Positions 1 through 64,000 of a DNA stretch of 64,000 nucleotides are shown here, in pieces; position 1 is the first letter of the stretch; each line of letters begins with the position of its first letter. The notes under the pieces are model-generated. The model saw nothing but the letters and a program-made list of their open reading frames with translations. It searched no databases and had not been told where the DNA came from. The translations under genes were made by a program, and so were the position numbers. The DNA is from Isoptericola sp. AK164 (GTDB lineage Bacteria; Actinomycetota; Actinomycetes; Actinomycetales; Cellulomonadaceae), in assembly GCF_029643425.1 (NCBI RefSeq), contig NZ_CP119106.1, positions 930,001 through 994,000 on the forward strand, read 5' to 3'.

Positions 1-653
1 GACCGTACCGGCGCTCGGGCCACGCCTCACGAGACGTGCAGTGGCATCTCGGCACCGTCCCTGCGGAGGAGCTGCTCCGCCTCCGGGGACTCGAGGTGAC
101 GACGCTGGCCCGGACGGTCGTCGACTGCGCCCTGACGTCGCATCCTCTGCAGGCACTGGTCGTCGCCGACTCCGCACTGCGGCTGGACCCACCCCTGGAC
201 CTGACGGCGGCGCACCATGTGCTGCGGCGTTCGCGTCGTCGCCAGGGCCGGGCACGTGCGCGCTGGGTCCTCGACCATGCCGACGGCGGGTCGGAGTCCC
301 CCTGGGAGACCTGGACACGCTACGTGTGCCTGCGCGCCGGGATGCCCCGTCCGATCACCCAGGCGCCCGTCAGGACCCGGGTCCGTCTCTACCGCTGCGA
401 CCTCGGCTGGCCCGAGCACGGCGTGTACGTCGAGTTCGACGGTCGCATCAAGTACGCGCGGTCCGGCACCGCGGAGCTGCTGCGGGAGAAGAAGCGCTCC
501 GACGACCTGCGCGAGGCGGGAGTGGTCCCGGTCCGGGTGCTGGCGACGCAGCCGTCGGGCGTACCGCGGGTCGTGGGCGCCGTCGCGCGGAGGTTTCCTC
601 CGGAGGTGGCGGCGCGATTCCGGGTGAATCCCGTGCTTCCGGCGCCGACCTGA
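1..653 (+). CDS. DUF559/Vsr-like fold protein, 5' end cut by window
   Basis: The frame is open to the left edge of the window, so the N-terminus is missing; a GTG at 36 is probably internal. The C-terminal part has the SPWETWTRYVCLRAGMPRP segment followed by CDLGWPEHGVYVEFDG. This is the usual layout of actinobacterial DUF559-like proteins with a very-short-patch-repair-like PD-(D/E)XK fold. Family members often carry an AbiEi-like winged helix in front, which would lie outside the window. Cellular role is unknown, and nuclease activity is not shown by the sequence. A long palindrome follows the stop codon. Confidence 0.6.
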   Translation, partial: PYRRSGHASRDVQWHLGTVPAEELLRLRGLEVTTLARTVVDCALTSHPLQALVVADSALRLDPPLDLTAAHHVLRRSRRRQGRARARWVLDHADGGSESPWETWTRYVCLRAGMPRPITQAPVRTRVRLYRCDLGWPEHGVYVEFDGRIKYARSGTAELLREKKRSDDLREAGVVPVRVLATQPSGVPRVVGAVARRFPPEVAARFRVNPVLPAPT

Positions 654-669
654 CGACCCAATCCGGTCG

Positions 670-731
670 GTTCGGTCGTCCGGAACGGGTTCGGTCGACA
701 TGTTGACCGAACCCGTTCCGGACGACCGAAC
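670..731. repeat. 27-bp perfect inverted repeat, 8-nt loop
   Basis: Arms 670-696 and 705-731 are exact reverse complements. The central 8 nt are themselves nearly palindromic (ACATGT core), so about 62 nt can form one hairpin or cruciform. It lies 16 nt past the stop of the DUF559-like gene and 63 nt past the convergent pepP stop, so a bidirectional terminator is the simplest role. There is no T-run. Confidence 0.75.
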
Positions 732-740
732 GGAGAGACT

Positions 741-782
741 GCTCAGGGCTCAGGGCTCAGGGCTCAGGGCTCAGGGCTCAGG
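741..782. repeat. 7-bp tandem repeat, six copies
   Basis: GCTCAGG is repeated six times without interruption. The array ends 12 nt downstream of the pepP stop codon, in noncoding DNA between convergent genes. A repeat of this kind is prone to slippage; no regulatory role is evident. Confidence 0.9.
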
Positions 783-794
783 GCAGCGGGGAGC

Positions 795-2324
795 TCAGGC
801 GCGTACGCGCGCCATCCAGGCCTCGACGTCCTCGGGGCGCCGGGGGAGCGCCGCGGAGAGGTTCTCGTTGCCGTCGGCGGTGACCAGGACGTCGTCCTCG
901 ATGCGCACCCCGATGCCGCGGTACTCCTCGGGCACGGCCAGGTCGTCGGCCTTGAAGTAGAGCCCCGGCTCGATGGTGAACACCATCCCCGGCTCGAGCA
1001 CGCCGTCCAGGTACATCTCCCGGCGGGCCTGTGCGCAGTCGTGCACGTCGAGACCCAGGTGGTGCGAGGTGCCGTGCACCATCCAGCGACGGTGCTGCTG
1101 GCCCTCGGGGGACAGCGACTCCTCGGCGCTCACCGGCAGCAGCCCCCACTCTTCGAGCCGGGCGGCGATGACCTCCATCGCGGCGGCGTGGATGTCGCGG
1201 AACTTCGCGCCGGGCTTCGCCACGGCGAACGCGGCGTCGGCGGCGTCGAGCACGGCGGTGTAGATGCGGCGCTGGACGTCGGTGTACTCGCCGTCCACGG
1301 GCAGCGTGCGCGTGACGTCGGCGGTGTACAGCTCGTCGATCTCGACACCGGCGTCGAGCAGCACCATCTCGCCGGATCGCACGACGCCGTCGTTGGTGAT
1401 CCAGTGCAGCGTGGTGGCGTGCTCGCCGGCCGCGGCGATGGTCTCGTAGCCGACCGTGTTGCCCTCGAGCCGGGCGTGCGCGTCGAACGTGGTCTCGATG
1501 ACGCGCTCGCCGCGGCGGTGCTCGACGGCGCGCGGCAGGGCCCGGACGACCTCCGCGAACCCGTCGATCGTGCGGTCCACGGCCTCACGCATGAGCTCGA
1601 TCTCGAGCTCGTCCTTGACCAGGCGCAGCTCGGAGGCCGCCTCGGCCAGCGCGTCGTCGGAGGCGGACTCCTCGGTGCCGGCCTCGGTGCGGATCGCCTC
1701 GATCACGGCGGTGATCTCGTCGTCGGCCTCCGCGATCACGAGGACCTGCACGCCGTCGGCGCCGACGTCCTTGGCGAGGGCCTCGCGCAGCTCGTCGACG
1801 TGCCGCGCCTCGACGCCGGTGGTGGTGGTGACGTCGTCGAGGGTGGGCCGGGCGCCCACCCAGAACTCGCCGTAGCGGGCGTCGGCGTAGAACTCCTCGG
1901 TGTCCCGCGGGGCCAGGGGGCGCACGTACAGCACGGCGTGGTGGTGCGACCCGCCGTCACCCTCGCCCTCGGCGGTGGGGTGCAGCACGAGCACGGCGTC
2001 CGGCTCCTGGTCGGTGCCGAACCCGGTCAGGTGCGCGAACGCCGAGTGCGGCCGGAACCGGTAGTCGGTGTCGTTCGAGCGCTGCTTCAGCGGCCCGGCC
2101 GGCAGGACCAGCCGGGTGCCGGGGAATCGCGCGGAGAGGCGCGCGCGGCGGGCCGCGGTGAACGGCGCGGCGCGGCCGGGCGTGACGCCGAGGTCCTGCC
2201 GCGGACCCCACTGCGAGGTGATGAACTGCTTGAAGGCTTCCGAGGTGGGGCGCTGGGACCGGTTGCTCCCGCGCTCGGTGATCTGCTCGTCCGCGGGCCG
2301 GTCGACCGGGGTGGTGTCGCTCAT
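795..2324 (-). CDS. pepP: Xaa-Pro aminopeptidase (aminopeptidase P, M24B)
   Basis: Cytosolic metallopeptidase that removes an N-terminal residue preceding proline. The 509 residues comprise an N-terminal AMP_N domain (about 50-190) and a pita-bread catalytic domain (about 240-495). All five expected metal ligands can be placed: D324 (LLDAG), D336 (YTADVTRT), H421 (HGTSHHLGLDVHD), E452 (FTIEPGLY) and E476 (VRIEDD). Length is normal for the family. The ATG has no Shine-Dalgarno sequence, but GAGACT lies exactly 6 nt upstream, which suggests a leaderless transcript. The alpha/beta hydrolase lies upstream on the same strand, 55 bp away. Confidence 0.93.
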   Translation of the reverse strand: MSDTTPVDRPADEQITERGSNRSQRPTSEAFKQFITSQWGPRQDLGVTPGRAAPFTAARRARLSARFPGTRLVLPAGPLKQRSNDTDYRFRPHSAFAHLTGFGTDQEPDAVLVLHPTAEGEGDGGSHHHAVLYVRPLAPRDTEEFYADARYGEFWVGARPTLDDVTTTTGVEARHVDELREALAKDVGADGVQVLVIAEADDEITAVIEAIRTEAGTEESASDDALAEAASELRLVKDELEIELMREAVDRTIDGFAEVVRALPRAVEHRRGERVIETTFDAHARLEGNTVGYETIAAAGEHATTLHWITNDGVVRSGEMVLLDAGVEIDELYTADVTRTLPVDGEYTDVQRRIYTAVLDAADAAFAVAKPGAKFRDIHAAAMEVIAARLEEWGLLPVSAEESLSPEGQQHRRWMVHGTSHHLGLDVHDCAQARREMYLDGVLEPGMVFTIEPGLYFKADDLAVPEEYRGIGVRIEDDVLVTADGNENLSAALPRRPEDVEAWMARVRA

Positions 2325-2379
2325 GGTGCCAGTCTCGCACCTCGCCGCGCCCGGCTGCCGCCCGCGTGGTCCGCCAGGG

Positions 2380-3123
2380 TCACCGGCGCGCGAAGTCGGC
2401 CAGGGCGCGGCTCAGCACCCGGTTGTACTCGTCGGGTGCGTCGAGATGTACGTCGTGTCCGATCCCGGGGACGACGACAAGTGCCCCCCGGTCGGCCGCC
2501 CGCGCGAAGCGCTGCTCCTGCCAGCGCAGATGGCACCGCGAGCCGTTGACGAGCCACACCGGCACCGTCATCGTGCCGAGGTCCGCCAGCGCCGACCGGC
2601 CGGCCAGCTCGCCGAGCGCGTCGGTGACGAGGTCCCATCCGGGCCGGTCGTCCGTCGTCGGGACGGACCCGGGCAGCCGACGGCGGACGGCCTGCCCGGC
2701 ACGGGCGACGCCGTCGGCCACGTCCCGGTACAGCCGGACGGGCTTGCCGCGCGGCTCGGTGCTGCACCCGGAGGCCACGACGCCGAGCAGCGGCCGCGTG
2801 ACGTCGTGCGCGCGGTCGGCGGCCCAGCCCAGCGACACGTAGCCGCCCAGCGACTGGCCCACCAGCACCACCGGGGTGCCCTGCGGGAACGAGGCGACGG
2901 CGTCGTCCAGGTGCTCCCAGGCGCGCCGGAAGGAGAAGCGCTCGGCCAGGTGGCGGCCGTGCCCGGGCAGGTCGACCGGGACGGCGGCATGGCCGAGGTC
3001 CTCGAGGTGCGCCACCTGGTCCCGCCAGGCCGAGGCGTCCTGGCGCATGCCGTGCACGAGCACGACGCCGACCTGCTGGGTCGGCGTCGGCGTGTCGGTG
3101 CGGGACATCAGCGGAACAGTCAC
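2380..3123 (-). CDS. alpha/beta hydrolase
   Basis: Single-domain alpha/beta hydrolase of about 247 residues. Visible elements are the oxyanion-hole HGMRQDASAW segment, the nucleophile elbow VGQSLGGYVSLG and the catalytic-histidine region GIGHDVHLDAP near the C-terminus. No signal peptide, so cytosolic. Substrate cannot be assigned; the family includes esterases, lactonases and epoxide hydrolases. I chose the GTG at 3123 because GGAGGAGG lies 9 nt upstream; an ATG at 3132 sits directly against the same purine run and an ATG at 3108 is also possible. Transcribed divergently from the PHP gene. Confidence 0.8.
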   Translation of the reverse strand: MTVPLMSRTDTPTPTQQVGVVLVHGMRQDASAWRDQVAHLEDLGHAAVPVDLPGHGRHLAERFSFRRAWEHLDDAVASFPQGTPVVLVGQSLGGYVSLGWAADRAHDVTRPLLGVVASGCSTEPRGKPVRLYRDVADGVARAGQAVRRRLPGSVPTTDDRPGWDLVTDALGELAGRSALADLGTMTVPVWLVNGSRCHLRWQEQRFARAADRGALVVVPGIGHDVHLDAPDEYNRVLSRALADFARR

Positions 3124-3214
3124 GCTCCCCATCCTCCTCCGCCGGTGCGCCGGTGGTCCGAGGAGCGCGTGGAGAGCGTGTGAGGGCATGGCGGCGCGTC
3201 CCTACACTTGGCGG

Positions 3215-4075
3215 GTGATCGACCTCCATACCCACTCCTGCGCCTCGGACGGCACGGACACGCCACGAGGTGTCATGGAGGCCGCGGCCGCGGCCGGCGT
3301 GACCGTCGTCGCCCTCACCGACCACGACACCACCGCCGGCTGGGACGAGGCGGCCGCCGCGGTGCCGGACACGCACGTGGCGCTGGTGCGCGGCGTCGAG
3401 ATCTCGACGCGCGCGCACACCCCGGCCGGCGGCGTCAGCGTCCACCTGCTCGCCTACCTGCACGACCCGCAGCACCCCACGCTCCGGTCCGAGCTGGAAC
3501 GGACGCGTGACGACCGCGTGCAGCGTGCCCGGCGCATGGCCGAGCGGCTGGCCGAGGACTTCCCCCTGACGTGGGACGACGTCGTGGCGCAGACCCACGA
3601 CGGGGCCACGGTGGGGCGTCCGCACCTGGCCGACGCCCTCGTCGCGGCGGGCGTGGTCGCCCACCGCGACGAGGCCTTCGCGACGATGCTGCACCCCGGC
3701 GCCCCGTACTACGTGCCGCACTACGCGCCGGACACCGCCGACGCCGTGCGCGCGGTGCTGGCCGCCGGCGGTGTGCCCGTGATGGCGCACCCGCGTGCGG
3801 GCACCCGTGGCCGGGTGGTCACCGAGGACACCATCGCCGAGCTGGCGCAGGCCGGGCTGGCCGGGCTGGAGGCCGACCACCGCGACCACACGGACCCCGA
3901 CCGTGCGCGGATGCGCGACCTCGCGCGCGAGCTGGGGCTGCTCGTCACCGGGTCGAGCGACTACCACGGGGCGGGCAAGCACAACCGTCTGGGTGAGCAC
4001 CGGACCGACCCCGCGGTGCTGGCCGAGATCGAGGACCGAGGAACGCTGGAGGTGCTGCGCCCGTGGACCAGGTGA
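3215..4075 (+). CDS. PHP-domain metal-dependent phosphoesterase (TrpH/RNase AM-like)
   Basis: Protein of 286 residues with the PHP metal-site motifs: DLHTHS (residues 3-8), LTDHD (34-38), an EIST segment, MAHPRA and the C-terminal SSDYHG. Closest in layout to the TrpH/YciV group; the E. coli member is a 5'-3' exonuclease active on short RNA and nucleoside 3',5'-bisphosphates, but other PHP phosphatases look alike. The GTG start follows TACACT (3203-3208) by 6 nt with no Shine-Dalgarno sequence, a leaderless arrangement. The stop codon overlaps the start of the MarC gene by 13 bp, so the two are probably co-expressed. Confidence 0.88.
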   Translation: MIDLHTHSCASDGTDTPRGVMEAAAAAGVTVVALTDHDTTAGWDEAAAAVPDTHVALVRGVEISTRAHTPAGGVSVHLLAYLHDPQHPTLRSELERTRDDRVQRARRMAERLAEDFPLTWDDVVAQTHDGATVGRPHLADALVAAGVVAHRDEAFATMLHPGAPYYVPHYAPDTADAVRAVLAAGGVPVMAHPRAGTRGRVVTEDTIAELAQAGLAGLEADHRDHTDPDRARMRDLARELGLLVTGSSDYHGAGKHNRLGEHRTDPAVLAEIEDRGTLEVLRPWTR

Positions 4076-4698
4076 TCGAGCTGACCCTCTTCACCCAGGC
4101 GTTCGTCACGCTGTGGGTGATCATGGACCCGCCCGGCACCATCCCGGTGTTCCTGGCGCTGACCTCCACCATGGGGGCCAAGCAGCGCAGCCGGGCGGCG
4201 CTGCAGGCCGTGACGGTCGCGTTCGGCGTCATCGTGACCTTCGCGCTGTTCGGCCAGCAGCTGCTGTCGTACATGGGCATCTCGCTGGCCGCCCTGCAGG
4301 CGTCGGGCGGTCTGCTGCTGCTCATCGTGGCGATGCAGCTGCTGACCGGGCACTTCGAGAACGGCGAGGCGACGGCGGCGACCCCGGGGGCGAACGTCGC
4401 GCTGGTTCCGCTGGGGACACCGCTGCTCGCCGGGCCGGGCGCGATCGTGGCGACGATGGTCTTCGTCCAGCAGGCGAACACCGAGGACGACTGGGTCCCG
4501 TCGGTGGTCGCGATCGCGCTGGCCATCGTGCTCGTGCACGTCTCGCTCTACCTGGCCATGCGGTTCGCCGAGGTGCTGCACCGGGTGCTCAAGGACTCCG
4601 GGGTCACCCTCATCACGCGGATCGCCGGCATCCTGCTGGCCGCCATCGCCGTCCAGCAGATCGCGGACGCCGTCATGGAGTTCATCGCCACCGCGTGA
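4063..4698 (+). CDS. MarC/UPF0056 family membrane protein
   Basis: Integral membrane protein of 211 residues with six predicted helices in two three-helix halves, typical of the MarC (NAAT) family. The signature DPPGTIPVFL lies after the first helix and PLGTPLLAGPGAI opens the second half. Archaeal family members transport small neutral amino acids; E. coli MarC has no settled substrate and was shown not to be a multidrug exporter. Translation starts at GTG inside the end of the PHP gene, in another frame, implying translational coupling. Confidence 0.88.
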   Translation: MDQVIELTLFTQAFVTLWVIMDPPGTIPVFLALTSTMGAKQRSRAALQAVTVAFGVIVTFALFGQQLLSYMGISLAALQASGGLLLLIVAMQLLTGHFENGEATAATPGANVALVPLGTPLLAGPGAIVATMVFVQQANTEDDWVPSVVAIALAIVLVHVSLYLAMRFAEVLHRVLKDSGVTLITRIAGILLAAIAVQQIADAVMEFIATA

Positions 4699-4730
4699 CG
4701 GGCCGGACCCGGGCGGCGCGGACGGGCACG

Positions 4731-5030
4731 TCAGAGGTCGAGCGGTGTCAGCGTGACCTCGACCGGCTCCCCGGGGGCGAGCCCCTCCGCGCGCCGCACG
4801 GCCTTCTTCATCGGCAGGACGTAGCCGGACTGCTCCTTCGAGGGGAACACGGAGGTGCGCCACGTCGTGGTGCCCACCGTGACCTGCACGCGGATCGACC
4901 CGAAGCCGCGGGGAGGCAGAGGCACCTCGGCGAGCAGGTCGGACTCGTCGGGCGGGACCGTCACGAACCACCAGGCGTCGTCCTGGCGCGCGTCCCACTG
5001 CCACAGGGGCGCGGTGAACGTGAGCTGCAT
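4731..5030 (-). CDS. DUF1905 domain protein
   Basis: Small 99-residue soluble protein that is a single DUF1905 beta-barrel-like domain. Features include WQWDARQDDAWWFVTVP near the N-terminus, the GFGSIRVQVTVG strand pair and the VLPMKKAVRRAEGL segment. Function is unknown; in other bacteria the domain is often fused to a YdeI-like (OmdA) domain, which is absent here. Convergent with MarC, 32 bp apart. Confidence 0.85.
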   Translation of the reverse strand: MQLTFTAPLWQWDARQDDAWWFVTVPPDESDLLAEVPLPPRGFGSIRVQVTVGTTTWRTSVFPSKEQSGYVLPMKKAVRRAEGLAPGEPVEVTLTPLDL

Positions 5031-5107
5031 GCCCTCACGGTACGACCGGCGTACGACAGAGGGCGGAGCCGCGGGAGTACCGCGGCCCCGCCCTCCGGGG
5101 ACCGGTC

Positions 5108-5128
5108 CGCCCGGCCGTCGGCCGGGCG
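5108..5128 (-). terminator. hairpin downstream of the DEAD-box helicase
   Basis: CGCCCGGCC and GGCCGGGCG form a 9-bp stem with a 3-nt loop, 13 bp past the helicase stop codon. No T-run, as is usual for actinobacterial hairpin terminators. Confidence 0.55.
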
Positions 5129-5141
5129 CACGGGTGACTCG

Positions 5142-6818
5142 TCAGTCGGTGGTGGCCGACGGCGCGCTGCCGCCCTGGCCCTCGCCGGCACCGCTGCGGC
5201 GACGACGACGGCGACGACGGCGCTGACCACCCTCGCCGTTCGCGGCCTGGTCGGAGCCCTGGCCGGCGGGGCCGGACTGCTCCGGGCGGGCAGCGCCGTC
5301 GGACCGCTGACCCTGGCCACCACGGCCGCCACTGCCGCCGCGGGAGCGTCCGCCACGGGAGCCGCCGCGACCACCCTGGCCACCCTGGCCGCCCTGCCCG
5401 CCGCGACCCTGACCACCGCGACCGCCCTGACGGTCCTGGCCGCCCGAGCGCTTGCCGGTCTCGCCGAGGTCCTCGAGCTCCTCGGCCTCCAGGCCGCCGA
5501 GCCGGCGCTTCTCCTTCGGCAGCCGGCCCTTGGTGCCCTCGGGGATCGAGAGGTCGGTGTACAGGTGCGGCGAGGAGGAGTAGGTCTCGACGGGCTCGGG
5601 GAAGCCGAGGTCGAGCGCCTTGTTGATGAGCTGCCAGCGGGGCACGTCGTCCCAGTCGACGAACGTGATCGCGGTGCCCTTGTTGCCGGCACGGCCGGTG
5701 CGGCCGATGCGGTGCAGGTAGGTGCGCTCGTCCTCGGGGCACTGGTAGTTGATCACGTGCGTGACGTCGGTGACGTCGATGCCGCGGGCGGCGACGTCGG
5801 TGGCCACCAGCACGTCGATGTTGCCGTGGCGCAGCGCACGCAACGCCTGCTCGCGGGCCCCCTGGCCGAGGTCGCCGTGGATGGCGCCGGCGGCGAACCC
5901 GCGCGTGCGCAGCTCGTCGGAGACCTTCGCGGCGGTGCGCTTGGTCCGGGTGAAGACGATGGTGCGGCCGCGGCCCTCGGACTGCAGGATCCGGGCCAGG
6001 ACCTCGACCTTGTCCAGCGCGTGGGCGCGGTAGACGACCTGGCGGGTGTTCTTCACCGTCGCGCCGTCGTCGTCCGGGTCGGCCGCGCGGATGTGCGTCG
6101 GCTGCTTCATGTACCGGCGGGCCATGGAGACCACGGGGCCGGGCATGGTCGCCGAGAACAGCATCGTGTGCCGCACGGCGGGGGTGCGCGCCAGGATCTT
6201 CTCGACGTCGGGCAGGAACCCGAGGTCGAGCATCTCGTCGGCCTCGTCGAGGACGACGGTGGCGGCGCGGGACAGGTTCAGGTGGCCCTGGTTCATCAGG
6301 TCGACGATGCGCCCCGGCGTGCCGACGACGACCTCGACGCCGCTGTTCAGCGTCTCGATCTGCGGCTCGTAGGCGCGACCGCCGTAGATCTGGACGATGC
6401 GGACCGAGCGGCGGGTCGAGGCCGACTCGAGGTCCTTGGCGACCTGGACGGCGAGCTCGCGGGTCGGGGCGACGACGATCGCCTGCGGCTTGCCGGGGGC
6501 CGGCAGCAGGTCGTACTCGGGCTCGCCCGGGGCGGCGACGCGGTGCAGCAGCGGCACACCGAACCCGAGGGTCTTGCCGGTACCGGTCTTGGCCTGGCCG
6601 ATGATGTCGTGCGCCTGGAGCGCGACCGGCAGGGTCATGGCCTGGATGGGGAACGGGTGGGTGATGCCGGAGTCCCGCAGGGCCTCGACGATCTCGGGGC
6701 GGACCCCGAAGTCGGCGAAGCTGACGTCCTGCGCCTGGATCGCCGCCGGGGTGGAGTAGTCGGGGTCGCTGGTGCCGGGCGCCGTGGGGGCGTTCTCGGC
6801 GGTGGTGTCTGTGGTCAC
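5142..6818 (-). CDS. DEAD-box ATP-dependent RNA helicase (RhlE-like)
   Basis: About 558 residues. The Q motif (DSGITHPFPIQ), Walker A AKTGTGKT, PTRELA, TPGR, DEADEML, FSATMP, GRTIVFTRTKR, ARGIDV and HRIGRTGRAG are all present and in order, so both RecA-like lobes are intact. The C-terminal ~110 residues are a disordered RGG/GQGG-rich tail ending in a run of arginines, typical of RNA binding and phase separation in this family. Orthologue by position of mycobacterial Rv3211. The GTG at 6818 is preferred because GAAGG lies 5 nt before it; an in-frame GTG at 6830 is possible. The likely role is RNA remodelling in ribosome assembly or cold adaptation. Confidence 0.9.
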   Translation of the reverse strand: MTTDTTAENAPTAPGTSDPDYSTPAAIQAQDVSFADFGVRPEIVEALRDSGITHPFPIQAMTLPVALQAHDIIGQAKTGTGKTLGFGVPLLHRVAAPGEPEYDLLPAPGKPQAIVVAPTRELAVQVAKDLESASTRRSVRIVQIYGGRAYEPQIETLNSGVEVVVGTPGRIVDLMNQGHLNLSRAATVVLDEADEMLDLGFLPDVEKILARTPAVRHTMLFSATMPGPVVSMARRYMKQPTHIRAADPDDDGATVKNTRQVVYRAHALDKVEVLARILQSEGRGRTIVFTRTKRTAAKVSDELRTRGFAAGAIHGDLGQGAREQALRALRHGNIDVLVATDVAARGIDVTDVTHVINYQCPEDERTYLHRIGRTGRAGNKGTAITFVDWDDVPRWQLINKALDLGFPEPVETYSSSPHLYTDLSIPEGTKGRLPKEKRRLGGLEAEELEDLGETGKRSGGQDRQGGRGGQGRGGQGGQGGQGGRGGSRGGRSRGGSGGRGGQGQRSDGAARPEQSGPAGQGSDQAANGEGGQRRRRRRRRRSGAGEGQGGSAPSATTD

Positions 6819-7037
6819 TGGTGCCTTCACATGTCGTCGGCGCCACGGACCTCGCGGTCGGGCCGCGGATCGCACGCTGCGCCGGAGTGGTCGGCAGCCG
6901 ATCGCGGAAGTACGTCGCGCGGTGTGCGCGTCAGGTCAGCATCGAGACGACCGGGCAACCGAGGTACTCGGCTATGGTATCGGACGCACCCCGCCGGCGG
7001 GTGAGGCGTTCGACACGGGGACACCTATCCTGGTCCG

Positions 7038-7745
7038 GTGAGCAGCCAGCGCCCTTCCGCCGTGCCCGCCGCCGTCGTCGACCTGGTGGGTTTCGCCGCC
7101 TACTCCGAGCTGGCCGAGTTCGGGCTGCTCGCCACCCGGTCGGTGGACGCTCCCGACCTGGCCGTCCGCCAGGCACTCGCCGACGGCGCCGACCGTGCGC
7201 TCGACCGCGAGCGGGCCGTCCTGGCCGTGGTCGAGGGCTCGGCGGCCGAGGTCATGGCCCCCTTCGCCGACGCGCTGACCGAGTTCGACACCCGGACCCG
7301 CACCGACGACTGGGCCGAGGGCGTGCTCAAGGGCGTCGTCGGGCACGGGGTCGCCCAGGACTTCTGCCGCGCCCTGGCGGCCGGCGTGGAGGACCCCGTC
7401 GGCAAGAAGCTGCGCGAGGTGCTCGACCGGCCCGCACCCGGTCCGGCAGCGGGCGCGGAGGCGGGGGCCGACGCCGAGGCCATCGAGGTGCTGGGCCGTC
7501 TCGGGGCCGGCGACGAGGTGCTGGCCTCGCGCCTGGCCCTGTGGGGGCGGCGTGTGGTGGGCGAGGCGCTGAGCCTGGTGACGGTGCTGCTGGACCAGCA
7601 CCCGGGTCTCGACGAGCTTGCCGCACGGGCCCCCGCCGCCCACGGCGCCGACGAGGTCGAGCCCGACGGCGCGCGCACGTGGCTCGTCGCGCGGCTCACC
7701 GCCGAGCACACGCGGCGCATGGACCGGCTCCGGCTCGCGGCCTAG
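7038..7745 (+). CDS. ferritin-like fold protein (MiaE-like)
   Basis: A 235-residue, alanine-rich, all-helical protein. It matches the conserved actinobacterial ferritin-like protein that sits between the RhlE-type helicase and DUF3107 (position of Rv3210c). The family is related to the tRNA hydroxylase MiaE and to DUF455-type four-helix bundles, but the E-x2-H metal pairs of a true di-iron enzyme are not obvious here, so enzymatic activity is uncertain. GTG start with TATCCT (7026-7031) exactly 6 nt upstream and no Shine-Dalgarno sequence: probably leaderless. Divergent from the helicase across a 219-bp gap that holds both promoters. Confidence 0.75.
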   Translation: MSSQRPSAVPAAVVDLVGFAAYSELAEFGLLATRSVDAPDLAVRQALADGADRALDRERAVLAVVEGSAAEVMAPFADALTEFDTRTRTDDWAEGVLKGVVGHGVAQDFCRALAAGVEDPVGKKLREVLDRPAPGPAAGAEAGADAEAIEVLGRLGAGDEVLASRLALWGRRVVGEALSLVTVLLDQHPGLDELAARAPAAHGADEVEPDGARTWLVARLTAEHTRRMDRLRLAA

Positions 7746-7751
7746 CGGGAC

Positions 7752-7786
7752 GACGACGGCGGGACGGCCGCCGTCCCGCCGTCGTC
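7752..7786. terminator. bidirectional hairpin between convergent genes
   Basis: A 17-bp perfect stem (7752-7768 with 7770-7786) separated by a single base, so the innermost pair must open. It lies between the convergent stops of the ferritin-like gene (7745) and DUF3107 (7818). Confidence 0.75.
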
Positions 7787-7817
7787 CCGGCCGCGTCGCC
7801 GGAGGCGGTCCGCGGCG

Positions 7818-8042
7818 TCAGAGCGAGCCGAACCCGACCGGGCGCTGCTCGCCGCTGCCGATCTCCACGTAGCCGAGCACGGACGACGGCACGAGGATCT
7901 GGCGCCCCTTGGTGTCCTTGACCTCGAAGGGCTTGCCACCCTCGAGCGCCGCGCGGACAGCCTCGGCGACCTCCTCGGGCTTCTGGTCGGTCTCCACCAC
8001 CAGCTCGCGGTTCAGGTTCTGCACACCGATCGTGATCTCCAC
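7818..8042 (-). CDS. DUF3107 family protein (TB9.4-like)
   Basis: A 74-residue protein matching DUF3107, the family of mycobacterial Rv3208A (antigen TB9.4). The fold starts VEITIGVQNLNREL and ends with VLGYVEIGSGEQRPVGFG, both strongly conserved. Function is unknown. The GTG start is supported by GAAGGAG 5 nt upstream. Convergent with the ferritin-like gene and divergent from adnA. Confidence 0.9.
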   Translation of the reverse strand: MEITIGVQNLNRELVVETDQKPEEVAEAVRAALEGGKPFEVKDTKGRQILVPSSVLGYVEIGSGEQRPVGFGSL

Positions 8043-8190
8043 GTTGTCTCCTTCGCGATCGGCGTCGCGCCTGCGACGCCGGGTGGATCTGGCTGACCTG
8101 ATCCTATGCACCCGGGGGGTGGGTCGGCGGCGCCGTCCGCGCAGGGTGAACGCCGACGGGGTGTCGGAGGGTCGTGGTCGAATCGTCCCC

Positions 8191-11100
8191 GTGACAGCCA
8201 CCGCCCCCTCGCCCGGCGTCCCGACCGGCGCTGCCCGCGCCGCGGTCCGCCTGGTGCCGCCGGCCCCCGCGCAGGACGCCGGGGCCGCGGTCGTGCTGGA
8301 CGAGACGCAGGAGGCCGCGGTCGCCGAGGCGCTCACGGCGCCCGCCTGCCTCGTCGTGGGCGCGCCGGGCACGGGCCGGACGACGGTCGCGCGCGAGATC
8401 GCCGTGCGGGCGATCCGTGACGGTCTGGACCCGGCCCGCGTCCTCGTGCTCGCCGCGACCCGGCGTTCGGCGGCTCGCCTGCGCGACGAGGTGGCCGCCG
8501 GTGCGGACCGGACGATCGGGGCGCCGATGGTGCGCACCGCGGCGTCGGCGGCGTTCTCGGTGCTGCGCACCCGGGCCGGGGCGCTGGGCGAACCGGCGCC
8601 CACCCTGGTCTCGGGGCCCGAGCAGGACCTCGTGCTCGCCGAGCTCCTGGAGGGCCGGCTCGCGGGGGAGGGGACCCCGCTGCCGCTGCCCGACGGGCTG
8701 CCCGAGGAGTCGCTGGGCCTGCGCGGGCTGCGCCAGGAGCTGCGCGACCTGCTGATGCGGGCCGCCGAGCGTGGGCTCGCCCCCGCCGACCTCGCCGCGC
8801 TGGGCCGCCGCCACGAGCGGCCCGAGTGGGAGCTCGGGGCGCGCCTGTACGAGGAGTACCTGGACGTCATGGCGCTGCGCCTCGGCACCCCGGACGCCGG
8901 GGAGCGGTACGACCCGGCCGTCGTCGTCGACGAGGCGGCGCACGCGCTGGCCACCTGGCGCGACGAGCTCCCCGACACCCCCGCGCCGCGCTGGGACCTC
9001 GTCGTGGTTGACGACTACCAGGAGGCCACGGTGGCCACCGCGCGGCTGCTCGGCGTGCTGCACGACGACGGCGCCCGGCTCGCGCTCCTCGCCGACCCGG
9101 ACGTCGCGGTGCAGGGCTTCCGCGGTGCCGTGCCCGGGCTGGTCGGCCGTGCCGCCGCGCGCCGGGGCGAGGTCGGGGCCTTCGACGCGCGCACCGTCGT
9201 CCTGGGGAGCGCGTGGCGTCAGCCCGAGCGGCTGCGCGACGTCACGCGCGCGGTCACGTCCCGCGTCGCGACCGTCTCGGGAGCCCTGCACCGTGGCGCG
9301 GCCGCCCGGCCGGACGACGGCGACACCCGAGCGGAGGACGGCGACACCCGGCCGGACGACGCCGCGCGGGCCGACGTCGCCGTGCTCGCCGGCGCCGCCC
9401 AGGAGGCCGCGTACATCGCCCGTGAGCTCCGGGCGGAGCACCTGCTGCACGGCACCCCCTGGGAGCGCATGGCCGTGGTCGCCCGCAGCGGCGACCGGCT
9501 GGCCTCCCTGCGGCGTGACCTCGTCGCGGCCTCGGTGCCGGTGGCCCTGCTCGGATCGGACGTTCCGCTGCGCGACGAGCCCGCCGTCGTGCCGCTGCTC
9601 GCCGCCCTGCGGGTCTGCGCCGGACCGGGACCCCTGGACCGGATCCTGGCCGAGGGCTCCCCGGAACCGCCGCCGCTGCTCGACCCGGAGACCGCGGCGC
9701 TGCTGCTCACCTCACCGGTCGGCGGCCTGGACGTCGTCGCGCTGCGGAGGCTGCGCCGCGCGCTGCGGGCCGAGGAGCTCTCGGGCGGGGGCGGGCGCTC
9801 GTCGGACGCGCTGCTGGTCGAGGTGCTCGGCGACCCGGACCGTGCGGCGACCCTGCCGGCCGTCGTGCGCCGCGGGCCCCTCGCCGTGGCGCGGGTGCTC
9901 GCCGCGGGCCGGGACGCCGCCGCCGTCGAGGGGGCGACCGCCCAGACCGTGCTGTGGGCCGTGTGGGCCGCCACGGGCCTCGCGGACCGCTGGCGCGACC
10001 TGGCGCTCGCGGGCGGTCCGGCCGGTGTGCGGGCCGACCGGGACCTGGACGCCACGCTCGCGCTGTTCCGCGCGGCCGAGACGTACGTCGAGCGGATGCC
10101 CGGCGCGCCGGTCGGGGCGTTCGTCGACTACCTCGCCTCCCAGGACCTCCCGGCCGACTCGCTCGCGGCCTCGGCGACCGGGACCCGGTCGGTCGAGGCG
10201 TTGACACCGGCCGGGGCCGCGGGCCGGGAGTGGGACGTCGTCGTGGTCGCCGGCGTCCAGGACGGCGTGTGGCCCGACCTGCGGCTGCGCGACTCCCTGC
10301 TCGGCTCGCAGGCGCTGGTGGAGCTGCTCGCCGGCCGGTCCGCGGACGCCCACGGCGTGGGCAAGGAGGCGCGGGCCCAGGTGCTCGCCGACGAGCTGCG
10401 CGCCTTCGCCGTCGCCACCTCGCGGGCCCGCCGCCGGCTGCTCGTCACGGCGGTCGAGGACGCCGAGGACAGCCCCTCGGTGTTCTGCGACCTCGTCGAC
10501 CCCCGCGGCGACGACGGCGAGGGTCCCGACCCTCGTCGCGTCGGCGTCGGCCCGCCGCTGGACCTGCGTGGGATCGTCGCGGCCGCGCGGGCGGAGCTGG
10601 TCCGGGCCGCCACGGCGCGGCTCGCCGCGGGGGACGACACGGGCGAGGAGCCCGCCGCCGACGCCCACGCGGGCACCGGCGCCGGCGCGGGTGCCGACGA
10701 GGGCGAGGGTGCCGACGGGGGCGCCGCTGACGCGGACACCTCCGCCGGGACGGCGGCCGCGCTGCTGGCCCGGCTGGCGGAGGCGGGGATCGCCGAGGCC
10801 GACCCGCGGACCTGGTACGGCGTCGCGCACGCCTCCAGCGACGCGCCCCTGTGGGGACCCGAGGACGAGGTGACCGTCTCGCCCTCCAAGGTCGACACGG
10901 TGGACTCCTGCGCGCTGCGCTGGGCCTTCGAGTCCGCGGGGGGCACCGCGCCCGACGCCACGCACCAGAGCCTCGGCACGCTGGTGCACAGCATCGCCGA
11001 GGAGCACCCCGCCGCGTCGCTGTCGGTGCTGCGCGCCGAGCTCGACCGCCGCTGGCCCGAGCTCGCGCTGCCCGAGGGATGGCCCACCCGCCAGCTCCGG

Positions 11101-11613
11101 CGCCGCGCCGAGGCCATGATCGAGCGGCTGGCGGCCTACACCGCCGAGCACGGTGAGCCGCTGCTCGTCGAGCCCGCGTTCGACCTGACGGTCGGCCGTG
11201 CGCGCCTGCGCGGCAAGATCGACCGGGTCGAGCCCGACGACGACGGCGTGGTCGTCGCCGACCTCAAGACCGGCCGGTCGATGCCCGCGCAGGCGAAGGC
11301 GGCGGAGAACCCGCAGCTCGGTGCGTACCAGCTCGCCGTCGAGTCCGGTGCCCTGGAGCTCCCCGACGGCGTCCGCAGCGCGGGGGCGCGGCTCGTCTAC
11401 GTCGCCAACGGCGCCCGCGGTGCCACCCTGCGCACCCAGCCGGCCCTGGAGGTCGAGCCCGACGGGTCGAGCTGGGCGCGTGCGCTCGTCGAGCAGGCCG
11501 CCGACACCATGGCCGCCTCGGCGTTCACCGCCCGGGAGAACGACCTGTGCACCATGTGCCCCGTGCGGCGCAGCTGCCCCGTGCAGACCGAGGGACGGAG
11601 CGTGATCTCGTGA
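8191..11613 (+). CDS. adnA: AdnA, subunit of the AdnAB helicase-nuclease
   Basis: Together with AdnB this subunit resects double-strand breaks for recombination; AdnAB is the actinobacterial counterpart of RecBCD and AddAB. It has 1,140 residues: a UvrD-like motor (about 35-800), a Gly/Ala/Asp-rich linker (about 810-855) and a RecB-type nuclease (about 890-1140) with the VVADLKTGR and QLGAYQLAVE motifs. Four cysteines (near 907, then CTMCPVRRSC near 1120-1130) match the AddB-type iron-sulfur staple. Walker A reads GAPGTGRT (57-64), with Arg in place of the catalytic Lys, and motif II is DDYQE. The GTG has no nearby Shine-Dalgarno sequence; TCGAAT lies 7 nt upstream. It overlaps adnB by 4 bp. 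Confidence 0.93.
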   Translation: MTATAPSPGVPTGAARAAVRLVPPAPAQDAGAAVVLDETQEAAVAEALTAPACLVVGAPGTGRTTVAREIAVRAIRDGLDPARVLVLAATRRSAARLRDEVAAGADRTIGAPMVRTAASAAFSVLRTRAGALGEPAPTLVSGPEQDLVLAELLEGRLAGEGTPLPLPDGLPEESLGLRGLRQELRDLLMRAAERGLAPADLAALGRRHERPEWELGARLYEEYLDVMALRLGTPDAGERYDPAVVVDEAAHALATWRDELPDTPAPRWDLVVVDDYQEATVATARLLGVLHDDGARLALLADPDVAVQGFRGAVPGLVGRAAARRGEVGAFDARTVVLGSAWRQPERLRDVTRAVTSRVATVSGALHRGAAARPDDGDTRAEDGDTRPDDAARADVAVLAGAAQEAAYIARELRAEHLLHGTPWERMAVVARSGDRLASLRRDLVAASVPVALLGSDVPLRDEPAVVPLLAALRVCAGPGPLDRILAEGSPEPPPLLDPETAALLLTSPVGGLDVVALRRLRRALRAEELSGGGGRSSDALLVEVLGDPDRAATLPAVVRRGPLAVARVLAAGRDAAAVEGATAQTVLWAVWAATGLADRWRDLALAGGPAGVRADRDLDATLALFRAAETYVERMPGAPVGAFVDYLASQDLPADSLAASATGTRSVEALTPAGAAGREWDVVVVAGVQDGVWPDLRLRDSLLGSQALVELLAGRSADAHGVGKEARAQVLADELRAFAVATSRARRRLLVTAVEDAEDSPSVFCDLVDPRGDDGEGPDPRRVGVGPPLDLRGIVAAARAELVRAATARLAAGDDTGEEPAADAHAGTGAGAGADEGEGADGGAADADTSAGTAAALLARLAEAGIAEADPRTWYGVAHASSDAPLWGPEDEVTVSPSKVDTVDSCALRWAFESAGGTAPDATHQSLGTLVHSIAEEHPAASLSVLRAELDRRWPELALPEGWPTRQLRRRAEAMIERLAAYTAEHGEPLLVEPAFDLTVGRARLRGKIDRVEPDDDGVVVADLKTGRSMPAQAKAAENPQLGAYQLAVESGALELPDGVRSAGARLVYVANGARGATLRTQPALEVEPDGSSWARALVEQAADTMAASAFTARENDLCTMCPVRRSCPVQTEGRSVIS

Positions 11614-14600
11614 CGACGTCGGACGCCGGCCGGCCGCGCCGCGACGAGGAGCTGCTGCTCGACGACGCCGCCTGGTCCGCCCTGCCGGAGCAGGACCGCA
11701 GCACGCAGCTCGGCTTCCCCGCGCTGGCCGGCCCGGACGACGAGGACGCGCAGCCCGCGGCGCCGCGGCTGTCGGCCCGGGACATCGCCGGGCTGCTCGG
11801 GCGTCCCGCCCCCACCGACGAGCAGGTGGCCGTCATCGAGGCGCCGCTGGAGCCGGTGCTGGTCGTGGCCGGCGCCGGGTCGGGCAAGACCGAGACGATG
11901 GCGGCCCGCGTCGTGTGGCTCCTGGCCAACGAGCTGGTCGAGCCCGAGGAGGTGCTGGGCCTGACCTTCACCCGCAAGGCGGCCGGCGAGCTGTCCGCGC
12001 GGGTGCAGTCCCGCCTCGGGCAGCTCGCGCGGGCGCGGGGCGGGTCGTCGTCCGACCTGGACCTGCTGGCCCGCCCGACCGTCGCCACGTATCACGCGTA
12101 CGCCGCCTCCCTGGTGGGTGACCACGGGCTGCGCCTCGGCGTCGAGCCCGGGTCGCGGCTGCTCGGCGAGGCGAACCAGTGGCAGCTCGCGGCGGAGATC
12201 GTCGAGTCCTGGGACGGCGACCTGGGCACCGAGAAGGCGGTCAGCACCGTGGTCGGGGCCGTGCTGTCGCTGTCCGGGGCGCTGGGGGAGCACCTGCGTG
12301 ACGTCGACGAGGCCCGCGCGGCGCTCGAGGACGTCGTCGAGCGTCTCGAGAACCTGCCGCTCGGTCCGCGCCAGCGGCAGCGCACCAAGGAGGTCGAGGC
12401 GCTCATCGGCTCGGTGGCCGAACGGGCCCGCCTGCTCGACCTCGTCGCCGAGTACCGGCGTCGCAAGCGCCACACCGACTCCCTCGACTTCGGCGACCAG
12501 GTGGCGTTCGCCGCCGAGCTCGCGCGCACCGTGCCCGCGGTCGGCGCGGGCGAACGCGCGCGCTACCGCGTCGTGCTGCTCGACGAGTACCAGGACACCT
12601 CCCACGCGCAGGTCGAGCTGCTCGCCGGCCTGTTCGGCGGGGGCCACCCCGTGACCGCCGTGGGAGACCCGCACCAGTCCATCTACGGCTGGCGCGGGGC
12701 CTCCGCGTCCGGGCTGTCGCGGTTCCCCGACCGGTTCCGGCACGCCGACGGCGGCACGGCCGCCGTGCGCTACCTGAGCACGTCGTGGCGGAACGACGAC
12801 GCCGTCCTGCAGGCCGCCAACGTGGCGTCCCGCCCGCTGCGCGAGGAGAACGGGGCCGGTGTTGTCCGGGTGCCCCCGCTGGACCTGCGCCCCGGCGCCG
12901 GCACGGGGTCCGTGACCGCCCACGTGGCCGCCACCCTGGAGGAGGAGGCCGAGGCTGTCGCGGACTTCGTGGCCGCCCGCTGGCGTCGGTCGAGCCGCCC
13001 GGACGCCTCCGACCGGGTCACCGCCGCGGTGCTGTGCCGCGTGCGGTCGCAGTTCCCGGCCCTGGAGACGGCGCTGCGCCGGCGCGGCCTGCCCGTGGAG
13101 GTGGTCGGCCTGGGCGGCCTGCTGAGCACGCCCGAGGTGGTCGACGTCGTCGCGCTCCTGGAGGCCGTCCACGACCCCTCGCGGGGCGACTCGCTGCTGC
13201 GGCTGCTGACCGGGCCGCGCGTGAACCTCGGGGCCGCCGACCTGCACGCGCTGGGATCCTGGGCCGCCGACCTGGCGCGCCGCGACGCCCCGCGGCCCTC
13301 CCCGTCGCGCACCGACGCAGCATCCGAGGGGTCCGAAGGGCTCGGGGGCCCGCAGACGGACGACCCCACGGTCGTGGAGGGCGACGTCGTCGACCACCGC
13401 TCCCTCGTCGACGCCCTGGACGACCTGCCCGAACCCGGCCGGGCCGCCCGGGACGGCCGCGTGCTCACCCCCGACGGGCATGCCCGGCTGGCCGCGCTGT
13501 CCCGGCTGCTGCGCGGGCTGCGCTCCCTGACGTACCTGTCCCTGCCCGAGCTGGTCGTCGTCGCCGAGCGGGCGCTCGGGCTCGACGTCGAGGTCGCCAC
13601 CGCGGAGATCCTCGCCGACGGGCTGGTCGCCACCGGCGGTGCGACGGCCGCCGAGGGGGTGAGCCGCCGGGGCCGCGAGCACCTGGACGCGTTCCGCGAC
13701 GTCGCCGCCGGGTTCGCGCAGTCCGCCGACCTGGCGACGCTGGGTGCGTTCCTGGCCTGGCTGGGCGTGGCCGACGATCAGGAGCGCGGACTGGACATGC
13801 CCGTGCGGGAGCCCGACCCCGACGCGGTGCAGATCATCACCGCGCACGCCGCCAAGGGCCTGGAGTGGGACGTCGTGGCGGTGCCCGGACTGGTCGACGG
13901 CGTCTTCCCGACCATCGCCGAGACGTCGAAGGGTCGCACCGACTCCGGCTGGCTTACGGGCCTCGGCGAGCTGCCCTACCCGCTGCGCGGCGACGCGGAC
14001 GACCTGCCCGTCTTCCGCCTCGACGAGGCGGAAGACACCAAGGACCTCGTCGCCCGCCGGGACGAGTTCGTCCTGGACTGCGGGGCCCACCAGCTCGCCG
14101 AGGAGCGCCGGCTCGCCTACGTCGCCTTCACCCGGGCCCGCCGCGAGCTCTTCTGCACCGCGCACTGGTGGGGGACGGGGTCCCGGCCGCGCCAGGTCTC
14201 GCCGTTCCTGGTCGAGCTCGCCGCCGAGGGCCTCGTCGACACCAGCGGCTGGCACGCGCTGCCCGACGCCACGGACGGCAACCCCCGGGACGACCTCGAG
14301 CGGTCCGGCGTGTGGCCGGCGCCGCGGGACACCGCAGGTCCGGAGGTCTCCCCGCGCGACGTCCTGCGTGCCACCGCCGCCCGCGTCACCGAGGCGGCCC
14401 GGCAGGGCGCGGTGCCGGACGACGGCGCGCTGCGCGACGTCGCCGGGCACGACCTCGTCGAGCTGTCCCGGATCCTGCTCGCCGAGCAGGCCGAGCACGA
14501 CGAGCCCACCGTCGAGATGCCCGCGCACGTCTCGGCCTCCGGGCTGGTGCGCCTGTCCCGCGACCGGGACGAGTTCGCGCGCCAGCTGCGCCGGCCGGTG

Positions 14601-15134
14601 CCCGCCGAACCCACGGTGCACGCCCGCCGCGGGACGCTGTTCCACGCCTGGGTCGAGCAGTTCTACTCCGCGGCCTCCCTCGTGGACGTCGACGACCTGC
14701 CCGGTGCCGACGAGCAGGACACCGCCACGGACCTCGCCCTGGACGAGCTGCGCCGGCGCTTCGAGCAGACGCCCTGGGCGGCGCGGACCCCGGTCGCCGT
14801 CGAGCAGGACGTGGAGACGCCCATCGGCGGTGTCATGGTGCGCTCGCGCATGGACGCCGTCTTCGTCGATCCCGACGCACCGCCGCCGGCACCCGGCGAG
14901 CCGCCCGCCGTCGTCGTCGTGGACTGGAAGACGGGACGCGAACCCACCGACCCCGCCGACCGCGCCCAGCGGGAGGTCCAGCTCGCCGCGTACCGGCTGG
15001 CGTGGTCGCGCTGGAAGGGGCTGCCCGTGGAGAAGGTCGGCGCGGCGTTCGTCTACGTCACCTCCGGGACGACGGTGCGGCCCGCCGAGCTGCTCGACGA
15101 GGCCGGGCTGGAAGCGCTCGTCCGCGGCTCCTAG
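11610..15134 (+). CDS. adnB: AdnB, lead motor-nuclease subunit of AdnAB
   Basis: 1,174 residues. The N-terminal SF1A motor has an intact Walker A GAGSGKT (88-94), LTFTRKAAGEL (Ia), LLDEYQDTSHAQ (II, about 325), VGDPHQSIYGWRG (III) and HAAKGLEWDVV (V). The C-terminal RecB-family nuclease has RGTLFHAWVEQF, VVVDWKTGRE (about 1105) and QLAAYRLAW. In Mycobacterium AdnB is the principal translocating motor and AdnA its partner, which fits the intact ATPase here and the substituted one in AdnA. The GTG lies in the ATGA-like GTGA overlap with adnA, with GGGACGGAG 9 nt upstream. Confidence 0.95.
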   Translation: MTTSDAGRPRRDEELLLDDAAWSALPEQDRSTQLGFPALAGPDDEDAQPAAPRLSARDIAGLLGRPAPTDEQVAVIEAPLEPVLVVAGAGSGKTETMAARVVWLLANELVEPEEVLGLTFTRKAAGELSARVQSRLGQLARARGGSSSDLDLLARPTVATYHAYAASLVGDHGLRLGVEPGSRLLGEANQWQLAAEIVESWDGDLGTEKAVSTVVGAVLSLSGALGEHLRDVDEARAALEDVVERLENLPLGPRQRQRTKEVEALIGSVAERARLLDLVAEYRRRKRHTDSLDFGDQVAFAAELARTVPAVGAGERARYRVVLLDEYQDTSHAQVELLAGLFGGGHPVTAVGDPHQSIYGWRGASASGLSRFPDRFRHADGGTAAVRYLSTSWRNDDAVLQAANVASRPLREENGAGVVRVPPLDLRPGAGTGSVTAHVAATLEEEAEAVADFVAARWRRSSRPDASDRVTAAVLCRVRSQFPALETALRRRGLPVEVVGLGGLLSTPEVVDVVALLEAVHDPSRGDSLLRLLTGPRVNLGAADLHALGSWAADLARRDAPRPSPSRTDAASEGSEGLGGPQTDDPTVVEGDVVDHRSLVDALDDLPEPGRAARDGRVLTPDGHARLAALSRLLRGLRSLTYLSLPELVVVAERALGLDVEVATAEILADGLVATGGATAAEGVSRRGREHLDAFRDVAAGFAQSADLATLGAFLAWLGVADDQERGLDMPVREPDPDAVQIITAHAAKGLEWDVVAVPGLVDGVFPTIAETSKGRTDSGWLTGLGELPYPLRGDADDLPVFRLDEAEDTKDLVARRDEFVLDCGAHQLAEERRLAYVAFTRARRELFCTAHWWGTGSRPRQVSPFLVELAAEGLVDTSGWHALPDATDGNPRDDLERSGVWPAPRDTAGPEVSPRDVLRATAARVTEAARQGAVPDDGALRDVAGHDLVELSRILLAEQAEHDEPTVEMPAHVSASGLVRLSRDRDEFARQLRRPVPAEPTVHARRGTLFHAWVEQFYSAASLVDVDDLPGADEQDTATDLALDELRRRFEQTPWAARTPVAVEQDVETPIGGVMVRSRMDAVFVDPDAPPPAPGEPPAVVVVDWKTGREPTDPADRAQREVQLAAYRLAWSRWKGLPVEKVGAAFVYVTSGTTVRPAELLDEAGLEALVRGS

Positions 15135-15137
15135 GCT
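15132..15137 (+). promoter_or_regulatory. -10 hexamer built on the adnB stop codon
   Basis: TAGGCT begins with the TAG stop of adnB and ends 6 nt before the GTG of the next gene, the spacing expected for a leaderless transcript. Prediction only. Confidence 0.5.
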
Positions 15138-15143
15138 GCTCCC

Positions 15144-15515
15144 GTGGTCGCAGCCGTGGGTCTCGTCGTCGTCCTGGCACTGCTCGCTCTGTTCCAGGTG
15201 CTGGTCGCCTGCGGCGCCCCGCTGGGTGCTTTCGTCTGGGGCGGCCGCCACCGGGTGCTCCCGGCGCGGCTCCGCGTCGGCAGCCTGGTCGCCGTGCTGG
15301 TCTACGCGGCGGTCTCCGTCGTCGCGCTGGACCGCGCGGGCATGATCGACGTGCTGCCCGACGGCGTCGCCCGCGTGGCGATGTGGGTGGTCGTCGGGTG
15401 GTTCGCGCTGTCGATCGTGCCCAACGCCATCTCCCGCAGCCGTCCCGAGCGGCTCCTGATGACACCCGTCACCGTGGTGCTCGCCGTGCTCGCCCTCCTG
15501 GTCGCCCTCTCCTGA
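15144..15515 (+). CDS. small four-helix membrane protein, unknown function
   Basis: A 123-residue hydrophobic protein with four predicted membrane helices (about 3-28, 42-65, 73-94 and 101-123) and short charged loops such as GGRHRVLPARLR and SRSRPERL. I do not recognise a named family. GTG start, no Shine-Dalgarno sequence, -10-like TAGGCT 6 nt upstream. Convergent with the phosphotransferase gene, with a strong hairpin between them. Conserved position between adnB and nudC suggests a real gene; in M. tuberculosis this slot holds a potassium-channel-like protein, which this is not. Confidence 0.75.
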   Translation: MVAAVGLVVVLALLALFQVLVACGAPLGAFVWGGRHRVLPARLRVGSLVAVLVYAAVSVVALDRAGMIDVLPDGVARVAMWVVVGWFALSIVPNAISRSRPERLLMTPVTVVLAVLALLVALS

Positions 15516-15519
15516 CCGT

Positions 15520-15577
15520 TGTGGGCGGGAAATCTGCAGGCAGGCACCGCTGAGGACCTGCAGATTTCACGCCCACA
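15520..15577. terminator. 21-bp stem hairpin between convergent genes
   Basis: Arms 15520-15540 and 15557-15577 pair at 20 of 21 positions around a 16-nt loop. The element ends just before the phosphotransferase stop codon and serves both converging genes. Confidence 0.75.
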
Positions 15578-15580
15578 GCG

Positions 15581-16504
15581 TCACGCGGGGGTGTCCTCCC
15601 GGGTGGCCTCGTCGAGGTCGGCGAGCATCGACTCCGCGTCGGCCACGACGTCCGGCAGGCCGCGGCGCACCCCGTGCATGAGCCACCGGGCCAGGGCCAG
15701 CTCGCCCACGAGCAGGGCGCGGTCGACGAGGCGAGGGTCCGCCAGCTCGGTCCGGCGCAGCCGGTAGGCCTCCATGATCGCGTCCACGCACTCCGGCGGC
15801 GCCGCGGCGAGCAGCCAGGCGAGATCGTCGGCCGGGTCGGCGACCCGCGCCTCCGACCACCCGCTGATGCTGCCCACCCGGTTCCCGGAGGCCAGCACCT
15901 GGTCGGGGGCGAGGTCCCCGTGCACGACGACCGGCTGGAACCGCCACAGGCTGATGTCCTCCAGCGCGGCCTCCCACCGGCGCAGCAGCCGCGTCGGCAC
16001 GCGCCGGGTCGCGGCCGCCTCGTCCAGCTCGACCAGGCGGCGCTCGCGGTACTCGGCCGCTGTGTAGCAGGGCAGCCCGCACGCCTCGACGACCGCCACC
16101 GGCAGCTCGTGCACCGCGGCGAGCGTGCGCCCCAGGTCGGCGGCGAGCCCCGGCCCGGGGCGCAGCGCGGCGACGTCCAGGGGGCTGCCGCTCAGGCGCC
16201 GGTGGACGACGGCGCGACCGCCCTCGGGCAGCAGCGCCGACCCGGCGACGCGGGGCACGGTGAAGGGCAGCACGCCCGCCTCGACGTACAGGTGCAGCGA
16301 CTCGAGCAGCTCGATCTCGGCCTCGAGGGCGGCGCCGGCGAGCGTCGTCGACGGTGCGCGGACCAGCCACTCCGCGCCGTCCCCGGTCGTGACGATGGCG
16401 ACGTCGTAGTCGCCCGGCACGTCGTCGGGGTGCACGGACCGCGCGTCGAGGCCGGGCACGGCAGCCGTGGCGAGCGCGGCGAGAGCGAGGGGACTTCGGG
16501 GCAC
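15581..16504 (-). CDS. APH-family phosphotransferase (aminoglycoside/macrolide kinase-like)
   Basis: A 307-residue protein of the APH/choline-kinase fold. The catalytic loop VVVHGDLAPDQVLA is intact (HGDLxPxQ, with Q where many have N), followed by VGSISGWSEARVADPADDLAWLL in the position of the metal-binding D-x-D/E segment; the usual IDWxxA motif is here ISGWSEA, so the metal-binding Asp is replaced. Macrolide 2'-phosphotransferases and maltokinase-like proteins share the fold. Whether it phosphorylates a drug or a metabolite cannot be told. GTG start with TACGGT 6 nt upstream (leaderless). Divergent from nudC. Confidence 0.8.
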   Translation of the reverse strand: MPRSPLALAALATAAVPGLDARSVHPDDVPGDYDVAIVTTGDGAEWLVRAPSTTLAGAALEAEIELLESLHLYVEAGVLPFTVPRVAGSALLPEGGRAVVHRRLSGSPLDVAALRPGPGLAADLGRTLAAVHELPVAVVEACGLPCYTAAEYRERRLVELDEAAATRRVPTRLLRRWEAALEDISLWRFQPVVVHGDLAPDQVLASGNRVGSISGWSEARVADPADDLAWLLAAAPPECVDAIMEAYRLRRTELADPRLVDRALLVGELALARWLMHGVRRGLPDVVADAESMLADLDEATREDTPA

Positions 16505-16578
16505 GGTCCCACCGTAATGGGCCGTACCGGCGCCGCAGCGGTGCGTCCGCTGGCGTGTCCTGGCGTACGGTCGCAGGC

Positions 16579-17526
16579 GTGAACCCCCTGGAGCTGCCGT
16601 TCTCCCGCACCCGCCACGACCGCGCCGCGCACCGGCGCTCCGAGAGCGACCTCGTCGACCGGCTGCGGCGGGGACCTGACACCCGGGTGCTGGTCCTGCA
16701 CCGCAAGCGTCTCGCCGTCGTCGGCCACGAGTCGCCGCGCGCGGCGCTGCTCGCCCCGGGCGGGCTGCCCGAGGGGACCTGGGTCTACCTCGGCGAGGAC
16801 CACGGCGCGTCCTACGCGGCGCTGCTGCTGCCCGACGACGAGGGCCTCGCACCGCCGGAGGGCGCCGACGGGTGGTCGGGGCTGCGCGAGCTGACCTCCG
16901 GCCAGGCCGAGGCGCTGGCGGAGGACGACGACGCGACGGTCCTGGTGCACGGCCTGTCGGTGGAGGCCGTGGCCCTGGCGGGCTGGCACGCCACGCACCG
17001 ACGCTGCGGTCGCTGCGGCACACCGACCCTCGTGGTCCAGGGCGGCTGGGCGCGCCACTGCCCGGTGGACGAGCGCGAGACCTATCCGCGCACCGACCCC
17101 GCGGTCATCATGGCCGTCGTGGACGACGCCGACCGGCTGCTGCTCGGGCACGCGGCCACGTGGCCGGCGGGACGGTTCTCGACGCTGGCCGGCTTCGTCG
17201 AGGCGGGCGAGGCGCTGGAGGACACGGTGCGTCGCGAGGTGGCCGAGGAGTCCGGCGTCGTCGTCGGCACCGAGCCCGGCGACGTGGTCTACCGGGGCTC
17301 GCAGGCCTGGCCGTTCCCGGCCTCGCTCATGCTCGGCTTCCGGGCGCGGGCGATCGGGACCGAGGTGCGCACCGACGACGAGGAGGTCACCGACGCGCGC
17401 TGGTTCGCGCGCGACGAGCTGTACGACGCGGCCGCCTCCCGCGAGCTGCTGCTGCCCGGGCGGCACTCGATCGCCCGGGCCCTCATCGAAGAGTGGTACG
17501 GCGCGGAGCTGCCGGGCACCTGGTGA
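16579..17526 (+). CDS. nudC: NAD(+) diphosphatase / NAD-RNA decapping Nudix enzyme NudC
   Basis: A 315-residue Nudix hydrolase that cleaves NADH/NAD+ and, in E. coli, removes NAD caps from RNA. The Nudix box GFVEAGEALEDTVRREVAEE is complete. The zinc ribbon before it shows CGRCG and a later HCPVDE, so three cysteines are visible and the fourth is replaced by Asp. The family hallmark SQPWPFPxS appears as SQAWPFPAS. GTG is chosen as start because TACGGT lies 7 nt upstream; an in-frame upstream ATG/GTG at 16555 lacks signals. Part of the conserved adnAB-nudC-mrx-uvrD2 block. Confidence 0.92.
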   Translation: MNPLELPFSRTRHDRAAHRRSESDLVDRLRRGPDTRVLVLHRKRLAVVGHESPRAALLAPGGLPEGTWVYLGEDHGASYAALLLPDDEGLAPPEGADGWSGLRELTSGQAEALAEDDDATVLVHGLSVEAVALAGWHATHRRCGRCGTPTLVVQGGWARHCPVDERETYPRTDPAVIMAVVDDADRLLLGHAATWPAGRFSTLAGFVEAGEALEDTVRREVAEESGVVVGTEPGDVVYRGSQAWPFPASLMLGFRARAIGTEVRTDDEEVTDARWFARDELYDAAASRELLLPGRHSIARALIEEWYGAELPGTW

Positions 17527-17547
17527 CCCCGGCAGCTCCGGGACGCA

Positions 17548-17811
17548 TCAGGACAGGGCGGAGCGCACGTCGGCCAGCGACGGGTTGGTCGCGGCGGACC
17601 CGTCGGGGTAGACGACCGTCGGCACGGTGCGGTTGCCGCCGTTGACCTGCTCGACGTACGCGGCCGTCTCGGGCTGCTCCTCGATGTCGATCACCGTGTA
17701 GCCGATGCCCTCGGAGTCGAGCTGCGTGCGCAGGCGCCGGCAGTAGCCGCACCACGGCGTGGAGTACATCGTGATGGTGCCGGGCTCGGGCAGCGTCGGG
17801 GCGAGGGTCAT
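17548..17811 (-). CDS. mrx1: mycoredoxin (glutaredoxin-like, CGYC)
   Basis: An 87-residue thioredoxin-fold protein with active site PWCGYC (C21 and C24), the TVPTVV cis-proline loop and a C-terminal GSAATNPSLADV helix. Mycoredoxins reduce mixed disulfides between proteins and mycothiol in Actinobacteria. Its place between nudC and uvrD2 matches Rv3198A. AGGAGG 6 nt before the ATG gives a clear start. Transcribed divergently from uvrD2 across 59 bp. Confidence 0.93.
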   Translation of the reverse strand: MTLAPTLPEPGTITMYSTPWCGYCRRLRTQLDSEGIGYTVIDIEEQPETAAYVEQVNGGNRTVPTVVYPDGSAATNPSLADVRSALS

Positions 17812-17870
17812 CGTGGTCCTCCTGGGGAAACCGGGGTCGGTGTCGGGATCGGCTGCGACAATCGCAGACG

Positions 17871-19916
17871 ATGTCCCTCACGACCAACTCACCGGGCGCC
17901 CCGCTTCATCCCGACGCGATCCTGGACGCCCTCGACCCCGAGCAGCGCGACGTCGCGCTCGCGCTGACCGGTCCCGTCTGCGTGCTCGCGGGCGCCGGCA
18001 CGGGCAAGACCCGGGCGATCACCCACCGGATCGCCTACGGCGTGCGCACCGGGGCCTACCCGCCGACGTCGGTGCTCGCCGTGACCTTCACCGCCCGGGC
18101 GGCGGGGGAGATGCGCACCCGCCTGCGCGACCTGGGTGCCCACGGCGTGCAGGCGCGCACGTTCCACGCGGCCGCCCTGCGCCAGCTCGGCTACTTCTGG
18201 CCGCGCATCGTCGGCGGCGCGCCGCCCCAGATCCTCGAGCACAAGGCACCGGCGGTGGCCGAGGCCGCGCGGCGCGTGGGGGCGAGCGTCGACCGCGTCG
18301 CCGTGCGCGACCTGTCCAGCGAGGTCGAGTGGTCCAAGGTGTCGCTCGTCACCGCCGAGGACTACGTGCGGGCCGCCGCGGCCGACGACCGACCGCCGCC
18401 GTCGGGCTACGACCACCAGACGGTGGCGCGCCTCATCAGCGCCTACGAGGACGTCAAGACCGAGCGCGGGGTCATCGACTTCGAGGACGTGCTGCTGATG
18501 CTCGCCGACATGCTCGGCTCGCACCCGCACGTCGCCGACCAGGTGCGCTCCCAGTACCGCCACTTCGTCGTCGACGAGTTCCAGGACGTCTCGCCGCTGC
18601 AGCACTTCCTGCTGAACCAGTGGTTGGGGGACCGGCGCGAGCTGTGCGTGGTGGGCGACCCGTCGCAGACCATCTACTCGTTCACCGGTGCGACGCCGCA
18701 CTACCTGCTCGACTTCACGCGCACGTACCGCGACGCCCAGGTCGTCAAGCTCGTCCGGGACTACCGCTCCACCCCGCAGGTGGTCTCCCTGGCCAACGAC
18801 CTGCTGCGTCGCGGCCGGGTCACCGGGGCGCTGGAGCTCGTGGCGCAGCGCCCCTCGGGGCCGGCGGTCTCCTTCACCACCCACGACGACGACGAGGCCG
18901 AGGCGGCCGGCATCGCCGCGCGGGCCGCGCGGCTCGTCGCCGACGGCGTGCGGCCCAGCGAGATCGCCGTGCTGTACCGCACCAACGCGCAGTCGGCCTC
19001 CTTCGAGTCGGCGCTGTCCGAGGCCGGCGTCAGCTATCAGGTGCGCGGCGGCGAACGCTTCTTCACCCGCAAGGACGTCCGCGACGCCATCGTGCTGCTG
19101 CGGGGTGCCGCGCGCTCCGCCGACCCCGACCAGCCGATGCCGGAGCAGGTGCGCGACGTGCTCGTCTCGGCCGGCTGGTCCGGCGAGCCGCCCCACGCCC
19201 GGGGCGCGGCGCGCGAGCGCTGGGAGGCCATGCAGGCGCTGGTGGCGCTCGCGGACGACCTGGCCGCCGCCGCGCCGGAGGACGCGCCGGCGACGCTGCC
19301 GATGCTGGTCGACGAGCTCGCCGAACGGGCGGCCTCCCAGCACGCACCGACGGTCGAGGGCGTCACGCTGGCCTCGCTGCACTCGGCCAAGGGGCTCGAG
19401 TGGGACGCGGTGTTCCTCGCGGGCATGAGCGAGGGACTCATGCCGATCTCCCTGGCCGAGACCCCCGAGGGTGTCGAGGAGGAGCGCCGGCTGCTGTACG
19501 TCGGGATCACCCGGGCGCGCGAGCACCTGGAGATCTCCTACGCCCGGTCCCGCAACCCCGGCGGACGCGCCTCGCGCAAGCGCACCCGGTTCCTCGACGG
19601 TCTGTGGCCCGACGACGGGCGCGGGCGGCGCGGGGGTGCCGGGCGGGGCGCTCGCGGGCAGGCCCGGTCCCAGCTCTCCGGGGAGGCCGACGTGGCGCTG
19701 TTCGACGCCCTGCGCGAGTGGCGGCTGTCCGTGGCCCGCGAGGTCGACAAGCCCGCGTTCACGATCCTGGGTGACGCGACGCTGGCCGCGATCGCCGAGC
19801 TGCGGCCGTCCTCGACCGCCCAGCTGGCGCGGATCAACGGCATCGGACCGGCCAAGATCGACCGCTACGGCGAGACCCTGCTCGACCTGGTGCGTGGGGC
19901 GTCCGAGGCCTCCTGA
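17871..19916 (+). CDS. uvrD2: UvrD2-type SF1 DNA helicase with HRDC domain
   Basis: 681 residues. The motor has GAGTGKT (41-47), TFTARAAGEM, VDEFQDVSPLQ (about 235), VGDPSQTIYSFTGA, HSAKGLEWD and VGITRAREHLE. The HRDC domain lies at about 625-680 (LRPSSTAQLARINGIGPAK). In mycobacterial UvrD2 a tetracysteine module joins motor and HRDC; here that junction is a Gly/Arg-rich stretch (about residues 580-610) without a single cysteine. ATG start with GACAAT 8 nt upstream and no Shine-Dalgarno sequence. Predicted role is DNA repair or replication; orthologous position to Rv3198c. Confidence 0.93.
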   Translation: MSLTTNSPGAPLHPDAILDALDPEQRDVALALTGPVCVLAGAGTGKTRAITHRIAYGVRTGAYPPTSVLAVTFTARAAGEMRTRLRDLGAHGVQARTFHAAALRQLGYFWPRIVGGAPPQILEHKAPAVAEAARRVGASVDRVAVRDLSSEVEWSKVSLVTAEDYVRAAAADDRPPPSGYDHQTVARLISAYEDVKTERGVIDFEDVLLMLADMLGSHPHVADQVRSQYRHFVVDEFQDVSPLQHFLLNQWLGDRRELCVVGDPSQTIYSFTGATPHYLLDFTRTYRDAQVVKLVRDYRSTPQVVSLANDLLRRGRVTGALELVAQRPSGPAVSFTTHDDDEAEAAGIAARAARLVADGVRPSEIAVLYRTNAQSASFESALSEAGVSYQVRGGERFFTRKDVRDAIVLLRGAARSADPDQPMPEQVRDVLVSAGWSGEPPHARGAARERWEAMQALVALADDLAAAAPEDAPATLPMLVDELAERAASQHAPTVEGVTLASLHSAKGLEWDAVFLAGMSEGLMPISLAETPEGVEEERRLLYVGITRAREHLEISYARSRNPGGRASRKRTRFLDGLWPDDGRGRRGGAGRGARGQARSQLSGEADVALFDALREWRLSVAREVDKPAFTILGDATLAAIAELRPSSTAQLARINGIGPAKIDRYGETLLDLVRGASEAS

Positions 19917-19921
19917 CGGCA

Positions 19922-19940
19922 CCCGCGGAGGGCCCGCGGG
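19922..19940 (+). terminator. short GC hairpin after uvrD2
   Basis: CCCGCGG and CCGCGGG form a 7-bp stem with a 5-nt loop, 5 bp past the uvrD2 stop. Weak on its own but well placed ahead of the whiB7 promoter. Confidence 0.45.
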
Positions 19941-19971
19941 CAGCCGGGAGGACGTTGCCGAGAAAAGTTCC

Positions 19972-20009
19972 GAAAAAGATGTGGCGAGCACCCCGGGGCG
20001 GTCTATGCT
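19972..20009 (+). promoter_or_regulatory. whiB7 promoter with AT-rich WhiB7 box
   Basis: A rare A-rich run (GAAAAAGAT, 19972-19980) directly precedes a -35-like GTGGCG (19981-19986). A 17-nt spacer leads to TATGCT (20004-20009). WhiB7 with its AT-hook is known to act with the primary sigma factor at promoters carrying an AT-rich element just upstream of -35, including its own. The match here is by layout and is not proven. Confidence 0.7.
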
Positions 20010-20081
20010 CGTGGAGACCGAGTTCGTTGCGGTGACCACCGAGAGGTGGGCGCCCGAGACCAGTGAGGAGGTGGGCACGAG

Positions 20082-20249
20082 ATGAACACGATGACGCAGA
20101 ACATCGGCGCGACCGGCATCGCGACGGGGGAGAAGTACGCCTTCATCACTGTCGTTCCGGCTGTGCGTCTGCGCACGCGCGGCGGAGCAGGCGTTGCTCT
20201 CGTCGATCTCGCACCCGGCTCCGCTCCCTGGAGGCATCCGGTCCACTGA
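20082..20249 (+). CDS. whiB7 leader peptide (uORF, 55 aa)
   Basis: ATG with AGGAGGT 9 nt upstream; the 55-codon frame starts MNTMTQNIGATGIATGEKYA, runs through an Arg/Val-rich stretch (VRLRTRGGAG) and ends at a TGA inside a 6-bp hairpin (20238-20253). It lies between the whiB7 promoter and a terminator hairpin. whiB7 genes in mycobacteria and Streptomyces carry such uORFs, and ribosome stalling on them relieves attenuation in response to translation-targeting antibiotics. The peptide itself probably has no other function. Confidence 0.8.
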   Translation: MNTMTQNIGATGIATGEKYAFITVVPAVRLRTRGGAGVALVDLAPGSAPWRHPVH

Positions 20250-20256
20250 CCGGTCC

Positions 20257-20288
20257 AGGCCGCGGAGTCCACCCGGGACCCGCGGCCT
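20257..20288 (+). terminator. whiB7 attenuator hairpin
   Basis: AGGCCGCGG (20257-20265) pairs with CCGCGGCCT (20280-20288), 9 bp with a 14-nt loop, followed by TCGTCATT. It begins 7 nt past the leader-peptide stop, so a ribosome stalled in the uORF would be placed to change its folding. Predicted transcription attenuator. Confidence 0.7.
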
Positions 20289-20361
20289 TCGTCATTCCTG
20301 ACCAGGAGACGGCCATCGTCGGCCGGACGAACCGGCCCCCTGCACCCCAGGGGACCACCCG

Positions 20362-20402
20362 CAGGTCCTGAACACCGACGTTCACACCACACCCAGGACC
20401 TG
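20362..20402 (+). promoter_or_regulatory. hairpin next to the whiB7 ribosome binding site
   Basis: CAGGTCCTG (20362-20370) pairs with CAGGACCTG (20394-20402). The second arm ends directly before ACGGAGGAAC, the whiB7 Shine-Dalgarno region, so this stem could mask or expose the RBS. The loop is 23 nt. Role inferred from position only. Confidence 0.5.
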
Positions 20403-20415
20403 ACGGAGGAACATC

Positions 20416-20784
20416 GTGCGTCTCGCACAGCTGTTGGACGAGCGGCTGGTCGATGCGACCCCCGCCGGCGGCAGCCGCCAGTGGACCCCCCACCAACCCG
20501 TGACCCAGGACCCGGCCGAGGCGGCCGCGCTGGACCGGCAGTTCGCCGAGCTGCTGCCGTGCCGGACCAACGACCCCGAGCTCTGGTTCGCGGAGCACAC
20601 CAGCGAGGTCGAGCGGGCCAAGGCCCTGTGCCGGACCTGTCCGCTGCAGGCGGGCTGCCTGGCCGGCGCCCTCGACCGCAACGAACCCTGGGGCGTCTGG
20701 GGCGGCGAGGTGTTCGTCGACGGTGTCGTCGTGGCCCGCAAGCGGGGCCGGGGCCGGCCACGCAAGAGCGAGCAGGCGGCCTGA
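20416..20784 (+). CDS. whiB7: WhiB7 redox-responsive transcription factor
   Basis: A 122-residue Wbl protein controlling intrinsic multidrug resistance in Actinobacteria. The four Fe-S ligands are C49, C72, C75 and C81 (C-x22-C-x2-C-x5-C). GVWGG (93-97) contacts the primary sigma factor, and the AT-hook RGRGRPRK (110-117) identifies the WhiB7 subclass. GTG start with GGAGGAA 5 nt upstream. The leader peptide, attenuator and WhiB7-type promoter upstream argue for inducible autoregulation. Confidence 0.96.
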   Translation: MRLAQLLDERLVDATPAGGSRQWTPHQPVTQDPAEAAALDRQFAELLPCRTNDPELWFAEHTSEVERAKALCRTCPLQAGCLAGALDRNEPWGVWGGEVFVDGVVVARKRGRGRPRKSEQAA

Positions 20785-20841
20785 GCCGTGCTCGTCGTCG
20801 ACCCCTGAGGCGGCGCACCCCGACCGGTGCGCCGCCTCCGT

Positions 20842-21936
20842 CTACGGGTGCGCCGGCCGCGTCGCCGGGACCCGGCGGACCGGGGGAGGCGCGGGCGCCG
20901 TGCACCCGCAGTCCGGGTGCGGCGACAGCGGGCGGACCCGTGCCAGGGCGTCCGGCAGCCCGACCTGCAGCACCGCGCCCGCCGCGGCGGGCCGACCGCC
21001 GTCGAGGTGCGCGAGCACCTGACCGGTGGCGAGGGCGGCCCCGGTCGTGGCCAGCACCGTCTCGTGCCCGGCGGGCAGGGCCCATCCGGCGAGCTGGCCG
21101 ACGAGCCGCGGCCAGTCGGGGTCGGCGTCCACGTCGTGGTGGAACCGGCAGGCCATGCAGGCCGTCCCGCCGGGTCGCACGAACGGCCCGATCTCCAGAC
21201 CGGCCTCGCCGGCCACGACCGGCAGGTGGGCGATGCCGTGACTCATCAGCCGGGCGAAGTCCTCCGGTCGGCCTGCACCGGTGCAGACGACCACCGCGTC
21301 GGGCGGAGCCTCGTCACGCCACGTCGTCGCCACGCGCGTCCCGGGGTGCTGCTCGGCCAGCCGGCGCCGCAGGCGCGACGCGCGCCGGTGCCCGACGTCG
21401 ACCTCGTCGTAGGCGCCGACTCCCAGGTCGACGAGTTGGACGGGGGAGTCGTCGTCGAGCAGCACGGTGCCGACCCCGGCGGTGGCGAGGTGTGCCGCGA
21501 GCAGCGCTCCGAGCCGCCCCAGCCCGACCACGGCCACCCGGGAGCGTGCCCGCCCGGCGAGGGTGCGCAGCCCGTCGCCGTCGACCCGGAGCGCGGCGAG
21601 CGCGGGCGCGTCCGCCGCACCGCCGGCCGCGGCCCGGACCGACGCGGCGGGGGCGGCCGGCGGGACGAGGAAGCCGGCGTCGGCCAGCAGCCTGAGGATC
21701 CGGGCGCGTCGCTCCGGCGCGACCCGGTGCCGGGCGGCGCCGTGCTCCAGGTCGCCGTGGCGCGCGGCGGCGGCCTCGTGCAACCAGGTCCGCTCGGCGT
21801 CGGACAGCCCGGAGACCAGCAGCGACCACCGGTGGTCCGACCCGAGCTGGAGCGTCCCGGAGCCGCGGTCCAGGACCGGCGTCCCCCGGCGCAGCCGCAG
21901 TCGGCGGGCGGGAGCGGAGGTGTCGGCAGAGGCCAT
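20842..21936 (-). CDS. ThiF/E1-like family protein
   Basis: A 364-residue protein. Residues ~1-125 form an actinobacterial N-terminal region with a winged-helix-like segment (RHRVAPERRARILRLLADAG). The rest is an E1/ThiF Rossmann domain with AVVGLGRLGALLAAHLATAG and LLDDDSPVQLVDL, an Asp acid pair and a probable zinc site (CMACRFH and DCGC). ThiF proteins adenylate sulfur-carrier or ubiquitin-like proteins; the ATP-binding R-x5-K element is not clear here, so activity is uncertain. Conserved beside whiB7. Start ATG lacks a Shine-Dalgarno sequence. Confidence 0.8.
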   Translation of the reverse strand: MASADTSAPARRLRLRRGTPVLDRGSGTLQLGSDHRWSLLVSGLSDAERTWLHEAAAARHGDLEHGAARHRVAPERRARILRLLADAGFLVPPAAPAASVRAAAGGAADAPALAALRVDGDGLRTLAGRARSRVAVVGLGRLGALLAAHLATAGVGTVLLDDDSPVQLVDLGVGAYDEVDVGHRRASRLRRRLAEQHPGTRVATTWRDEAPPDAVVVCTGAGRPEDFARLMSHGIAHLPVVAGEAGLEIGPFVRPGGTACMACRFHHDVDADPDWPRLVGQLAGWALPAGHETVLATTGAALATGQVLAHLDGGRPAAAGAVLQVGLPDALARVRPLSPHPDCGCTAPAPPPVRRVPATRPAHP

Positions 21937-22064
21937 GACGACAACCTGGCACGGTGGTGCGCGAGCCCGCCGCGTCCGTCCACAGTGCTGTGGACGGGTC
22001 CGGATCGGGCGGTTCGGGTGTGTGCTGTCACACAGTCTTGACGTGTTCCCGGTATTCTCGTGGG

Positions 22065-22613
22065 GTGGCCCGGGACACGTTGGCGTCCGTCGAGGTCCGA
22101 CGGAGCCGCCGTCGGACCGCCACGGTGAGCGCTTTTCGTGACGGAGACCGCACCGTCGTCGCGATCCCCGCGCGCTTCTCCCAGGCCCAGGAGCGCGAGT
22201 GGGTGGCCAAGATGCTCGCTCGCCTCGAGGACAAGGAGCGGCGTCGCCGCCCGTCCGACGACGAGCTCGTCGAGCGGGCGCACGAGCTCTCGGTGAAGTA
22301 CCTCGACGGCCGGGCGCGGCCCACCAGCGTGCGCTGGGTGTCCAACCAGGAGCGCCGCTGGGGCTCGTGCACGCTCGTGGACGGTTCCATCAGGCTGTCG
22401 ACCCGCCTGCAGGGGATGCCGGAGTGGGTCATCGACTACGTGCTCCTGCACGAGCTGGCACACCTGCTGCACGCCGGCCACGGCCCCGACTTCTGGCGCC
22501 TGCTCGAGTCCTATCCCCGCACCGAGCGGGCGCGCGGGTTCCTCGAGGGCGTGTCCTTCGCCGGGGACGGTGCCCCGGACGACGACGCCGACTCCGGGTC
22601 GTCGGCCGGCTGA
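22065..22613 (+). CDS. YgjP-like (DUF45) metallopeptidase
   Basis: A 182-residue protein of the YgjP/SprT-like M48-related group. The core reads RRWGSCTLVDGSIRLSTRL, then VLLHELAHLLHAGHGPDFW: HELAH supplies two zinc ligands and the following HGPDFW histidine the third, as in the family. Substrate is unknown. GTG was chosen because TATTCT (22053-22058) lies exactly 6 nt upstream and there is no Shine-Dalgarno sequence. Convergent with the next gene with only 10 bp between stops. Confidence 0.88.
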   Translation: MARDTLASVEVRRSRRRTATVSAFRDGDRTVVAIPARFSQAQEREWVAKMLARLEDKERRRRPSDDELVERAHELSVKYLDGRARPTSVRWVSNQERRWGSCTLVDGSIRLSTRLQGMPEWVIDYVLLHELAHLLHAGHGPDFWRLLESYPRTERARGFLEGVSFAGDGAPDDDADSGSSAG

Positions 22614-22623
22614 CCGGCCCGGG

Positions 22624-24066
22624 TCAGGACCCGGAGTCCTCCGCGCGGCCGTCCGAGTCCGGCCCCCGGTCGTCGTCGGACTCGCCGAAGATCTGCGCCA
22701 GGGCCGCGTCCACGTCCGACTGCTCCTCGGCCTGCTCCCGCCGACGGTCCAGGTAGCCGGCCGGGTCGTCGAGGTCCTCGGTGCCCGGCAGCAGGTCGGG
22801 GTGGTCCCAGACGGCGTCGCGGGACTCGGGCCCGCCGGTGGCCAGCAGGTGCGCGAAGAGCGCGGCCGCGTCCCGGGAACGGCGCGGACGCAGCTCCAGG
22901 CCGACGAGCGACTTGAAGGTGTGCTCGGCCGGGCCGCCCGCCGCGCGACGTCGCCGGATCATCTCGCGCAGCGGCACCGAGTGCGGCAGGTGCGCCAGGG
23001 ACGCGGTCGCCGCGACCTCCGAGACCCAGCCCTCGACGAGCGCGAGCGCGGTCTCCAGCCGCAGCAGCGTCGCCTTCTGCTCGTCGGTGTTGTGCAGCCC
23101 GAACACGTCGCCGGACAGCGCGCCCCGCAGCGCCTCCGGGTCGGACATGTCGACGCCGCGCACCTGCTCCTCGAGCGCGTCGAGGTCGATGGTGATCCCG
23201 CGGGCGTACTGCTCCACGAGGGCGTGCAGGTGCGCCCGGAGCCAGGGGACGTGGACGAACAGCCGGGCGTGGGCCGCCTCGCGCAGCGCCAGGTAGAGCT
23301 GCACCTCGTCGTAGGGGGTGTCGAGCCCCTCGGCGAAGGCGGCCACGTTGGTGGGCAGCAGCACGGTGGCGTGGTCCTCGAGCAGCGGGAGGCCGACGTC
23401 GGTCGAGCCGAAGACCTCGCGCGACAGCGTGCCCGCGGCCTGGCCGACCTGCATGCCGTAGACCGCGGACCCGAGCCCGCGCATCATCGAGGCCGGGTCC
23501 AGGTCGCCCAGCCCGCCCCCGGGGAACACGGGCATGCCGGGCATGCCCAGCGCCCCCGCGCCCTCGTCGCCGAGCTGGTCGCGCAGCACCGTGGCCAGCG
23601 CGTCCGCGACGGAGGACGCGACGGGCGCCACCAGCCGCTGCCAGGCCGGCAGGGTCGCCTCGACCCACTCGCTGCGGCTCCAGGCCCGGGTCGGACCGCC
23701 CGACGGCGGTAGATCGGTGACGGCGTCGAGCCACAGCTCGGCGACGCGCAGGGCCTCCGTCGCCGACTTCGCCTGCCCGCCGGTCAGGGACGGGTCGCCC
23801 TCGGCGACCGCGACCTGGCGCGCCAGGTCGTGCGCGACCTCGGCGTTCACGGGGCCCTCGGAGGAGGTGAACACCCGCTGGAGCTGGGACATCAGCCGCT
23901 GCATGGTCGCCGGGTCGGGGGCGGCGCCGCCCATCAGGGCCGCAGGGTCCAGCCCCTGCGCCCGCATCTGGCTCAGCACCTCGTCGGTCCGGTCGCCGAA
24001 GATGCCGCGCAGTGCGTCCCGCAGCATCTGCTCGCGGTCGTCGTGGTCGTCGGGCAGGTCGCTCAT
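22624..24066 (-). CDS. DUF2342 / zinc-dependent metalloprotease-like protein
   Basis: A 480-residue protein of the actinobacterial DUF2342 family (position of Rv3195), annotated elsewhere as coenzyme F420 biosynthesis-associated or zinc-dependent metalloprotease. The conserved centre has YLALREAAHARLF followed by HVPWLRAHLHALVEQYARG, where the E-x2-H and H-x3-H arrangement resembles a metal site. An acidic C-terminal tail closes the protein. Experimental function is unknown. The ATG at 24066 has GAGGA 6 nt upstream; a longer in-frame start is less likely. Confidence 0.8.
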   Translation of the reverse strand: MSDLPDDHDDREQMLRDALRGIFGDRTDEVLSQMRAQGLDPAALMGGAAPDPATMQRLMSQLQRVFTSSEGPVNAEVAHDLARQVAVAEGDPSLTGGQAKSATEALRVAELWLDAVTDLPPSGGPTRAWSRSEWVEATLPAWQRLVAPVASSVADALATVLRDQLGDEGAGALGMPGMPVFPGGGLGDLDPASMMRGLGSAVYGMQVGQAAGTLSREVFGSTDVGLPLLEDHATVLLPTNVAAFAEGLDTPYDEVQLYLALREAAHARLFVHVPWLRAHLHALVEQYARGITIDLDALEEQVRGVDMSDPEALRGALSGDVFGLHNTDEQKATLLRLETALALVEGWVSEVAATASLAHLPHSVPLREMIRRRRAAGGPAEHTFKSLVGLELRPRRSRDAAALFAHLLATGGPESRDAVWDHPDLLPGTEDLDDPAGYLDRRREQAEEQSDVDAALAQIFGESDDDRGPDSDGRAEDSGS

Positions 24067-24197
24067 GGGATGTCCTCGGCTCCTTCCGCGTGCGGCGTCC
24101 GCCGCACGCTCACGGTATCCGTGTCCGACGTCGGGGGCGCTGCCCGGGTTCCGGCTTTCGCTCACGGCGCACGCCGGACATCGGTGATGATGGAGCG

Positions 24198-25382
24198 GTG
24201 AGCTTCGAGGACCGCAGTCATCAGCCGTACGCGAGCTACGGGCAGGCCCTGGCCCCGATCGACGTGCCCCGCGCCCGCGAGGGCGTGCCGCACCGCCGGA
24301 TGAGCCCGCGGTCGGTGACGCTCGTCGCCTCGCTGCTGGCCACCGCGATCCTGGCGGCCGTGCTCATGGTGACGCCCGCCCCGTACGCGATCCGCACGCC
24401 GGGGCCGACCGAGGACACCCTCGGGGCCCAGGACGCCGGTGACGGGCAGAGCGCCACGGAGGTGCCCCTCATCGAGATCTCGGGCGCCGAGACCTACCCC
24501 GCCTCGGGCGAGCTGCGCCTGACCACGGTCTCGGTCTTCGGCGGACCGGGCGGCGACGTGCTCTTCGGCGACGTGCTGTGGGGCTGGACCTCGCAGGAGC
24601 GGTCGGTGCAGCCCGTCGAGGCGATCTTCCCCGAGCCGATCACCTCCGAGGAGCAGCAGGAGCAGGGCCAGGCCCAGATGCTCAGCTCCCAGGAGTCCGC
24701 GTCGGTCGCGGCGCTGACCGAGCTCGGCTACGAGGTCCCCACCACGATGACGGTCGTCGCCGCGGCCGAGGGCACCGGGGCCGAGGGCGTGGTCGAGGAG
24801 GGCGACGTCATCGTCGCCCTGGACGGGAAGCCCGTGGACACCTATCCGCAGCTGCTGGCCGCGCTCGACGACGTGACGCCGGGCGACGACGTCGTGCTGG
24901 GCGTGGAGCGCGAGGGCGAGCCCGCCGACCTCACGGTCACCACCGGCCAGGGTGACGACCGGGCCCTGCTCGGCGTGCTCCTCGACCCCGAGTACGACTT
25001 CCCGGTGGACGTCACGATCCAGCTCGAGGACATCGGCGGCCCGAGCGCCGGCAGCATGTTCGCCCTGGGGATCGTGGACCTGCTGACCCCGGAGGACGAG
25101 CTCGGGGGCGCCGTGGTGGCCGGGACCGGCACGGTGGACGTCGACGGGCGGATCGGGCCCATCGGGGGGATCGAGCAGAAGATGTACGGCGCGCTGCGGG
25201 ACGGGGCCGGCTGGTTCCTCGCGCCGTCGGACAACTGCCCCCAGGTGGCCGGCCACGTCCCCGACGGGCTCGGGGTCGTGTCGGTGAGCACCCTCGCCGA
25301 GGCCCGTGACGCGATGGGGGCGATCGGTGCCGGAGAGACGTCCGGTCTGCCCACCTGCGAGGCCGACGCCGCGGGCGCCTGA
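24198..25382 (+). CDS. membrane-anchored PDZ / Lon-like serine protease
   Basis: 394 residues: a short cytosolic N-terminus, one membrane helix (about 47-66), a PDZ domain (about 165-270) and a Lon-type S16 proteolytic domain. The Ser-Lys dyad is S283 (GGPSAGSMFALG) and K328 (GGIEQKMYGA), 45 residues apart as in Lon. There is no AAA+ module, so it is probably an extracytoplasmic, ATP-independent protease; orthologue of Rv3194c. GTG start with GATGAT 6 nt upstream. Divergent from the DUF2342 gene and followed by UPF0182. Confidence 0.92.
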   Translation: MSFEDRSHQPYASYGQALAPIDVPRAREGVPHRRMSPRSVTLVASLLATAILAAVLMVTPAPYAIRTPGPTEDTLGAQDAGDGQSATEVPLIEISGAETYPASGELRLTTVSVFGGPGGDVLFGDVLWGWTSQERSVQPVEAIFPEPITSEEQQEQGQAQMLSSQESASVAALTELGYEVPTTMTVVAAAEGTGAEGVVEEGDVIVALDGKPVDTYPQLLAALDDVTPGDDVVLGVEREGEPADLTVTTGQGDDRALLGVLLDPEYDFPVDVTIQLEDIGGPSAGSMFALGIVDLLTPEDELGGAVVAGTGTVDVDGRIGPIGGIEQKMYGALRDGAGWFLAPSDNCPQVAGHVPDGLGVVSVSTLAEARDAMGAIGAGETSGLPTCEADAAGA

Positions 25383-25457
25383 CGGGGCGGATCCGGCGCC
25401 GGCGCCGATCGTGACCGACTCGTGAGTGTTGTGGTCGCCCGACGTGTCGGAAACGTG

Positions 25458-25483
25458 GGAACCTGGAACGACGCCGGGACGTT
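25458..25483 (+). promoter_or_regulatory. SigR/SigH-type ECF promoter
   Basis: GGAAC (25458-25462) and GTT (25481-25483) are separated by exactly 18 nt, matching the GGAA(C/T)-N18-GTT consensus of oxidative-stress ECF sigma factors in Actinobacteria. It lies 56 nt before the UPF0182 start. Confidence 0.6.
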
Positions 25484-25538
25484 GTCCCGATGTCCGACGC
25501 ACGTGTCCCGACCCGAGCACGAATGAGGTGCCCGCACC

Positions 25539-28500
25539 GTGTCCTTCGCTCCGCCCCGACGTCCAGACGGTCCGCCCCCGGCCCGACGTCGCAGCCCGCT
25601 GCTCATCACCCTGGTGGTGCTGGCTGCCCTGGTGGTCGTGCTGCTCTTCCTGACCAACTTCTGGACCGAGGTGCTGTGGTTCACCCAGGTCGGGTACGCC
25701 AACGTGGTCTGGACGCACTGGATCTCCCGCGGCGTGCTGTTCACCGTCGGGTTCCTGCTCATGGCGACCGCCGTCTACAGCTCGTTCGCGATCGGCTACC
25801 GGACGCGTCCGGTCTACGCCCCGTCGACGCCCGAGCAGGCGACCCTCGACCAGTACCGCGAGGCGGTCGAGCCGCTGCGCAAGGTCGTGACGTACGCGGG
25901 CCCCGTGCTCATCGGCTTCTTCGCCGGTGTCGCGGCGTCGGCCCAGTGGGAGACCGTCCTGCTGGCCCTCAACGGGCAGTCGTTCGGCAGCGCGGACCCC
26001 GAGTTCGGCATCGACGTCGGCTTCTACGTCTTCACGCTGCCCGCCCTGCGCTTCGTGGTCAGCTTCCTCATGGCGGTGCTCGTCATCTCGGCCATCGCGG
26101 CCGTGGTGACCCACTACCTCTACGGCGGCGTCCGCATCGGCGCGATCACCGACGGCTCGCCGCGCACCACCACCGCGGCGCGCGTGCACCTGGCCGTGCT
26201 GGGCACGCTGATCATGCTGCTCATCGCCGCGAACTACTGGCTGGACCGGTACTCGATCCTCACCAGCCGGCACGAGCGGTACGACGGCGCCAACTACACC
26301 GACGTGCACGCGGTCATCCCGTCCAAGGAGATCCTCACGGGCGTCGCCGTGCTGGTCGCGATCCTCTTCGTGGTCGCCGCCTTCCGGGACACCTGGCGGC
26401 TGCCGGCGATCGGCGTGGGACTCATGGTCGTCTCCGCGATCGCGATCGGGGCCATCTACCCGGCCATCGTGCAGCGGTTCCAGGTCGACCCGAACGCCCA
26501 GTCGCTCGAGGCGCCGTACATCCAGCGCAACATCGACGCGACCCTCGACGCGTTCGACATCGACGAGGTCGAGTCGCAGCAGTACGAGGCGACCACCGAG
26601 GCCGAGGCCGGCCAGCTGCGCGACGACGCGGGCACGACCACCCAGGTGCGGCTCCTCGACCCGCAGGTCGTCAGCCCCTCGTTCCGCCAGCTGCAGCAGA
26701 ACAAGCAGTACTACAACTTCACGGACAACCTGGCCGTCGACCGCTACGACATCGACGGCGAGTCCCGCGACACCGTCATCGCGGTGCGCGAGCTGAACCT
26801 CAGCGGTCTGGCCGACCGGAACTGGACCAACGACCGCACGGTCTACACCCACGGGTTCGGCGTCGTGGCGGCCTACGGCAACCAGCCCGGCCCGGACGGT
26901 CAGCCGGCGTTCTTCGAGGGCGGCATCCCCACCCAGGGCGCGCTGACGGACATGTTCTCCGGCGGGTACGAGCCGCGCATCTACTTCAGCCCCGAGGCCC
27001 CGCCGTACTCCATCGTGGGCGCCCCCGAGGGCACCGACCCGTGGGAGCTGGACTACCAGGCGGACGCCGAGGGTGGTCAGCAGGAGCTGTACAGCTTCCC
27101 GACCGACGAGGTCACGGCCGGTCCCGACATCGGGACCTTCATGCAGCGGCTGCTCTACGCGCTGCGGTTCGGCGACGAGGAGATCTTCTTCTCCGACCGT
27201 GTCACCGAGGTCTCGCAGATCCTGTACCACCGCGACCCGCAGGAGCGCGTCGCGAAGGTCGCCCCGTGGCTGACCCTGGACAACAAGGTCTACCCGGCCG
27301 TCGTCGACGGCCGCGTGAAGTGGGTCGTGGACGCGTACACCACCTCGGACGCGTACCCGTACTCCGCGAGTACGCAGATGCAGGAGGCCACGACGGACTC
27401 GCTGACGGCGGCGGCCCAGGGCCTGCCGGTCGAGGCGCCGCCCGAGGTCAACTACATCCGCAACTCGGTGAAGGCCACCGTGGACGCCTACGACGGCTCG
27501 GTGACGCTGTACGCCTGGGACGACGAGGACCCGCTGCTGCAGGCCTGGAACGACGTCTTCCCGGACTCGGTGCGCCCGATCTCGGAGATGTCCGGCAACC
27601 TGATGTCGCACGTGCGCTACCCCGAGGACATGTTCAAGGTGCAGCGCACCCTGCTCGAGCGCTACCACGTCACCGAGGCCCAGCAGTTCTTCGCCGGCTC
27701 GGACGAGTGGCGGACCCCGGACGACCCGGTGGGCGGTGACGACACGCTGGCCTCCAAGCAGCCGCCGTACTACCTGACGCTGCAGATGCCGGGCGAGGAG
27801 GACCCCGCGTTCTCCCTGACGAGCACCTTCATCCCGGGTGGTTTCACCGACCGGGAGATCCTCACCGGGTACCTGGCGGCGGACGCCGACGCCGGGTCGA
27901 CCGACGGGGAGGTCGACGAGGGCTACGGCACGCTCCGGCTGCTCGAGCTGCCGCGTGACTCGACGGTGCCCGGCCCCGGTCAGGTGCAGAACAACTTCAA
28001 CTCGAACCCGACGATCTCGGAGCAGCTGAACATCCTGGGTCGCGGCGACTCGGAGGTCGTGCGCGGCAACCAGCTGACGCTGCCGGTCGGCGGCGGTCTG
28101 CTGTACGTCCAGCCGGTCTACATCCAGTCCGGTTCGGGGACGCAGTTCCCGCTGCTGCGTCGCGTGCTGGTGGCCTTCGGCGACCAGACCGGCTATGCCG
28201 AGACGCTCGACGAGGCGCTGGACCAGGTGTTCGGCGGCGACTCGGGTGCCGAGGCCGGGGACGCGGACGAGGCCGAGTCCGAGGTGCCCACCGACCGGGT
28301 GGACCCGGAGACCGGCGAGCCGGTGGAGCCGACGGCGGAGCCGACTCCCGAGGAGACGACGGAGCCGACGCCGGAGCCCACCGAGACGCAGGACACCGGT
28401 GACGCCACCGACGGGTCGCCGCAGGCCCGGCTCGACGCGGCGCTGCAGGACGCCAACGAGGCGCTCACCGACAGCAACCAGGCGCTGCAGGACGGCGACT

Positions 28501-28583
28501 GGGCCGCCTACGGCGAGGCGCAGGAGCGTCTGCAGGCGGCGCTCGAGGAGGCGCTGGCGGCCGAGGGTGAGCTGAACCCCTGA
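25539..28583 (+). CDS. UPF0182 family integral membrane protein
   Basis: A 1,014-residue protein with about seven N-terminal membrane helices (the first near 25-50), then a large extracytoplasmic domain (about 320-880) and an acidic Pro/Thr/Glu-rich C-terminal tail (about 890-960). The tail is followed by a short helical segment (SPQARLDAALQDANEAL). Family UPF0182 (Rv3193c) is widespread in Actinobacteria and cyanobacteria; its function is unknown. GTG start with GAGGT 9 nt upstream. The neighbouring membrane PDZ-Lon protease is a conserved partner, which suggests a shared envelope or stress role. Confidence 0.93.
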   Translation: MSFAPPRRPDGPPPARRRSPLLITLVVLAALVVVLLFLTNFWTEVLWFTQVGYANVVWTHWISRGVLFTVGFLLMATAVYSSFAIGYRTRPVYAPSTPEQATLDQYREAVEPLRKVVTYAGPVLIGFFAGVAASAQWETVLLALNGQSFGSADPEFGIDVGFYVFTLPALRFVVSFLMAVLVISAIAAVVTHYLYGGVRIGAITDGSPRTTTAARVHLAVLGTLIMLLIAANYWLDRYSILTSRHERYDGANYTDVHAVIPSKEILTGVAVLVAILFVVAAFRDTWRLPAIGVGLMVVSAIAIGAIYPAIVQRFQVDPNAQSLEAPYIQRNIDATLDAFDIDEVESQQYEATTEAEAGQLRDDAGTTTQVRLLDPQVVSPSFRQLQQNKQYYNFTDNLAVDRYDIDGESRDTVIAVRELNLSGLADRNWTNDRTVYTHGFGVVAAYGNQPGPDGQPAFFEGGIPTQGALTDMFSGGYEPRIYFSPEAPPYSIVGAPEGTDPWELDYQADAEGGQQELYSFPTDEVTAGPDIGTFMQRLLYALRFGDEEIFFSDRVTEVSQILYHRDPQERVAKVAPWLTLDNKVYPAVVDGRVKWVVDAYTTSDAYPYSASTQMQEATTDSLTAAAQGLPVEAPPEVNYIRNSVKATVDAYDGSVTLYAWDDEDPLLQAWNDVFPDSVRPISEMSGNLMSHVRYPEDMFKVQRTLLERYHVTEAQQFFAGSDEWRTPDDPVGGDDTLASKQPPYYLTLQMPGEEDPAFSLTSTFIPGGFTDREILTGYLAADADAGSTDGEVDEGYGTLRLLELPRDSTVPGPGQVQNNFNSNPTISEQLNILGRGDSEVVRGNQLTLPVGGGLLYVQPVYIQSGSGTQFPLLRRVLVAFGDQTGYAETLDEALDQVFGGDSGAEAGDADEAESEVPTDRVDPETGEPVEPTAEPTPEETTEPTPEPTETQDTGDATDGSPQARLDAALQDANEALTDSNQALQDGDWAAYGEAQERLQAALEEALAAEGELNP

Positions 28584-28592
28584 GTCCTCCGG

Positions 28593-28638
28593 TCCGGGCG
28601 GACGGGGCGTGCTGTGACGTGCGTCCCATCCGCCCGGA
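28593..28638 (+). terminator. terminator after the UPF0182 gene
   Basis: TCCGGGCGGA (28593-28602) pairs with TCCGCCCGGA (28629-28638), and the region between can extend the stem with imperfect pairs (GGGGCG with CGTCCC). It starts 9 bp past the stop and ends before the tRNA promoter. Confidence 0.65.
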
Positions 28639-28642
28639 TCGA

Positions 28643-28673
28643 TTGGACTTCGCTCGATTCGCTGTCCTAGAGT
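28643..28673 (+). promoter_or_regulatory. tRNA-fMet promoter
   Basis: TTGGAC (28643-28648) and TAGAGT (28668-28673) with a 19-nt spacer place the start of transcription a few bases before the mature tRNA 5' end. Confidence 0.5.
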
Positions 28674-28685
28674 TAAAGACATCGC

Positions 28686-28762
28686 CGCGGGGTGGAGCAG
28701 TTCGGTAGCTCGCTGGGCTCATAACCCAGAGGTCGCAGGTTCAAATCCTGCCCCCGCTACCA
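28686..28762 (+). tRNA. initiator tRNA-fMet (CAU)
   Basis: A 77-nt cloverleaf with encoded CCA. Initiator features are present: an unpaired C1-U72 end, three consecutive G-C pairs at the bottom of the anticodon stem (GGG opposite CCC) and a CAU anticodon in CTCATAA. The sequence is close to actinobacterial initiator tRNAs. The terminal 15 nt also form one copy of an IS target duplication, so the gene itself is intact although the insertion sequence starts at the very next base. Confidence 0.96.
28748..28762 (+). repeat. left target-site duplication of the IS
   Basis: CTGCCCCCGCTACCA, the tRNA 3' end, is repeated exactly at 30106-30120 on the far side of the IS element. 15 bp is within the long range reported for IS481-family target duplications. 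Confidence 0.93.
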
Positions 28763-28784
28763 TGTGATGTCTCAGGACATCGGC

Positions 28785-28818
28785 AAGGCCCGAACCCACG
28801 TTTGTGGGTTCGGGCCTT
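28785..28818 (+). terminator. IS-borne terminator facing the tRNA
   Basis: A 15-bp perfect stem (28785-28799 with 28804-28818) closed by GTTT and followed by T-rich TTGTCATTTTC on the + strand. Read from the tRNA it is a textbook intrinsic terminator. On the - strand it lies right after the transposase stop but lacks the T-run. Confidence 0.85.
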
Positions 28819-28820
28819 TG

Positions 28821-30011
28821 TCATTTTCGGGTGTTGGTGCCCCGTGGCTGGTAGTCGCGGGTGAGGTCGATGGCGAGCTCGCGCAGGATCTCGCCGGTCG
28901 CGGCGTTGATGACCCGCACGTCGTGGTCGTGGATCAGGAGCAGGACGTGGGTTCCGGCGTGGGGTCGTCCGATGCCGATGTGGCGTAGCTTGCCGGCGAT
29001 GCGCAGGGTGACGCAGCCTGTCTTGTCGATCTTGTCGCGGCGGAGGCGGTCGTGGCTGTCGGTGCGTGCGTGGGGGTGGGGCGTGGCCCTGGGTGTGGCG
29101 GCGTAGGCGGTCGCGGGTGTGCAGCGGTGGGGCAGGGCCCGGTGGGGTCGGGCGTGGTTGTAGTACTCGGCGAACTGCGCCAGCAGGGCCTGGAGCTGGG
29201 CAAGGGTGGCCGGCTGGTGGCGCTGGGCTCGCAGCCACTTCTTCATCGTCTGCTGGAAGCGTTCGACCTTGCCCTGGGTGGTGGGGTGGTTGGGGCGGCC
29301 GTTCTTCTGGATGATGCCCTGGCGGTAGAGCTCGTGCTCGAGATGGTTGCGTCCTCCGGGTCGGCCGGCGAATCGCACGGTGTAGACCATGCCGTTGTCC
29401 GTCAGCACTGATGCCGGGTGTTCGTGCTGTTCGCAGGCCTGGATGAAGGTGTCGAGCACGATTGCGGCGGTGACGCGCCGGTGAGCCGTGATGTGCAGGG
29501 CGTAGCGAGAGTGGTCGTCGAGCCAGGTGACGATCTCGACGTCGCTGCCGGGCCGGCCGCCCGGGTGGGTCAGGCGGTAGTGGGTGAAGTCGGACTGCCA
29601 GGTCTCGTTGGGCTGGTCGGCGGCGAAGCGGATGTAGGAGCTGCGGGGGCGCTTGGCAGGCTCGGGGGTCACGGCGCCGTGTCGGGTCAGGATCCGGTGG
29701 ATCGTGGACCGCGAGACGATCACGTCGTGGTGGTGGTTCAGGTGCCAGGCGATGGTCTCGGCGCCTGCGTCGTGGCCTTGTTCGGCAAGGCTCTTGCGCA
29801 GGGCCAGGATCTGTTGCCTGACGGGCTCGGAGGTGGAGCGGGGGGAGGAGTGTGGTCGCCGCGAACGGGGTTCGAACGCTGCTTCGCCCTCGGCGCGGTA
29901 GCGGGCCATGAGTCGTGAAACCCACCCCTGGGAGACGTCGTAGCGGCGGGCTACCTCGCTCTGCGATGCGCCGGCCAGGACCGCGGTGATCACGAGTCTG
30001 CGATTCGACAC
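28821..30011 (-). CDS. IS481-family transposase
   Basis: 396 residues. The N-terminal helix-turn-helix (SQSEVARRYDVSQGWVSRL, about 16-35) is followed by an rve-type DDE integrase core: WQSDFTHYRL (first Asp), LTDNGMVYT (second Asp) and KVERFQQTMKKWL (Glu). A C-terminal beta-rich tail (DKTGCVTLRIAGKLRHIGIG) is typical of IS481 enzymes. All catalytic residues are present and no frameshift is seen. The GTG start lies 94 bp inside the right end. Confidence 0.95.
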   Translation of the reverse strand: MSNRRLVITAVLAGASQSEVARRYDVSQGWVSRLMARYRAEGEAAFEPRSRRPHSSPRSTSEPVRQQILALRKSLAEQGHDAGAETIAWHLNHHHDVIVSRSTIHRILTRHGAVTPEPAKRPRSSYIRFAADQPNETWQSDFTHYRLTHPGGRPGSDVEIVTWLDDHSRYALHITAHRRVTAAIVLDTFIQACEQHEHPASVLTDNGMVYTVRFAGRPGGRNHLEHELYRQGIIQKNGRPNHPTTQGKVERFQQTMKKWLRAQRHQPATLAQLQALLAQFAEYYNHARPHRALPHRCTPATAYAATPRATPHPHARTDSHDRLRRDKIDKTGCVTLRIAGKLRHIGIGRPHAGTHVLLLIHDHDVRVINAATGEILRELAIDLTRDYQPRGTNTRK

Positions 30012-30035
30012 GATCGAGCATCGCCCCGACGCCCC

Positions 30036-30104
30036 ATGCCGATGACCCGAGACACGCTATGCCGATGACGTGAGACACCCCATTCCGATGTCCTGAGACC
30101 AGAC
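30036..30104 (-). repeat. three 23-bp subterminal repeats of the IS right end
   Basis: Units starting at 30036, 30059 and 30082 share ATGCCGATGACSYGAGACAC (third unit ATTCCGATGTCCTGAGACC), at an exact 23-bp period. The third contains the terminal inverted repeat. The left end has only the terminal copy, so the ends are asymmetric. Probably transposase-binding sites. Confidence 0.75.
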
Positions 30105-30105
30105 A

Positions 30106-30120
30106 CTGCCCCCGCTACCA
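30106..30120 (+). repeat. right target-site duplication (tRNA 3' end copy)
   Basis: Exact second copy of the last 15 nt of tRNA-fMet including CCA, directly after the ACA end of the IS. It is not part of a functional tRNA. Confidence 0.93.
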
Positions 30121-30124
30121 CGGG

Positions 30125-30158
30125 AAGGCCCCCGACCGGATCTTCGGTCGGGGGCCTT
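30125..30158 (+). terminator. displaced native terminator of tRNA-fMet
   Basis: AAGGCCCCCGACCG (30125-30138) pairs with CGGTCGGGGGCCTT (30145-30158) around a 6-nt loop. Removing the IS and one duplication copy would place it 4 nt after the tRNA CCA. It now lies 1.36 kb from the tRNA and 31 bp past the stop of the convergent aldo/keto reductase. Confidence 0.85.
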
Positions 30159-30188
30159 CGTCATGTCCGGACGGTGCCCGTCGTGCGG

Positions 30189-31097
30189 TCAGCGCCGCAT
30201 CGAGTGCCGGATCATGCGAGCCATCGAGCGCAGGTTCATCTGGCCGCCGTAGACCGGCATGACGCTCGCGTCGCCGTAGTCCTCGATCCGGTCGACGTGG
30301 CGGAGGGTGTCCATGTCCTCGTCGGAGATGACGAAGTCCAGGTCCGCGTTGTTCCTCATGTGCGCGACCTTCGCGGTCTTCGGCAGGGGCAGCAGCCCGA
30401 GCTGGAGGTCGTAGCGGATGGAGAGCTGCGGGACCGAGACGTCGTACCGCGCGGCGATCTCGGCGACCTGGTCGTTCGTGAGCAGCTCGCCGTGGGCCAC
30501 GGGTGAGTAGGCCTCGACCAGGACGTCCCGGCTCTGGCAGTAGTCGATCAGCTCGTGCGGGGTGTTGCTGACGTGGGCGAGGACCTGGTTGACCATCGGC
30601 GCGACCGTGGCGGTCCCGAGGATGTTGTCCAGGTCCTGCTCGTCGAAGTTCGACACCCCGATCGCCCGGAGCTTGCCGTCGTCGTAGGCCTCCTCCAGCG
30701 CGCGCCACACCTCGCGGTTCTCCTCGAGGTACCGGTTGTCGCCCCGGAAGGACGACCAGGGCTGCGGGCTGTGGATGATCATGAGGTCGATGTGGTCCAG
30801 GCCCAGCGTCCGCAGGGAGCGGTCGATCCCGGCGACGGCCTTGCGGTAGGACTTCGCGCCGGCAACGAGCTTGGTGGTGACGAAGAGGTCCTCGCGCGGC
30901 ACGTTGCTGGCGCGGACCGCCTCGCCGACGCCCTTCTCGTTCCGGTAGGCCTGAGCGGTGTCGATGTGGCGGTAGCCGACGTCGACGGCGTCCTGGACGG
31001 CCCGGACGACGTCCCGGTTGTTGATGAACCAGGTCCCCAGCCCCAGCTTCGGGATCTCGACCCCGTTGGACAGCGTGTAGTGCTCGGACAGGATCAT
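30189..31097 (-). CDS. aldo/keto reductase
   Basis: A 302-residue NADPH-dependent reductase of the AKR5-like group. The catalytic tetrad is D46, Y51, K76 and H109 (HIDTAQAYRNE, FVTTKL, MIIHSPQP). The usual NADPH 2'-phosphate loop near 250-265 (LPKTAKVAHMRNN) is recognisable. Cytosolic; substrate unknown. ATG with GGAG 6 nt upstream. Downstream of an MmyB-type regulator on the same strand, a pairing common for SDR/AKR oxidoreductases in Actinobacteria, which suggests control by that regulator. Confidence 0.9.
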   Translation of the reverse strand: MILSEHYTLSNGVEIPKLGLGTWFINNRDVVRAVQDAVDVGYRHIDTAQAYRNEKGVGEAVRASNVPREDLFVTTKLVAGAKSYRKAVAGIDRSLRTLGLDHIDLMIIHSPQPWSSFRGDNRYLEENREVWRALEEAYDDGKLRAIGVSNFDEQDLDNILGTATVAPMVNQVLAHVSNTPHELIDYCQSRDVLVEAYSPVAHGELLTNDQVAEIAARYDVSVPQLSIRYDLQLGLLPLPKTAKVAHMRNNADLDFVISDEDMDTLRHVDRIEDYGDASVMPVYGGQMNLRSMARMIRHSMRR

Positions 31098-31182
31098 GCG
31101 TCACTCCTTCGGTCGGTGTGGTCGCGGCGATGCGTCGGGGCGCACCGGCGGGCCCGGTGCACCCCGGGCGGTGGTGGCGGCG

Positions 31183-32070
31183 TCAGCGCTCCGACGCCGT
31201 CGTGGCTCCGGGGGTCCTCGCGGCCTTCTCCGAGGCCCACCAGCTGGCGAGGAGGGCCAGCTTCTCCTGCGCCTCGGACCCCGGGGCGGCGGTGTACACG
31301 GTCATCCCGAGGCCCTCGTCGCCGGGCAGGCCGAGGGTGTTGTACTCGAGCTCCAGCAGCCCGACCACCGGGTGCCGCATCCGCTTGATCCCCTCGATGT
31401 GCAGGCGCACGTCGTGGCGTGCCCAGCGGGTGCGGAACTCCTCGGACCGCGTCGACAGCTCGCCGACGAGGTCGGTGATCTCCTTGTCGAACGGGTGGCG
31501 GCCGGCGATGGTGCGGAGGCTCGCCACCGAGGAGTCGGCGATCTCGGCCCAGTCCGGGTAGAACTCCCGCGCGGCCGGGTCGAAGAAGGTGAACCGCGGG
31601 AAGCTCAGGGGCTCCGGCTGCGACCGGTAGACGGGGTCGTAGAGCGCGCGGGCGAGCTCGTTGGTCGCCACGGCGTCGCCGCGCAGGTTGCCCAGGACGG
31701 CGGCCCCCGTCGTGATCGAGTCCACGAGGTGGCGAAGGCTCGGTCGCAGGCTGGTGCGCGGTGCCGGACGGCGGCGTGCCCGGGTCCCGGCGTTCGCGGT
31801 CCGGGCGAGGTCGACCAGGTGGGACCGCTCGGCGGCGTCGAGGCGCAGGGCGGTGGCGATCGCCTCGACGACCTCGTCGGAGACCCCGCGCAGGTCGCCG
31901 CGCTCGAGCTTCGTGTAGTACTCGACGCTGACGCCCGCCACCGTCGCGACCTCGCCCCGCCGCAGGCCCGGCACGCGCCGTGGACCGACCGCGGGCAGGC
32001 CGACCATCTCCGGGCTGACCTTGGCGCGTCGGCTCGACAGGAACTCGCGGACGTCGTCACGGCTCGTCAT
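31183..32070 (-). CDS. XRE-family regulator with MmyB-like ligand domain
   Basis: 295 residues: an N-terminal HTH (PGLRRGEVATVAGVSVEYYT, about 34-53) and a C-terminal MmyB-like PAS-type domain (about 105-270) with the conserved NLARALYDP-like region (here NELARALYDPVY) and GLLELEYNTLGLPGDEG. The family is thought to sense small or fatty-acid-like ligands. ATG with TAGCCT 6 nt upstream, so leaderless. A TACC-N3-GGTA palindrome upstream is a candidate autoregulatory operator. Probably controls the adjacent aldo/keto reductase. Confidence 0.9.
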   Translation of the reverse strand: MTSRDDVREFLSSRRAKVSPEMVGLPAVGPRRVPGLRRGEVATVAGVSVEYYTKLERGDLRGVSDEVVEAIATALRLDAAERSHLVDLARTANAGTRARRRPAPRTSLRPSLRHLVDSITTGAAVLGNLRGDAVATNELARALYDPVYRSQPEPLSFPRFTFFDPAAREFYPDWAEIADSSVASLRTIAGRHPFDKEITDLVGELSTRSEEFRTRWARHDVRLHIEGIKRMRHPVVGLLELEYNTLGLPGDEGLGMTVYTAAPGSEAQEKLALLASWWASEKAARTPGATTASER

Positions 32071-32107
32071 ACGGCCAGGCTAGGTCGCCGGACCGTGCCG
32101 AGGGAGT

Positions 32108-32118
32108 TACCGCTGGTA
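32108..32118. promoter_or_regulatory. TACC-N3-GGTA palindrome before the MmyB regulator
   Basis: TACCGCTGGTA is an 11-bp perfect palindrome 38 bp before the start codon, just upstream of the expected -35. The same pattern recurs at 35959-35969. Candidate operator. Confidence 0.45.
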
Positions 32119-32181
32119 CCCGTCATCGCGGTGGCCGTCTCGTCCGACGGCGGGGAAGGCTCCGCGCGGGGGGCGGCGGCG

Positions 32182-33240
32182 TCAGTCCCGCAGCGCCGGC
32201 AGCATCCGCAGGCCGTTGTAGACGTACTCGTACCCCCAGGGGTAGTCGTGGGCGTTGCCGGGGACCACGTGGTACACGAGGTTGCCGTCCTCGAAGCCGT
32301 CGTCGGTGCGGTCGAAGGCCTCCGGGTGCTCGGCCATCGCGGGGATCTGTGCCTCCATGTTCGGGGTCGTGAAGTCCCCCGACCCCGTGGCCGCGAGCAC
32401 GTCGAGGTCCTCGGTCCCGTACCCGGCTCCGGTGATGCCCCGGGCGAGGCTCGCGGCCGTCTCCTCGGGCCGTTCGAGCCCGCCGAACATGACGACGTTC
32501 CAGCTGTCGCCGGCCATGGGCAGGAAGCCGGCGAAGACGTCCGGCGCGTGCTCCAGCAGGTACCACGTCGTCACGCCCCCCATGGAGAAGCCGCCGAACG
32601 CACGGTGCTCGCGCGACGCACGCAGGCCGTCGGCGTCGACGGTCTCCGCGAAGGTGGGGTAGGTGCTCTCCACGGCGGGCACGAGGTCCTCGACCAGCTC
32701 CTGGTGGAACGCGGCGACCGCCGTGCCGAAGGAGTCCGGGCTCGGGTCGTACGTCGGGGTGACGACGATGACGGGGTCGATCCTCCCGTCGGTGATCGCG
32801 TGGTCGAAGATCGACGGCAACGGCGTCGGCCGGTCCGGACGGCCCGTCCAGGAGTACTGGTCCCCTCCGAGCCCGTGCATGAGGTAGAGGACGGGATACC
32901 GGGTGACGTCGTCGTCCGGGTCGTAGCCCGGCGGGAGGTAGACGAGTGCGTCCTTGTCCTGGGCGCCGTCCTGCGCGACGGTGTGGGTCGTGGTGTAGGT
33001 CAGCTCCACGAGGCTGCCGCGCTGCTCGGCCGGCGTCGAGTACCCGTCGGGCACGGCCTCCCACCCCGACGGGGTGGCGCCCGGTGCCGGCGCGGCGGGG
33101 GAGTGCGTCCCCGTGGCGCTCGGTGCCTCGCGCCCCTCGACGTCGGGGGACGGGTCCGGTGGGCTGCACGCGCTGAGCAGGGTCACGCCGAGCCCGGCCA
33201 TGATCGTCCGGGTGCGGGTCGTCCGTCGTGCGGTGCTCAT
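32182..33240 (-). CDS. lipoprotein esterase, CE1-like (feruloyl/acetyl esterase fold)
   Basis: A 352-residue secreted alpha/beta hydrolase. The lipobox LLSAC gives lipidated C25 after a short basic signal peptide, then a Pro/Ser/Ala-rich linker to about residue 60. The catalytic domain has LMHGLGGDQYSW, nucleophile elbow GGFSMGG and a C-terminal NAHDYPWG histidine. The layout matches family 1 carbohydrate esterases (acetylxylan or feruloyl esterases), consistent with a plant-fibre lifestyle, but the substrate is not fixed by sequence. The ATG at 33240 has GAGAGGAT upstream. Confidence 0.85.
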   Translation of the reverse strand: MSTARRTTRTRTIMAGLGVTLLSACSPPDPSPDVEGREAPSATGTHSPAAPAPGATPSGWEAVPDGYSTPAEQRGSLVELTYTTTHTVAQDGAQDKDALVYLPPGYDPDDDVTRYPVLYLMHGLGGDQYSWTGRPDRPTPLPSIFDHAITDGRIDPVIVVTPTYDPSPDSFGTAVAAFHQELVEDLVPAVESTYPTFAETVDADGLRASREHRAFGGFSMGGVTTWYLLEHAPDVFAGFLPMAGDSWNVVMFGGLERPEETAASLARGITGAGYGTEDLDVLAATGSGDFTTPNMEAQIPAMAEHPEAFDRTDDGFEDGNLVYHVVPGNAHDYPWGYEYVYNGLRMLPALRD

Positions 33241-33280
33241 GCTCGGGATCCTCTCGCCGCGGTCGTCGTGCCGGACCACC

Positions 33281-34927
33281 TCAGCACCGCTCGGCCCGTC
33301 GGTGGGAGAGGCTGCGCAGAGGGGTCCCCCGAGTACCCCCCTCCCGGTCCGGACCGGTCGCGCCCCCGCCGACCTCCTCGTCGAGGGTGGTGCGCAACGG
33401 CGCCTCCCGCACGAACAGCAGCAGGACCGCGGCGACGAGAGCCAGCGGCAGCAGCACGAGGAACACGGGGGTCATCGCGTCGGCGTAGGAGGTCGTGACG
33501 ACGTCGCGCGTCGGCCCGGGCAGCCCGGCGACCGCGGCGGGGGTGAACGAGCCGGCCTCGCTCGGTCCCGTCGTCGCCCCCGGCGGCAGGCGTTCGGCGA
33601 GCAGCGTCGTCAGGCGGGCGGTGAAGAGGGAGCCCACGACGGCGGTCCCGATCGAGGCGCCGACCTGCCGGAAGTAGTTGGTCGCGGCCGTGGCCGTGCC
33701 GACGATGCGCAGCGCGAACGCGTTCTGGACGATCAGCACCAGGATCTGGGTGGTCAGGCCGAGGCCCACGCCGAACAGTGCGAGGTACCCGCAGGCGATC
33801 CGCACCGAGGTGCCCGGCTCGAGCGTCGAGAGCAGCAGCAGAGCGACGGCCATGACGCCGCTACCCGCCACCGGGAAGGCCCGGTAGCGCCCGGTCCGCG
33901 ACACCAGCGCGCCCGCCACGGTGGACGTGACGAGCATCAGGAGCATCATCGGCGTGGTGAGCAGGCCCGCCTCGGTGGCGTCGACGCCGCCGACCATCTG
34001 CAGGTAGGTCGGCATGTAGCCGAGCACGCCGAACATGCTGACCCCGGTCAGCAGCGCCGCCGTCGTCACCAGGCAGAAGGTGCGGTCGGAGAAGAGCCGC
34101 AGCGGGATCACCGGTTCCACGGCCCGTCGCTCGACGAGGACGAAGGCGACGCCCGCCACCACGGCGAGCGCGGCGAGACCACCGATCGGCAGCGAGACCC
34201 ACTCCACGGACCGCCCGCCGAACGAGGTGATCAGCACGAGCGCCGTGGTCGTCAGGGCCAGCAGCGTCATGCCGGCCACGTCGATGCGGGGGCGTTCCGG
34301 GCGCCGCGCGGACGGCTGGAGGAACACGCTCGCGAGCACGATCGCCGCGAGGCCGAGGGGGACGTTGACCCACAGCCCCCAGCGCCATCCGGGACCCTCG
34401 GTGAACCAGCCCCCGAGCAGCGGGCCCGCGACCGACGACACCGCGAACCCGGCCCCCATGATCCCCAGGTACTTCCCGCGCTGACGGGCCGGGACCACCT
34501 CGGCGACGATCGCCTGGGCGAGGACGATCAGACCGCCGCCTCCGAGGCCCTGGACGGCTCGGGCCGCCACGAGCACCGGCATGGACCCGGCGAACCCGCC
34601 CGCGAGCGAGCCCGCGACGAAGATGCCGATCGCCGCGACGAACAGGCCCTTGCGACCGACCAGGTCGCCGAGCTTGCCGTAGACGGGGACCACCACCGTC
34701 GCGGCCAGGATGTAGGCCGTCGTCACCCACAGCATCTGGTCCACGCCGCGGAGCTCGCCGACGATCGTGGGCAGGGCTGTCGCGAAGATCGTCTGGCTCA
34801 GCGAGGACAGCATCATGCCCGTCAGGAGGCCGGCGAACATCGGCACGACGCCCCGTCGGGACCGACGGCGCGGGACCGGTCGGGAGGATGGGCTCGGGGC
34901 GGACGACTCTGAGTGCACAGTGTGCAC
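33281..34927 (-). CDS. MFS multidrug exporter (DHA2 / EmrB-QacA type)
   Basis: A 548-residue, 14-helix drug:H+ antiporter. Motif A reads GKLGDLVGRKGLF between helices 2 and 3, and motif C lies near GPLLGGWFTEG. ALPTIVGEL in helix 1 is typical of DHA2. GTG start with TACTCT 6 nt upstream and no Shine-Dalgarno sequence, so leaderless; a palindrome covers the start codon. The TetR gene directly upstream on the same strand is the likely repressor, and the substrate of the pump its inducer. Confidence 0.93.
   Translation of the reverse strand: MHTVHSESSAPSPSSRPVPRRRSRRGVVPMFAGLLTGMMLSSLSQTIFATALPTIVGELRGVDQMLWVTTAYILAATVVVPVYGKLGDLVGRKGLFVAAIGIFVAGSLAGGFAGSMPVLVAARAVQGLGGGGLIVLAQAIVAEVVPARQRGKYLGIMGAGFAVSSVAGPLLGGWFTEGPGWRWGLWVNVPLGLAAIVLASVFLQPSARRPERPRIDVAGMTLLALTTTALVLITSFGGRSVEWVSLPIGGLAALAVVAGVAFVLVERRAVEPVIPLRLFSDRTFCLVTTAALLTGVSMFGVLGYMPTYLQMVGGVDATEAGLLTTPMMLLMLVTSTVAGALVSRTGRYRAFPVAGSGVMAVALLLLSTLEPGTSVRIACGYLALFGVGLGLTTQILVLIVQNAFALRIVGTATAATNYFRQVGASIGTAVVGSLFTARLTTLLAERLPPGATTGPSEAGSFTPAAVAGLPGPTRDVVTTSYADAMTPVFLVLLPLALVAAVLLLFVREAPLRTTLDEEVGGGATGPDREGGTRGTPLRSLSHRRAERC
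34913..34927. promoter_or_regulatory. GTGCAC-N3-GTGCAC palindrome on the MFS start
   Basis: Two GTGCAC half-sites separated by 3 nt form a 15-bp palindrome (17 bp with flanking A and T) that covers the start codon and predicted transcription start. TGCA tetramers recur upstream every 8-9 bp to 34942. Candidate TetR operator. Confidence 0.6.
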
Positions 34928-34982
34928 TTTTGCAGAGTATGCATTTATTGACCAGCCCGCCGTCGGTCGGGAAGCGATGACC

Positions 34983-35621
34983 TCACCGACGCGCGGTCAC
35001 GGCGCGCCGGACGCCGTCGACGGCCGCGGCTACGTAGCGGTGCGGGTCGGGCGCTCCCTCCCCGCCCTCCAGCCAGAGCCGGCTGAGGATCGGGTAGGTG
35101 CTCGTCGCCACGCCCATGACGACCCGGGCCTCGTCGCGGGCGGCGTCGGGGGAGAGGTCGGGCTGCTGCACGGCGAGTCGCCGGACCACGTGGTCGGTCA
35201 GCACCTGCCGCTGGGGGGCCCAGCGGGCGTGCTGGAGCGCCTGGAGGCGTGGCTCCCGGTCGAAGAGCCGACGTCGGAGCGTCATCAGCTCGGCGTCGTG
35301 CGTGGCGGCCAGGAAGGCCGCGACGAGCACGGCGACGACGTCCTCGAACAGCGGTCCCTCGGCGTGCAGGAACTCCTCGAGCAGGCTCGGGGCGGGAGGC
35401 GCGGGGGCCGGGCCGAGCAGCACGGCCTCCTTGGTGCCGAAGTAGTTGTAGAACGTGCGGGGCGAGACCTCGGCCGCCTCGCAGATCATCTCGACGGTCA
35501 CCTGGTCCAGGCCGTGCTCGAGCGCCAGGGCGAGCGCCGCTCGCTCCATCCGGTGGGACCTTTGCGCACGGTTCCGCTCGCGCCTGCCGGGCATCGGGAC
35601 CGGTGTCTCGGTGGAGGGCAC
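34983..35621 (-). CDS. TetR/AcrR-family repressor
   Basis: A 212-residue TetR protein. The HTH (TVEMICEAAEVSPRTFYNYF, about 42-61) is followed by the FGTKEAVLL helix typical of the family. The C-terminal ligand domain resembles actinobacterial regulators of MFS pumps. GTG start with GACAAT 6 nt upstream suggests a leaderless transcript. The 55-bp gap to the MFS gene contains the candidate operator, so local repression of the exporter is likely. Confidence 0.9.
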   Translation of the reverse strand: MPSTETPVPMPGRRERNRAQRSHRMERAALALALEHGLDQVTVEMICEAAEVSPRTFYNYFGTKEAVLLGPAPAPPAPSLLEEFLHAEGPLFEDVVAVLVAAFLAATHDAELMTLRRRLFDREPRLQALQHARWAPQRQVLTDHVVRRLAVQQPDLSPDAARDEARVVMGVATSTYPILSRLWLEGGEGAPDPHRYVAAAVDGVRRAVTARR

Positions 35622-35654
35622 CTCCGCATTGTCGCAGTACCGCCGCCGCCGTAC

Positions 35655-35846
35655 TCAGCCCGACGGGACGTCCGGCAGCTCCTGCACGGCCCGGCGCAGA
35701 CGGGCGAGGCCGTCGTCGAGACGGGAGCGCGGGCAGGCGAAGTTCATCCGGAGATGGGTGGTGTCCGCCGGGTCGTACGCCTTCCCGTCGGTGAGCCGGC
35801 GCTGGACGACGGCGGTGGCCGGTCGGGCTGCGGGTGTGGTGGTCAT
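35655..35846 (-). pseudogene. remnant of a PLP aminotransferase (PatB/MalY type), C-terminal 45 residues
   Basis: A 63-codon frame whose second half, DTTHLRMNFACPRSRLDDGL, is the conserved C-terminus of MalY/PatB-like cystathionine beta-lyase/aminotransferases, normally about 390 residues. The first ~25 residues (TTTPAARPATAV) do not belong to the family. No PLP lysine or upstream part survives nearby. GAGGA before the ATG could still allow translation. Deletion remnant; it points to past rearrangement in this accessory stretch. Confidence 0.6.
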
Positions 35847-35957
35847 GATGTCCTCGGGCGTCGGCGACGGTGGTCCGCGCGGCGGGGACCTCGGCCCCGC
35901 GGCTGCCCGACCAGGTTCGCCGAGCGGGACCGGCCGGCCCAGACCGTGACGGGACGG

Positions 35958-35970
35958 GTACCGGCGGTAC
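35958..35970. promoter_or_regulatory. GTACC-N3-GGTAC palindrome
   Basis: GTACCGGCGGTAC is a 13-bp perfect palindrome of the same TACC-N3-GGTA form as the site before the MmyB regulator. It lies 112 bp upstream of the aminotransferase remnant in a 221-bp gap with no other gene. Candidate operator left behind by gene loss. Confidence 0.4.
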
Positions 35971-36010
35971 ACCCCGGCCCCGCCGGGCCGTGCGGGCGTC
36001 CCGAGCGCCG

Positions 36011-36044
36011 TCGGCCCCCGACCGGTTCTCCGGTCGGGGGCCGA
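36011..36044 (-). terminator. terminator after the DUF4242 gene
   Basis: A 14-bp stem (36011-36024 with 36031-36044) with a 6-nt loop, 23 bp past the DUF4242 stop. The 12-bp stem core GGCCCCCGACCG is identical to that of the tRNA-fMet terminator. Confidence 0.75.
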
Positions 36045-36067
36045 CGACGTGCCCGGTGGTCCGCCCG

Positions 36068-36319
36068 TCAGACGCCTTCCTGGACCGGGTAGATCTCGTC
36101 GGCGACCAGGCCGTGCGCCTCCCGGTGCACCGTGGCCGCGGCGTCGGCCGAGGGGGCGTCGGCCAGGCAGAAGATCTTGCCCGCCGACTCGTCGACCCAG
36201 TACCGCAGGTACTGCACGTCGTGCTCGCCCTGCTTCTGCAGGTCGGCGACGTGCGCCTGGGCGACGTCCTCCATCGTCACGCCGGATCCGAGGGTGTGGA
36301 CGTCCATGAACAGAGCCAT
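36068..36319 (-). CDS. DUF4242 small protein (SCO4226-like)
   Basis: An 83-residue single-domain protein of the DUF4242 family: VHTLGSGVTMEDVAQAH, then HDVQYLRYWVDESAGKIFCL and the C-terminal HREAHGLVADEIYPVQEG. The Streptomyces homologue SCO4226 binds nickel through a ferredoxin-like dimer; the histidines here are compatible but the role is unproven. ATG with AAGGAG 6 nt upstream. Downstream of, and codirectional with, the LuxR-type regulator. Confidence 0.88.
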   Translation of the reverse strand: MALFMDVHTLGSGVTMEDVAQAHVADLQKQGEHDVQYLRYWVDESAGKIFCLADAPSADAAATVHREAHGLVADEIYPVQEGV

Positions 36320-36425
36320 CGTGCTCTCCTTCGTCTCGTGCCCGCCGCCCTGGCGGTCCGTCCAGCACACCGCGTCCCGGCCCGGCGCGGATCGGTGGTC
36401 ACCACCCATGTTTGTGCCGGGGTCG

Positions 36426-39035
36426 CTACCCGGGATGTGCGGTGGGCGCGTCGAGCCCGGTGAGCAGATCGCCCCGACGTGCCCGGGCGGCCGCGTCCCG
36501 CCGGGTCGGCACGCCCAGCTTGGCCAGCACCGAGGCCACGTGGTGCTCGACCGTCCGCACACTGAGGACCAGCTCGTCGGCGATCTCGGCGTTGGTCCGG
36601 TGCTCGGCGAGCAGCCGCAGGACCTCGCTCTCGCGTGCGGTGAGGCCGGCCGGGTGCCGGCGCGTCGCCCGGCGTGCCCCGGCGGGGACCGACCGGTGCC
36701 CGAGCTCGCGAGCGCGGCGACGCGTCGCGCGGACGCCGGCGGTCGCCCCGAGCCGCCGCCACCGGTCGACGGCCTCGCGCAGGTGGTGCGGGTCGTCGGA
36801 CCAGGACAGCGCCAGTGCGGCGCCGTAGGGGCTCCCGGCGGCGTCCCAGGCCCGGGCCGCGGCGGCGTGATCGCCGTCCAGCTCGGCCGCGACCGGGTCC
36901 GGCGGGGCGCCGGCGGCGGCAGGGTGCGGCAGCCGCAGGCGATCCGACCAGAGCAGGAAACGGGCCGTGTCGCCGGGGCCGGCCCCGTCCAGCAGCGGCG
37001 CGACCTCGCTCAGCGCGGCCCGGGCGGCGTCCACGTCGCCCGCGAGCCAGCACGTCTCCGCCCGCGCGACGGCGTGCGGCATCCGGAGCTGGGTCTCGCC
37101 GATCTCGCGCACGGCGGGCCGGGCCGCCTCGAGCATCGCGGCCGCGGCGGCCGGGTCGAGGTACGCCTGCAGCACCGCCGCGGTCGCCGTGACGTGCGTC
37201 CGGTTCCACCGTGAGGGGCAGTCGTCGACCATCCGGCGGCACAGGGCGCGCGCCTCGTCCCAGCGTCCCGTGAGGGTCAGGGCGCGGCACCGTTCGCGGC
37301 GCAGGCACCATCGCAGGAAGTCGAGGTCGTGCCGGGCGCAGTACCGGTCGCCGTCCTGGAAGACCTGGTCGGCCTCGGCGTGCCGGGAGGCGTCGACGAG
37401 CTCGTTGAGCAGGTTGACCGACGCCCGGGCCGCGGCCGGCGCCAGACCGTGCTCGACGGCGAGGTCGAGGGACCGGCGCAGCGGCGTCTCCCAGTCCCCG
37501 CCCAGGGGAGCGAGGGCGCAGCCGAGGGTGTTGAGGGCCTCCGCCTGCTCCTCGACGAGGCCGAGCCGCTCCGCGGCCGGCAGCACCCGGCGGCACAGCT
37601 CCACGGCCTCGGCGCTGCGCGCCTGCAGCATGCGGCGGGCGGCCAACGAGGCGAGCACGTCCACCGTCTCCGCGGAGTCGACGTCGTCGACCAGCTCCGC
37701 GGCCTCCTCGAGCAGCGCGGTGGCGGACCGCCCGCGGCCCTCCCGGTACCGCATCGAGCCGATCCGGGCCAGCGTCACCGCCTCGCGGCGCCGGTCACCG
37801 ACGGCGCGCCACAGCCCGAGCGCCGTCTCGTGCCCCCGCACGGCACGGTCGATCTCGTCGAGGTGCGCGGCCTGGACCCCGACGGCGTCGTGCAGCCGTG
37901 CTCGCAGCGCCGGGTCGTCCGCCGGCGCGGCACGCAGGGCGCGCTCGTACTGGGCGAGCGCCTCCCGGTGGGACCCGAGCCGGTCGGCCAGCTCGGCGGC
38001 CGCCGTCGCGTGCCGCAGCGTGGCGGGGGCGTCCCCGGCCGCCTCGGCGTGGAAGGCGCGGATCGCGTCGTCCTCGGGCCGGCCCTGGTAGGCGGCCAGG
38101 ATCCGGGCGTGCACCTCCCGGGCGCGGTGCGCGGGCAGGGCCTCGGCCACCGCGAGCCGGCCGAGCTCGTGGCGGAAGGCGAACCCGTCGGGTCCCGAGC
38201 GGACGACGGCGCACGTCAGCATCTCGTCGACCGCCCGCGGGTCGGCGTCCGTGGCCGTGAGCAGCAGGTCCGGCGGGACCCGGCGGCCGACGAGGGCGGC
38301 GGTGTCCAGCGTCCGCCGGGCCTCGGCGCCCAGGCGGTCCGCCCGCGCCAGCACGGCGTCCCGGACCGAGGTCGGGAGCCTCGCGCGGCCCGAGCGCACG
38401 ACCTCGGCGACGAAGAACGCGTTGCCACCGGTGAGCTCGAACACGGCGGTCGGGTCCAGTCCGGCCTCGGCGGCGAGGACCGCCACCGCCGAGGCGCTGA
38501 GCGGTGGCACGTCGACCCGGTGCGCGTGCGGCAGGGCGCCGATCTCTCCCAGGGTCGCGGTCCGTGCCGACCGGGAGCCCTCGTCGTCGCGGTAGGTCAG
38601 GACCAGCACGGCGGGGCGGTCGCGCAGGCGGCGTGCGAGGAAGCGGACCAGGTCGACGGTGGCCTCGTCGGCCCAGTGCACGTCCTCCACGACCAGCACC
38701 ACGGGCGCTCCGGGCTCCGCGGCGGTCACCGCGTCGATCGCGGCGTCGAACAGCTCGTCGCGTGAGGCGCCGCGCCGCAGCGCCGCGGCGAGGTCGCCGC
38801 CGAGGCTGTCGGCGACGTCGTGCAGGGGCCCCAGGGGGCGGGGCGTCGCCAGGCTGTCGCAGTGTCCCCATGCCCAGCGGGCCCACGGGGTGCGGCGTTC
38901 CGCCGCGGCCAGCAGCACGGACTTGCCCGCGCCGGCCTCGCCCGGCACGAGCACGACGGCGCCCCGTCCGGTCCGTGCGTCGCCGAGCAGCTCGTCGAGC
39001 GCCGCGAGCTGGGTGCCCCGCTCCCGCAGGTCCAT
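36426..39035 (-). CDS. large AAA-LuxR (LAL/MalT-like) transcriptional regulator
   Basis: 869 residues. N-terminal AAA/NACHT-like ATPase with Walker A GEAGAGKS (32-39) and Walker B VVLVVEDVHWADEA, then a long TPR-like helical region (about 330-790) and a C-terminal LuxR HTH (TARESEVLRLLAEHRTNAEI, then LVLSVRTVEHHVASVLAKLG). LAL regulators act as ligand- and ATP-dependent activators; target and inducer are unknown here. ATG with TACGGT 7 nt upstream (leaderless). Divergence and spacing give no obvious partner other than the DUF4242 gene. Confidence 0.92.
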   Translation of the reverse strand: MDLRERGTQLAALDELLGDARTGRGAVVLVPGEAGAGKSVLLAAAERRTPWARWAWGHCDSLATPRPLGPLHDVADSLGGDLAAALRRGASRDELFDAAIDAVTAAEPGAPVVLVVEDVHWADEATVDLVRFLARRLRDRPAVLVLTYRDDEGSRSARTATLGEIGALPHAHRVDVPPLSASAVAVLAAEAGLDPTAVFELTGGNAFFVAEVVRSGRARLPTSVRDAVLARADRLGAEARRTLDTAALVGRRVPPDLLLTATDADPRAVDEMLTCAVVRSGPDGFAFRHELGRLAVAEALPAHRAREVHARILAAYQGRPEDDAIRAFHAEAAGDAPATLRHATAAAELADRLGSHREALAQYERALRAAPADDPALRARLHDAVGVQAAHLDEIDRAVRGHETALGLWRAVGDRRREAVTLARIGSMRYREGRGRSATALLEEAAELVDDVDSAETVDVLASLAARRMLQARSAEAVELCRRVLPAAERLGLVEEQAEALNTLGCALAPLGGDWETPLRRSLDLAVEHGLAPAAARASVNLLNELVDASRHAEADQVFQDGDRYCARHDLDFLRWCLRRERCRALTLTGRWDEARALCRRMVDDCPSRWNRTHVTATAAVLQAYLDPAAAAAMLEAARPAVREIGETQLRMPHAVARAETCWLAGDVDAARAALSEVAPLLDGAGPGDTARFLLWSDRLRLPHPAAAGAPPDPVAAELDGDHAAAARAWDAAGSPYGAALALSWSDDPHHLREAVDRWRRLGATAGVRATRRRARELGHRSVPAGARRATRRHPAGLTARESEVLRLLAEHRTNAEIADELVLSVRTVEHHVASVLAKLGVPTRRDAAARARRGDLLTGLDAPTAHPG

Positions 39036-39105
39036 GCTGGTCACCGTAGCGACGTCGTCGGGCCACGGGCAGTCCCAGGGCGCGATACACCCGCTGCGGC
39101 GAGGG

Positions 39106-39717
39106 TCAGTCGAGCCCGAAGGCGTCGCGCAGCGAGCGTCCGACCAGCGCGGGCACGTCGAGGCGACCGGGGTGCAGGGCGTCGTACATCTGCAGCCCGT
39201 CCCAGGTCGCGACGATGACGGCGGCGCGGTCCTCGGGAGTGAGGGGGTCGTGGGTGAGGCCCAGCGACTCGCGCTGGGTCCGGATGGTCCACGCGATGAG
39301 GGCGGTGACGACGTCGTGGCGGCGTTGCAGCGTCTCACGGGCCGGGTGGCCCTCGGCGCCGGCCTCGGCCGTCAGCACGGACAGCAGCTGCACCAGACCC
39401 GGTGTCTCGGCGTTGCGCGCGGCCGTGGCGGCGAAGCCGTCCGCGATGAACTCGGCCGAGAGGTCCTGCGGGAGCTCGGACGGCATCTGCTGCGCGTCGT
39501 GCCACTCGATGACGGCCAGCAGCAGGGCGGTCTTCGTGCCGAAGTGGTGCAGGAGCGTGGAGTGGTCGACGCCCGCCTCGCGGGCGATGCCGCGCAAGGA
39601 CGTGCCGTAGAAGCCCGTCTGGGAGAACGCGGTCGCCGCGCTCTCCACGATCGACTGCTTGGTCGCGCGTCCGGTGGCGTACCCCTCCGCGCGTCCCGTG
39701 GTGCTCTCCTCGGGCAC
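39106..39717 (-). CDS. TetR-family regulator of the GH3 operon
   Basis: A 203-residue TetR protein with HTH TSLRGIAREAGVDHSTLLHH and the following FGTKTALLLAVI helix. The GTG at 39717 is chosen because AGGAGG lies 5 nt upstream; an in-frame upstream ATG (39789) would run through the operator and promoter. It faces a GH3 beta-glucosidase across a 115-bp gap that contains two identical-half-site palindromes, so it probably represses the glycosidase operon and itself, with a released sugar as inducer. Confidence 0.9.
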   Translation of the reverse strand: MPEESTTGRAEGYATGRATKQSIVESAATAFSQTGFYGTSLRGIAREAGVDHSTLLHHFGTKTALLLAVIEWHDAQQMPSELPQDLSAEFIADGFAATAARNAETPGLVQLLSVLTAEAGAEGHPARETLQRRHDVVTALIAWTIRTQRESLGLTHDPLTPEDRAAVIVATWDGLQMYDALHPGRLDVPALVGRSLRDAFGLD

Positions 39718-39755
39718 GGGGCCTCCTTCCGAGCCCTGTCGGCGGACTCCGATTT

Positions 39756-39771
39756 TCCACCAAGCGGTGGA
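39756..39771. promoter_or_regulatory. TetR operator 1 (TCCACC-N4-GGTGGA)
   Basis: Perfect 6+6 palindrome with AAGC centre, overlapping the -35 position for the -10-like TATGGT at 39778-39783. The second copy is centred 39 bp away. Confidence 0.8.
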
Positions 39772-39794
39772 CATTGCTATGGTCGTCACAGAAA

Positions 39795-39810
39795 TCCACC
39801 GAATGGTGGA
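39795..39810. promoter_or_regulatory. TetR operator 2 (TCCACC-N4-GGTGGA)
   Basis: Perfect 6+6 palindrome with GAAT centre, placed over the predicted transcription start of the GH3 operon, 22 bp before the beta-glucosidase ATG. Confidence 0.8.
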
Positions 39811-39832
39811 ACTTGATCAAAGGTATCGAGCC

Positions 39833-42292
39833 ATGACCTCCTCCGACAGTCGACACGCGCGCGGCGGCCCCGGCCTCCGGCAGCTGCGTACCGAGATGAC
39901 CCTCGCGGAGAAGGCCTCCCTCGCTTCCGGTGCGAACTTCTGGAACACGACGGCGGTCGACCGGCTCGGGGTGCCGTCGGCCATGCTCACCGACGGGCCG
40001 CACGGCCTGCGCAAGCAGGGCGGCGCCGCGGACCACCTGGGCCTGAACGCCAGCATCCCGGCGACCTGCTTCCCCCCGGCCGCGACCCTGGCGAACAGCT
40101 GGGACCCCGGTCTCGTCGAGCGTGTCGGCACGGCCCTGGGGGCCGAGGCCGCCGCCGAGGACGTCAGCGTCCTGCTGGGCCCGGGTCTGAACATCAAGCG
40201 CAACCCGCTGGCCGGGCGCAACTTCGAGTACTTCTCCGAGGACCCGCTGCTCGCGGGCACCCTGGCGGCGGCGATGGTCCGCGGCATCCAGTCCCGTGGC
40301 GTCGCGGCGTGCGTCAAGCACTTCGCGGTGAACAGCCAGGAGACCCACCGGATGAGCATCGACGAGGTCGTCGACGAGCGTGCTCTGCACGAGCTCTATC
40401 TCGAGGGATTCCGGATCGCCGTCACCGAGGGTCGTCCGTGGACCGTGATGAGCTCGTACAACAAGGTCAACGGCACCTACGCCAACGAGCACCGCGAGCT
40501 GCTGACCGGTGTCCTGCGAGACACGTGGGGCTTCGACGGCCTCGTCGTGACCGACTGGGGCGGCAACAACGACCGCGTCGCGGGTCTGCTCGCGGGCAAC
40601 GCGCTCGAGATGCCCTCGACCGACGGCGTCACCGACCGCGAGATCGTCCGTGCCGTCGAGTCGGGGCGCCTGGACGAGGCGGTGCTCGACGCGCGCGTCG
40701 ACGAGCTGCTCACCCTCCTCGACCGCACGGCGGGCGCGCGCGTCGACGACGAGGCGGTCGACCGCGCCGCCCACCACGAGCTCGCCGTCGAGGCGGCTCG
40801 GCGCTCGCTCGTACTCCTGCGCAACGAGGGCGACGCCCTGCCGCTCGGTCCGGGCGCCGGCCGCGTCGCCGTCGTCGGCGACTTCGCCGCCCGGCCCCGT
40901 TACCAGGGTGCCGGCAGCTCGCTCGTCAACCCCACCCGGGTCGACGACGCCCTCGAGGCGCTGCGGGCGTCCGACCTCGACGTCGTCGGCTTCGAGCCCG
41001 GCTTCGCCCGCCGGGACAAGCCGTCACGGCGCCGTCGGGACCGCGCCGTGCGCCTGGCCGCCCGTGCCGACGTCGTGCTGCTGTTCCTGGGCCTCGACGA
41101 GTCCGCCGAGGCGGAGGGTGTCGACCGGACCCACCTGCGCCTCGCCGCGAACCAGCTCGCCCTGACGCGCGAGATCGTGGCGCTCGGCAAGCGCGTGGTG
41201 GTCGTGCTCTCCGGCGGCGCGCCGGTCGAGCTGCCCTTCGCCGACGACGTCGACGCGATCCTGCACGCCTACCTGCCCGGTCAGGGCGGCGGCCGTGCCG
41301 TCGCGGACCTGCTCACCGGCGTGGCGAACCCCGCGGGGCGGCTCGCCGAGACGTACCCGCTGCGCGGCGAGGACATCCCGTCCTCGGCGACGTTCGGACT
41401 GACCGAGGCCACCTCGGAGCACCGCGAGAGCATCTACCTGGGCTACCGCTGGTTCGACAAGGTCGGCGCCCCCGTCCGGTACCCCTTCGGGCACGGGTTG
41501 AGCTACACGACGTTCGACCACTCCGACCTGGTCGCCGGTCCGACGTCGGCCCGCGTCACCGTGACGAACACCGGCGACCGCGCCGGCACCGAGACGGTCC
41601 AGCTCTACGCCGAGGCACCCGGGGCGGCGGCCGGCGAGCTCCGCGCCCCCCGCGAGCTCGTCGGGTACGCCACCGTCCCGCTCGAGCCCGGGCAGAGCGA
41701 GACCGTCGAGATCGTCTACGCACAGCACGCCTTCGACGTCTACGACGCCGAGGCCCACCGGTGGCGCACGGTCGGAGGCACCTACACCGTCCTGGCCGGC
41801 GCGTCGTCGCGCGACGTGCGTCTGCGGGCCCCGCTCGCGGTGGTGGGCGAGGACTGGACGACCCCCGACGCCGACCACCTGCCGCACTATCTCACCGGCC
41901 AGATCGCCCGCGTCGACGACGCGGAGTTCGAGGCGCTGCTCGGCCGGCCCCTGCCGCCGTCGCGGTGGGAGACGGGCCGACCGCTGAACCGCGACGACAT
42001 CATCGCCCAGGCCCGGGGGCGCGGCGGCTTCGCGAGCCTGCTCCACGCCGCGATCGACGGCACCGGCGCGCTGCTCATGGCGCTGGGCCGACCGCACGCG
42101 GCGAACAACACACGCTTCGTGCTCGACCTGCCGTTCCGGTCGGTCGCACGCATGAGCGGCGGGAGGGTCGACGACGACATGCTCGACGGCCTGCTGCTCA
42201 TGGTCAACCGTCGATTCCTCGCCGGCGTGCGCCGGGTGGTGTCGGCCTGGCGCGCTCGTCGACGGAGCGGGCGCGCACCACGCGAGAACTGA
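39833..42292 (+). CDS. GH3 beta-glucosidase, canonical domain order, cytosolic
   Basis: 819 residues, no signal peptide. TIM-barrel first (TDGPHGLRKQ, KHFAVNSQE, SSYNKVNG), nucleophile D241 in GLVVTDWGG, then the alpha/beta sandwich (about 325-560) and a C-terminal FN3-like domain (about 600-690). The last ~120 residues are a helical extension common in actinobacterial members. Hydrolyses beta-glucosides imported as oligosaccharides. ATG with AAGG 9 nt upstream. Seven bases separate it from the next GH3 gene, so the two form an operon under the twin TetR operators. Confidence 0.94.
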   Translation: MTSSDSRHARGGPGLRQLRTEMTLAEKASLASGANFWNTTAVDRLGVPSAMLTDGPHGLRKQGGAADHLGLNASIPATCFPPAATLANSWDPGLVERVGTALGAEAAAEDVSVLLGPGLNIKRNPLAGRNFEYFSEDPLLAGTLAAAMVRGIQSRGVAACVKHFAVNSQETHRMSIDEVVDERALHELYLEGFRIAVTEGRPWTVMSSYNKVNGTYANEHRELLTGVLRDTWGFDGLVVTDWGGNNDRVAGLLAGNALEMPSTDGVTDREIVRAVESGRLDEAVLDARVDELLTLLDRTAGARVDDEAVDRAAHHELAVEAARRSLVLLRNEGDALPLGPGAGRVAVVGDFAARPRYQGAGSSLVNPTRVDDALEALRASDLDVVGFEPGFARRDKPSRRRRDRAVRLAARADVVLLFLGLDESAEAEGVDRTHLRLAANQLALTREIVALGKRVVVVLSGGAPVELPFADDVDAILHAYLPGQGGGRAVADLLTGVANPAGRLAETYPLRGEDIPSSATFGLTEATSEHRESIYLGYRWFDKVGAPVRYPFGHGLSYTTFDHSDLVAGPTSARVTVTNTGDRAGTETVQLYAEAPGAAAGELRAPRELVGYATVPLEPGQSETVEIVYAQHAFDVYDAEAHRWRTVGGTYTVLAGASSRDVRLRAPLAVVGEDWTTPDADHLPHYLTGQIARVDDAEFEALLGRPLPPSRWETGRPLNRDDIIAQARGRGGFASLLHAAIDGTGALLMALGRPHAANNTRFVLDLPFRSVARMSGGRVDDDMLDGLLLMVNRRFLAGVRRVVSAWRARRRSGRAPREN

Positions 42293-42299
42293 GAGAGAC

Positions 42300-45047
42300 A
42301 TGGCAACACGCAGCGAGATCAAGAAGGCGGCCGTCGCGCGCGTCCGGGAGGAGCGCGCGGTGCGCCGGGCCCGCCGGGCCGAGCTCAAGGCCATGCCGGC
42401 CGCCGAGCGCCGGGCGGCCCGAGCCGCCGACACGGCCGCCGCGCGCGAGGCGAAGAAGGCCGCGAAGGCCGGACGCGCCGAGGCCCGGGCCGACATGAAC
42501 CGCGCCGAGCGGCGCCGGGCCAAGCGCCACGAGCGTGTCTACCGCAAGGTCAAGCACCGTCCGCGCCGTGCCGTCGGCTGGGGCGTCGTCGCCGTCGCCG
42601 TGGTCGGGGTCGGAGCGCTGGCCGCGCCGTACGCGACCGGCCTCGCCCGCGTCGCCTCGCTCGAGTTCACCGACACCACCGCCGAGGCGGTCGCGGCGCG
42701 TGAGGCCGCGGTCGGCGTCGCGGAGGCCGTCTCCGACGAGGGCATGGTCCTGCTGAAGAACGACGGCGACGCGCTGCCGCTCGACGGCGGCGTCAACGTC
42801 TTCTCGTTCGCCTCCTTCAACCTCCGCCTCGGGGGCGGCGGCTCCGGCGGCTCGAACACCGCCGGCGCGCCCACGCTCTACGAGGCGCTCGAGGCGCAGG
42901 GGGCCGAGTACAACACCGAGCTCTACGCCGCCATGGAGGAGGCAGGAGCCGAGCACACCGACGGCTCGGGCAACGCCTTCGTGCAGATCGCCCAGGGCGT
43001 GCTCGGCGGCGACGACGACGAGCCCGCGCCCGACTACCTCACCGACGACGTCCTGGCCCAGGCGCAGGAGTTCTCCGACACGGCGATCGTCGTGGTCGGC
43101 AACGACGGCTCGGAGGGCTCCGACTTCACCGCCGAGCAGCTCCGGCTCACCGACGCGCAGCGCGACCTGCTCGACAAGGTGACGTCCGTGCAGGACGACG
43201 TGATCGTCGTCGTGAACTCCGGCAACCAGATGGAGCTCGGCTTCCTCGACGAGTACCCGGAGATCACCGCCGCCGTGTGGATGGGCACACCCGGCCCGCA
43301 GGGTGCGACGTCGCTCGCCAAGGTGCTGACCGGCGCGGTGAACCCGTCCGGCCACCTCACCGACACCTACGCCTACGACGTCTCCTCGGCGCCCGCCACC
43401 GAGAACTTCGGCGACTACACGTACACTGACGTCTCGCGCGGCTTCCTCGACTACGAGGAGGGCATCTACGTCGGCTACCGCTACTACGAGACGCGGTACC
43501 TCGACGACGAGGAGGGATACGCGGCGGCGGTGCAGTACCCGTTCGGGTACGGCCTGAGCTACACCGACTTCGCGTGGGACGTCGCCGAGCCGGTCGTCAC
43601 CGAGGACACCGTGACCGTGGACGTCACCGTCACCAACACCGGTGACGTCGCGGGCAAGGACGTGGTGCAGGTCTACTTCTCCGCGCCGTACACCCCCGGC
43701 GGCATCGAGAAGTCCGCGATCGAGCTCGCGGGCTACGCCAAGACCTCGGAGCTCGAGCCCGGTGCCTCGGAGATCGTGACGGTCGACTTCGCCGTGCGCG
43801 ACATGGCGTCGTGGGACACCGCCGCGGGCGGCGCCTACGTGCTGGAGGCCGGCGACTACGAGATCTCGGCGCGCACCGACGTGCACACGCCGGTCGCCTC
43901 CGTCACCACCGAGGTGGCCGAGGACGTCGTGTACGCCGAGGACGCCGACACCGGCACGGCGTACGAGAACCGCTTCGCCGACGTGGAGGGGGACCTCGCC
44001 TCGCTCTCCCGCGACGACTGGGAGGGCACCTACCCCGTCGCCCCGGACGGCACCGAGACGGTCTCGGACCAGGAGCTCGCGCTCATGGACCCGCAGATCG
44101 ACCCGGTCGAGGGCGACGTGCCGACCTCCGGCGCGGACAACGGCCTGGTGCTCGCAGACATGGTGGGGCTCGAGCACGACGACCCCGCGTGGGACGCGTT
44201 CCTCGACCAGCTCACGCTGGAGGAGCAGATCGACCTGTTCTCGTACGGTGCGTACCAGTCGGTCGCGATCGAGCGCCTGGGCGTCCCGTCGATCACGATG
44301 CTGGACAGCCCGGCCGGCCTCAACTCGCTCTTCTCGCCGCTCGAGGCGGCGGCCTACCCGACCGAGGTGGTCGTGGCGTCGACCTGGAACGACGAGATGG
44401 CCTACGCGCTGGGCGAGTCGGTGGGCACCGAGGCGAACGCCTACGGCATCGACGTCTGGTACTCGCCCGGCATGAACCTGCACCGCACGGCGATGGGCGG
44501 GCGCGGCTTCGAGTACTTCTCGGAGGACCCGCTGCTGACGGGGAAGATGGCCGCGGCGATGGTCTCGGGCTCGCAGGACCGGGGCGTGCTCACCACGATC
44601 AAGCACTTCGTCCTCAACGACCAGGAGGTCAACGCGCGCTCGGGCATCAACGTGTCCGTCTCGGAGCAGGCCCTGCGCGAGCTGTACCTGCAGCCCTTCG
44701 AGATCGCCGTCAAGGACGCCGACCCGGCGGGTGCCATGAGCTCGTTCATCAACCTGGGCGGCCGCTGGGCCGGCGGCCACGAGGGCCTGCTGCAGGAGGT
44801 GCTGCGCGGCGAGTGGGGCTTCGACGGCTTCGTCTCGACCGACGCCGTGCTGGGCGCCTGGATGGACCCGGAGCTCGCGGCGCGCTCCGGCAACGACTGG
44901 ATGCTCGCCGTGTTCCCGGACGCGACCGTCGAGGCGCTCACCGAGGCGGTGGAGGCCGACCCCGTCGGCGTCGGCCAGGCTCTGCGCGAGCGCGTGCACA
45001 CGATCCTGCACACCGTGGCGCGGTCGACCGCGATGACGTCGTCCTGA
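42300..45047 (+). CDS. membrane-anchored GH3 enzyme with permuted domain order
   Basis: 915 residues. Residues 1-90 are a Lys/Arg/Glu/Ala-rich cytosolic helical arm, followed by one membrane helix (about 91-113). The remainder faces outward. The GH3 domains are in reverse order: alpha/beta sandwich (about 130-400), FN3-like domain (about 420-540), then the TIM barrel (about 600-900) with FEYFSEDPLLTG, KHFVLNDQE and nucleophile D848 in GFVSTDAVLG. Sandwich-first order is known for GH3 enzymes such as that of Ruminococcus albus. The outside location complements the cytosolic GH3 upstream. Substrate unknown. Confidence 0.9.
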   Translation: MATRSEIKKAAVARVREERAVRRARRAELKAMPAAERRAARAADTAAAREAKKAAKAGRAEARADMNRAERRRAKRHERVYRKVKHRPRRAVGWGVVAVAVVGVGALAAPYATGLARVASLEFTDTTAEAVAAREAAVGVAEAVSDEGMVLLKNDGDALPLDGGVNVFSFASFNLRLGGGGSGGSNTAGAPTLYEALEAQGAEYNTELYAAMEEAGAEHTDGSGNAFVQIAQGVLGGDDDEPAPDYLTDDVLAQAQEFSDTAIVVVGNDGSEGSDFTAEQLRLTDAQRDLLDKVTSVQDDVIVVVNSGNQMELGFLDEYPEITAAVWMGTPGPQGATSLAKVLTGAVNPSGHLTDTYAYDVSSAPATENFGDYTYTDVSRGFLDYEEGIYVGYRYYETRYLDDEEGYAAAVQYPFGYGLSYTDFAWDVAEPVVTEDTVTVDVTVTNTGDVAGKDVVQVYFSAPYTPGGIEKSAIELAGYAKTSELEPGASEIVTVDFAVRDMASWDTAAGGAYVLEAGDYEISARTDVHTPVASVTTEVAEDVVYAEDADTGTAYENRFADVEGDLASLSRDDWEGTYPVAPDGTETVSDQELALMDPQIDPVEGDVPTSGADNGLVLADMVGLEHDDPAWDAFLDQLTLEEQIDLFSYGAYQSVAIERLGVPSITMLDSPAGLNSLFSPLEAAAYPTEVVVASTWNDEMAYALGESVGTEANAYGIDVWYSPGMNLHRTAMGGRGFEYFSEDPLLTGKMAAAMVSGSQDRGVLTTIKHFVLNDQEVNARSGINVSVSEQALRELYLQPFEIAVKDADPAGAMSSFINLGGRWAGGHEGLLQEVLRGEWGFDGFVSTDAVLGAWMDPELAARSGNDWMLAVFPDATVEALTEAVEADPVGVGQALRERVHTILHTVARSTAMTSS

Positions 45048-45053
45048 CAGGGC

Positions 45054-45087
45054 TCCGGGGGCCGGCCGCGCACGGCCGGCCCCCGGA
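45054..45087 (+). terminator. terminator after the GH3 pair
   Basis: A 15-bp perfect stem (45054-45068 with 45073-45087) with a CGCA loop, 7 bp past the GH3 stop. No T-run. Confidence 0.75.
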
Positions 45088-45132
45088 CCCACGCTTCCTG
45101 CTCTCCTCAACCACCGCTGACGGAGGTCGACG

Positions 45133-46824
45133 ATGACTGCCCGACCCGCTGCCGTGCCCGAGCGTGCAGCGACCCGTCCCCGCCGAGCGCTGGTGCTCGG
45201 CCTCGTCGGGACGACGCTCTTCCTGCTGCTGGCCCTGACGATGTACCTCGCCGGTGACACCCCGCCCACGCAGGCCCTCGACGACGCCTGGCGCCGGGCG
45301 GTGGGCGCCTCGACCGTGTCCGCGGTCGACGGGCCGCTGCCCATGCTCTTCCAGCACCTCGGCGCGGGCGTGGGCGCGGTCGTGCTCCTGCTGGTGTGGC
45401 CGGCTCTGCTGTTGCTGGTCCGCCGCTGGCGCACCGCCCTGTTCTGGTGGGCGGCGATCGTCGGGTCGGCGGTCGTGGCCTCCCAGCTCGTCAAGCACAC
45501 GGTCAACAGGGAGCGCCCCGTCGCGGACGAGGCGCTCGGGCTCGTCGGTCCCTTGTTCCCGACCGACCACGGGTCCTTCCCCTCGGGTCACTCGGTGACG
45601 ATGGGCGCGTTCGTCGTCGCCGTCGCCGCCCTGCTGCCCGTGGCCGCGCGCCGGTGGTGGTGGGTCGTGGGTGTCCTGCTCGCGGCCGGCATGGTGTGGC
45701 AGCGCACGCTCATCAACGCGCACTGGCTCAGCGACGCACTGGCCGGGATCGTGGCGGGTGCCTCGGTGGTCGCGATCCTGTGGTGGGCGTTCGCTCCCTG
45801 GCTCGCGGTGGACCGGGGACGGCCGCTGCTCCCCGAGAGATCACGTCTCGGCCGTGCCCTGACCGTCGTCGTCGCCGTGCTCGTCGCCGTCCTGCTCCTC
45901 CTCGGCGGGGCGGGCCTCTACCTCGCCGACGCCCCGACCCCGGTCGAGCCCGACCTCGCCGCGGACGTCTCGACAGGCTCCCTCGAGGTCGACGGCCGCG
46001 AACGCACCTACACCGCCGTGGTCCCCGAGACCCTCGAGGCCGGGGCGCCGCTCGTGGTCGTCCTGCACGGGTCCCGCGCCGACGGCGACGGCATGCGTGC
46101 CGTCACCGGGTACCGGCTGGACGAGCTCGCCGCCGAGGAGGGGTTCGTGGTGGTGTACCCCGACGGCTACGAGCAGACCTGGCACGGCTGCCGTACGTCG
46201 ACGCCCTACCCGGCCCGCCTGGACGGCGTCGACGACGTCGCGTTCCTCGAGGCCCTGGTCGACGACGTCGCGGCCACCTACGCGCTCGACACGTCGCGCA
46301 CGTTCGGCGTCGGCTACTCCAACGGGGCACACATGCTCTTCCGGATGGCGGCCGAGTCGCCGGGCACGTTCGCGGGGATCGAGGCCAACGCGGCGAACCT
46401 GCCCGTCGCGGACGACTGGGGGTGCGCGCCGATCGAGGAGCCCGTCCCGACCGTTCTGGTCGAGGGGACGGGCGACCCGGTCAACCCGTACGACGGAGGA
46501 CCTGCCGGCATGCTCGGCCAGGATCTCGGATCCGTCCGGTCCGCCCCGGACACCGCCGCGGCGCTCGCGGCCGTCAACGGGGTGGAGGACCAGCGCGAGG
46601 AGACCCTCGTCGGCGGCGAGCCGGGCCGGGACGGTGCCGTCACGCTGACCGCCTACGGTGCGGGGACCGAGGTGCCGGTGCTGCTCTACACCGTCGAGGG
46701 CGGCGGCCACGGTGTGCCCAACCCGGTCACCGTGCTGCCACGGATGATGGGCGGCGGGACCGAGCACCTCGATGCGCCGCTCGTCGCCTGGGAGCTGTTC
46801 GCGACGCTGCCTGCCTCGTCGTAG
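45133..46824 (+). CDS. PAP2 phosphatase fused to a PHB-depolymerase-like esterase
   Basis: 563 residues. The N-terminal half (about 1-230) is a six-helix PAP2 lipid phosphatase with KHTVNRERP, PSGHS and RTLINAHWLSD, the three phosphatase motifs. A further helix (about 237-260) leads to an extracytoplasmic alpha/beta hydrolase (about 275-563) of the LpqC/PHB-depolymerase type: VVVLHGSRADG, nucleophile S396 in VGYSNGAHM and GGGHGVPNP for the catalytic His. No stop or frame shift separates the parts. ATG with GGAGG 6 nt upstream. May act on lipid-linked or ester-bearing envelope compounds. Confidence 0.88.
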   Translation: MTARPAAVPERAATRPRRALVLGLVGTTLFLLLALTMYLAGDTPPTQALDDAWRRAVGASTVSAVDGPLPMLFQHLGAGVGAVVLLLVWPALLLLVRRWRTALFWWAAIVGSAVVASQLVKHTVNRERPVADEALGLVGPLFPTDHGSFPSGHSVTMGAFVVAVAALLPVAARRWWWVVGVLLAAGMVWQRTLINAHWLSDALAGIVAGASVVAILWWAFAPWLAVDRGRPLLPERSRLGRALTVVVAVLVAVLLLLGGAGLYLADAPTPVEPDLAADVSTGSLEVDGRERTYTAVVPETLEAGAPLVVVLHGSRADGDGMRAVTGYRLDELAAEEGFVVVYPDGYEQTWHGCRTSTPYPARLDGVDDVAFLEALVDDVAATYALDTSRTFGVGYSNGAHMLFRMAAESPGTFAGIEANAANLPVADDWGCAPIEEPVPTVLVEGTGDPVNPYDGGPAGMLGQDLGSVRSAPDTAAALAAVNGVEDQREETLVGGEPGRDGAVTLTAYGAGTEVPVLLYTVEGGGHGVPNPVTVLPRMMGGGTEHLDAPLVAWELFATLPASS

Positions 46825-46868
46825 GACGGCACGCCGCACGCCGGTCTCCCGAGGTGCGGCGCGCCGTC
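46825..46868 (+). terminator. terminator after the PAP2-esterase gene
   Basis: Arms 46825-46839 and 46854-46868 pair at 14 of 15 positions, starting right after the stop codon. Confidence 0.7.
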
Positions 46869-46940
46869 GTGCGTCCGACGATGGGCGTGACGTGGTGGAG
46901 CCGCCGCCCGGCCGCGTCGCCCCGACCGGAGGAGGGAACG

Positions 46941-47210
46941 ATGCCCGAGCGAGACCCGGGCCCCAGCGTCAAGGACGAGGAGCTGTACGAGAAGCTCCGC
47001 GACGAGGGCAACAGCAAGGAGAAGGCCGCCCGCATCGCCAACGCGGCGGCGAACCGCGGTCGCAGCGACGTCGGCCGCGAGGGCGGCGAGGCCCCGGCCT
47101 ACGAGGACTGGACCGTCGACGAGCTGCGCGAGCGCGCGGCCGAGCTCGACGTCGAGGGGCGCTCCACGATGCGCAAGGACGAGCTGATCGACGCCCTGCG
47201 CTCGCACTGA
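46941..47210 (+). CDS. small protein with Rho N-terminal-like (SAP-type) domain
   Basis: 89 residues: a DUF7218-type N-terminal segment (KDEELYEKLRDEGNSKEKAA) and a C-terminal Rho_N/SAP-like helix-extended-helix (YEDWTVDELRERAAELDVEG, then MRKDELIDAL). Common in Actinobacteria as a stand-alone protein; nucleic acid binding is plausible but unproven. ATG with GGAGGAGGG 5 nt upstream. Confidence 0.82.
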   Translation: MPERDPGPSVKDEELYEKLRDEGNSKEKAARIANAAANRGRSDVGREGGEAPAYEDWTVDELRERAAELDVEGRSTMRKDELIDALRSH

Positions 47211-47307
47211 GCGACGTGGCGTCCGCCGCCCCTGGCGTGCCCGCGCCGCGAGGCGCACCATGGAAGGACAGGTTCCGGAGCTCGACGGCGAGACGGAGGC
47301 GAGCGGC

Positions 47308-47805
47308 ATGAAGGCGTCGGTGGGGGACAGGATCATCACGGCGTCCGGCGTGGTGGGCGGTGCGGTACGGGACGGGATCGTCGTGGACTGCCCGCACGAC
47401 GACGGCTCGCCGCCCTACCAGGTGCGTTGGTCGGACACGGGCGAGGAGTCGCTGGTCTACCCGGGCCCGGACTCGCTCGTGCAGCACGACGACGGCGACG
47501 CCGCCGAGGACGACGAGGTGCGCACCGCGCGGGCGGTCACGTGGACCATCCAGGTGTCCCTGGTCGAGGCCTCCGGCAGCACGACGGCCGAGGCCGTGCT
47601 CGTCGTCGGCCCCGGGGAGCACTCCGACGTGCCCCTGCGGTCCGTGGGCCACGCCCGCAAGGACCCGCACGACACGGAGATCCCGGTCATCGGCGACGAG
47701 GTGGCGGCGGGCCGGGCGCTGCGCCGGCTGGCCGACGCGCTGCTGGGCCAGGCCGAGGAGGACATCACCGCCTCGACCGGGGTGCCGGCGCACGTGCACG
47801 ACTGA
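47308..47805 (+). CDS. DUF1918-DUF1876 fusion protein
   Basis: 165 residues. Residues 1-60 are a DUF1918 SH3-like barrel (VGDRIITASGVVGGAVRDG, then PPYQVRWSDTGEESLVYPG). Residues 75-165 are a DUF1876 dsRBD-like domain (WTIQVSLVEASGSTTAEAVL to the terminal HVHD). The two are usually separate small proteins in Actinobacteria. Function is unknown. I chose the ATG at 47308 because GGAGG precedes it; an upstream in-frame ATG (47260) lacks an RBS. Confidence 0.85.
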   Translation: MKASVGDRIITASGVVGGAVRDGIVVDCPHDDGSPPYQVRWSDTGEESLVYPGPDSLVQHDDGDAAEDDEVRTARAVTWTIQVSLVEASGSTTAEAVLVVGPGEHSDVPLRSVGHARKDPHDTEIPVIGDEVAAGRALRRLADALLGQAEEDITASTGVPAHVHD

Positions 47806-47919
47806 GCGGGGTGACCGGACGCACAGCGCCGGGCGGTTCCCGGTGCGGTGCGCCGCGCATAGGCTCGTGCCGGTCATCGACGGCGATCGGCGCCGTCGCC
47901 CCATCTCTGGAGGAACCTC

Positions 47920-48789
47920 GTGCGAGCTCGTCCCGCATCCGTCGCCGTGCTGGCCCCCGTCGTCCTGCTCGGGCTGGCCGCCTGTTCGACGGACGACGCC
48001 CCGGACGCCGAGGAGGCCGGCGCGACCTCGGCCGAGGCCACGGCCGACGCCTGCGCCGCCGGCGAGCTGCCCACCCTGACCGACGGCACCCTGACCGTCG
48101 GCGCGGGCGAGCCGTTCGAGCCGTGGTACGTCGGTGAGCCCACCAGCGGGGAAGGTTTCGAGTCCGCCCTGGTCTACGCGGTCGCCGACGAGCTCGGCTA
48201 CGGCGAGGACGACGTGGTGTGGGAGACGGTGACGTTCGAGCAGATCATCTCCCCGGCGATCAAGCCCTTCGACCTGGCCGCCTACCAGACCACCATCACC
48301 GAGGAGCGCGCCGAGGCCGTCGACTTCTCCAGCCCGTACCTGACCAGCCACCAGGGCGTCATCGTGGCCGACGACGGCGAGTACGCCGACGCGTCGAGCC
48401 TGGCGGACCTGGAGGGCGCCCGCATCGGCGTGACCGCCGCCCAGACCTCCCTCGACGCCGCCGAGGCCGCCTGGGGCGACGTGGTGGAGATCACCCCGTT
48501 CAGCGCCGCGGGCGACGGGATGACCGCACTGACCTCCGGCACCGTCGACGCGATGGTCATGGACGTCGACCAGGGCGTGGCCGCCTCGACCGTGTACTTC
48601 CCGGACACGCAGGTCGTGGGCACGCTGCCCGACGTCGGCGAGCCGGAGCAGCTCGGGCTCGTGCTGGACAAGGACTCGGCGCTGACCGGGTGCGTCTCGC
48701 AGGCCGTCGACGCCCTCGAGGCGGACGGCACCCTGGACGAGCTGCGCACCGAGTGGCTGAAGTCGGACGACATCCCCGAGCTGTCCTGA
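47920..48789 (+). CDS. polar amino acid ABC transporter, substrate-binding lipoprotein
   Basis: 289 residues with lipobox LLGLAAC, an acidic linker and an SBP_bac_3 domain (about 50-285). TLTVGAGEPFEPWYV starts the first lobe; PFDLAAYQTTITEERAEAVDFS is the family signature. GTG with GGAGGAAC 4 nt upstream. First gene of a three-gene import operon with a permease (14 bp gap) and an ATPase. TAGGCT at 47860-47865 is a possible -10. The amino acid carried cannot be named. Confidence 0.92.
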   Translation: MRARPASVAVLAPVVLLGLAACSTDDAPDAEEAGATSAEATADACAAGELPTLTDGTLTVGAGEPFEPWYVGEPTSGEGFESALVYAVADELGYGEDDVVWETVTFEQIISPAIKPFDLAAYQTTITEERAEAVDFSSPYLTSHQGVIVADDGEYADASSLADLEGARIGVTAAQTSLDAAEAAWGDVVEITPFSAAGDGMTALTSGTVDAMVMDVDQGVAASTVYFPDTQVVGTLPDVGEPEQLGLVLDKDSALTGCVSQAVDALEADGTLDELRTEWLKSDDIPELS

Positions 48790-48802
48790 CCGCGCGGCGG
48801 GC

Positions 48803-49684
48803 ATGAGCGGCGCGAACCAGGGCCGACCGCCGTCGGCGCGGGCCCGGGCCCGGCAGGACTACCGCCGGGCCCAGCACCGCCGTGCCCTGCTCGTGGCCGC
48901 GGTGGCGACCGCCGTCGTGCTCGCCGCCGTCGTCGCCGTCGTCACCACGGCCCCCGGCTGGGAGCGGGCCCGGGAGGCGTTCTTCTCCCCGGAGCGGGCC
49001 TGGGAGGTCCTGCCCGAGGTCGCCGAGGGGCTCTGGCTGAACCTGCGCGTGTGGGTCGTGGCCTCCGTCGTCGGACTGACCGTCGGGCTGCTCCTCGCCG
49101 TCGTGCGCACCTCGCGGCTGCCCGCGCTGTTCCCCGTGCGGGTGCTGACGGTGCTCTACGTCGACGTCTTCCGCGGCGTGCCGGTGCTGCTGGTGCTGCT
49201 GCTGGTCGGGTTCGGGCTGCCGGCCCTGCGGCTGGAGTGGCTGCCGGTCAGCGCGGCGTTCCTCGGGGGCCTGGCCATCGTGCTCACCTACACCGCCTAC
49301 CTCGCCGAGATCTTCCGCTCCGGGATCGAGGCGTTGCACCCCTCGCAGGTGGCCGCCGCCCGGTCGCTGGGCCTGACCCGCGGCCAGACGGTGCGCCGGG
49401 TCGTGCTGCCGCAGGCGGTCCGGAACGTCTCGGCGCCCGTGGCGAGCATGCTGGTCTCCCTGCAGAAGGACTCCGGGCTGATCTCGATCCTCGGCGCCGT
49501 GGACGCGATCCGGGCCGCGCAGATCGCCACCACCGGCGACTACAACTTCACGCCGTACGTGGTCGCGGGCGCGCTGTTCCTGCTGGTCTCGATCCCGCTG
49601 ACCCGGCTCGTGGACGCCTGGTCGGCGCGCCAGGGCTGGCGCGGCTCGCTGCGCGGCGTCAGCGGGGCGGGGGTGGTCCGATGA
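48803..49684 (+). CDS. amino acid ABC transporter permease (HisM/GlnP type)
   Basis: 293 residues: one N-terminal helix, a periplasmic segment, then the five-helix permease core (about 75-280). The EAA loop is AARSLGLTRGQTVRRVVLPQAVR, which docks on the ATPase. LNLRVWVVASVVGL and YVDVFRGVPVLL are typical for the polar amino acid class. Overlaps the ATPase start by 4 bp (ATGA). Confidence 0.92.
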   Translation: MSGANQGRPPSARARARQDYRRAQHRRALLVAAVATAVVLAAVVAVVTTAPGWERAREAFFSPERAWEVLPEVAEGLWLNLRVWVVASVVGLTVGLLLAVVRTSRLPALFPVRVLTVLYVDVFRGVPVLLVLLLVGFGLPALRLEWLPVSAAFLGGLAIVLTYTAYLAEIFRSGIEALHPSQVAAARSLGLTRGQTVRRVVLPQAVRNVSAPVASMLVSLQKDSGLISILGAVDAIRAAQIATTGDYNFTPYVVAGALFLLVSIPLTRLVDAWSARQGWRGSLRGVSGAGVVR

Positions 49685-50442
49685 CCGCGGCGCCGCTGCT
49701 CAGCCTGCGCGAGGTGCGCAAGTCCTTCCCCGCCGGTCCGGGCCGACGCGCGGGTCGCCGCGTCGTGCTGGACGGCATCGACCTGGACGTGGCCGAGCAC
49801 CAGTGCGTGGTGCTGGTCGGCTCCTCCGGGTCCGGCAAGTCGACGCTCCTGCGGGTCGTCGACCTGCTCGAGGACGTCGACGACGGCCAGGTGCTCCTCG
49901 ACGGCGTCGACGTCGCCGACCCGTGGGTGGACGCCGACGCCGTGCGGGCCCGGCTCGCGATGGTCTTCCAGCAGTACAACCTGTTCCCGCACCTGACCGT
50001 CCTGGACAACGTCACGCTGGCCCCGCGCCTGGTGCACCGCCGGCCGCGGGCCGACGCCGAGGAGGCGGGCCGGGCGATGCTGGCCCGGGTCGGGCTGGCG
50101 GACAAGGCGGACGGCTACCCGGACCAGCTCTCCGGCGGGGAGCAGCAGCGGGCGGCGATCGCCCGGGCCCTCGTCGGGGGCCCCGAGCTGCTGCTGCTCG
50201 ACGAGGTCACCTCCGCCCTCGACCCCGAGCTGGTCGGCGAGGTGCTGGACCTGCTGCGGGACCTGCGCGCCGAGGGCACCACGATGCTGGTGGCCACCCA
50301 CGAGATGGACTTCGCCCGCCAGGTCGCCGACGAGGTGGTTTTCCTGCACGAGGGGCGCGTGCACGAGCGGGGCACCCCCGCCCAGGTCCTCGACGACCCG
50401 CAGCGCGAGCGCACCCGGGAGTTCCTGCGCCGCCTGCGCTGA
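49681..50442 (+). CDS. amino acid ABC transporter ATPase (GlnQ-like)
   Basis: 253 residues with Walker A GSSGSGKST, Q-loop FQQYNLFPHLTVLDN, signature LSGGEQQRAAIARAL, Walker B LLLLDEVTSALD and H-loop VATHEM. All are intact. Energises uptake through the neighbouring permease. Starts at the ATGA overlap, implying translational coupling. Confidence 0.95.
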   Translation: MTAAPLLSLREVRKSFPAGPGRRAGRRVVLDGIDLDVAEHQCVVLVGSSGSGKSTLLRVVDLLEDVDDGQVLLDGVDVADPWVDADAVRARLAMVFQQYNLFPHLTVLDNVTLAPRLVHRRPRADAEEAGRAMLARVGLADKADGYPDQLSGGEQQRAAIARALVGGPELLLLDEVTSALDPELVGEVLDLLRDLRAEGTTMLVATHEMDFARQVADEVVFLHEGRVHERGTPAQVLDDPQRERTREFLRRLR

Positions 50443-50542
50443 CGACCGCCGGCGCCGAGCCCCACCCGGGCCGGGCGCCGCGAGCGCGTGCGTATCACCC
50501 GCCGCCGCGCGACGCTCTGGGTAGGCGAGGGGAGTGGTGACG

Positions 50543-51712
50543 ATGAAGCGCCTGATCCTGTGCTGCGACGGGACCTGGAACCACGCGGCGAACCAGTACG
50601 TGTCCAACGTCGAGAAGATCGCCCGCGTCCTGGACCGCGGCCCGGTCGCCGACGGTGTCGTCCAGATCGTCGAGTACCTCGGTGGGGTGGGCTCGCAGGG
50701 GTACCTCCTCGACAAGGTCCTCGGGGGCGCGTTCGGCTCGGGGCTGACCCAGAACGTCGTCGAGGGCTACCGGTTCCTGGCGATGAACTACGCGCCCGGC
50801 GACGAGATCGTCGTCCTCGGCTACTCCCGCGGCGCCTACACCGCGCGCAGCGTGGTCGGCATGGTCGGGGCCGTCGGCCTCCTGACCCGCGAGGCGCTCG
50901 CGGCCGGTGCGCTGCACGACGCCGTGCGCCTGTACCGCGAGCCGGCCGACGACGACGCCGCGCGCCTCGCCCGCGAGGAGAAGCGCGCCGCCTTCCGGCG
51001 CGAGCACTCGCACGGCGGCGACGCCGGGACGCCGGTGCGGTTCCTGGGCGTCTTCGACACCGTCGGCACCCTCGGCGTCCCCGGGCTCACGCGGCGCCGC
51101 TACCGGTTCCACGACGTCCGGCTCGGCGACGACGTCGAGGTGGCGCGGCAGGCCCTCGCGGTCGACGAGCGCCGGCTGTCCTACGCGCCGTGCCTGTGGG
51201 AGGTCCCGGCCGACAGCCCGGAGGGCCGCGTCCAGCAGGTCTGGTTCGTCGGCGGCCACGGCGACGTGGGGGGCGGCGGACCGCGGTGCGGGCTGTCCGA
51301 CGCCGCGCTGGAGTGGATGGTGGACGAGCTGCGCAAGGTCGGCGTCGTCGTCGACGACGCGCTGTGGTCGTCGCAGTGCACGCACCAGGAGGAGCTCGTC
51401 CTGGACGTGCGGCCCCGGCTGCTGTTCCGGCTGATCAACCGGGCCAAGCGCCTGCTGCCGGGCAGCGGGAGCGTGGATGGCCGGGAGGTCTTCCGCCACG
51501 GCCTGCGCGTGCTCGCCCGCCGGGACGGCGGGGTGTGGGGCGACGGGGTGTGCGTCGCCGGGCCCGTCGTGCGCTACGTGGAGCGCGACGGGTACGCCGA
51601 GCACGCGCCGAACCTGCAGCGCTGGGTGGACGAGGCCGGCGGTGTGGACCAGGTGCCCGCCGTGCCCGTCGAGGCGTGGCGCGACGACGAGCGGCGGCTG
51701 GTCGTGCGCTGA
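50543..51712 (+). CDS. DUF2235 alpha/beta hydrolase (Tle1-like catalytic domain)
   Basis: 389 residues. Starts LILCCDGTWNHAA, carries the nucleophile elbow VLGYSRGAYTAR (S95) and VWFVGGHGDVGGGG, the DUF2235 hallmarks. The fold is shared with T6SS phospholipase effectors of the Tle1 group, but no secretion locus is present here and free-standing members are common in Actinobacteria. Substrate is unknown. The ATG at 50543 has GGGGAG 8 nt upstream; a GTG at 50534 is in frame. Converges on the UspA gene with 9 bp between stops. Confidence 0.88.
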   Translation: MKRLILCCDGTWNHAANQYVSNVEKIARVLDRGPVADGVVQIVEYLGGVGSQGYLLDKVLGGAFGSGLTQNVVEGYRFLAMNYAPGDEIVVLGYSRGAYTARSVVGMVGAVGLLTREALAAGALHDAVRLYREPADDDAARLAREEKRAAFRREHSHGGDAGTPVRFLGVFDTVGTLGVPGLTRRRYRFHDVRLGDDVEVARQALAVDERRLSYAPCLWEVPADSPEGRVQQVWFVGGHGDVGGGGPRCGLSDAALEWMVDELRKVGVVVDDALWSSQCTHQEELVLDVRPRLLFRLINRAKRLLPGSGSVDGREVFRHGLRVLARRDGGVWGDGVCVAGPVVRYVERDGYAEHAPNLQRWVDEAGGVDQVPAVPVEAWRDDERRLVVR

Positions 51713-51721
51713 CGGACCCGC

Positions 51722-52096
51722 TCAGGAGTCGTAGGCGTCCTTGACCACGAGGACCGGCACGGAGGCGTCGAGCAGCACGCGCTGCGTCGTCGTGCCCATG
51801 AGGAACGTGCCCTGGCTGGAGCGCTTGCGCGAGCCCACGACGACGAGGCTCGCCCCGACGTCGTCCGCGCGGTCCAGTATCGCGTCCGCGGGCTCGGTGT
51901 GCTCGTCCCGGTAGGCGATCTCCACGGCGGCGTCGCCGAGGACGGCGGCGAGCGCGGCCGAGGGGCCGGCGTCGGGATCCTGCTCGTCGAGCACGAGCAC
52001 CTGGAGCGGCAGGTCGCGTCGACGCGACTCCTCCAGCGCGGTCCGGACAGCTGCCTCGCCGTGCGGGCAGGCGCGATAGGCCACGAGCACCGTCAT
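51722..52096 (-). CDS. universal stress protein (UspA domain)
   Basis: 124 residues, single Usp domain: VLVAYRACPHGEAAV at the N-terminus and the ATP-binding-type motif VVGSRKRSSQGTFLMGTTTQ ending in ASVPVLVVKD. The G-x2-G pattern is partly altered (GSRKRSSQG), so ATP binding is uncertain. Lies 12 bp downstream of nothing co-oriented except the CaCA antiporter, with which it probably forms a unit (52109-53212 upstream on the same strand). Confidence 0.87.
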   Translation of the reverse strand: MTVLVAYRACPHGEAAVRTALEESRRRDLPLQVLVLDEQDPDAGPSAALAAVLGDAAVEIAYRDEHTEPADAILDRADDVGASLVVVGSRKRSSQGTFLMGTTTQRVLLDASVPVLVVKDAYDS

Positions 52097-52108
52097 GTGC
52101 CCACTGTG

Positions 52109-53212
52109 TCACACCTGACGGCGGCCGCGGCGCAGTCCGAGCTCGTAGGCCGCGAGCGCCACGAGCCACACGCCGGTGACCGGGAGCACGAAGCCGAACA
52201 TCGCGCCGCCGAAGGGGCCCTGGGCGTCGTGGTCGGTGGCGGCGAGCAGCACGTAGGCGAGGTAGGTCACGTAGAGGACGACGAACAGCACGCCCTCCCA
52301 GCGCACGACCGCCTGCCCGGTGAACGCGACGGGGAGCAGGACCAGCGCCACGGCGATCATCACCGGCAGGTCGAGGTTCACGGCGGCCGGGGCGACGTCG
52401 ATGCCGCCCGGCGCGACGACGGCGGTCAGACCGAGGACCGCGCCGATGTTGAAGATGTTGCTGCCGACGATGTTGCCCACGGCCATCTCCTGCTCGCCGC
52501 GGCGCACGGCGATGACGCTGGTGGCGAGCTCGGGCAGGGAGGTGCCGATCGCGACGACGGTGAGGCCGATCACCAGGTCGCTCACGCCGAACGCGGAGGC
52601 GATCTGCGTGGCCCCGTCCACGAGGAAGCGGGCGCCGACGACCAGCAGCGCCACCCCGACGGCCACGAGCGCCACGTCGATCCCCACCGACCGGGCCCGG
52701 CTGGTGCGGAACCGGGCGAGGGAGTCGTCGTCGGCGGTCTCGCGCGGCAGGTCGGTCTGCGCGCGGCGGGCGACGATCGTGGTCACGGCCAGGTAGGCGG
52801 CGAGCAGGCCGAGCAGGAGGACGCCGTCGGTGGTGCTGATCGTCCCGTCGAGGGACAGCACGAGCGCGAGGACGGACATCCCGACCATCACGGGGATGTC
52901 CGTACGCACCAGGCGGTGCGTGACCGCCAGCGGGACGACGATCGCCGCGACCCCGAGCACGAGCAGGATGTTGGCGATGTTGCTGCCGACGACGTTGCCG
53001 ACGGCGAGCCCGGGCGAGCCGGTCAGGGCGGAACCGGCGCTGACGGCCAGCTCGGGGCTGGAGGTCGCGAAGGAGACGACGGTCAGGCCGACGACGAGGG
53101 CGGACATGCCCAGGGTGCGGGCCAGCGACGCCGCCCCGCGGACGAGGGCCTCGCCGCCGCCGACGAGCAGCACGAACCCGGCGAGCAGGAGCAGGACGCT
53201 GACGAGGCTCAC
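52109..53212 (-). CDS. calcium/sodium antiporter (CaCA, YrbG-like)
   Basis: 367 residues with about ten helices in two homologous halves. The alpha-repeats read VVSFATSSPELAVS with GNVVGSNIANILL, and VVAIGTSLPELATS with GNIVGSNIFNIG. Both contain the acidic ion-binding Glu (PEL). Central hydrophilic loop about 155-185. Exchanges Ca2+ for Na+ or H+ across the cytoplasmic membrane. GTG or ATG start near the end of the sufE gap. Confidence 0.92.
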   Translation of the reverse strand: MSLVSVLLLLAGFVLLVGGGEALVRGAASLARTLGMSALVVGLTVVSFATSSPELAVSAGSALTGSPGLAVGNVVGSNIANILLVLGVAAIVVPLAVTHRLVRTDIPVMVGMSVLALVLSLDGTISTTDGVLLLGLLAAYLAVTTIVARRAQTDLPRETADDDSLARFRTSRARSVGIDVALVAVGVALLVVGARFLVDGATQIASAFGVSDLVIGLTVVAIGTSLPELATSVIAVRRGEQEMAVGNIVGSNIFNIGAVLGLTAVVAPGGIDVAPAAVNLDLPVMIAVALVLLPVAFTGQAVVRWEGVLFVVLYVTYLAYVLLAATDHDAQGPFGGAMFGFVLPVTGVWLVALAAYELGLRRGRRQV

Positions 53213-53288
53213 GGGGTTCAGGGTACGGGTCCGGTCCTCGGCGGGCCGGTCGCGGGGCGCCGGGGCGGGCGGTGTGCGACGCGCCGGG

Positions 53289-53747
53289 TCAGGCGGCGGC
53301 GAGCTGCTCGACGATCTGGCGCTTGGCGCGGGTGAGCATGCCCGTCATCCCGTTGAGCCGCAGCGCGGAGACAGCCCGGGTCAGACCGAGCTGCAGGGGG
53401 AAGTCCTCGGGGACGTCCAGGACCTGCCGGGGCGTGAGCCCGGACAGCCCCTGGGCGAGGATCGAGGCGAACCCGCGCGTCGTGGGGGCCTCCGGGGGCG
53501 CGGTGGCGTGGAAGTGCACGACGCCGTCGCTGACCTCGGCGAAGGCGTGCACGGGGGACTGGCACTCCTCGACCTTCTCCAGCAGGGCGGGCGAGTCGGC
53601 GTACCGGGCGGGCAGGTCCGGCAGCTCGCGGGAGAACTCGAGCAGGAGCTGCAGCCGTTCGGACTCGGTCAGGGCGAGGAAGTCCTCGCGGATCTCGGCG
53701 AGCTGCTCGGGGAGCTCGGGCGTGGGCTGCGCGGCGTCGTCGGTCAT
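53289..53747 (-). CDS. sufE: SufE-like sulfur acceptor
   Basis: 152 residues. Persulfide-carrying C62 in VEECQSPVH, preceded by FSRELPDLP and followed by the GFASILAQGLSGLTPRQVL helix pair: a complete SufE/CsdE fold. SufE takes sulfur from a cysteine desulfurase for Fe-S assembly. ATG with GAGACT 6 nt upstream (leaderless). An open frame extends upstream through the repeat array, but I reject it as coding. Lies downstream of a sulfurtransferase on the same strand, a common actinobacterial pair. Confidence 0.92.
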   Translation of the reverse strand: MTDDAAQPTPELPEQLAEIREDFLALTESERLQLLLEFSRELPDLPARYADSPALLEKVEECQSPVHAFAEVSDGVVHFHATAPPEAPTTRGFASILAQGLSGLTPRQVLDVPEDFPLQLGLTRAVSALRLNGMTGMLTRAKRQIVEQLAAA

Positions 53748-53775
53748 GGGTCCAGTCTCTCGTAGCGTGCGTCCG

Positions 53776-54000
53776 CGAGGTAGGCAACGGTCCCGCGAGG
53801 TAGGCAACGGTCCCGCGAGGTAGGCAACGGTCCCGCGAGGTAGGCAACGGTCCCGCGAGGTAGGCAACTTCTCGGCGAGGTAGGCGAGCCGCCTACCTCG
53901 CCGAGAAGTTGCCTACCTCGGCCCGGGGTTGCCTACCTCGGCCCGGGGTTGCCTACCTCGGCCCGGGGTTGCCTACCTCGCGGGAAGGATGCCTACCTCG
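53776..54000. repeat. mirror-symmetric array: 6 + 6 copies of a 10-bp repeat at 20-bp period
   Basis: CGAGGTAGGC occurs at 53776, 53796, 53816, 53836, 53856 and 53876; its reverse complement GCCTACCTCG at 53891, 53911, 53931, 53951, 53971 and 53991. Spacers are exactly 10 nt. Left spacers are AACGGTCCCG four times, then AACTTCTCGG; right spacers are CCGAGAAGTT, GCCCGGGGTT three times, then CGGGAAGGAT. The inner 30 nt on each side (53856-53885 and 53891-53920) are a perfect inverted repeat around GAGCC. Whole array is noncoding, between the sulfurtransferase stop and the sufE promoter. Confidence 0.95.
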
Positions 54001-54043
54001 CCGGGGGAGCGCCGGGGGAGTGCGGGCCTCCGGGGGAGGAGGG

Positions 54044-54949
54044 TCAGGCCGCGGGAGCCTCGCCGGACTCCTCGCCCGCGACGATCGGCACGCGCACCGC
54101 GTTGCCCCACTCGGTCCAGGAGCCGTCGTAGTTGCGCACGTCCGGGATGCCGAGCAGGAAGTGCAGGGCGAACCACGTGTGGCTGGACCGCTCGCCGATC
54201 CGGCAGTACGTGATGACCTTGTCCTCGTCGGTGATCCCGAGGCCGCCCGCCTGGTAGATCGCCTCGAGCTCGGCCCGGGGCTTGTACGTGCCATCCTCGG
54301 ACACGGCGGTGGCCCACGGCACGTTGTGCGCGGTGGGGATGTGCCCGCCGCGCAGCACGCCCTCCTCCGGGTAGTCGGGGATGTGCAGCCGCTCGCCGGT
54401 GAACTCCTGCGGCGAGCGGATGTCCACGAGCGGGCCGTGGCCCAGGTGGGCGAGCACGTCCTCCTTGAAGGCGCGGAAGGTGACGTCGTCGCGCTCGACG
54501 GCCGGGTACTCGGCCGGCGTCGGGGTCGGGGCGTCGGTGGTGAGCTCGCGGCCCTCGGCCACCCACAGGTTGCGGCCGCCGTCGAGGAGTCGGACGTCGG
54601 CGTGGCCGAAGAGGGTGAAGACCCAGGCGGTGTACGCGGCCCACCAGTTGTTCTTGTCGCCGTAGAGCACGATGGTCGTGTCACGGGCGATGCCCTTGGA
54701 GCCGAGGAGCTCGGCGAAGCCGGGGCCGTCGAGGTAGTCGCGCTCGACGGGCAGCAGCAGGTCGGTGTGCCAGTCGACCTTCACGGCGCCGGGGATGTGG
54801 CCGGTCTCGTACAGGAGCACGTCCTCGTCGGACTCGACGACCACGAGGCCCGGGTCGTCGCGGTGCTCGGCGAGCCACTCGGTGGTGACGAGGCGCTCCG
54901 GGTGGGCGTACTCCTGGAGCCGCGGGGTGGGGTCGAGCGGTGCGGGCAT
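54044..54949 (-). CDS. sseA: thiosulfate/3-mercaptopyruvate sulfurtransferase (tandem rhodanese)
   Basis: 301 residues with two rhodanese domains (about 20-140 and 160-295). The active-site loop in the second domain is [10 protein letters not shown] with C249; CRxGxR is typical of the thiosulfate group (CysA2-like). Transfers sulfane sulfur to cyanide or other acceptors. ATG with AGGAGG 5 nt upstream. Codirectional with sufE, but the 12-repeat array lies between them. Confidence 0.93.
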
Positions 54950-55126
54950 GATTCCTCCTGGTCCGGGATGGTCCGGGCCTCACCCTAGGCCGCGGACGAC
55001 CAGCCCGGACACCGCAGTTCCACCATGTGGGACCAGCATGTGAGACGACGTGCGGCGTGGCCCGCCTCGGCCGCCTCCCGCCGATCTACACTGTCTGCAC
55101 CACCGGACAACGACGTCGGAGGCTCC

Positions 55127-56410
55127 ATGGGGCATCGGCCCGCCACACCGCACGGCGACCTCGCCCGCGCGCTCTCGCCCGCCGTCCCGGTCCGCCGCGA
55201 CCGACGGTCCGTGCGCAGCGCCTACGACACGTTCCTCGACACCGGCGCGCTCCCGGCCGGGCTGGACCCGTTGGTCGCCGCGTCGTGGCGGCGCAGCCGG
55301 TCCTGCGGCGTCGACCCCGACACCCCGCGCGTCACGCTCGGGCTCGCCGCCGACGAGCTCGAGGCCTACCGCGCCGCCCACCCGCTGGCCGCCCTCATGC
55401 CTGCCGTGCGCGACCTCGTCGGCGAGGCCGCCCGCGACGACGGGCTCGTCGTGGCCGTCTCGGACGACACCGGACGCCTGCTGTGGGTCGAGGGCGACAC
55501 CCGCACGCGGGGGACCGCGGAGAGCGTGGGGTTCGTCGCCGGGGCCGTCTGGCGCGAGGAGGACGTGGGCACCAACGCCCCCGGCACGGCCCTGGCCACC
55601 CGGCGGCCGGTCCAGGTGCTCGGCGCCGAGCACTTCTCCCGCCCGGTCCAGCGCCTCAACTGCGCCGCCGCACCGATCCAGGGCCCCGACGGGCGCGTCC
55701 TCGGTGTCCTCGACGTCACCGGGGGACGTGCCGCCGGCTCGCACGTGGCCCTGTCCCTCGTACGTGCCACCGTGGCCAGCCTCGAGCGCGAGCTCGCCGC
55801 CCGCGACGGCGCCGCCCGCGCGGCGGCCGGCGGCGTCGGCCCCACCGTCCGGCTGCTCGGCAGCCCCGCGTGGCAGGCGGCCGACGGCGAGCACCGCCTC
55901 TCCGGCCGGCACGCCGAGATCCTGGCCCTGCTCGGCGAGCACCCCCGGGGCCTGACCGCCGAGGAGCTCGCCGTGCTGCTGCACCCCGGCGAGCTGTCCG
56001 AGGTGACGGTCCGCGCCGAGATCTCCCGCCTGCGCCGCGCCGCCGGGAGCCTCGTGACCGGGTCGCGGCCCTACCAGCTCGCCCCCGGCGTGCGCCGCGA
56101 CGTCGACGTCGTGCGCGAGCGCCTGGCCGCCGGGGACGTCGCCGCCGCCGTGGCCGCCTACACCGGACCGCTGCTGCCGCGGTCCTTCGCCCCCGGCGTC
56201 GAACGGATCCGGGTCGAGCTGTCCGCCGAGCTCCGCTCCGCCGTGCTCGGCACCGCCGATCCCGCCGTGCTGGACGCCTGGACACGGACCGACGACGGCG
56301 CCGACGACGTCGAGGCCTGGCGCGCGCTCGTGGCCCGCTCGGAACCCGGCGGACCCCGGTGGGCCCGAGCCCGGGCCCACCTCGCCGTCGTCGACGCCGC
56401 GCTGCGTTGA
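55127..56410 (+). CDS. GAF-domain transcriptional regulator next to aldehyde dehydrogenase
   Basis: 427 residues. N-terminal AcoR-like segment (RSAYDTFLDTGALPAGLDPL, then SWRRSRSCGVDPD), a GAF domain (about 90-240; EEDVGTNAPGTAL is typical) and a C-terminal winged-helix-like region (HAEILALLGEHPRGLTAEEL). The sigma-54 AAA+ module of true AcoR is absent, as usual in Actinobacteria. Probably activates the downstream aldehyde dehydrogenase operon. ATG with GGAGG 4 nt upstream; TACACT at 55087-55092 is a plausible -10. Confidence 0.87.
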   Translation: MGHRPATPHGDLARALSPAVPVRRDRRSVRSAYDTFLDTGALPAGLDPLVAASWRRSRSCGVDPDTPRVTLGLAADELEAYRAAHPLAALMPAVRDLVGEAARDDGLVVAVSDDTGRLLWVEGDTRTRGTAESVGFVAGAVWREEDVGTNAPGTALATRRPVQVLGAEHFSRPVQRLNCAAAPIQGPDGRVLGVLDVTGGRAAGSHVALSLVRATVASLERELAARDGAARAAAGGVGPTVRLLGSPAWQAADGEHRLSGRHAEILALLGEHPRGLTAEELAVLLHPGELSEVTVRAEISRLRRAAGSLVTGSRPYQLAPGVRRDVDVVRERLAAGDVAAAVAAYTGPLLPRSFAPGVERIRVELSAELRSAVLGTADPAVLDAWTRTDDGADDVEAWRALVARSEPGGPRWARARAHLAVVDAALR

Positions 56411-56544
56411 ACCGGCGCTGCGCCGAGCACGCCTGACCGCCGGCCGACCGCCCGCAGGGCTGCAACGCCGCTGCAACGCTGCCTGCCTAACGTCGTGCCC
56501 ACGACGCGACGAGGCGTCGTCGCACTGCGAGGAGGCAGCACACC

Positions 56545-58068
<1,524 letters not shown>

Positions 58069-58083
58069 ACCGCAGGGGGCGTG

Positions 58084-58497
58084 ATGATCGACGACGACGG
58101 GTCCGAGCGACCCGCCCGCGTCGCCGTCACCGACGCCGCAGCCGAGCTCCTGGCTCGGCTGCGGCGTCGTCACGGCGACCTGATGTTCCACCAGTCCGGC
58201 GGCTGCTGCGACGGGTCGAGCCCCATGTGCTACCCGGCCGGCGACTTCCTCACCTCGGACGCTGACGTCCACCTGGGCGACCTCTCGCTCTCCGACGACG
58301 GCGAGGAGTTCGTCGTGCCGGTCTGGATGAGCCGCGCGCAGTTCGAGTACTGGAGCCACACCCACCTGACGATCGACGTCGTGCCCGGCCGCGGTGCCGG
58401 GTTCAGCGTGGAGGCGCCGGAGGGGGTGCGGTTCCTCATCCGCTCGCGGCTGCTCACCGACGCCGAGCTCGCGACGCTGGGCCCGGCCCGGGGGTAG
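58084..58497 (+). CDS. DUF779 protein
   Basis: 137 residues. HGDLMFHQSGGCCDGSSPMC with its cysteine cluster and the ending APEGVRFLIRSRLLTDAEL are DUF779 hallmarks. The family is found almost only beside ExaC-type aldehyde dehydrogenases; proposed to be a chaperone-like or metal-binding partner, unproven. The ATG at 58084 directly follows an in-frame GTG (58081); AGGGGG is upstream. The TAG stop overlaps the predicted -10 of the next gene. Confidence 0.9.
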   Translation: MIDDDGSERPARVAVTDAAAELLARLRRRHGDLMFHQSGGCCDGSSPMCYPAGDFLTSDADVHLGDLSLSDDGEEFVVPVWMSRAQFEYWSHTHLTIDVVPGRGAGFSVEAPEGVRFLIRSRLLTDAELATLGPARG

Positions 58498-58500
58498 CGT
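58495..58500 (+). promoter_or_regulatory. -10 hexamer built on the DUF779 stop codon
   Basis: TAGCGT starts with the TAG stop of DUF779 and ends 6 nt before the DUF3175 ATG, the same arrangement as at 15132-15137. Confidence 0.5.
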
Positions 58501-58506
58501 CGAGGG

Positions 58507-58803
58507 ATGGCACCCGCGCACGACGGCGGCCACGGCGCACGGTGGTCGCAGGACGTCACCGAGCACTCCGACGCCCTCGACCTCGAGCAGGACGTCTTCA
58601 CGCTCGACGACCCGGCGCGGATCGCCGAGTCGCTGCGCCGGTCGGCCGAGGCCAGCGAACGGCGCAAGACCTCGCCGTACGCCTCGGCGATGTCGATGCT
58701 GACGTTCTACCTCAACCGGGCGGGCCGCACCCTGCCGCCCGAGCGGCGCGAGGTCCTCGAGCAGGCCAAGGTCGAGCTGCGGCGCCTGTACGGGCGGGAG
58801 TGA
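58507..58803 (+). CDS. DUF3175 protein
   Basis: 98 residues matching DUF3175: RWSQDVTEHSDALDLEQDVF, ARIAESLRRSAEASERRK and SAMSMLTFYLNRAGRTLPPE. Short, helical, soluble; function unknown. ATG with TAGCGT 6 nt upstream and a weak GAGGG, so probably leaderless. Confidence 0.88.
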   Translation: MAPAHDGGHGARWSQDVTEHSDALDLEQDVFTLDDPARIAESLRRSAEASERRKTSPYASAMSMLTFYLNRAGRTLPPERREVLEQAKVELRRLYGRE

Positions 58804-58858
58804 GCAGAGCACGGGTCGGGGTGTCGCGCGGCGCCGTCGACCCGCTATGTTGCATGCC

Positions 58859-59902
58859 GTGAGCACCGAACCAGAGGCCCTCCCGTCCGTGTCGTCGCTC
58901 CCGGCGTGGCTCGTGCCGTCCGTGTACCTGAACTGGTCCACCGACTGGCTGCGCGAGTCCGTCGCCATCGCGACGCGTTCTCGTGAGCACCACCTGCCCG
59001 GCGGGCCCGACGGCCCCAAGCGCGGCGACGTCGTCGTGACCGTGCTGGGCGACGCCGGTGTCGTGGCGGCGGTGGAGCTCATGGGGTCCTCCGACGGCGA
59101 CTCCTGGGTCACCGACGAGCTCTTCGGCCCCGACCGGCCCATCGTGTGGGCGGACCTGTTCGACGGCGCCGACTCCTACATCGGCTCCTCGGGCTGGCTG
59201 CCCGCCGAGCACGCTCGCGCCGTGCTCGACGGCGTCGCGAACCAGTTCCACGACGGTCCGGTGCACACCATCGACCCGGGCGACTGCGGGGCCGGGGACG
59301 CCGCCCCGGACGTGCACGCGCTGCGCATCATCGGCCACCGGGCCGTGACCGGGTGGGCGCTGCGCCGCGAGGAGCGCTGCGCCACCTGCGAGCAGTTCGT
59401 CGACGTGCGCGAGATGCAGGCGCACGACGACGGTGCCGTGCGCCTGGGCACGACGACGGCCGGCGGCCGCACGCTGGAGCAGGTCATCCGCGACATTCAC
59501 CTGCTGTGCGCGCACTGCCACGAGCTGATGCACGAGCACTCGGTGATCGCGCAGCGCAACCGGCTGCGACCGCAGTGCCCCGGCTGCGGTGTGCGCGGCA
59601 AGACCAAGCGCATCGTGTGGGGCATGACCTTCTCCGACGACGTCGTCAGTGCCGAGCCGGACGTCGTCTACGGCGGGTTCGAGGTCCCGGTGCCGACGCC
59701 GGAGTGGTACTGCACCGACTGCCACGCCAACTTCGGCAGCACCGTGGTCGCCTCGCGGATGCTCGACGCCGACGGCCCCGCCGTCCCGCAGCCGGTCACC
59801 GGTGCCATGGCGACGGTGCAGGACGACCCGCTGACCGCGGGCTCGGCCACCGAGCCGGCACCCGAGACCGACGGTCGCTGGGAGCCGACGCACGGGATCT
59901 GA
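58859..59902 (+). CDS. HNH-like zinc-binding protein, function unknown
   Basis: 347 residues. A cysteine/histidine core resembles an HNH endonuclease: RCATCEQF, then LLCAHCHELMHEH (C-x2-C-H-x3-H). It is followed by a second treble-clef or ribbon with CPGCGVRGKTKR and YCTDCHANF. The paired His of the HNH beta-hairpin (usually HH or DH) is not clear; MQAHDDG is the best candidate. The N-terminal ~150 residues match nothing I recognise. GTG at 58859 chosen because TATGTT lies 7 nt upstream (leaderless). Converges with an HNH endonuclease gene. Confidence 0.65.
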   Translation: MSTEPEALPSVSSLPAWLVPSVYLNWSTDWLRESVAIATRSREHHLPGGPDGPKRGDVVVTVLGDAGVVAAVELMGSSDGDSWVTDELFGPDRPIVWADLFDGADSYIGSSGWLPAEHARAVLDGVANQFHDGPVHTIDPGDCGAGDAAPDVHALRIIGHRAVTGWALRREERCATCEQFVDVREMQAHDDGAVRLGTTTAGGRTLEQVIRDIHLLCAHCHELMHEHSVIAQRNRLRPQCPGCGVRGKTKRIVWGMTFSDDVVSAEPDVVYGGFEVPVPTPEWYCTDCHANFGSTVVASRMLDADGPAVPQPVTGAMATVQDDPLTAGSATEPAPETDGRWEPTHGI

Positions 59903-59914
59903 GCCCTGCCGGCC

Positions 59915-59993
59915 GGCCTGACCGGCCGGCCTGACCGGTCGGCCTGACCGGTCGGCCGGTGGGCCTGACCGGTCGGCCGGTGGGCCTGACCGG
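59915..59993. repeat. tandem GGCCTGACCGG repeats, five copies
   Basis: GGCCTGACCGG starts at 59915, 59928, 59941, 59962 and 59983, so spacing is 13, 13, 21 and 21 bp. The last copy abuts the stop codon of the HNH gene on the other strand. ACCGGT palindromes recur inside. Fills the gap between convergent genes. Confidence 0.85.
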
Positions 59994-60467
59994 TCAGGCG
60001 GCGAGCGGCCGTGCGCGCGGGCGTCGCCGGACCATCCCGTGCTCGGGGGTCGGGATGCGCGGTGTGAGCCGCAGGGGCATCCCGGCCTCGAGCGGTGTCC
60101 GGTTCGCCTTGCGGTGGTTGCAGGCGCGGCAGGCCGCGACGAGGTTCAGCCACGAGCTGTCGCCGCCGCGGGACCGGGGCACCACGTGGTCGACCGTCTG
60201 GGCCGGCCCGCCGCAGTAGGCGCACGCGCCGTCGCGCCGCTTCACGCCGTCCTTGGTGACGGTGGGTCGCCCGCCGCGGTACAGCCACCGCATCGCGACG
60301 TAGCGCACGAGCCGCAGGACGCGGGGGAGCGGGTACGGACCGAAGGACATCCCGTCGACCGACTCCTCGACCACCGCGACCTCGCGCACCAGCATCGTGA
60401 TGGCGTGCTTGACCGACACACGGTGCAGCGGCTCGTAGCCGGCGTTGAGGACCAGCACGTCGGCCAC
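59994..60467 (-). CDS. HNH endonuclease
   Basis: 157 residues. N-terminal conserved segment VLNAGYEPLHRVSVKHAI and a C-terminal HNH/McrA fold: CAYCGG, TVDHVVPRSRGGDSSWLNLV, ACRACNHRKANRTP. All metal and catalytic residues (DH, N, H and the two CxxC pairs) are present. Widespread free-standing actinobacterial HNH protein; target unknown. GTG with AGGGAGCAGG upstream. Confidence 0.92.
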   Translation of the reverse strand: MADVLVLNAGYEPLHRVSVKHAITMLVREVAVVEESVDGMSFGPYPLPRVLRLVRYVAMRWLYRGGRPTVTKDGVKRRDGACAYCGGPAQTVDHVVPRSRGGDSSWLNLVAACRACNHRKANRTPLEAGMPLRLTPRIPTPEHGMVRRRPRARPLAA

Positions 60468-60730
60468 GGTCCTGCTCCCTTCCGGTGCGGTGCGCACGGG
60501 CCGGCGGGGCCGGTGCGCTCTCGGCGGCTCCTCGATGGGTCGGTGTCGGGTGCGGCGGGGATCCGGGCAGGACCTCCGGACAGGCCGGGATGTGGCGCCT
60601 GTCACGGAAAAAATATGGTGGGCGGCCCCGGAAGTCCAGAGCTTTGGCCAGGATCGGTCGAGGCCGAGCCTGGAAGATCCGGTTTCGGGCGGAAAATGAC
60701 GACGTCTGCCGACGTCTGGTGACCCGTTCG
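60468..60730. other. 263-bp noncoding gap
   Basis: Between the HNH and CHAD genes, both on the - strand. It is the most A/T-containing stretch in the area, with ACGGAAAAAATATGG at 60604-60618 and GGCGGAAAATGACG near 60689-60702. No ORF, hairpin or repeat stands out. Probably holds the HNH promoter. Confidence 0.5.
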
Positions 60731-61660
60731 CTACGGCGTCGTCGACAGCAGGTGCTCGAGCGCCTCCGGGACGGCCTCGAGGGCTGAGCGCGCCCGCCGG
60801 ACTGCCGCTCGGGCGAGCCGGTCGTACGGCCCGCGGTCCTCCCCGGCGGCCTCCGCCCGGTCGGCGTGCTCGCGCGCGAGGGTCGCGAGCAGCATCGCGT
60901 CGCGATGGTCCCCGAGCGTCGACTGGATCGTCTTGCCGGCGGCGCCGAGGTCCTTGGCCGACGATCCCAGCACCCTGGTGGGGCTGCGCGTCACCGCGCG
61001 GGTCGCCTGGGAGACGCGTCGGCCGGCCTTGCGCACCTCGTGGGCGCGGGCCAGCAGGTCCTCGAGGTTCTCGGACGTGGCGACGTCCTCGGCCGTGGCG
61101 TCGGTCAGTGCGGCCAGATCCAGCTCGGCTGCTGCCCGTTCGGCCCGGCGGACCGCCTTGCGCAGGCGCTTGCGTGCCACCGTGGCGGCCTTCCGGTCGG
61201 CGGCCTTGCCGAGCGGGGGCTCCTGCACCCAGCGGATCAGCTCCGCCGTCGTCACCGCCATGGTCGGGCTGCCGGCGTACTCCACGAACCGGGCGTGGGC
61301 GGCTGCGTGCTGACGGTCGAGGTCCTCGACGATCCGTTCCCGGGCCTGGCGCGGGACGCTCGCGGCGCCGCCGACCGACTCGACGTCCGCCCGCCGCACC
61401 TCGAGGTCGCGGGCCTCTCCGAGGACGTCGCCCAGCTCGGCGAGACGTCGGCGCAGGTCCTTCACCTGGTCGCGCTCGAACGCCGGCCGGTAGACCGCGA
61501 GGACGGTGCGCAGCCGACGCACGGCGGTCCGCAGCCGGTGCACGGCGTCGTCCTCGTCGGCGAGGGCCCGGGGGATGCGCTGCTCGACGCGACGGACGTG
61601 GTCGGCCACCACGTCGCCGAAGACCTCGCCGGCGGGATCGGACTTCCGAGGGGGTGCCAT
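60731..61660 (-). CDS. CHAD-domain protein
   Basis: 309 residues, helical and Arg/Ala-rich. The CHAD signature is clear: DEDDAVHRLRTAVRRLRTVL with the conserved His and basic residues, and GEARDLEVRRADVESV. CHAD domains bind polyphosphate through a basic cavity; here there is no CYTH partner in the window. ATG with TAGCCT (61669-61674, minus-strand sense) 8 nt upstream, inside the end of the preceding gene. Confidence 0.92.
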   Translation of the reverse strand: MAPPRKSDPAGEVFGDVVADHVRRVEQRIPRALADEDDAVHRLRTAVRRLRTVLAVYRPAFERDQVKDLRRRLAELGDVLGEARDLEVRRADVESVGGAASVPRQARERIVEDLDRQHAAAHARFVEYAGSPTMAVTTAELIRWVQEPPLGKAADRKAATVARKRLRKAVRRAERAAAELDLAALTDATAEDVATSENLEDLLARAHEVRKAGRRVSQATRAVTRSPTRVLGSSAKDLGAAGKTIQSTLGDHRDAMLLATLAREHADRAEAAGEDRGPYDRLARAAVRRARSALEAVPEALEHLLSTTP

Positions 61661-61666
61661 GGTCCG

Positions 61667-62110
61667 TCAGGCTAGCCATCCGGCGTCGTCCATCGCGAGC
61701 GGGCGCACCGCCGACGCCGAGCCGACGAAGAGGCCGTGCAGCCGGAACCCGTGCGTGGCCGCCTGCTCGCGCAGAGCCGCGTTCCAGGCGCGGTCGGCGT
61801 CGGTGATCGTGTCGTCGCCGGGGCGGCACAGGACCGCGACGACGCTCCCGCCCGCGGCGGACTGCTCCGTGACCGAGGCGATCACCATGCCGAAGCGGCG
61901 GGCGTCGTCGACGTCGGGCTTCTCGGGGACGTCGCGGACCGGTACCGCCACGGCCGAGGCGCGGTCCTCCGCATCGATCCACGTCAGGCACAGCGTGCGT
62001 GATCGAGGCAGCGCCGCGGCGGAGAGGGTGGTGGCGAGGGCGAGCCGGTCGTCGTCGGTCAGGACCAGGTCACCGGGGCGGACGGGCTGCGGGGGTGTCG
62101 TGGTGTCCAT
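61667..62110 (-). CDS. uncharacterised protein, DUF4192-like
   Basis: 147 residues. LVLTDDDRLALATTLSAA, AVLCRPGDDTITDADRAWN and the LHGLFVGSASAVRPL ending resemble the second half of DUF4192 proteins, but the N-terminal half of that family is missing and the match is tentative. Six bases separate it from the CHAD gene downstream, so the two are probably co-transcribed. No recognised catalytic motif. Confidence 0.55.
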   Translation of the reverse strand: MDTTTPPQPVRPGDLVLTDDDRLALATTLSAAALPRSRTLCLTWIDAEDRASAVAVPVRDVPEKPDVDDARRFGMVIASVTEQSAAGGSVVAVLCRPGDDTITDADRAWNAALREQAATHGFRLHGLFVGSASAVRPLAMDDAGWLA

Positions 62111-62218
62111 GCTCCGACGCTGCCGGAGTCGCGGGGCTCGTGCGGGGACTGTCCACAGGGTGCGGGGTCGTGCGGTGTGCGGGGCGGCCTGTGGGTGACC
62201 GGTCGGCGGCGCCGACGC

Positions 62219-64000
62219 TCAGCCTGCGCAGAGCCCAGTCCAGGCGAAGAACTCCTCCGCTGGCAGCACCGGCTTACCGAGCTCGGCCGCCTTGCGTGCC
62301 TTGCCCGACATCGTGCCGGCTTCCGCGACCACCAGGACGTCGCACTTGGTCTTGGTGACGGTCTTGACGGGTTCCAGGCCGCGGGCCAGCGCCAGGTCGG
62401 TCATGTCGGCGCGGGTCCACGAGGACCCGTCCGGCCCCTGGGCCTCCCCGGTGAAGCAGACGCGCACCCCCGGGCCGAAGTGCTCGCCCACCGCATCCGG
62501 GCCGCCTGAGGGGCCGACGACGTCGTCCACGAACGACGTGTCGAGCAGTGACTCGAGCCGCCGCAACCGCTTGACGATGCCGACAGGCAGCCCGGCGGAG
62601 CGTTCGGCCACAGCGGCCAGACGGTCGACCACGGCCCGCCGCAGCGTGGAAGATGCCTGATCGGCGAGCGCTCCCGTCGGAACGGCCGTCGCGCCGTCGT
62701 CGAGCACGACGGCGCTCAGCGCCTGGCTGACGTCGAGCAGCGTGGCGAGGTGCGGTGAGTCGGCAGGCCGCGGAGCGGGAGCGCCCGGCTCGCGCGTCAG
62801 CAGGTAGCTGGTGGCCTCCGCGTCGTCGTCGCGCCGTCCGAACGGCGTGCCGTCGGCAGGCAGCGCGTGCCGTTCGTGGGCACGCAGCGCGGCACGGGCG
62901 CGATCGCCGGCGGTCCCGGTGCGGAGCGCCCGTTGTTCCTCGGAGGTCAGTTCGCCGTCGGACAGGTCGACGCCGAGCGGCAGCGGCTCGACGCGGCCCA
63001 GCCGCTTGAGCTCGAAGTCGACGAGCCCCAACGCCGCGTCGGTGTCGACGCCGACCGGTGTGCAGCCTTCGAGCAGTGGTGCGAGCACCGACCAGGCCTC
63101 GTCCAGCGTGGGGGCCAGGACGACGTCGTCCACGGTGATGCCGTGGTCGGCTCGCGCGCTGCCGAGATCCCGCTGCGGGTTGACGAGCGTGCTCACGGAC
63201 GTGCCGTCGTCGAACGCGACCCCGATCTCGATCGGCCGCGGCCGGGAGAGGCGACCCTCGTCCCCGACGGCCAGCACGCTGACGGCGCAGTAGCGCTGCT
63301 CGCGCTGCGAGGCCGTCGCAGCATGCAGGAAGCGCACGACCCGACGATCTGTCCTGAGGTCCTTGGCCAGCACCGGTCGGGTCAGCACGAGCCCGTCCAA
63401 CGACGTGCAACGGCTCAGCGCGACGTACACCTGGCCGTAGTCGAACGCCCCGCCGGTCAGGTCCACCACGAGCCGGTCGAGCGTCTGCCCCTGGCTCTTG
63501 TGGATCGTGATCGCCCAGGCCAGCTTGAACGGCAGCTGGGTATACGTGCCGATCACCTCGTGCCGCAGCGACCCGCCCTCGACCACGGGCCGCGTGGCTT
63601 GCCACGTGTGCGGTTCGACGTCGACCACGCTGCCGCCGCGCAGCTCGACGGTGACGGACACGTCGTCCACCGCGGCGCCGTCGGGCGGGTCGACGTCGAG
63701 GATCCGGCCGATGCTGCCGTTCGCCCAGCGGCCGGCCGGGTCGTTGCTGAGCAGCATGACCTGCGCGCCGACCTTGTACCGCAGCCGGCGTTCCACCGGC
63801 GGATCGAAGAGCGACAGGTCCCCCGACTCGAGGGCTGTCGCGGTGAACTCCTCGGTGGTCAGCCGCTCCAGGTGCTCCCGGTTGCGCTTGGCCACGATCC
63901 GGTTGGTGGGCGCCACGGTCAGCCAGAACTCCTCGTCGGGCGGGGAGAACTCCGCGTCCGAGCGTTCGTTCAGCTCGGCGCGGGTGTGCTCGAGCAGGAC
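62219..64000 (-). CDS. Pif1/RecD-like helicase with exonuclease-like and BRCT domains, 5' end outside window
   Basis: The frame is open to the right edge, so the Walker A half is missing. The visible part starts with a SF1B lobe: LTVAPTNRIVAKRN, GAQVMLLSNDP, WAITIHKSQGQTLD (motif V) and VYVALSRCTSLDGL (motif VI). Next (about 63,300-63,000) is a DEDD-exonuclease-like region with HGITVDDVVLAPTLDEAW, but the D-x-E and second Asp are not in place. A C-terminal BRCT domain (about 62,500-62,230) has VRVCFTGEAQG and VLVVAEAGTMSGKARKA. Predicted DNA repair or replication helicase. Confidence 0.85.
   Translation of the reverse strand, partial: VLLEHTRAELNERSDAEFSPPDEEFWLTVAPTNRIVAKRNREHLERLTTEEFTATALESGDLSLFDPPVERRLRYKVGAQVMLLSNDPAGRWANGSIGRILDVDPPDGAAVDDVSVTVELRGGSVVDVEPHTWQATRPVVEGGSLRHEVIGTYTQLPFKLAWAITIHKSQGQTLDRLVVDLTGGAFDYGQVYVALSRCTSLDGLVLTRPVLAKDLRTDRRVVRFLHAATASQREQRYCAVSVLAVGDEGRLSRPRPIEIGVAFDDGTSVSTLVNPQRDLGSARADHGITVDDVVLAPTLDEAWSVLAPLLEGCTPVGVDTDAALGLVDFELKRLGRVEPLPLGVDLSDGELTSEEQRALRTGTAGDRARAALRAHERHALPADGTPFGRRDDDAEATSYLLTREPGAPAPRPADSPHLATLLDVSQALSAVVLDDGATAVPTGALADQASSTLRRAVVDRLAAVAERSAGLPVGIVKRLRRLESLLDTSFVDDVVGPSGGPDAVGEHFGPGVRVCFTGEAQGPDGSSWTRADMTDLALARGLEPVKTVTKTKCDVLVVAEAGTMSGKARKAAELGKPVLPAEEFFAWTGLCAG

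Follow-up and report, generated by a model that had tools for sequence, protein, structure and literature searches.

The stretch analysed here, hereafter the window, comprises 64,000 nucleotides of the Isoptericola sp. AK164 genome and contains, between a sulfurtransferase gene and sufE, an array of twelve short repeats mirrored about its centre. The array is one member of a repeat family scattered outside genes in Isoptericola and a few related genera. Such arrays probably act as gene-end modules of an unusual kind, stopping transcription. The features of the locus are the following.

53776-53885, plus strand: arm of six CGAGGTAGGC units at a 20-bp period, with spacers AACGGTCCCG (four times) and AACTTCTCGG
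53886-53890, no strand: centre GAGCC between the innermost units; G at 53886 and C at 53890 can pair, leaving 3 nt
53891-54000, minus strand: arm of six CGAGGTAGGC units, in sense with the rhodanese gene, whose end is at 54044
53856-53920, no strand: innermost perfect inverted repeat of 31 + 31 nt, the part with complementary spacers
54044-54949, minus strand: rhodanese-type sulfurtransferase gene, transcriptionally upstream of the array (open reading frame list and Pfam PF00581)
53289-53747, minus strand: sufE, downstream of the array (gene call and Pfam PF02657)

The preliminary description had proposed a mirrored six-plus-six array of a 10-bp repeat and a 10-bp spacer, and this anatomy was borne out: all 12 copies of CGAGGTAGGC between 53776 and 54000, six per strand, are exact, successive copies lie 20 bp apart in each arm, and the innermost copies start 15 bp apart. 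As also described there, the outer spacers are uniform on each side and unlike across sides (AACGGTCCCG four times against AACCCCGGGC three times, each in its own sense), and the Pfam matches agree with the two neighbours that it had named. The array lies 43 nt from the rhodanese stop codon and 28 nt from the sufE start codon as called. Its innermost arms, 53856-53886 and 53890-53920, are 100% complementary over 31 nt across a 3-nt gap. With at most one mismatch allowed, the window holds 31 matches to the 10-mer (mean of 100 shuffles, 7.1; largest, 15). The sole exact 10-mer outside the array in these 64 kb is a lone CGAGGTAGGC on the minus strand at 49295-49304. The proposed RNA hairpin was recovered as a prediction, the region 53740-54040 folding at -232.8 kcal/mol (z = -13.1 against 100 dinucleotide shuffles), and no U tract flanks the array on either side. 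The statement that no named element has this form also held, both in Rfam 15, where all 14 matches to 53600-54150 at E ≤ 1 fell under the gathering score, and in the literature searched, a search with the bare octamer being too unspecific to weigh.

Tandem pairs of the form GAGGTAGGC N11 GAGGTAGGC occur 161 times in the 3.58-Mb AK164 genome (90 forward and 71 reverse; control, 0), and all of them fall within 75 arms of at least two units each, at 48 sites. These arms were read in 952 kb that contain every one of the 161 exact pairs. The family unit consists of a conserved octamer followed by 12 nt, the AK164 consensus being CGAGGTAGGC AAC and then a pyrimidine-rich stretch. Using an array finder that permits pitches of 19, 20, 21 and 40 only, we found a pitch of 20 in 264 of 275 AK164 intervals, of 21 in 4 and of 40 in 7; pitch 20 likewise accounts for 52/55 intervals in G001, 216/233 in I. 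chiayiensis and 78/79 in G013, and in genus g8 8 of 44 intervals measure 21 bp. Arms were counted as paired when at most 150 bp apart: 25 of the 75 AK164 arms have no opposite arm within that distance, and -2 to 95 nt separate the paired arms of the 25 two-armed arrays. One-armed arrays hold the pitch in 91 of 92 intervals. In several arrays the last unit before the loop is CGAGGTAGCAC.

Growth by duplication is visible in the arms, within which AK164 spacers are 6.2/10 alike, against 5.0 between arrays. The complementary central spacers of the preliminary description, present in the 31 + 31 nt of the window, are not general: mirrored spacers score 4.97/10 over the 25 two-armed arrays versus 4.98 between arrays, and their likeness is clearly raised at the innermost rank only (mean 5.7/10; 5 of 24 at 9 or 10). 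As a whole, that reading thus stands for anatomy and neighbours but not for complementary spacers as a rule of two-armed arrays. The copy numbers of the two arms are uncorrelated (rho 0.27, p = 0.19), and the repeats recur in blocks of one, two and four units. Spacers of one-armed arrays are more alike (0.73), indicating that some of these arrays are recent copies. The longest one-armed array (L063, AK164 70489-70718) has 12 near-identical units, and its first TAG is the called stop of the preceding gene. Higher-order repeats are seen at 3156644-3157138 (L096-L097; 15 + 6 units with a recurring four-unit pattern) and at 2924440-2924711 (L085; 9 + 5 units with a two-unit alternation). At 2715742-2716039 (L082) a GC-rich terminator-like hairpin lies between array parts, as it does in the I. 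chiayiensis locus.

Arrays are placed behind genes. Gene contexts, which rest on an in-house ORF caller, were assigned to 71 AK164 arms, of which 42 lie in convergent, 14 in ++, 15 in -- and none in divergent gaps. Divergent gaps make up 0 of 47 AK164 gaps with arrays versus 141 of 514 array-free gaps (p = 3e-7), and they hold 0 of 16 classed arms in G001 and 0 of 72 in I. chiayiensis. An arm follows a gene of its own sense in 60/71 cases in AK164, 12/16 in G001 and 63/72 in I. chiayiensis, counts that include arms in convergent gaps, for which the rule holds automatically; among one-armed arrays in AK164 ++ and -- gaps, 9 of 11 are in sense (p = 0.065). Two one-armed plus-strand arrays, at AK164 2516298 and 3050454, are flanked by minus-strand genes, contrary to this orientation. 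Wherever an AK164 gap holds both arms the plus arm precedes the minus arm, so that they converge (26/26), and the same order was found in 22 of 22 cases at I. chiayiensis loci and, within 400 kb of G001, in 5 of 5. Among 60 same-sense AK164 arms, 21 have a first-unit TAG that doubles as the called stop codon, and 1 has a second-unit TAG that does so; the corresponding first- and second-unit counts are 13 and 5 of 63 in I. chiayiensis and 4 and 3 of 12 in G001, TAG making up 88 of 700 stop codons in the sample. At 20 loci of genus g8, 7 of 24 same-sense arms supply the stop codon through the TAG of their first unit, and 4 further arms were scored as intragenic, the gene there running to the TAG of the second unit. 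In 400 kb of G013, 24 arms comprise 12 in convergent, 5 in --, 4 in ++ and 2 in divergent gaps and 1 within a called gene; 17 of 23 are same-sense, and 1 of 6 neighbouring pairs has the order minus then plus. Abutting minus-then-plus pairs also appear among the pairs listed for G010 and G013.

The predicted hairpin is general among two-armed AK164 arrays, all 25 of which fold strongly (z from -5.9 to -17.3, mean -10.7, letter shuffles), whereas 23 of the 25 one-armed arms, each of at least three units, showed no strong fold (mean z -0.5, lowest -3.7). A mini-hairpin in each unit (GAGGT...ACYTC) was rejected, as it had no support in minimum free energy against column-shuffled spacers: for the 20-nt unit in sense, -3.64 observed versus -3.39 (sd 0.16) in AK164, -3.62 versus -3.65 in I. 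chiayiensis and -3.18 versus -3.56 in G001. A long hairpin with selected spacers was likewise rejected because the outer spacers do not covary. We also counted strong hairpins separate from the arrays in AK164 convergent gaps, the array-free comparison set being convergent gaps of at least 40 bp. Such hairpins occur in 3/15 two-armed, 5/11 one-armed and 58/70 array-free gaps, a deficit relative to array-free gaps of p = 6e-6 and p = 0.012 for two-armed and one-armed gaps, respectively; had gaps retained their terminators and simply gained arrays, about 83% would be expected to have one. When array-free gaps were cropped to the free lengths, the deficit was not significant (observed, 3; expected, 4.4, sd 1.4). 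Over all gaps a separate hairpin was present in 10/22 one-armed versus 4/25 two-armed cases (p = 0.053). A cruder first version of the comparison had given 7/22 versus 54/65.

The preliminary description had suggested searching for the 10-mer at its 20-bp period in other genomes. The 10-mer-pair pattern was found in 2 of 118 genomes searched, AK164 and G017, the latter being I. chiayiensis (13/13 test 29-mers) and of the same genus; the part kept across genomes is the octamer and not the 10-mer. A scan of GTDB contigs returned 54 stretches with the pattern, 52 of them from I. chiayiensis. A stretch from an Acidobacteriota MAG (L011) contains only a single pair of copies at the 20-bp spacing. 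Pairs of the form CGAGGTAG N12 CGAGGTAG are present in 35 of 221 genomes of the family (controls, 0), including 11 of 18 Isoptericola genomes with 14 to 286 pairs each, 16/17 genomes of genus g8, 1/1 of g12 and 4/7 of g23, while three more genera gave a single hit apiece; in g8, 14 of 20 loci, chosen partly for this form, are compact 2 + 2 palindromes. Order-wide, 7 of 396 genomes have such pairs, the two outside the family having 1 and 3 hits, and phylum-wide only AK164 does (1/396), with single control hits in 5 genomes.

A second word, CGAGTCAG, sharing the frame CGAG..AG with CGAGGTAG, occurs at the same pitch in G013 (249 pairs), G010 (201) and G002 (55) and in 0 of the other 15 Isoptericola genomes. 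Family-wide it is found in 5 of 221 genomes, the remaining two having 2 and 1 hits, with single control hits in 3 genomes. Pairs of both words occur together in 0 of 18 Isoptericola genomes, and four of the 18 (G003, G005, G009 and G014) have pairs of neither word; searched more loosely with CGAGNNAG, they yielded 1, 1, 0 and 0 hits versus 1, 2, 0 and 1 in the control. A de novo search for exact 9-mers at pitch 20 detected arrays in AK164 and in G001, in the latter with CGAGGTAGCGC, and none in the G011 and G002 samples; a looser scan found arrays in the G002 sample and none in that of G011. In a midpoint-rooted tree of the sseA-sufE locus (3.9 kb), G002 is sister to AK164 (support 99/99) and G010 and G013 form a separate pair. 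The users of CGAGTCAG are thus placed apart, and on that one-locus tree the word either switched two or more times or passed from one lineage to another. A viral origin was rejected: the triple word at 20-bp spacing occurred in two viral contigs as 10-bp microsatellites (L248:2513 and L249:10752) that match through their period, and no CGAGTCAG triple was found in viral contigs. An assembly artefact is unlikely, as arrays occur in assemblies of 11 species, in three of these at shared sites.

At orthologous sites the sequences indicate that spacers have turned over and the core has been kept. The sseA-sufE gap of I. chiayiensis (G017) holds a 6 + 6 array (4 + 4 exact cores) with different spacers, that of G006 has CGAGGTAGT units at 20 bp, and several Isoptericola have other inverted repeats there or almost no gap. 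The other repeats, at L121, L122, L125, L128, L133 and L134, are of GGTCGGCAGTCC and GGTCGAGCCTGTCGAGACC types, and the one in G010 is longer; this suggests that gene-end palindromes are particular to individual genomes. Close relatives lacking the array with no change in position or expression had been named in the preliminary description as evidence against it. Relatives lacking it at this place exist: read by eye, G002 has no array between sseA and sufE, and in G008, G009, G012, G013 and G015 the gap measures only about 13-32 nt. The two genes as a pair therefore do not require the array. Among the 48 AK164 sites, 26 match an I. chiayiensis locus, which demonstrates sharing and not its rate because all but one of the I. 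chiayiensis loci were picked for holding arrays. Four AK164 sites were located in G001, two of them with the octamer and a different 3′ half, and three in the G002 sample, two empty and one with a CGGGTCAG/CGAGTCAG array whose arms converge. Over 40 orthologous arm pairs, spacer identity was 0.514 versus 0.518 (sd 0.011) under random pairing, and core identity was 0.94, with detection that favours intact cores.

Multi-site binding, mRNA decoupling of the two genes, and slippage had been raised as roles or origins of the array, and each is still a candidate, as is termination. The reading we put forward, tentatively and at somewhat below an even chance, is that the family is a lineage-specific bidirectional gene-end or terminator module made of phased words. 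As RNA, the two arms would form a long hairpin in which the words of one pair with those of the other and the stem is interrupted between them; since the same word is present in every unit, they are complementary whatever their copy number or spacers. This hairpin would end or protect transcripts arriving from both sides, replacing an ordinary terminator hairpin, and a putative genome-wide process, either a recognition protein or copying between loci, would keep one word per genome. Anatomy, dispersal, placement, arm order, conservation of word and pitch, spacer turnover and the mutual exclusion of the two words among 18 genomes are observed, and the folding is predicted; termination or 3′-end protection and the word-keeping process are inferred. 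Several observations run against a hairpin module: one-armed arms do not fold yet hold the pitch, outer spacers lack covariation, arm copy numbers are uncorrelated, the cropped control is not significant, and the window array has no U tract. Genus g8 has 21-bp intervals, and G013 has divergent, intragenic and minus-then-plus arms. Moreover, pairing by itself needs no single word across genera. That unfolded one-armed arrays keep the pitch favours a factor that reads phased words, whether in addition to the hairpin or in its place. Under a further reading that we regard as doubtful, the arrays would form a genome-wide punctuation system with one word per genome, in which a single putative factor reads the 20-bp-phased arrays behind genes; word and reader would have switched together between CGAGGTAG and CGAGTCAG at two places on the genus tree, 20-bp geometry and gene-end placement persisting.

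Alternatively, the arrays may be rows of double-stranded sites, two helical turns apart, for a putative DNA-binding protein that assembles along them and acts at gene ends as a transcription road-block, a topological insulator or a gyrase-type site; gyrase-type and topological roles have been proposed for E. coli BIMEs. The phasing of partnerless, non-folding arms argues for such a protein, as do the retention of the octamer over genera while the rest of the unit varies, the outer spacers without covariation, and the absence of any genome among the 18 with both words, as recognition specificity would give. However, a road-block has no need of converging arms, and the 21-bp intervals of genus g8 (8 of 44) count against it; we place this explanation second, as unlikely though not far-fetched. 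We judge it rather improbable that the family is a selfish or neutral REP/MITE-like repeat that accumulates behind genes, where it does least harm, and grows by slippage, its word families being replaced in waves. In its favour, arrays in the CGAGGTAG genomes read keep clear of coding DNA and divergent gaps, blocks of one, two or four units are repeated, 4 of 18 genomes have no array of either word, and 2 of the 3 sites located in G002 are empty. Core and pitch, however, are kept despite spacer turnover at AK164 sites matching I. chiayiensis loci, which is not what neutral decay gives; no such arrays were found in viral contigs, and a Y1/RAYT transposase match was obtained in 0 of 18 genomes, the control being positive in 5 of 14.

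Two further explanations carry little weight. A signal for DNA uptake or another form of self-recognition, with dialects that differ by species as in the DUS of Neisseriaceae, would account for one word per genome, the shared frame and the inverted pairs at gene ends, but copies number in the hundreds and not thousands, nearly all in intergenic arrays, and just 18 exact 10-mers in the 952 kb of AK164 lack a neighbour; this is very improbable. Hardly credible at all is a three-frame stop-codon trap, in which the TAG of each sense CGAGGTAG unit, at a 20-nt pitch (2 mod 3), would cover all frames within three units. The first-unit TAG that serves as stop in about a third of same-sense arms fits such a trap, but a spacing of 19 or 22 bp would be equally serviceable, and the CGAGTCAG genomes contradict it: their word has no stop in its sense strand, yet pitch is identical and placement largely so.

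By form and distribution the family falls among dispersed extragenic repeats. Di Nocera et al. 2013 (PMC3733652) describe GTAG REP elements and BIMEs as repeats scattered outside genes, for the most part behind a gene and in convergent or unidirectional gaps, which form inverted pairs and belong to genus- or species-specific families. The Isoptericola arrays resemble them in being dispersed and extragenic, in lying behind genes and rarely between divergent genes, in their inverted pairs, in their genus- or species-specific families, and in GTAG within one of the two words. Unlike the REP unit described there, which is palindromic, single and 20-40 bp long with an unpaired GTAG tag at one end, the 20-nt Isoptericola unit is not palindromic, and its GTAG lies inside the pairing word and is absent from CGAGTCAG. 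Mobilisation by RAYT (Y1 transposase, PF01797) was rejected on the transposase search above; with no RAYT found and a unit that is not palindromic, the repeat is not a REP. A term search of the main text of a 2025 REP survey (PMC12306157) retrieved neither Isoptericola nor Cellulosimicrobium. Neisseriaceae DUS have dialects and form inverted pairs at terminators (PMC3630211); the short word, species dialects and inverted pairs are shared, but the Isoptericola words stand in phased arrays, in hundreds of copies, and are not spread over coding DNA. Clustered-hairpin intrinsic terminators are described in PMC8355165 as hairpins close behind stop codons for which poly A/U trails are not necessary; compared with those clusters of local hairpins, the Isoptericola arrays repeat one word in register genome-wide. 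A stable hairpin behind the gene, as in intrinsic terminators, was predicted for all 25 two-armed arrays and not for the 23 one-armed arms, and a U tract after the hairpin was absent from the window array, the one scored. CRISPR spacers are long and unique, whereas those of the arrays are 10 nt, often repeated within an arm, and stand in two opposite arms. At plasmid origins, an iteron array is a single locus of direct repeats that share a conserved core and are spaced by about two helical turns, with a replication protein. The Isoptericola arrays share the direct repeats, the spacing and the conserved core, but they occur at 48 gene-end sites, many with opposite arms.

Extragenic palindromic repeats are already known in many bacteria. 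In this family, word and 20-bp pitch are fixed and the filler evolves freely, which makes the constrained parts of the repeat readable. Mutually exclusive words in sister species make the reading of the word in trans directly testable, and likewise how a new word comes to occupy dozens of scattered loci in a genome. Should the arrays end transcription, they would represent a terminator design that tolerates changes in copy number without losing pairing; if they are read as genome-wide punctuation, dozens of loci would have come to carry a new word with geometry and placement unchanged.
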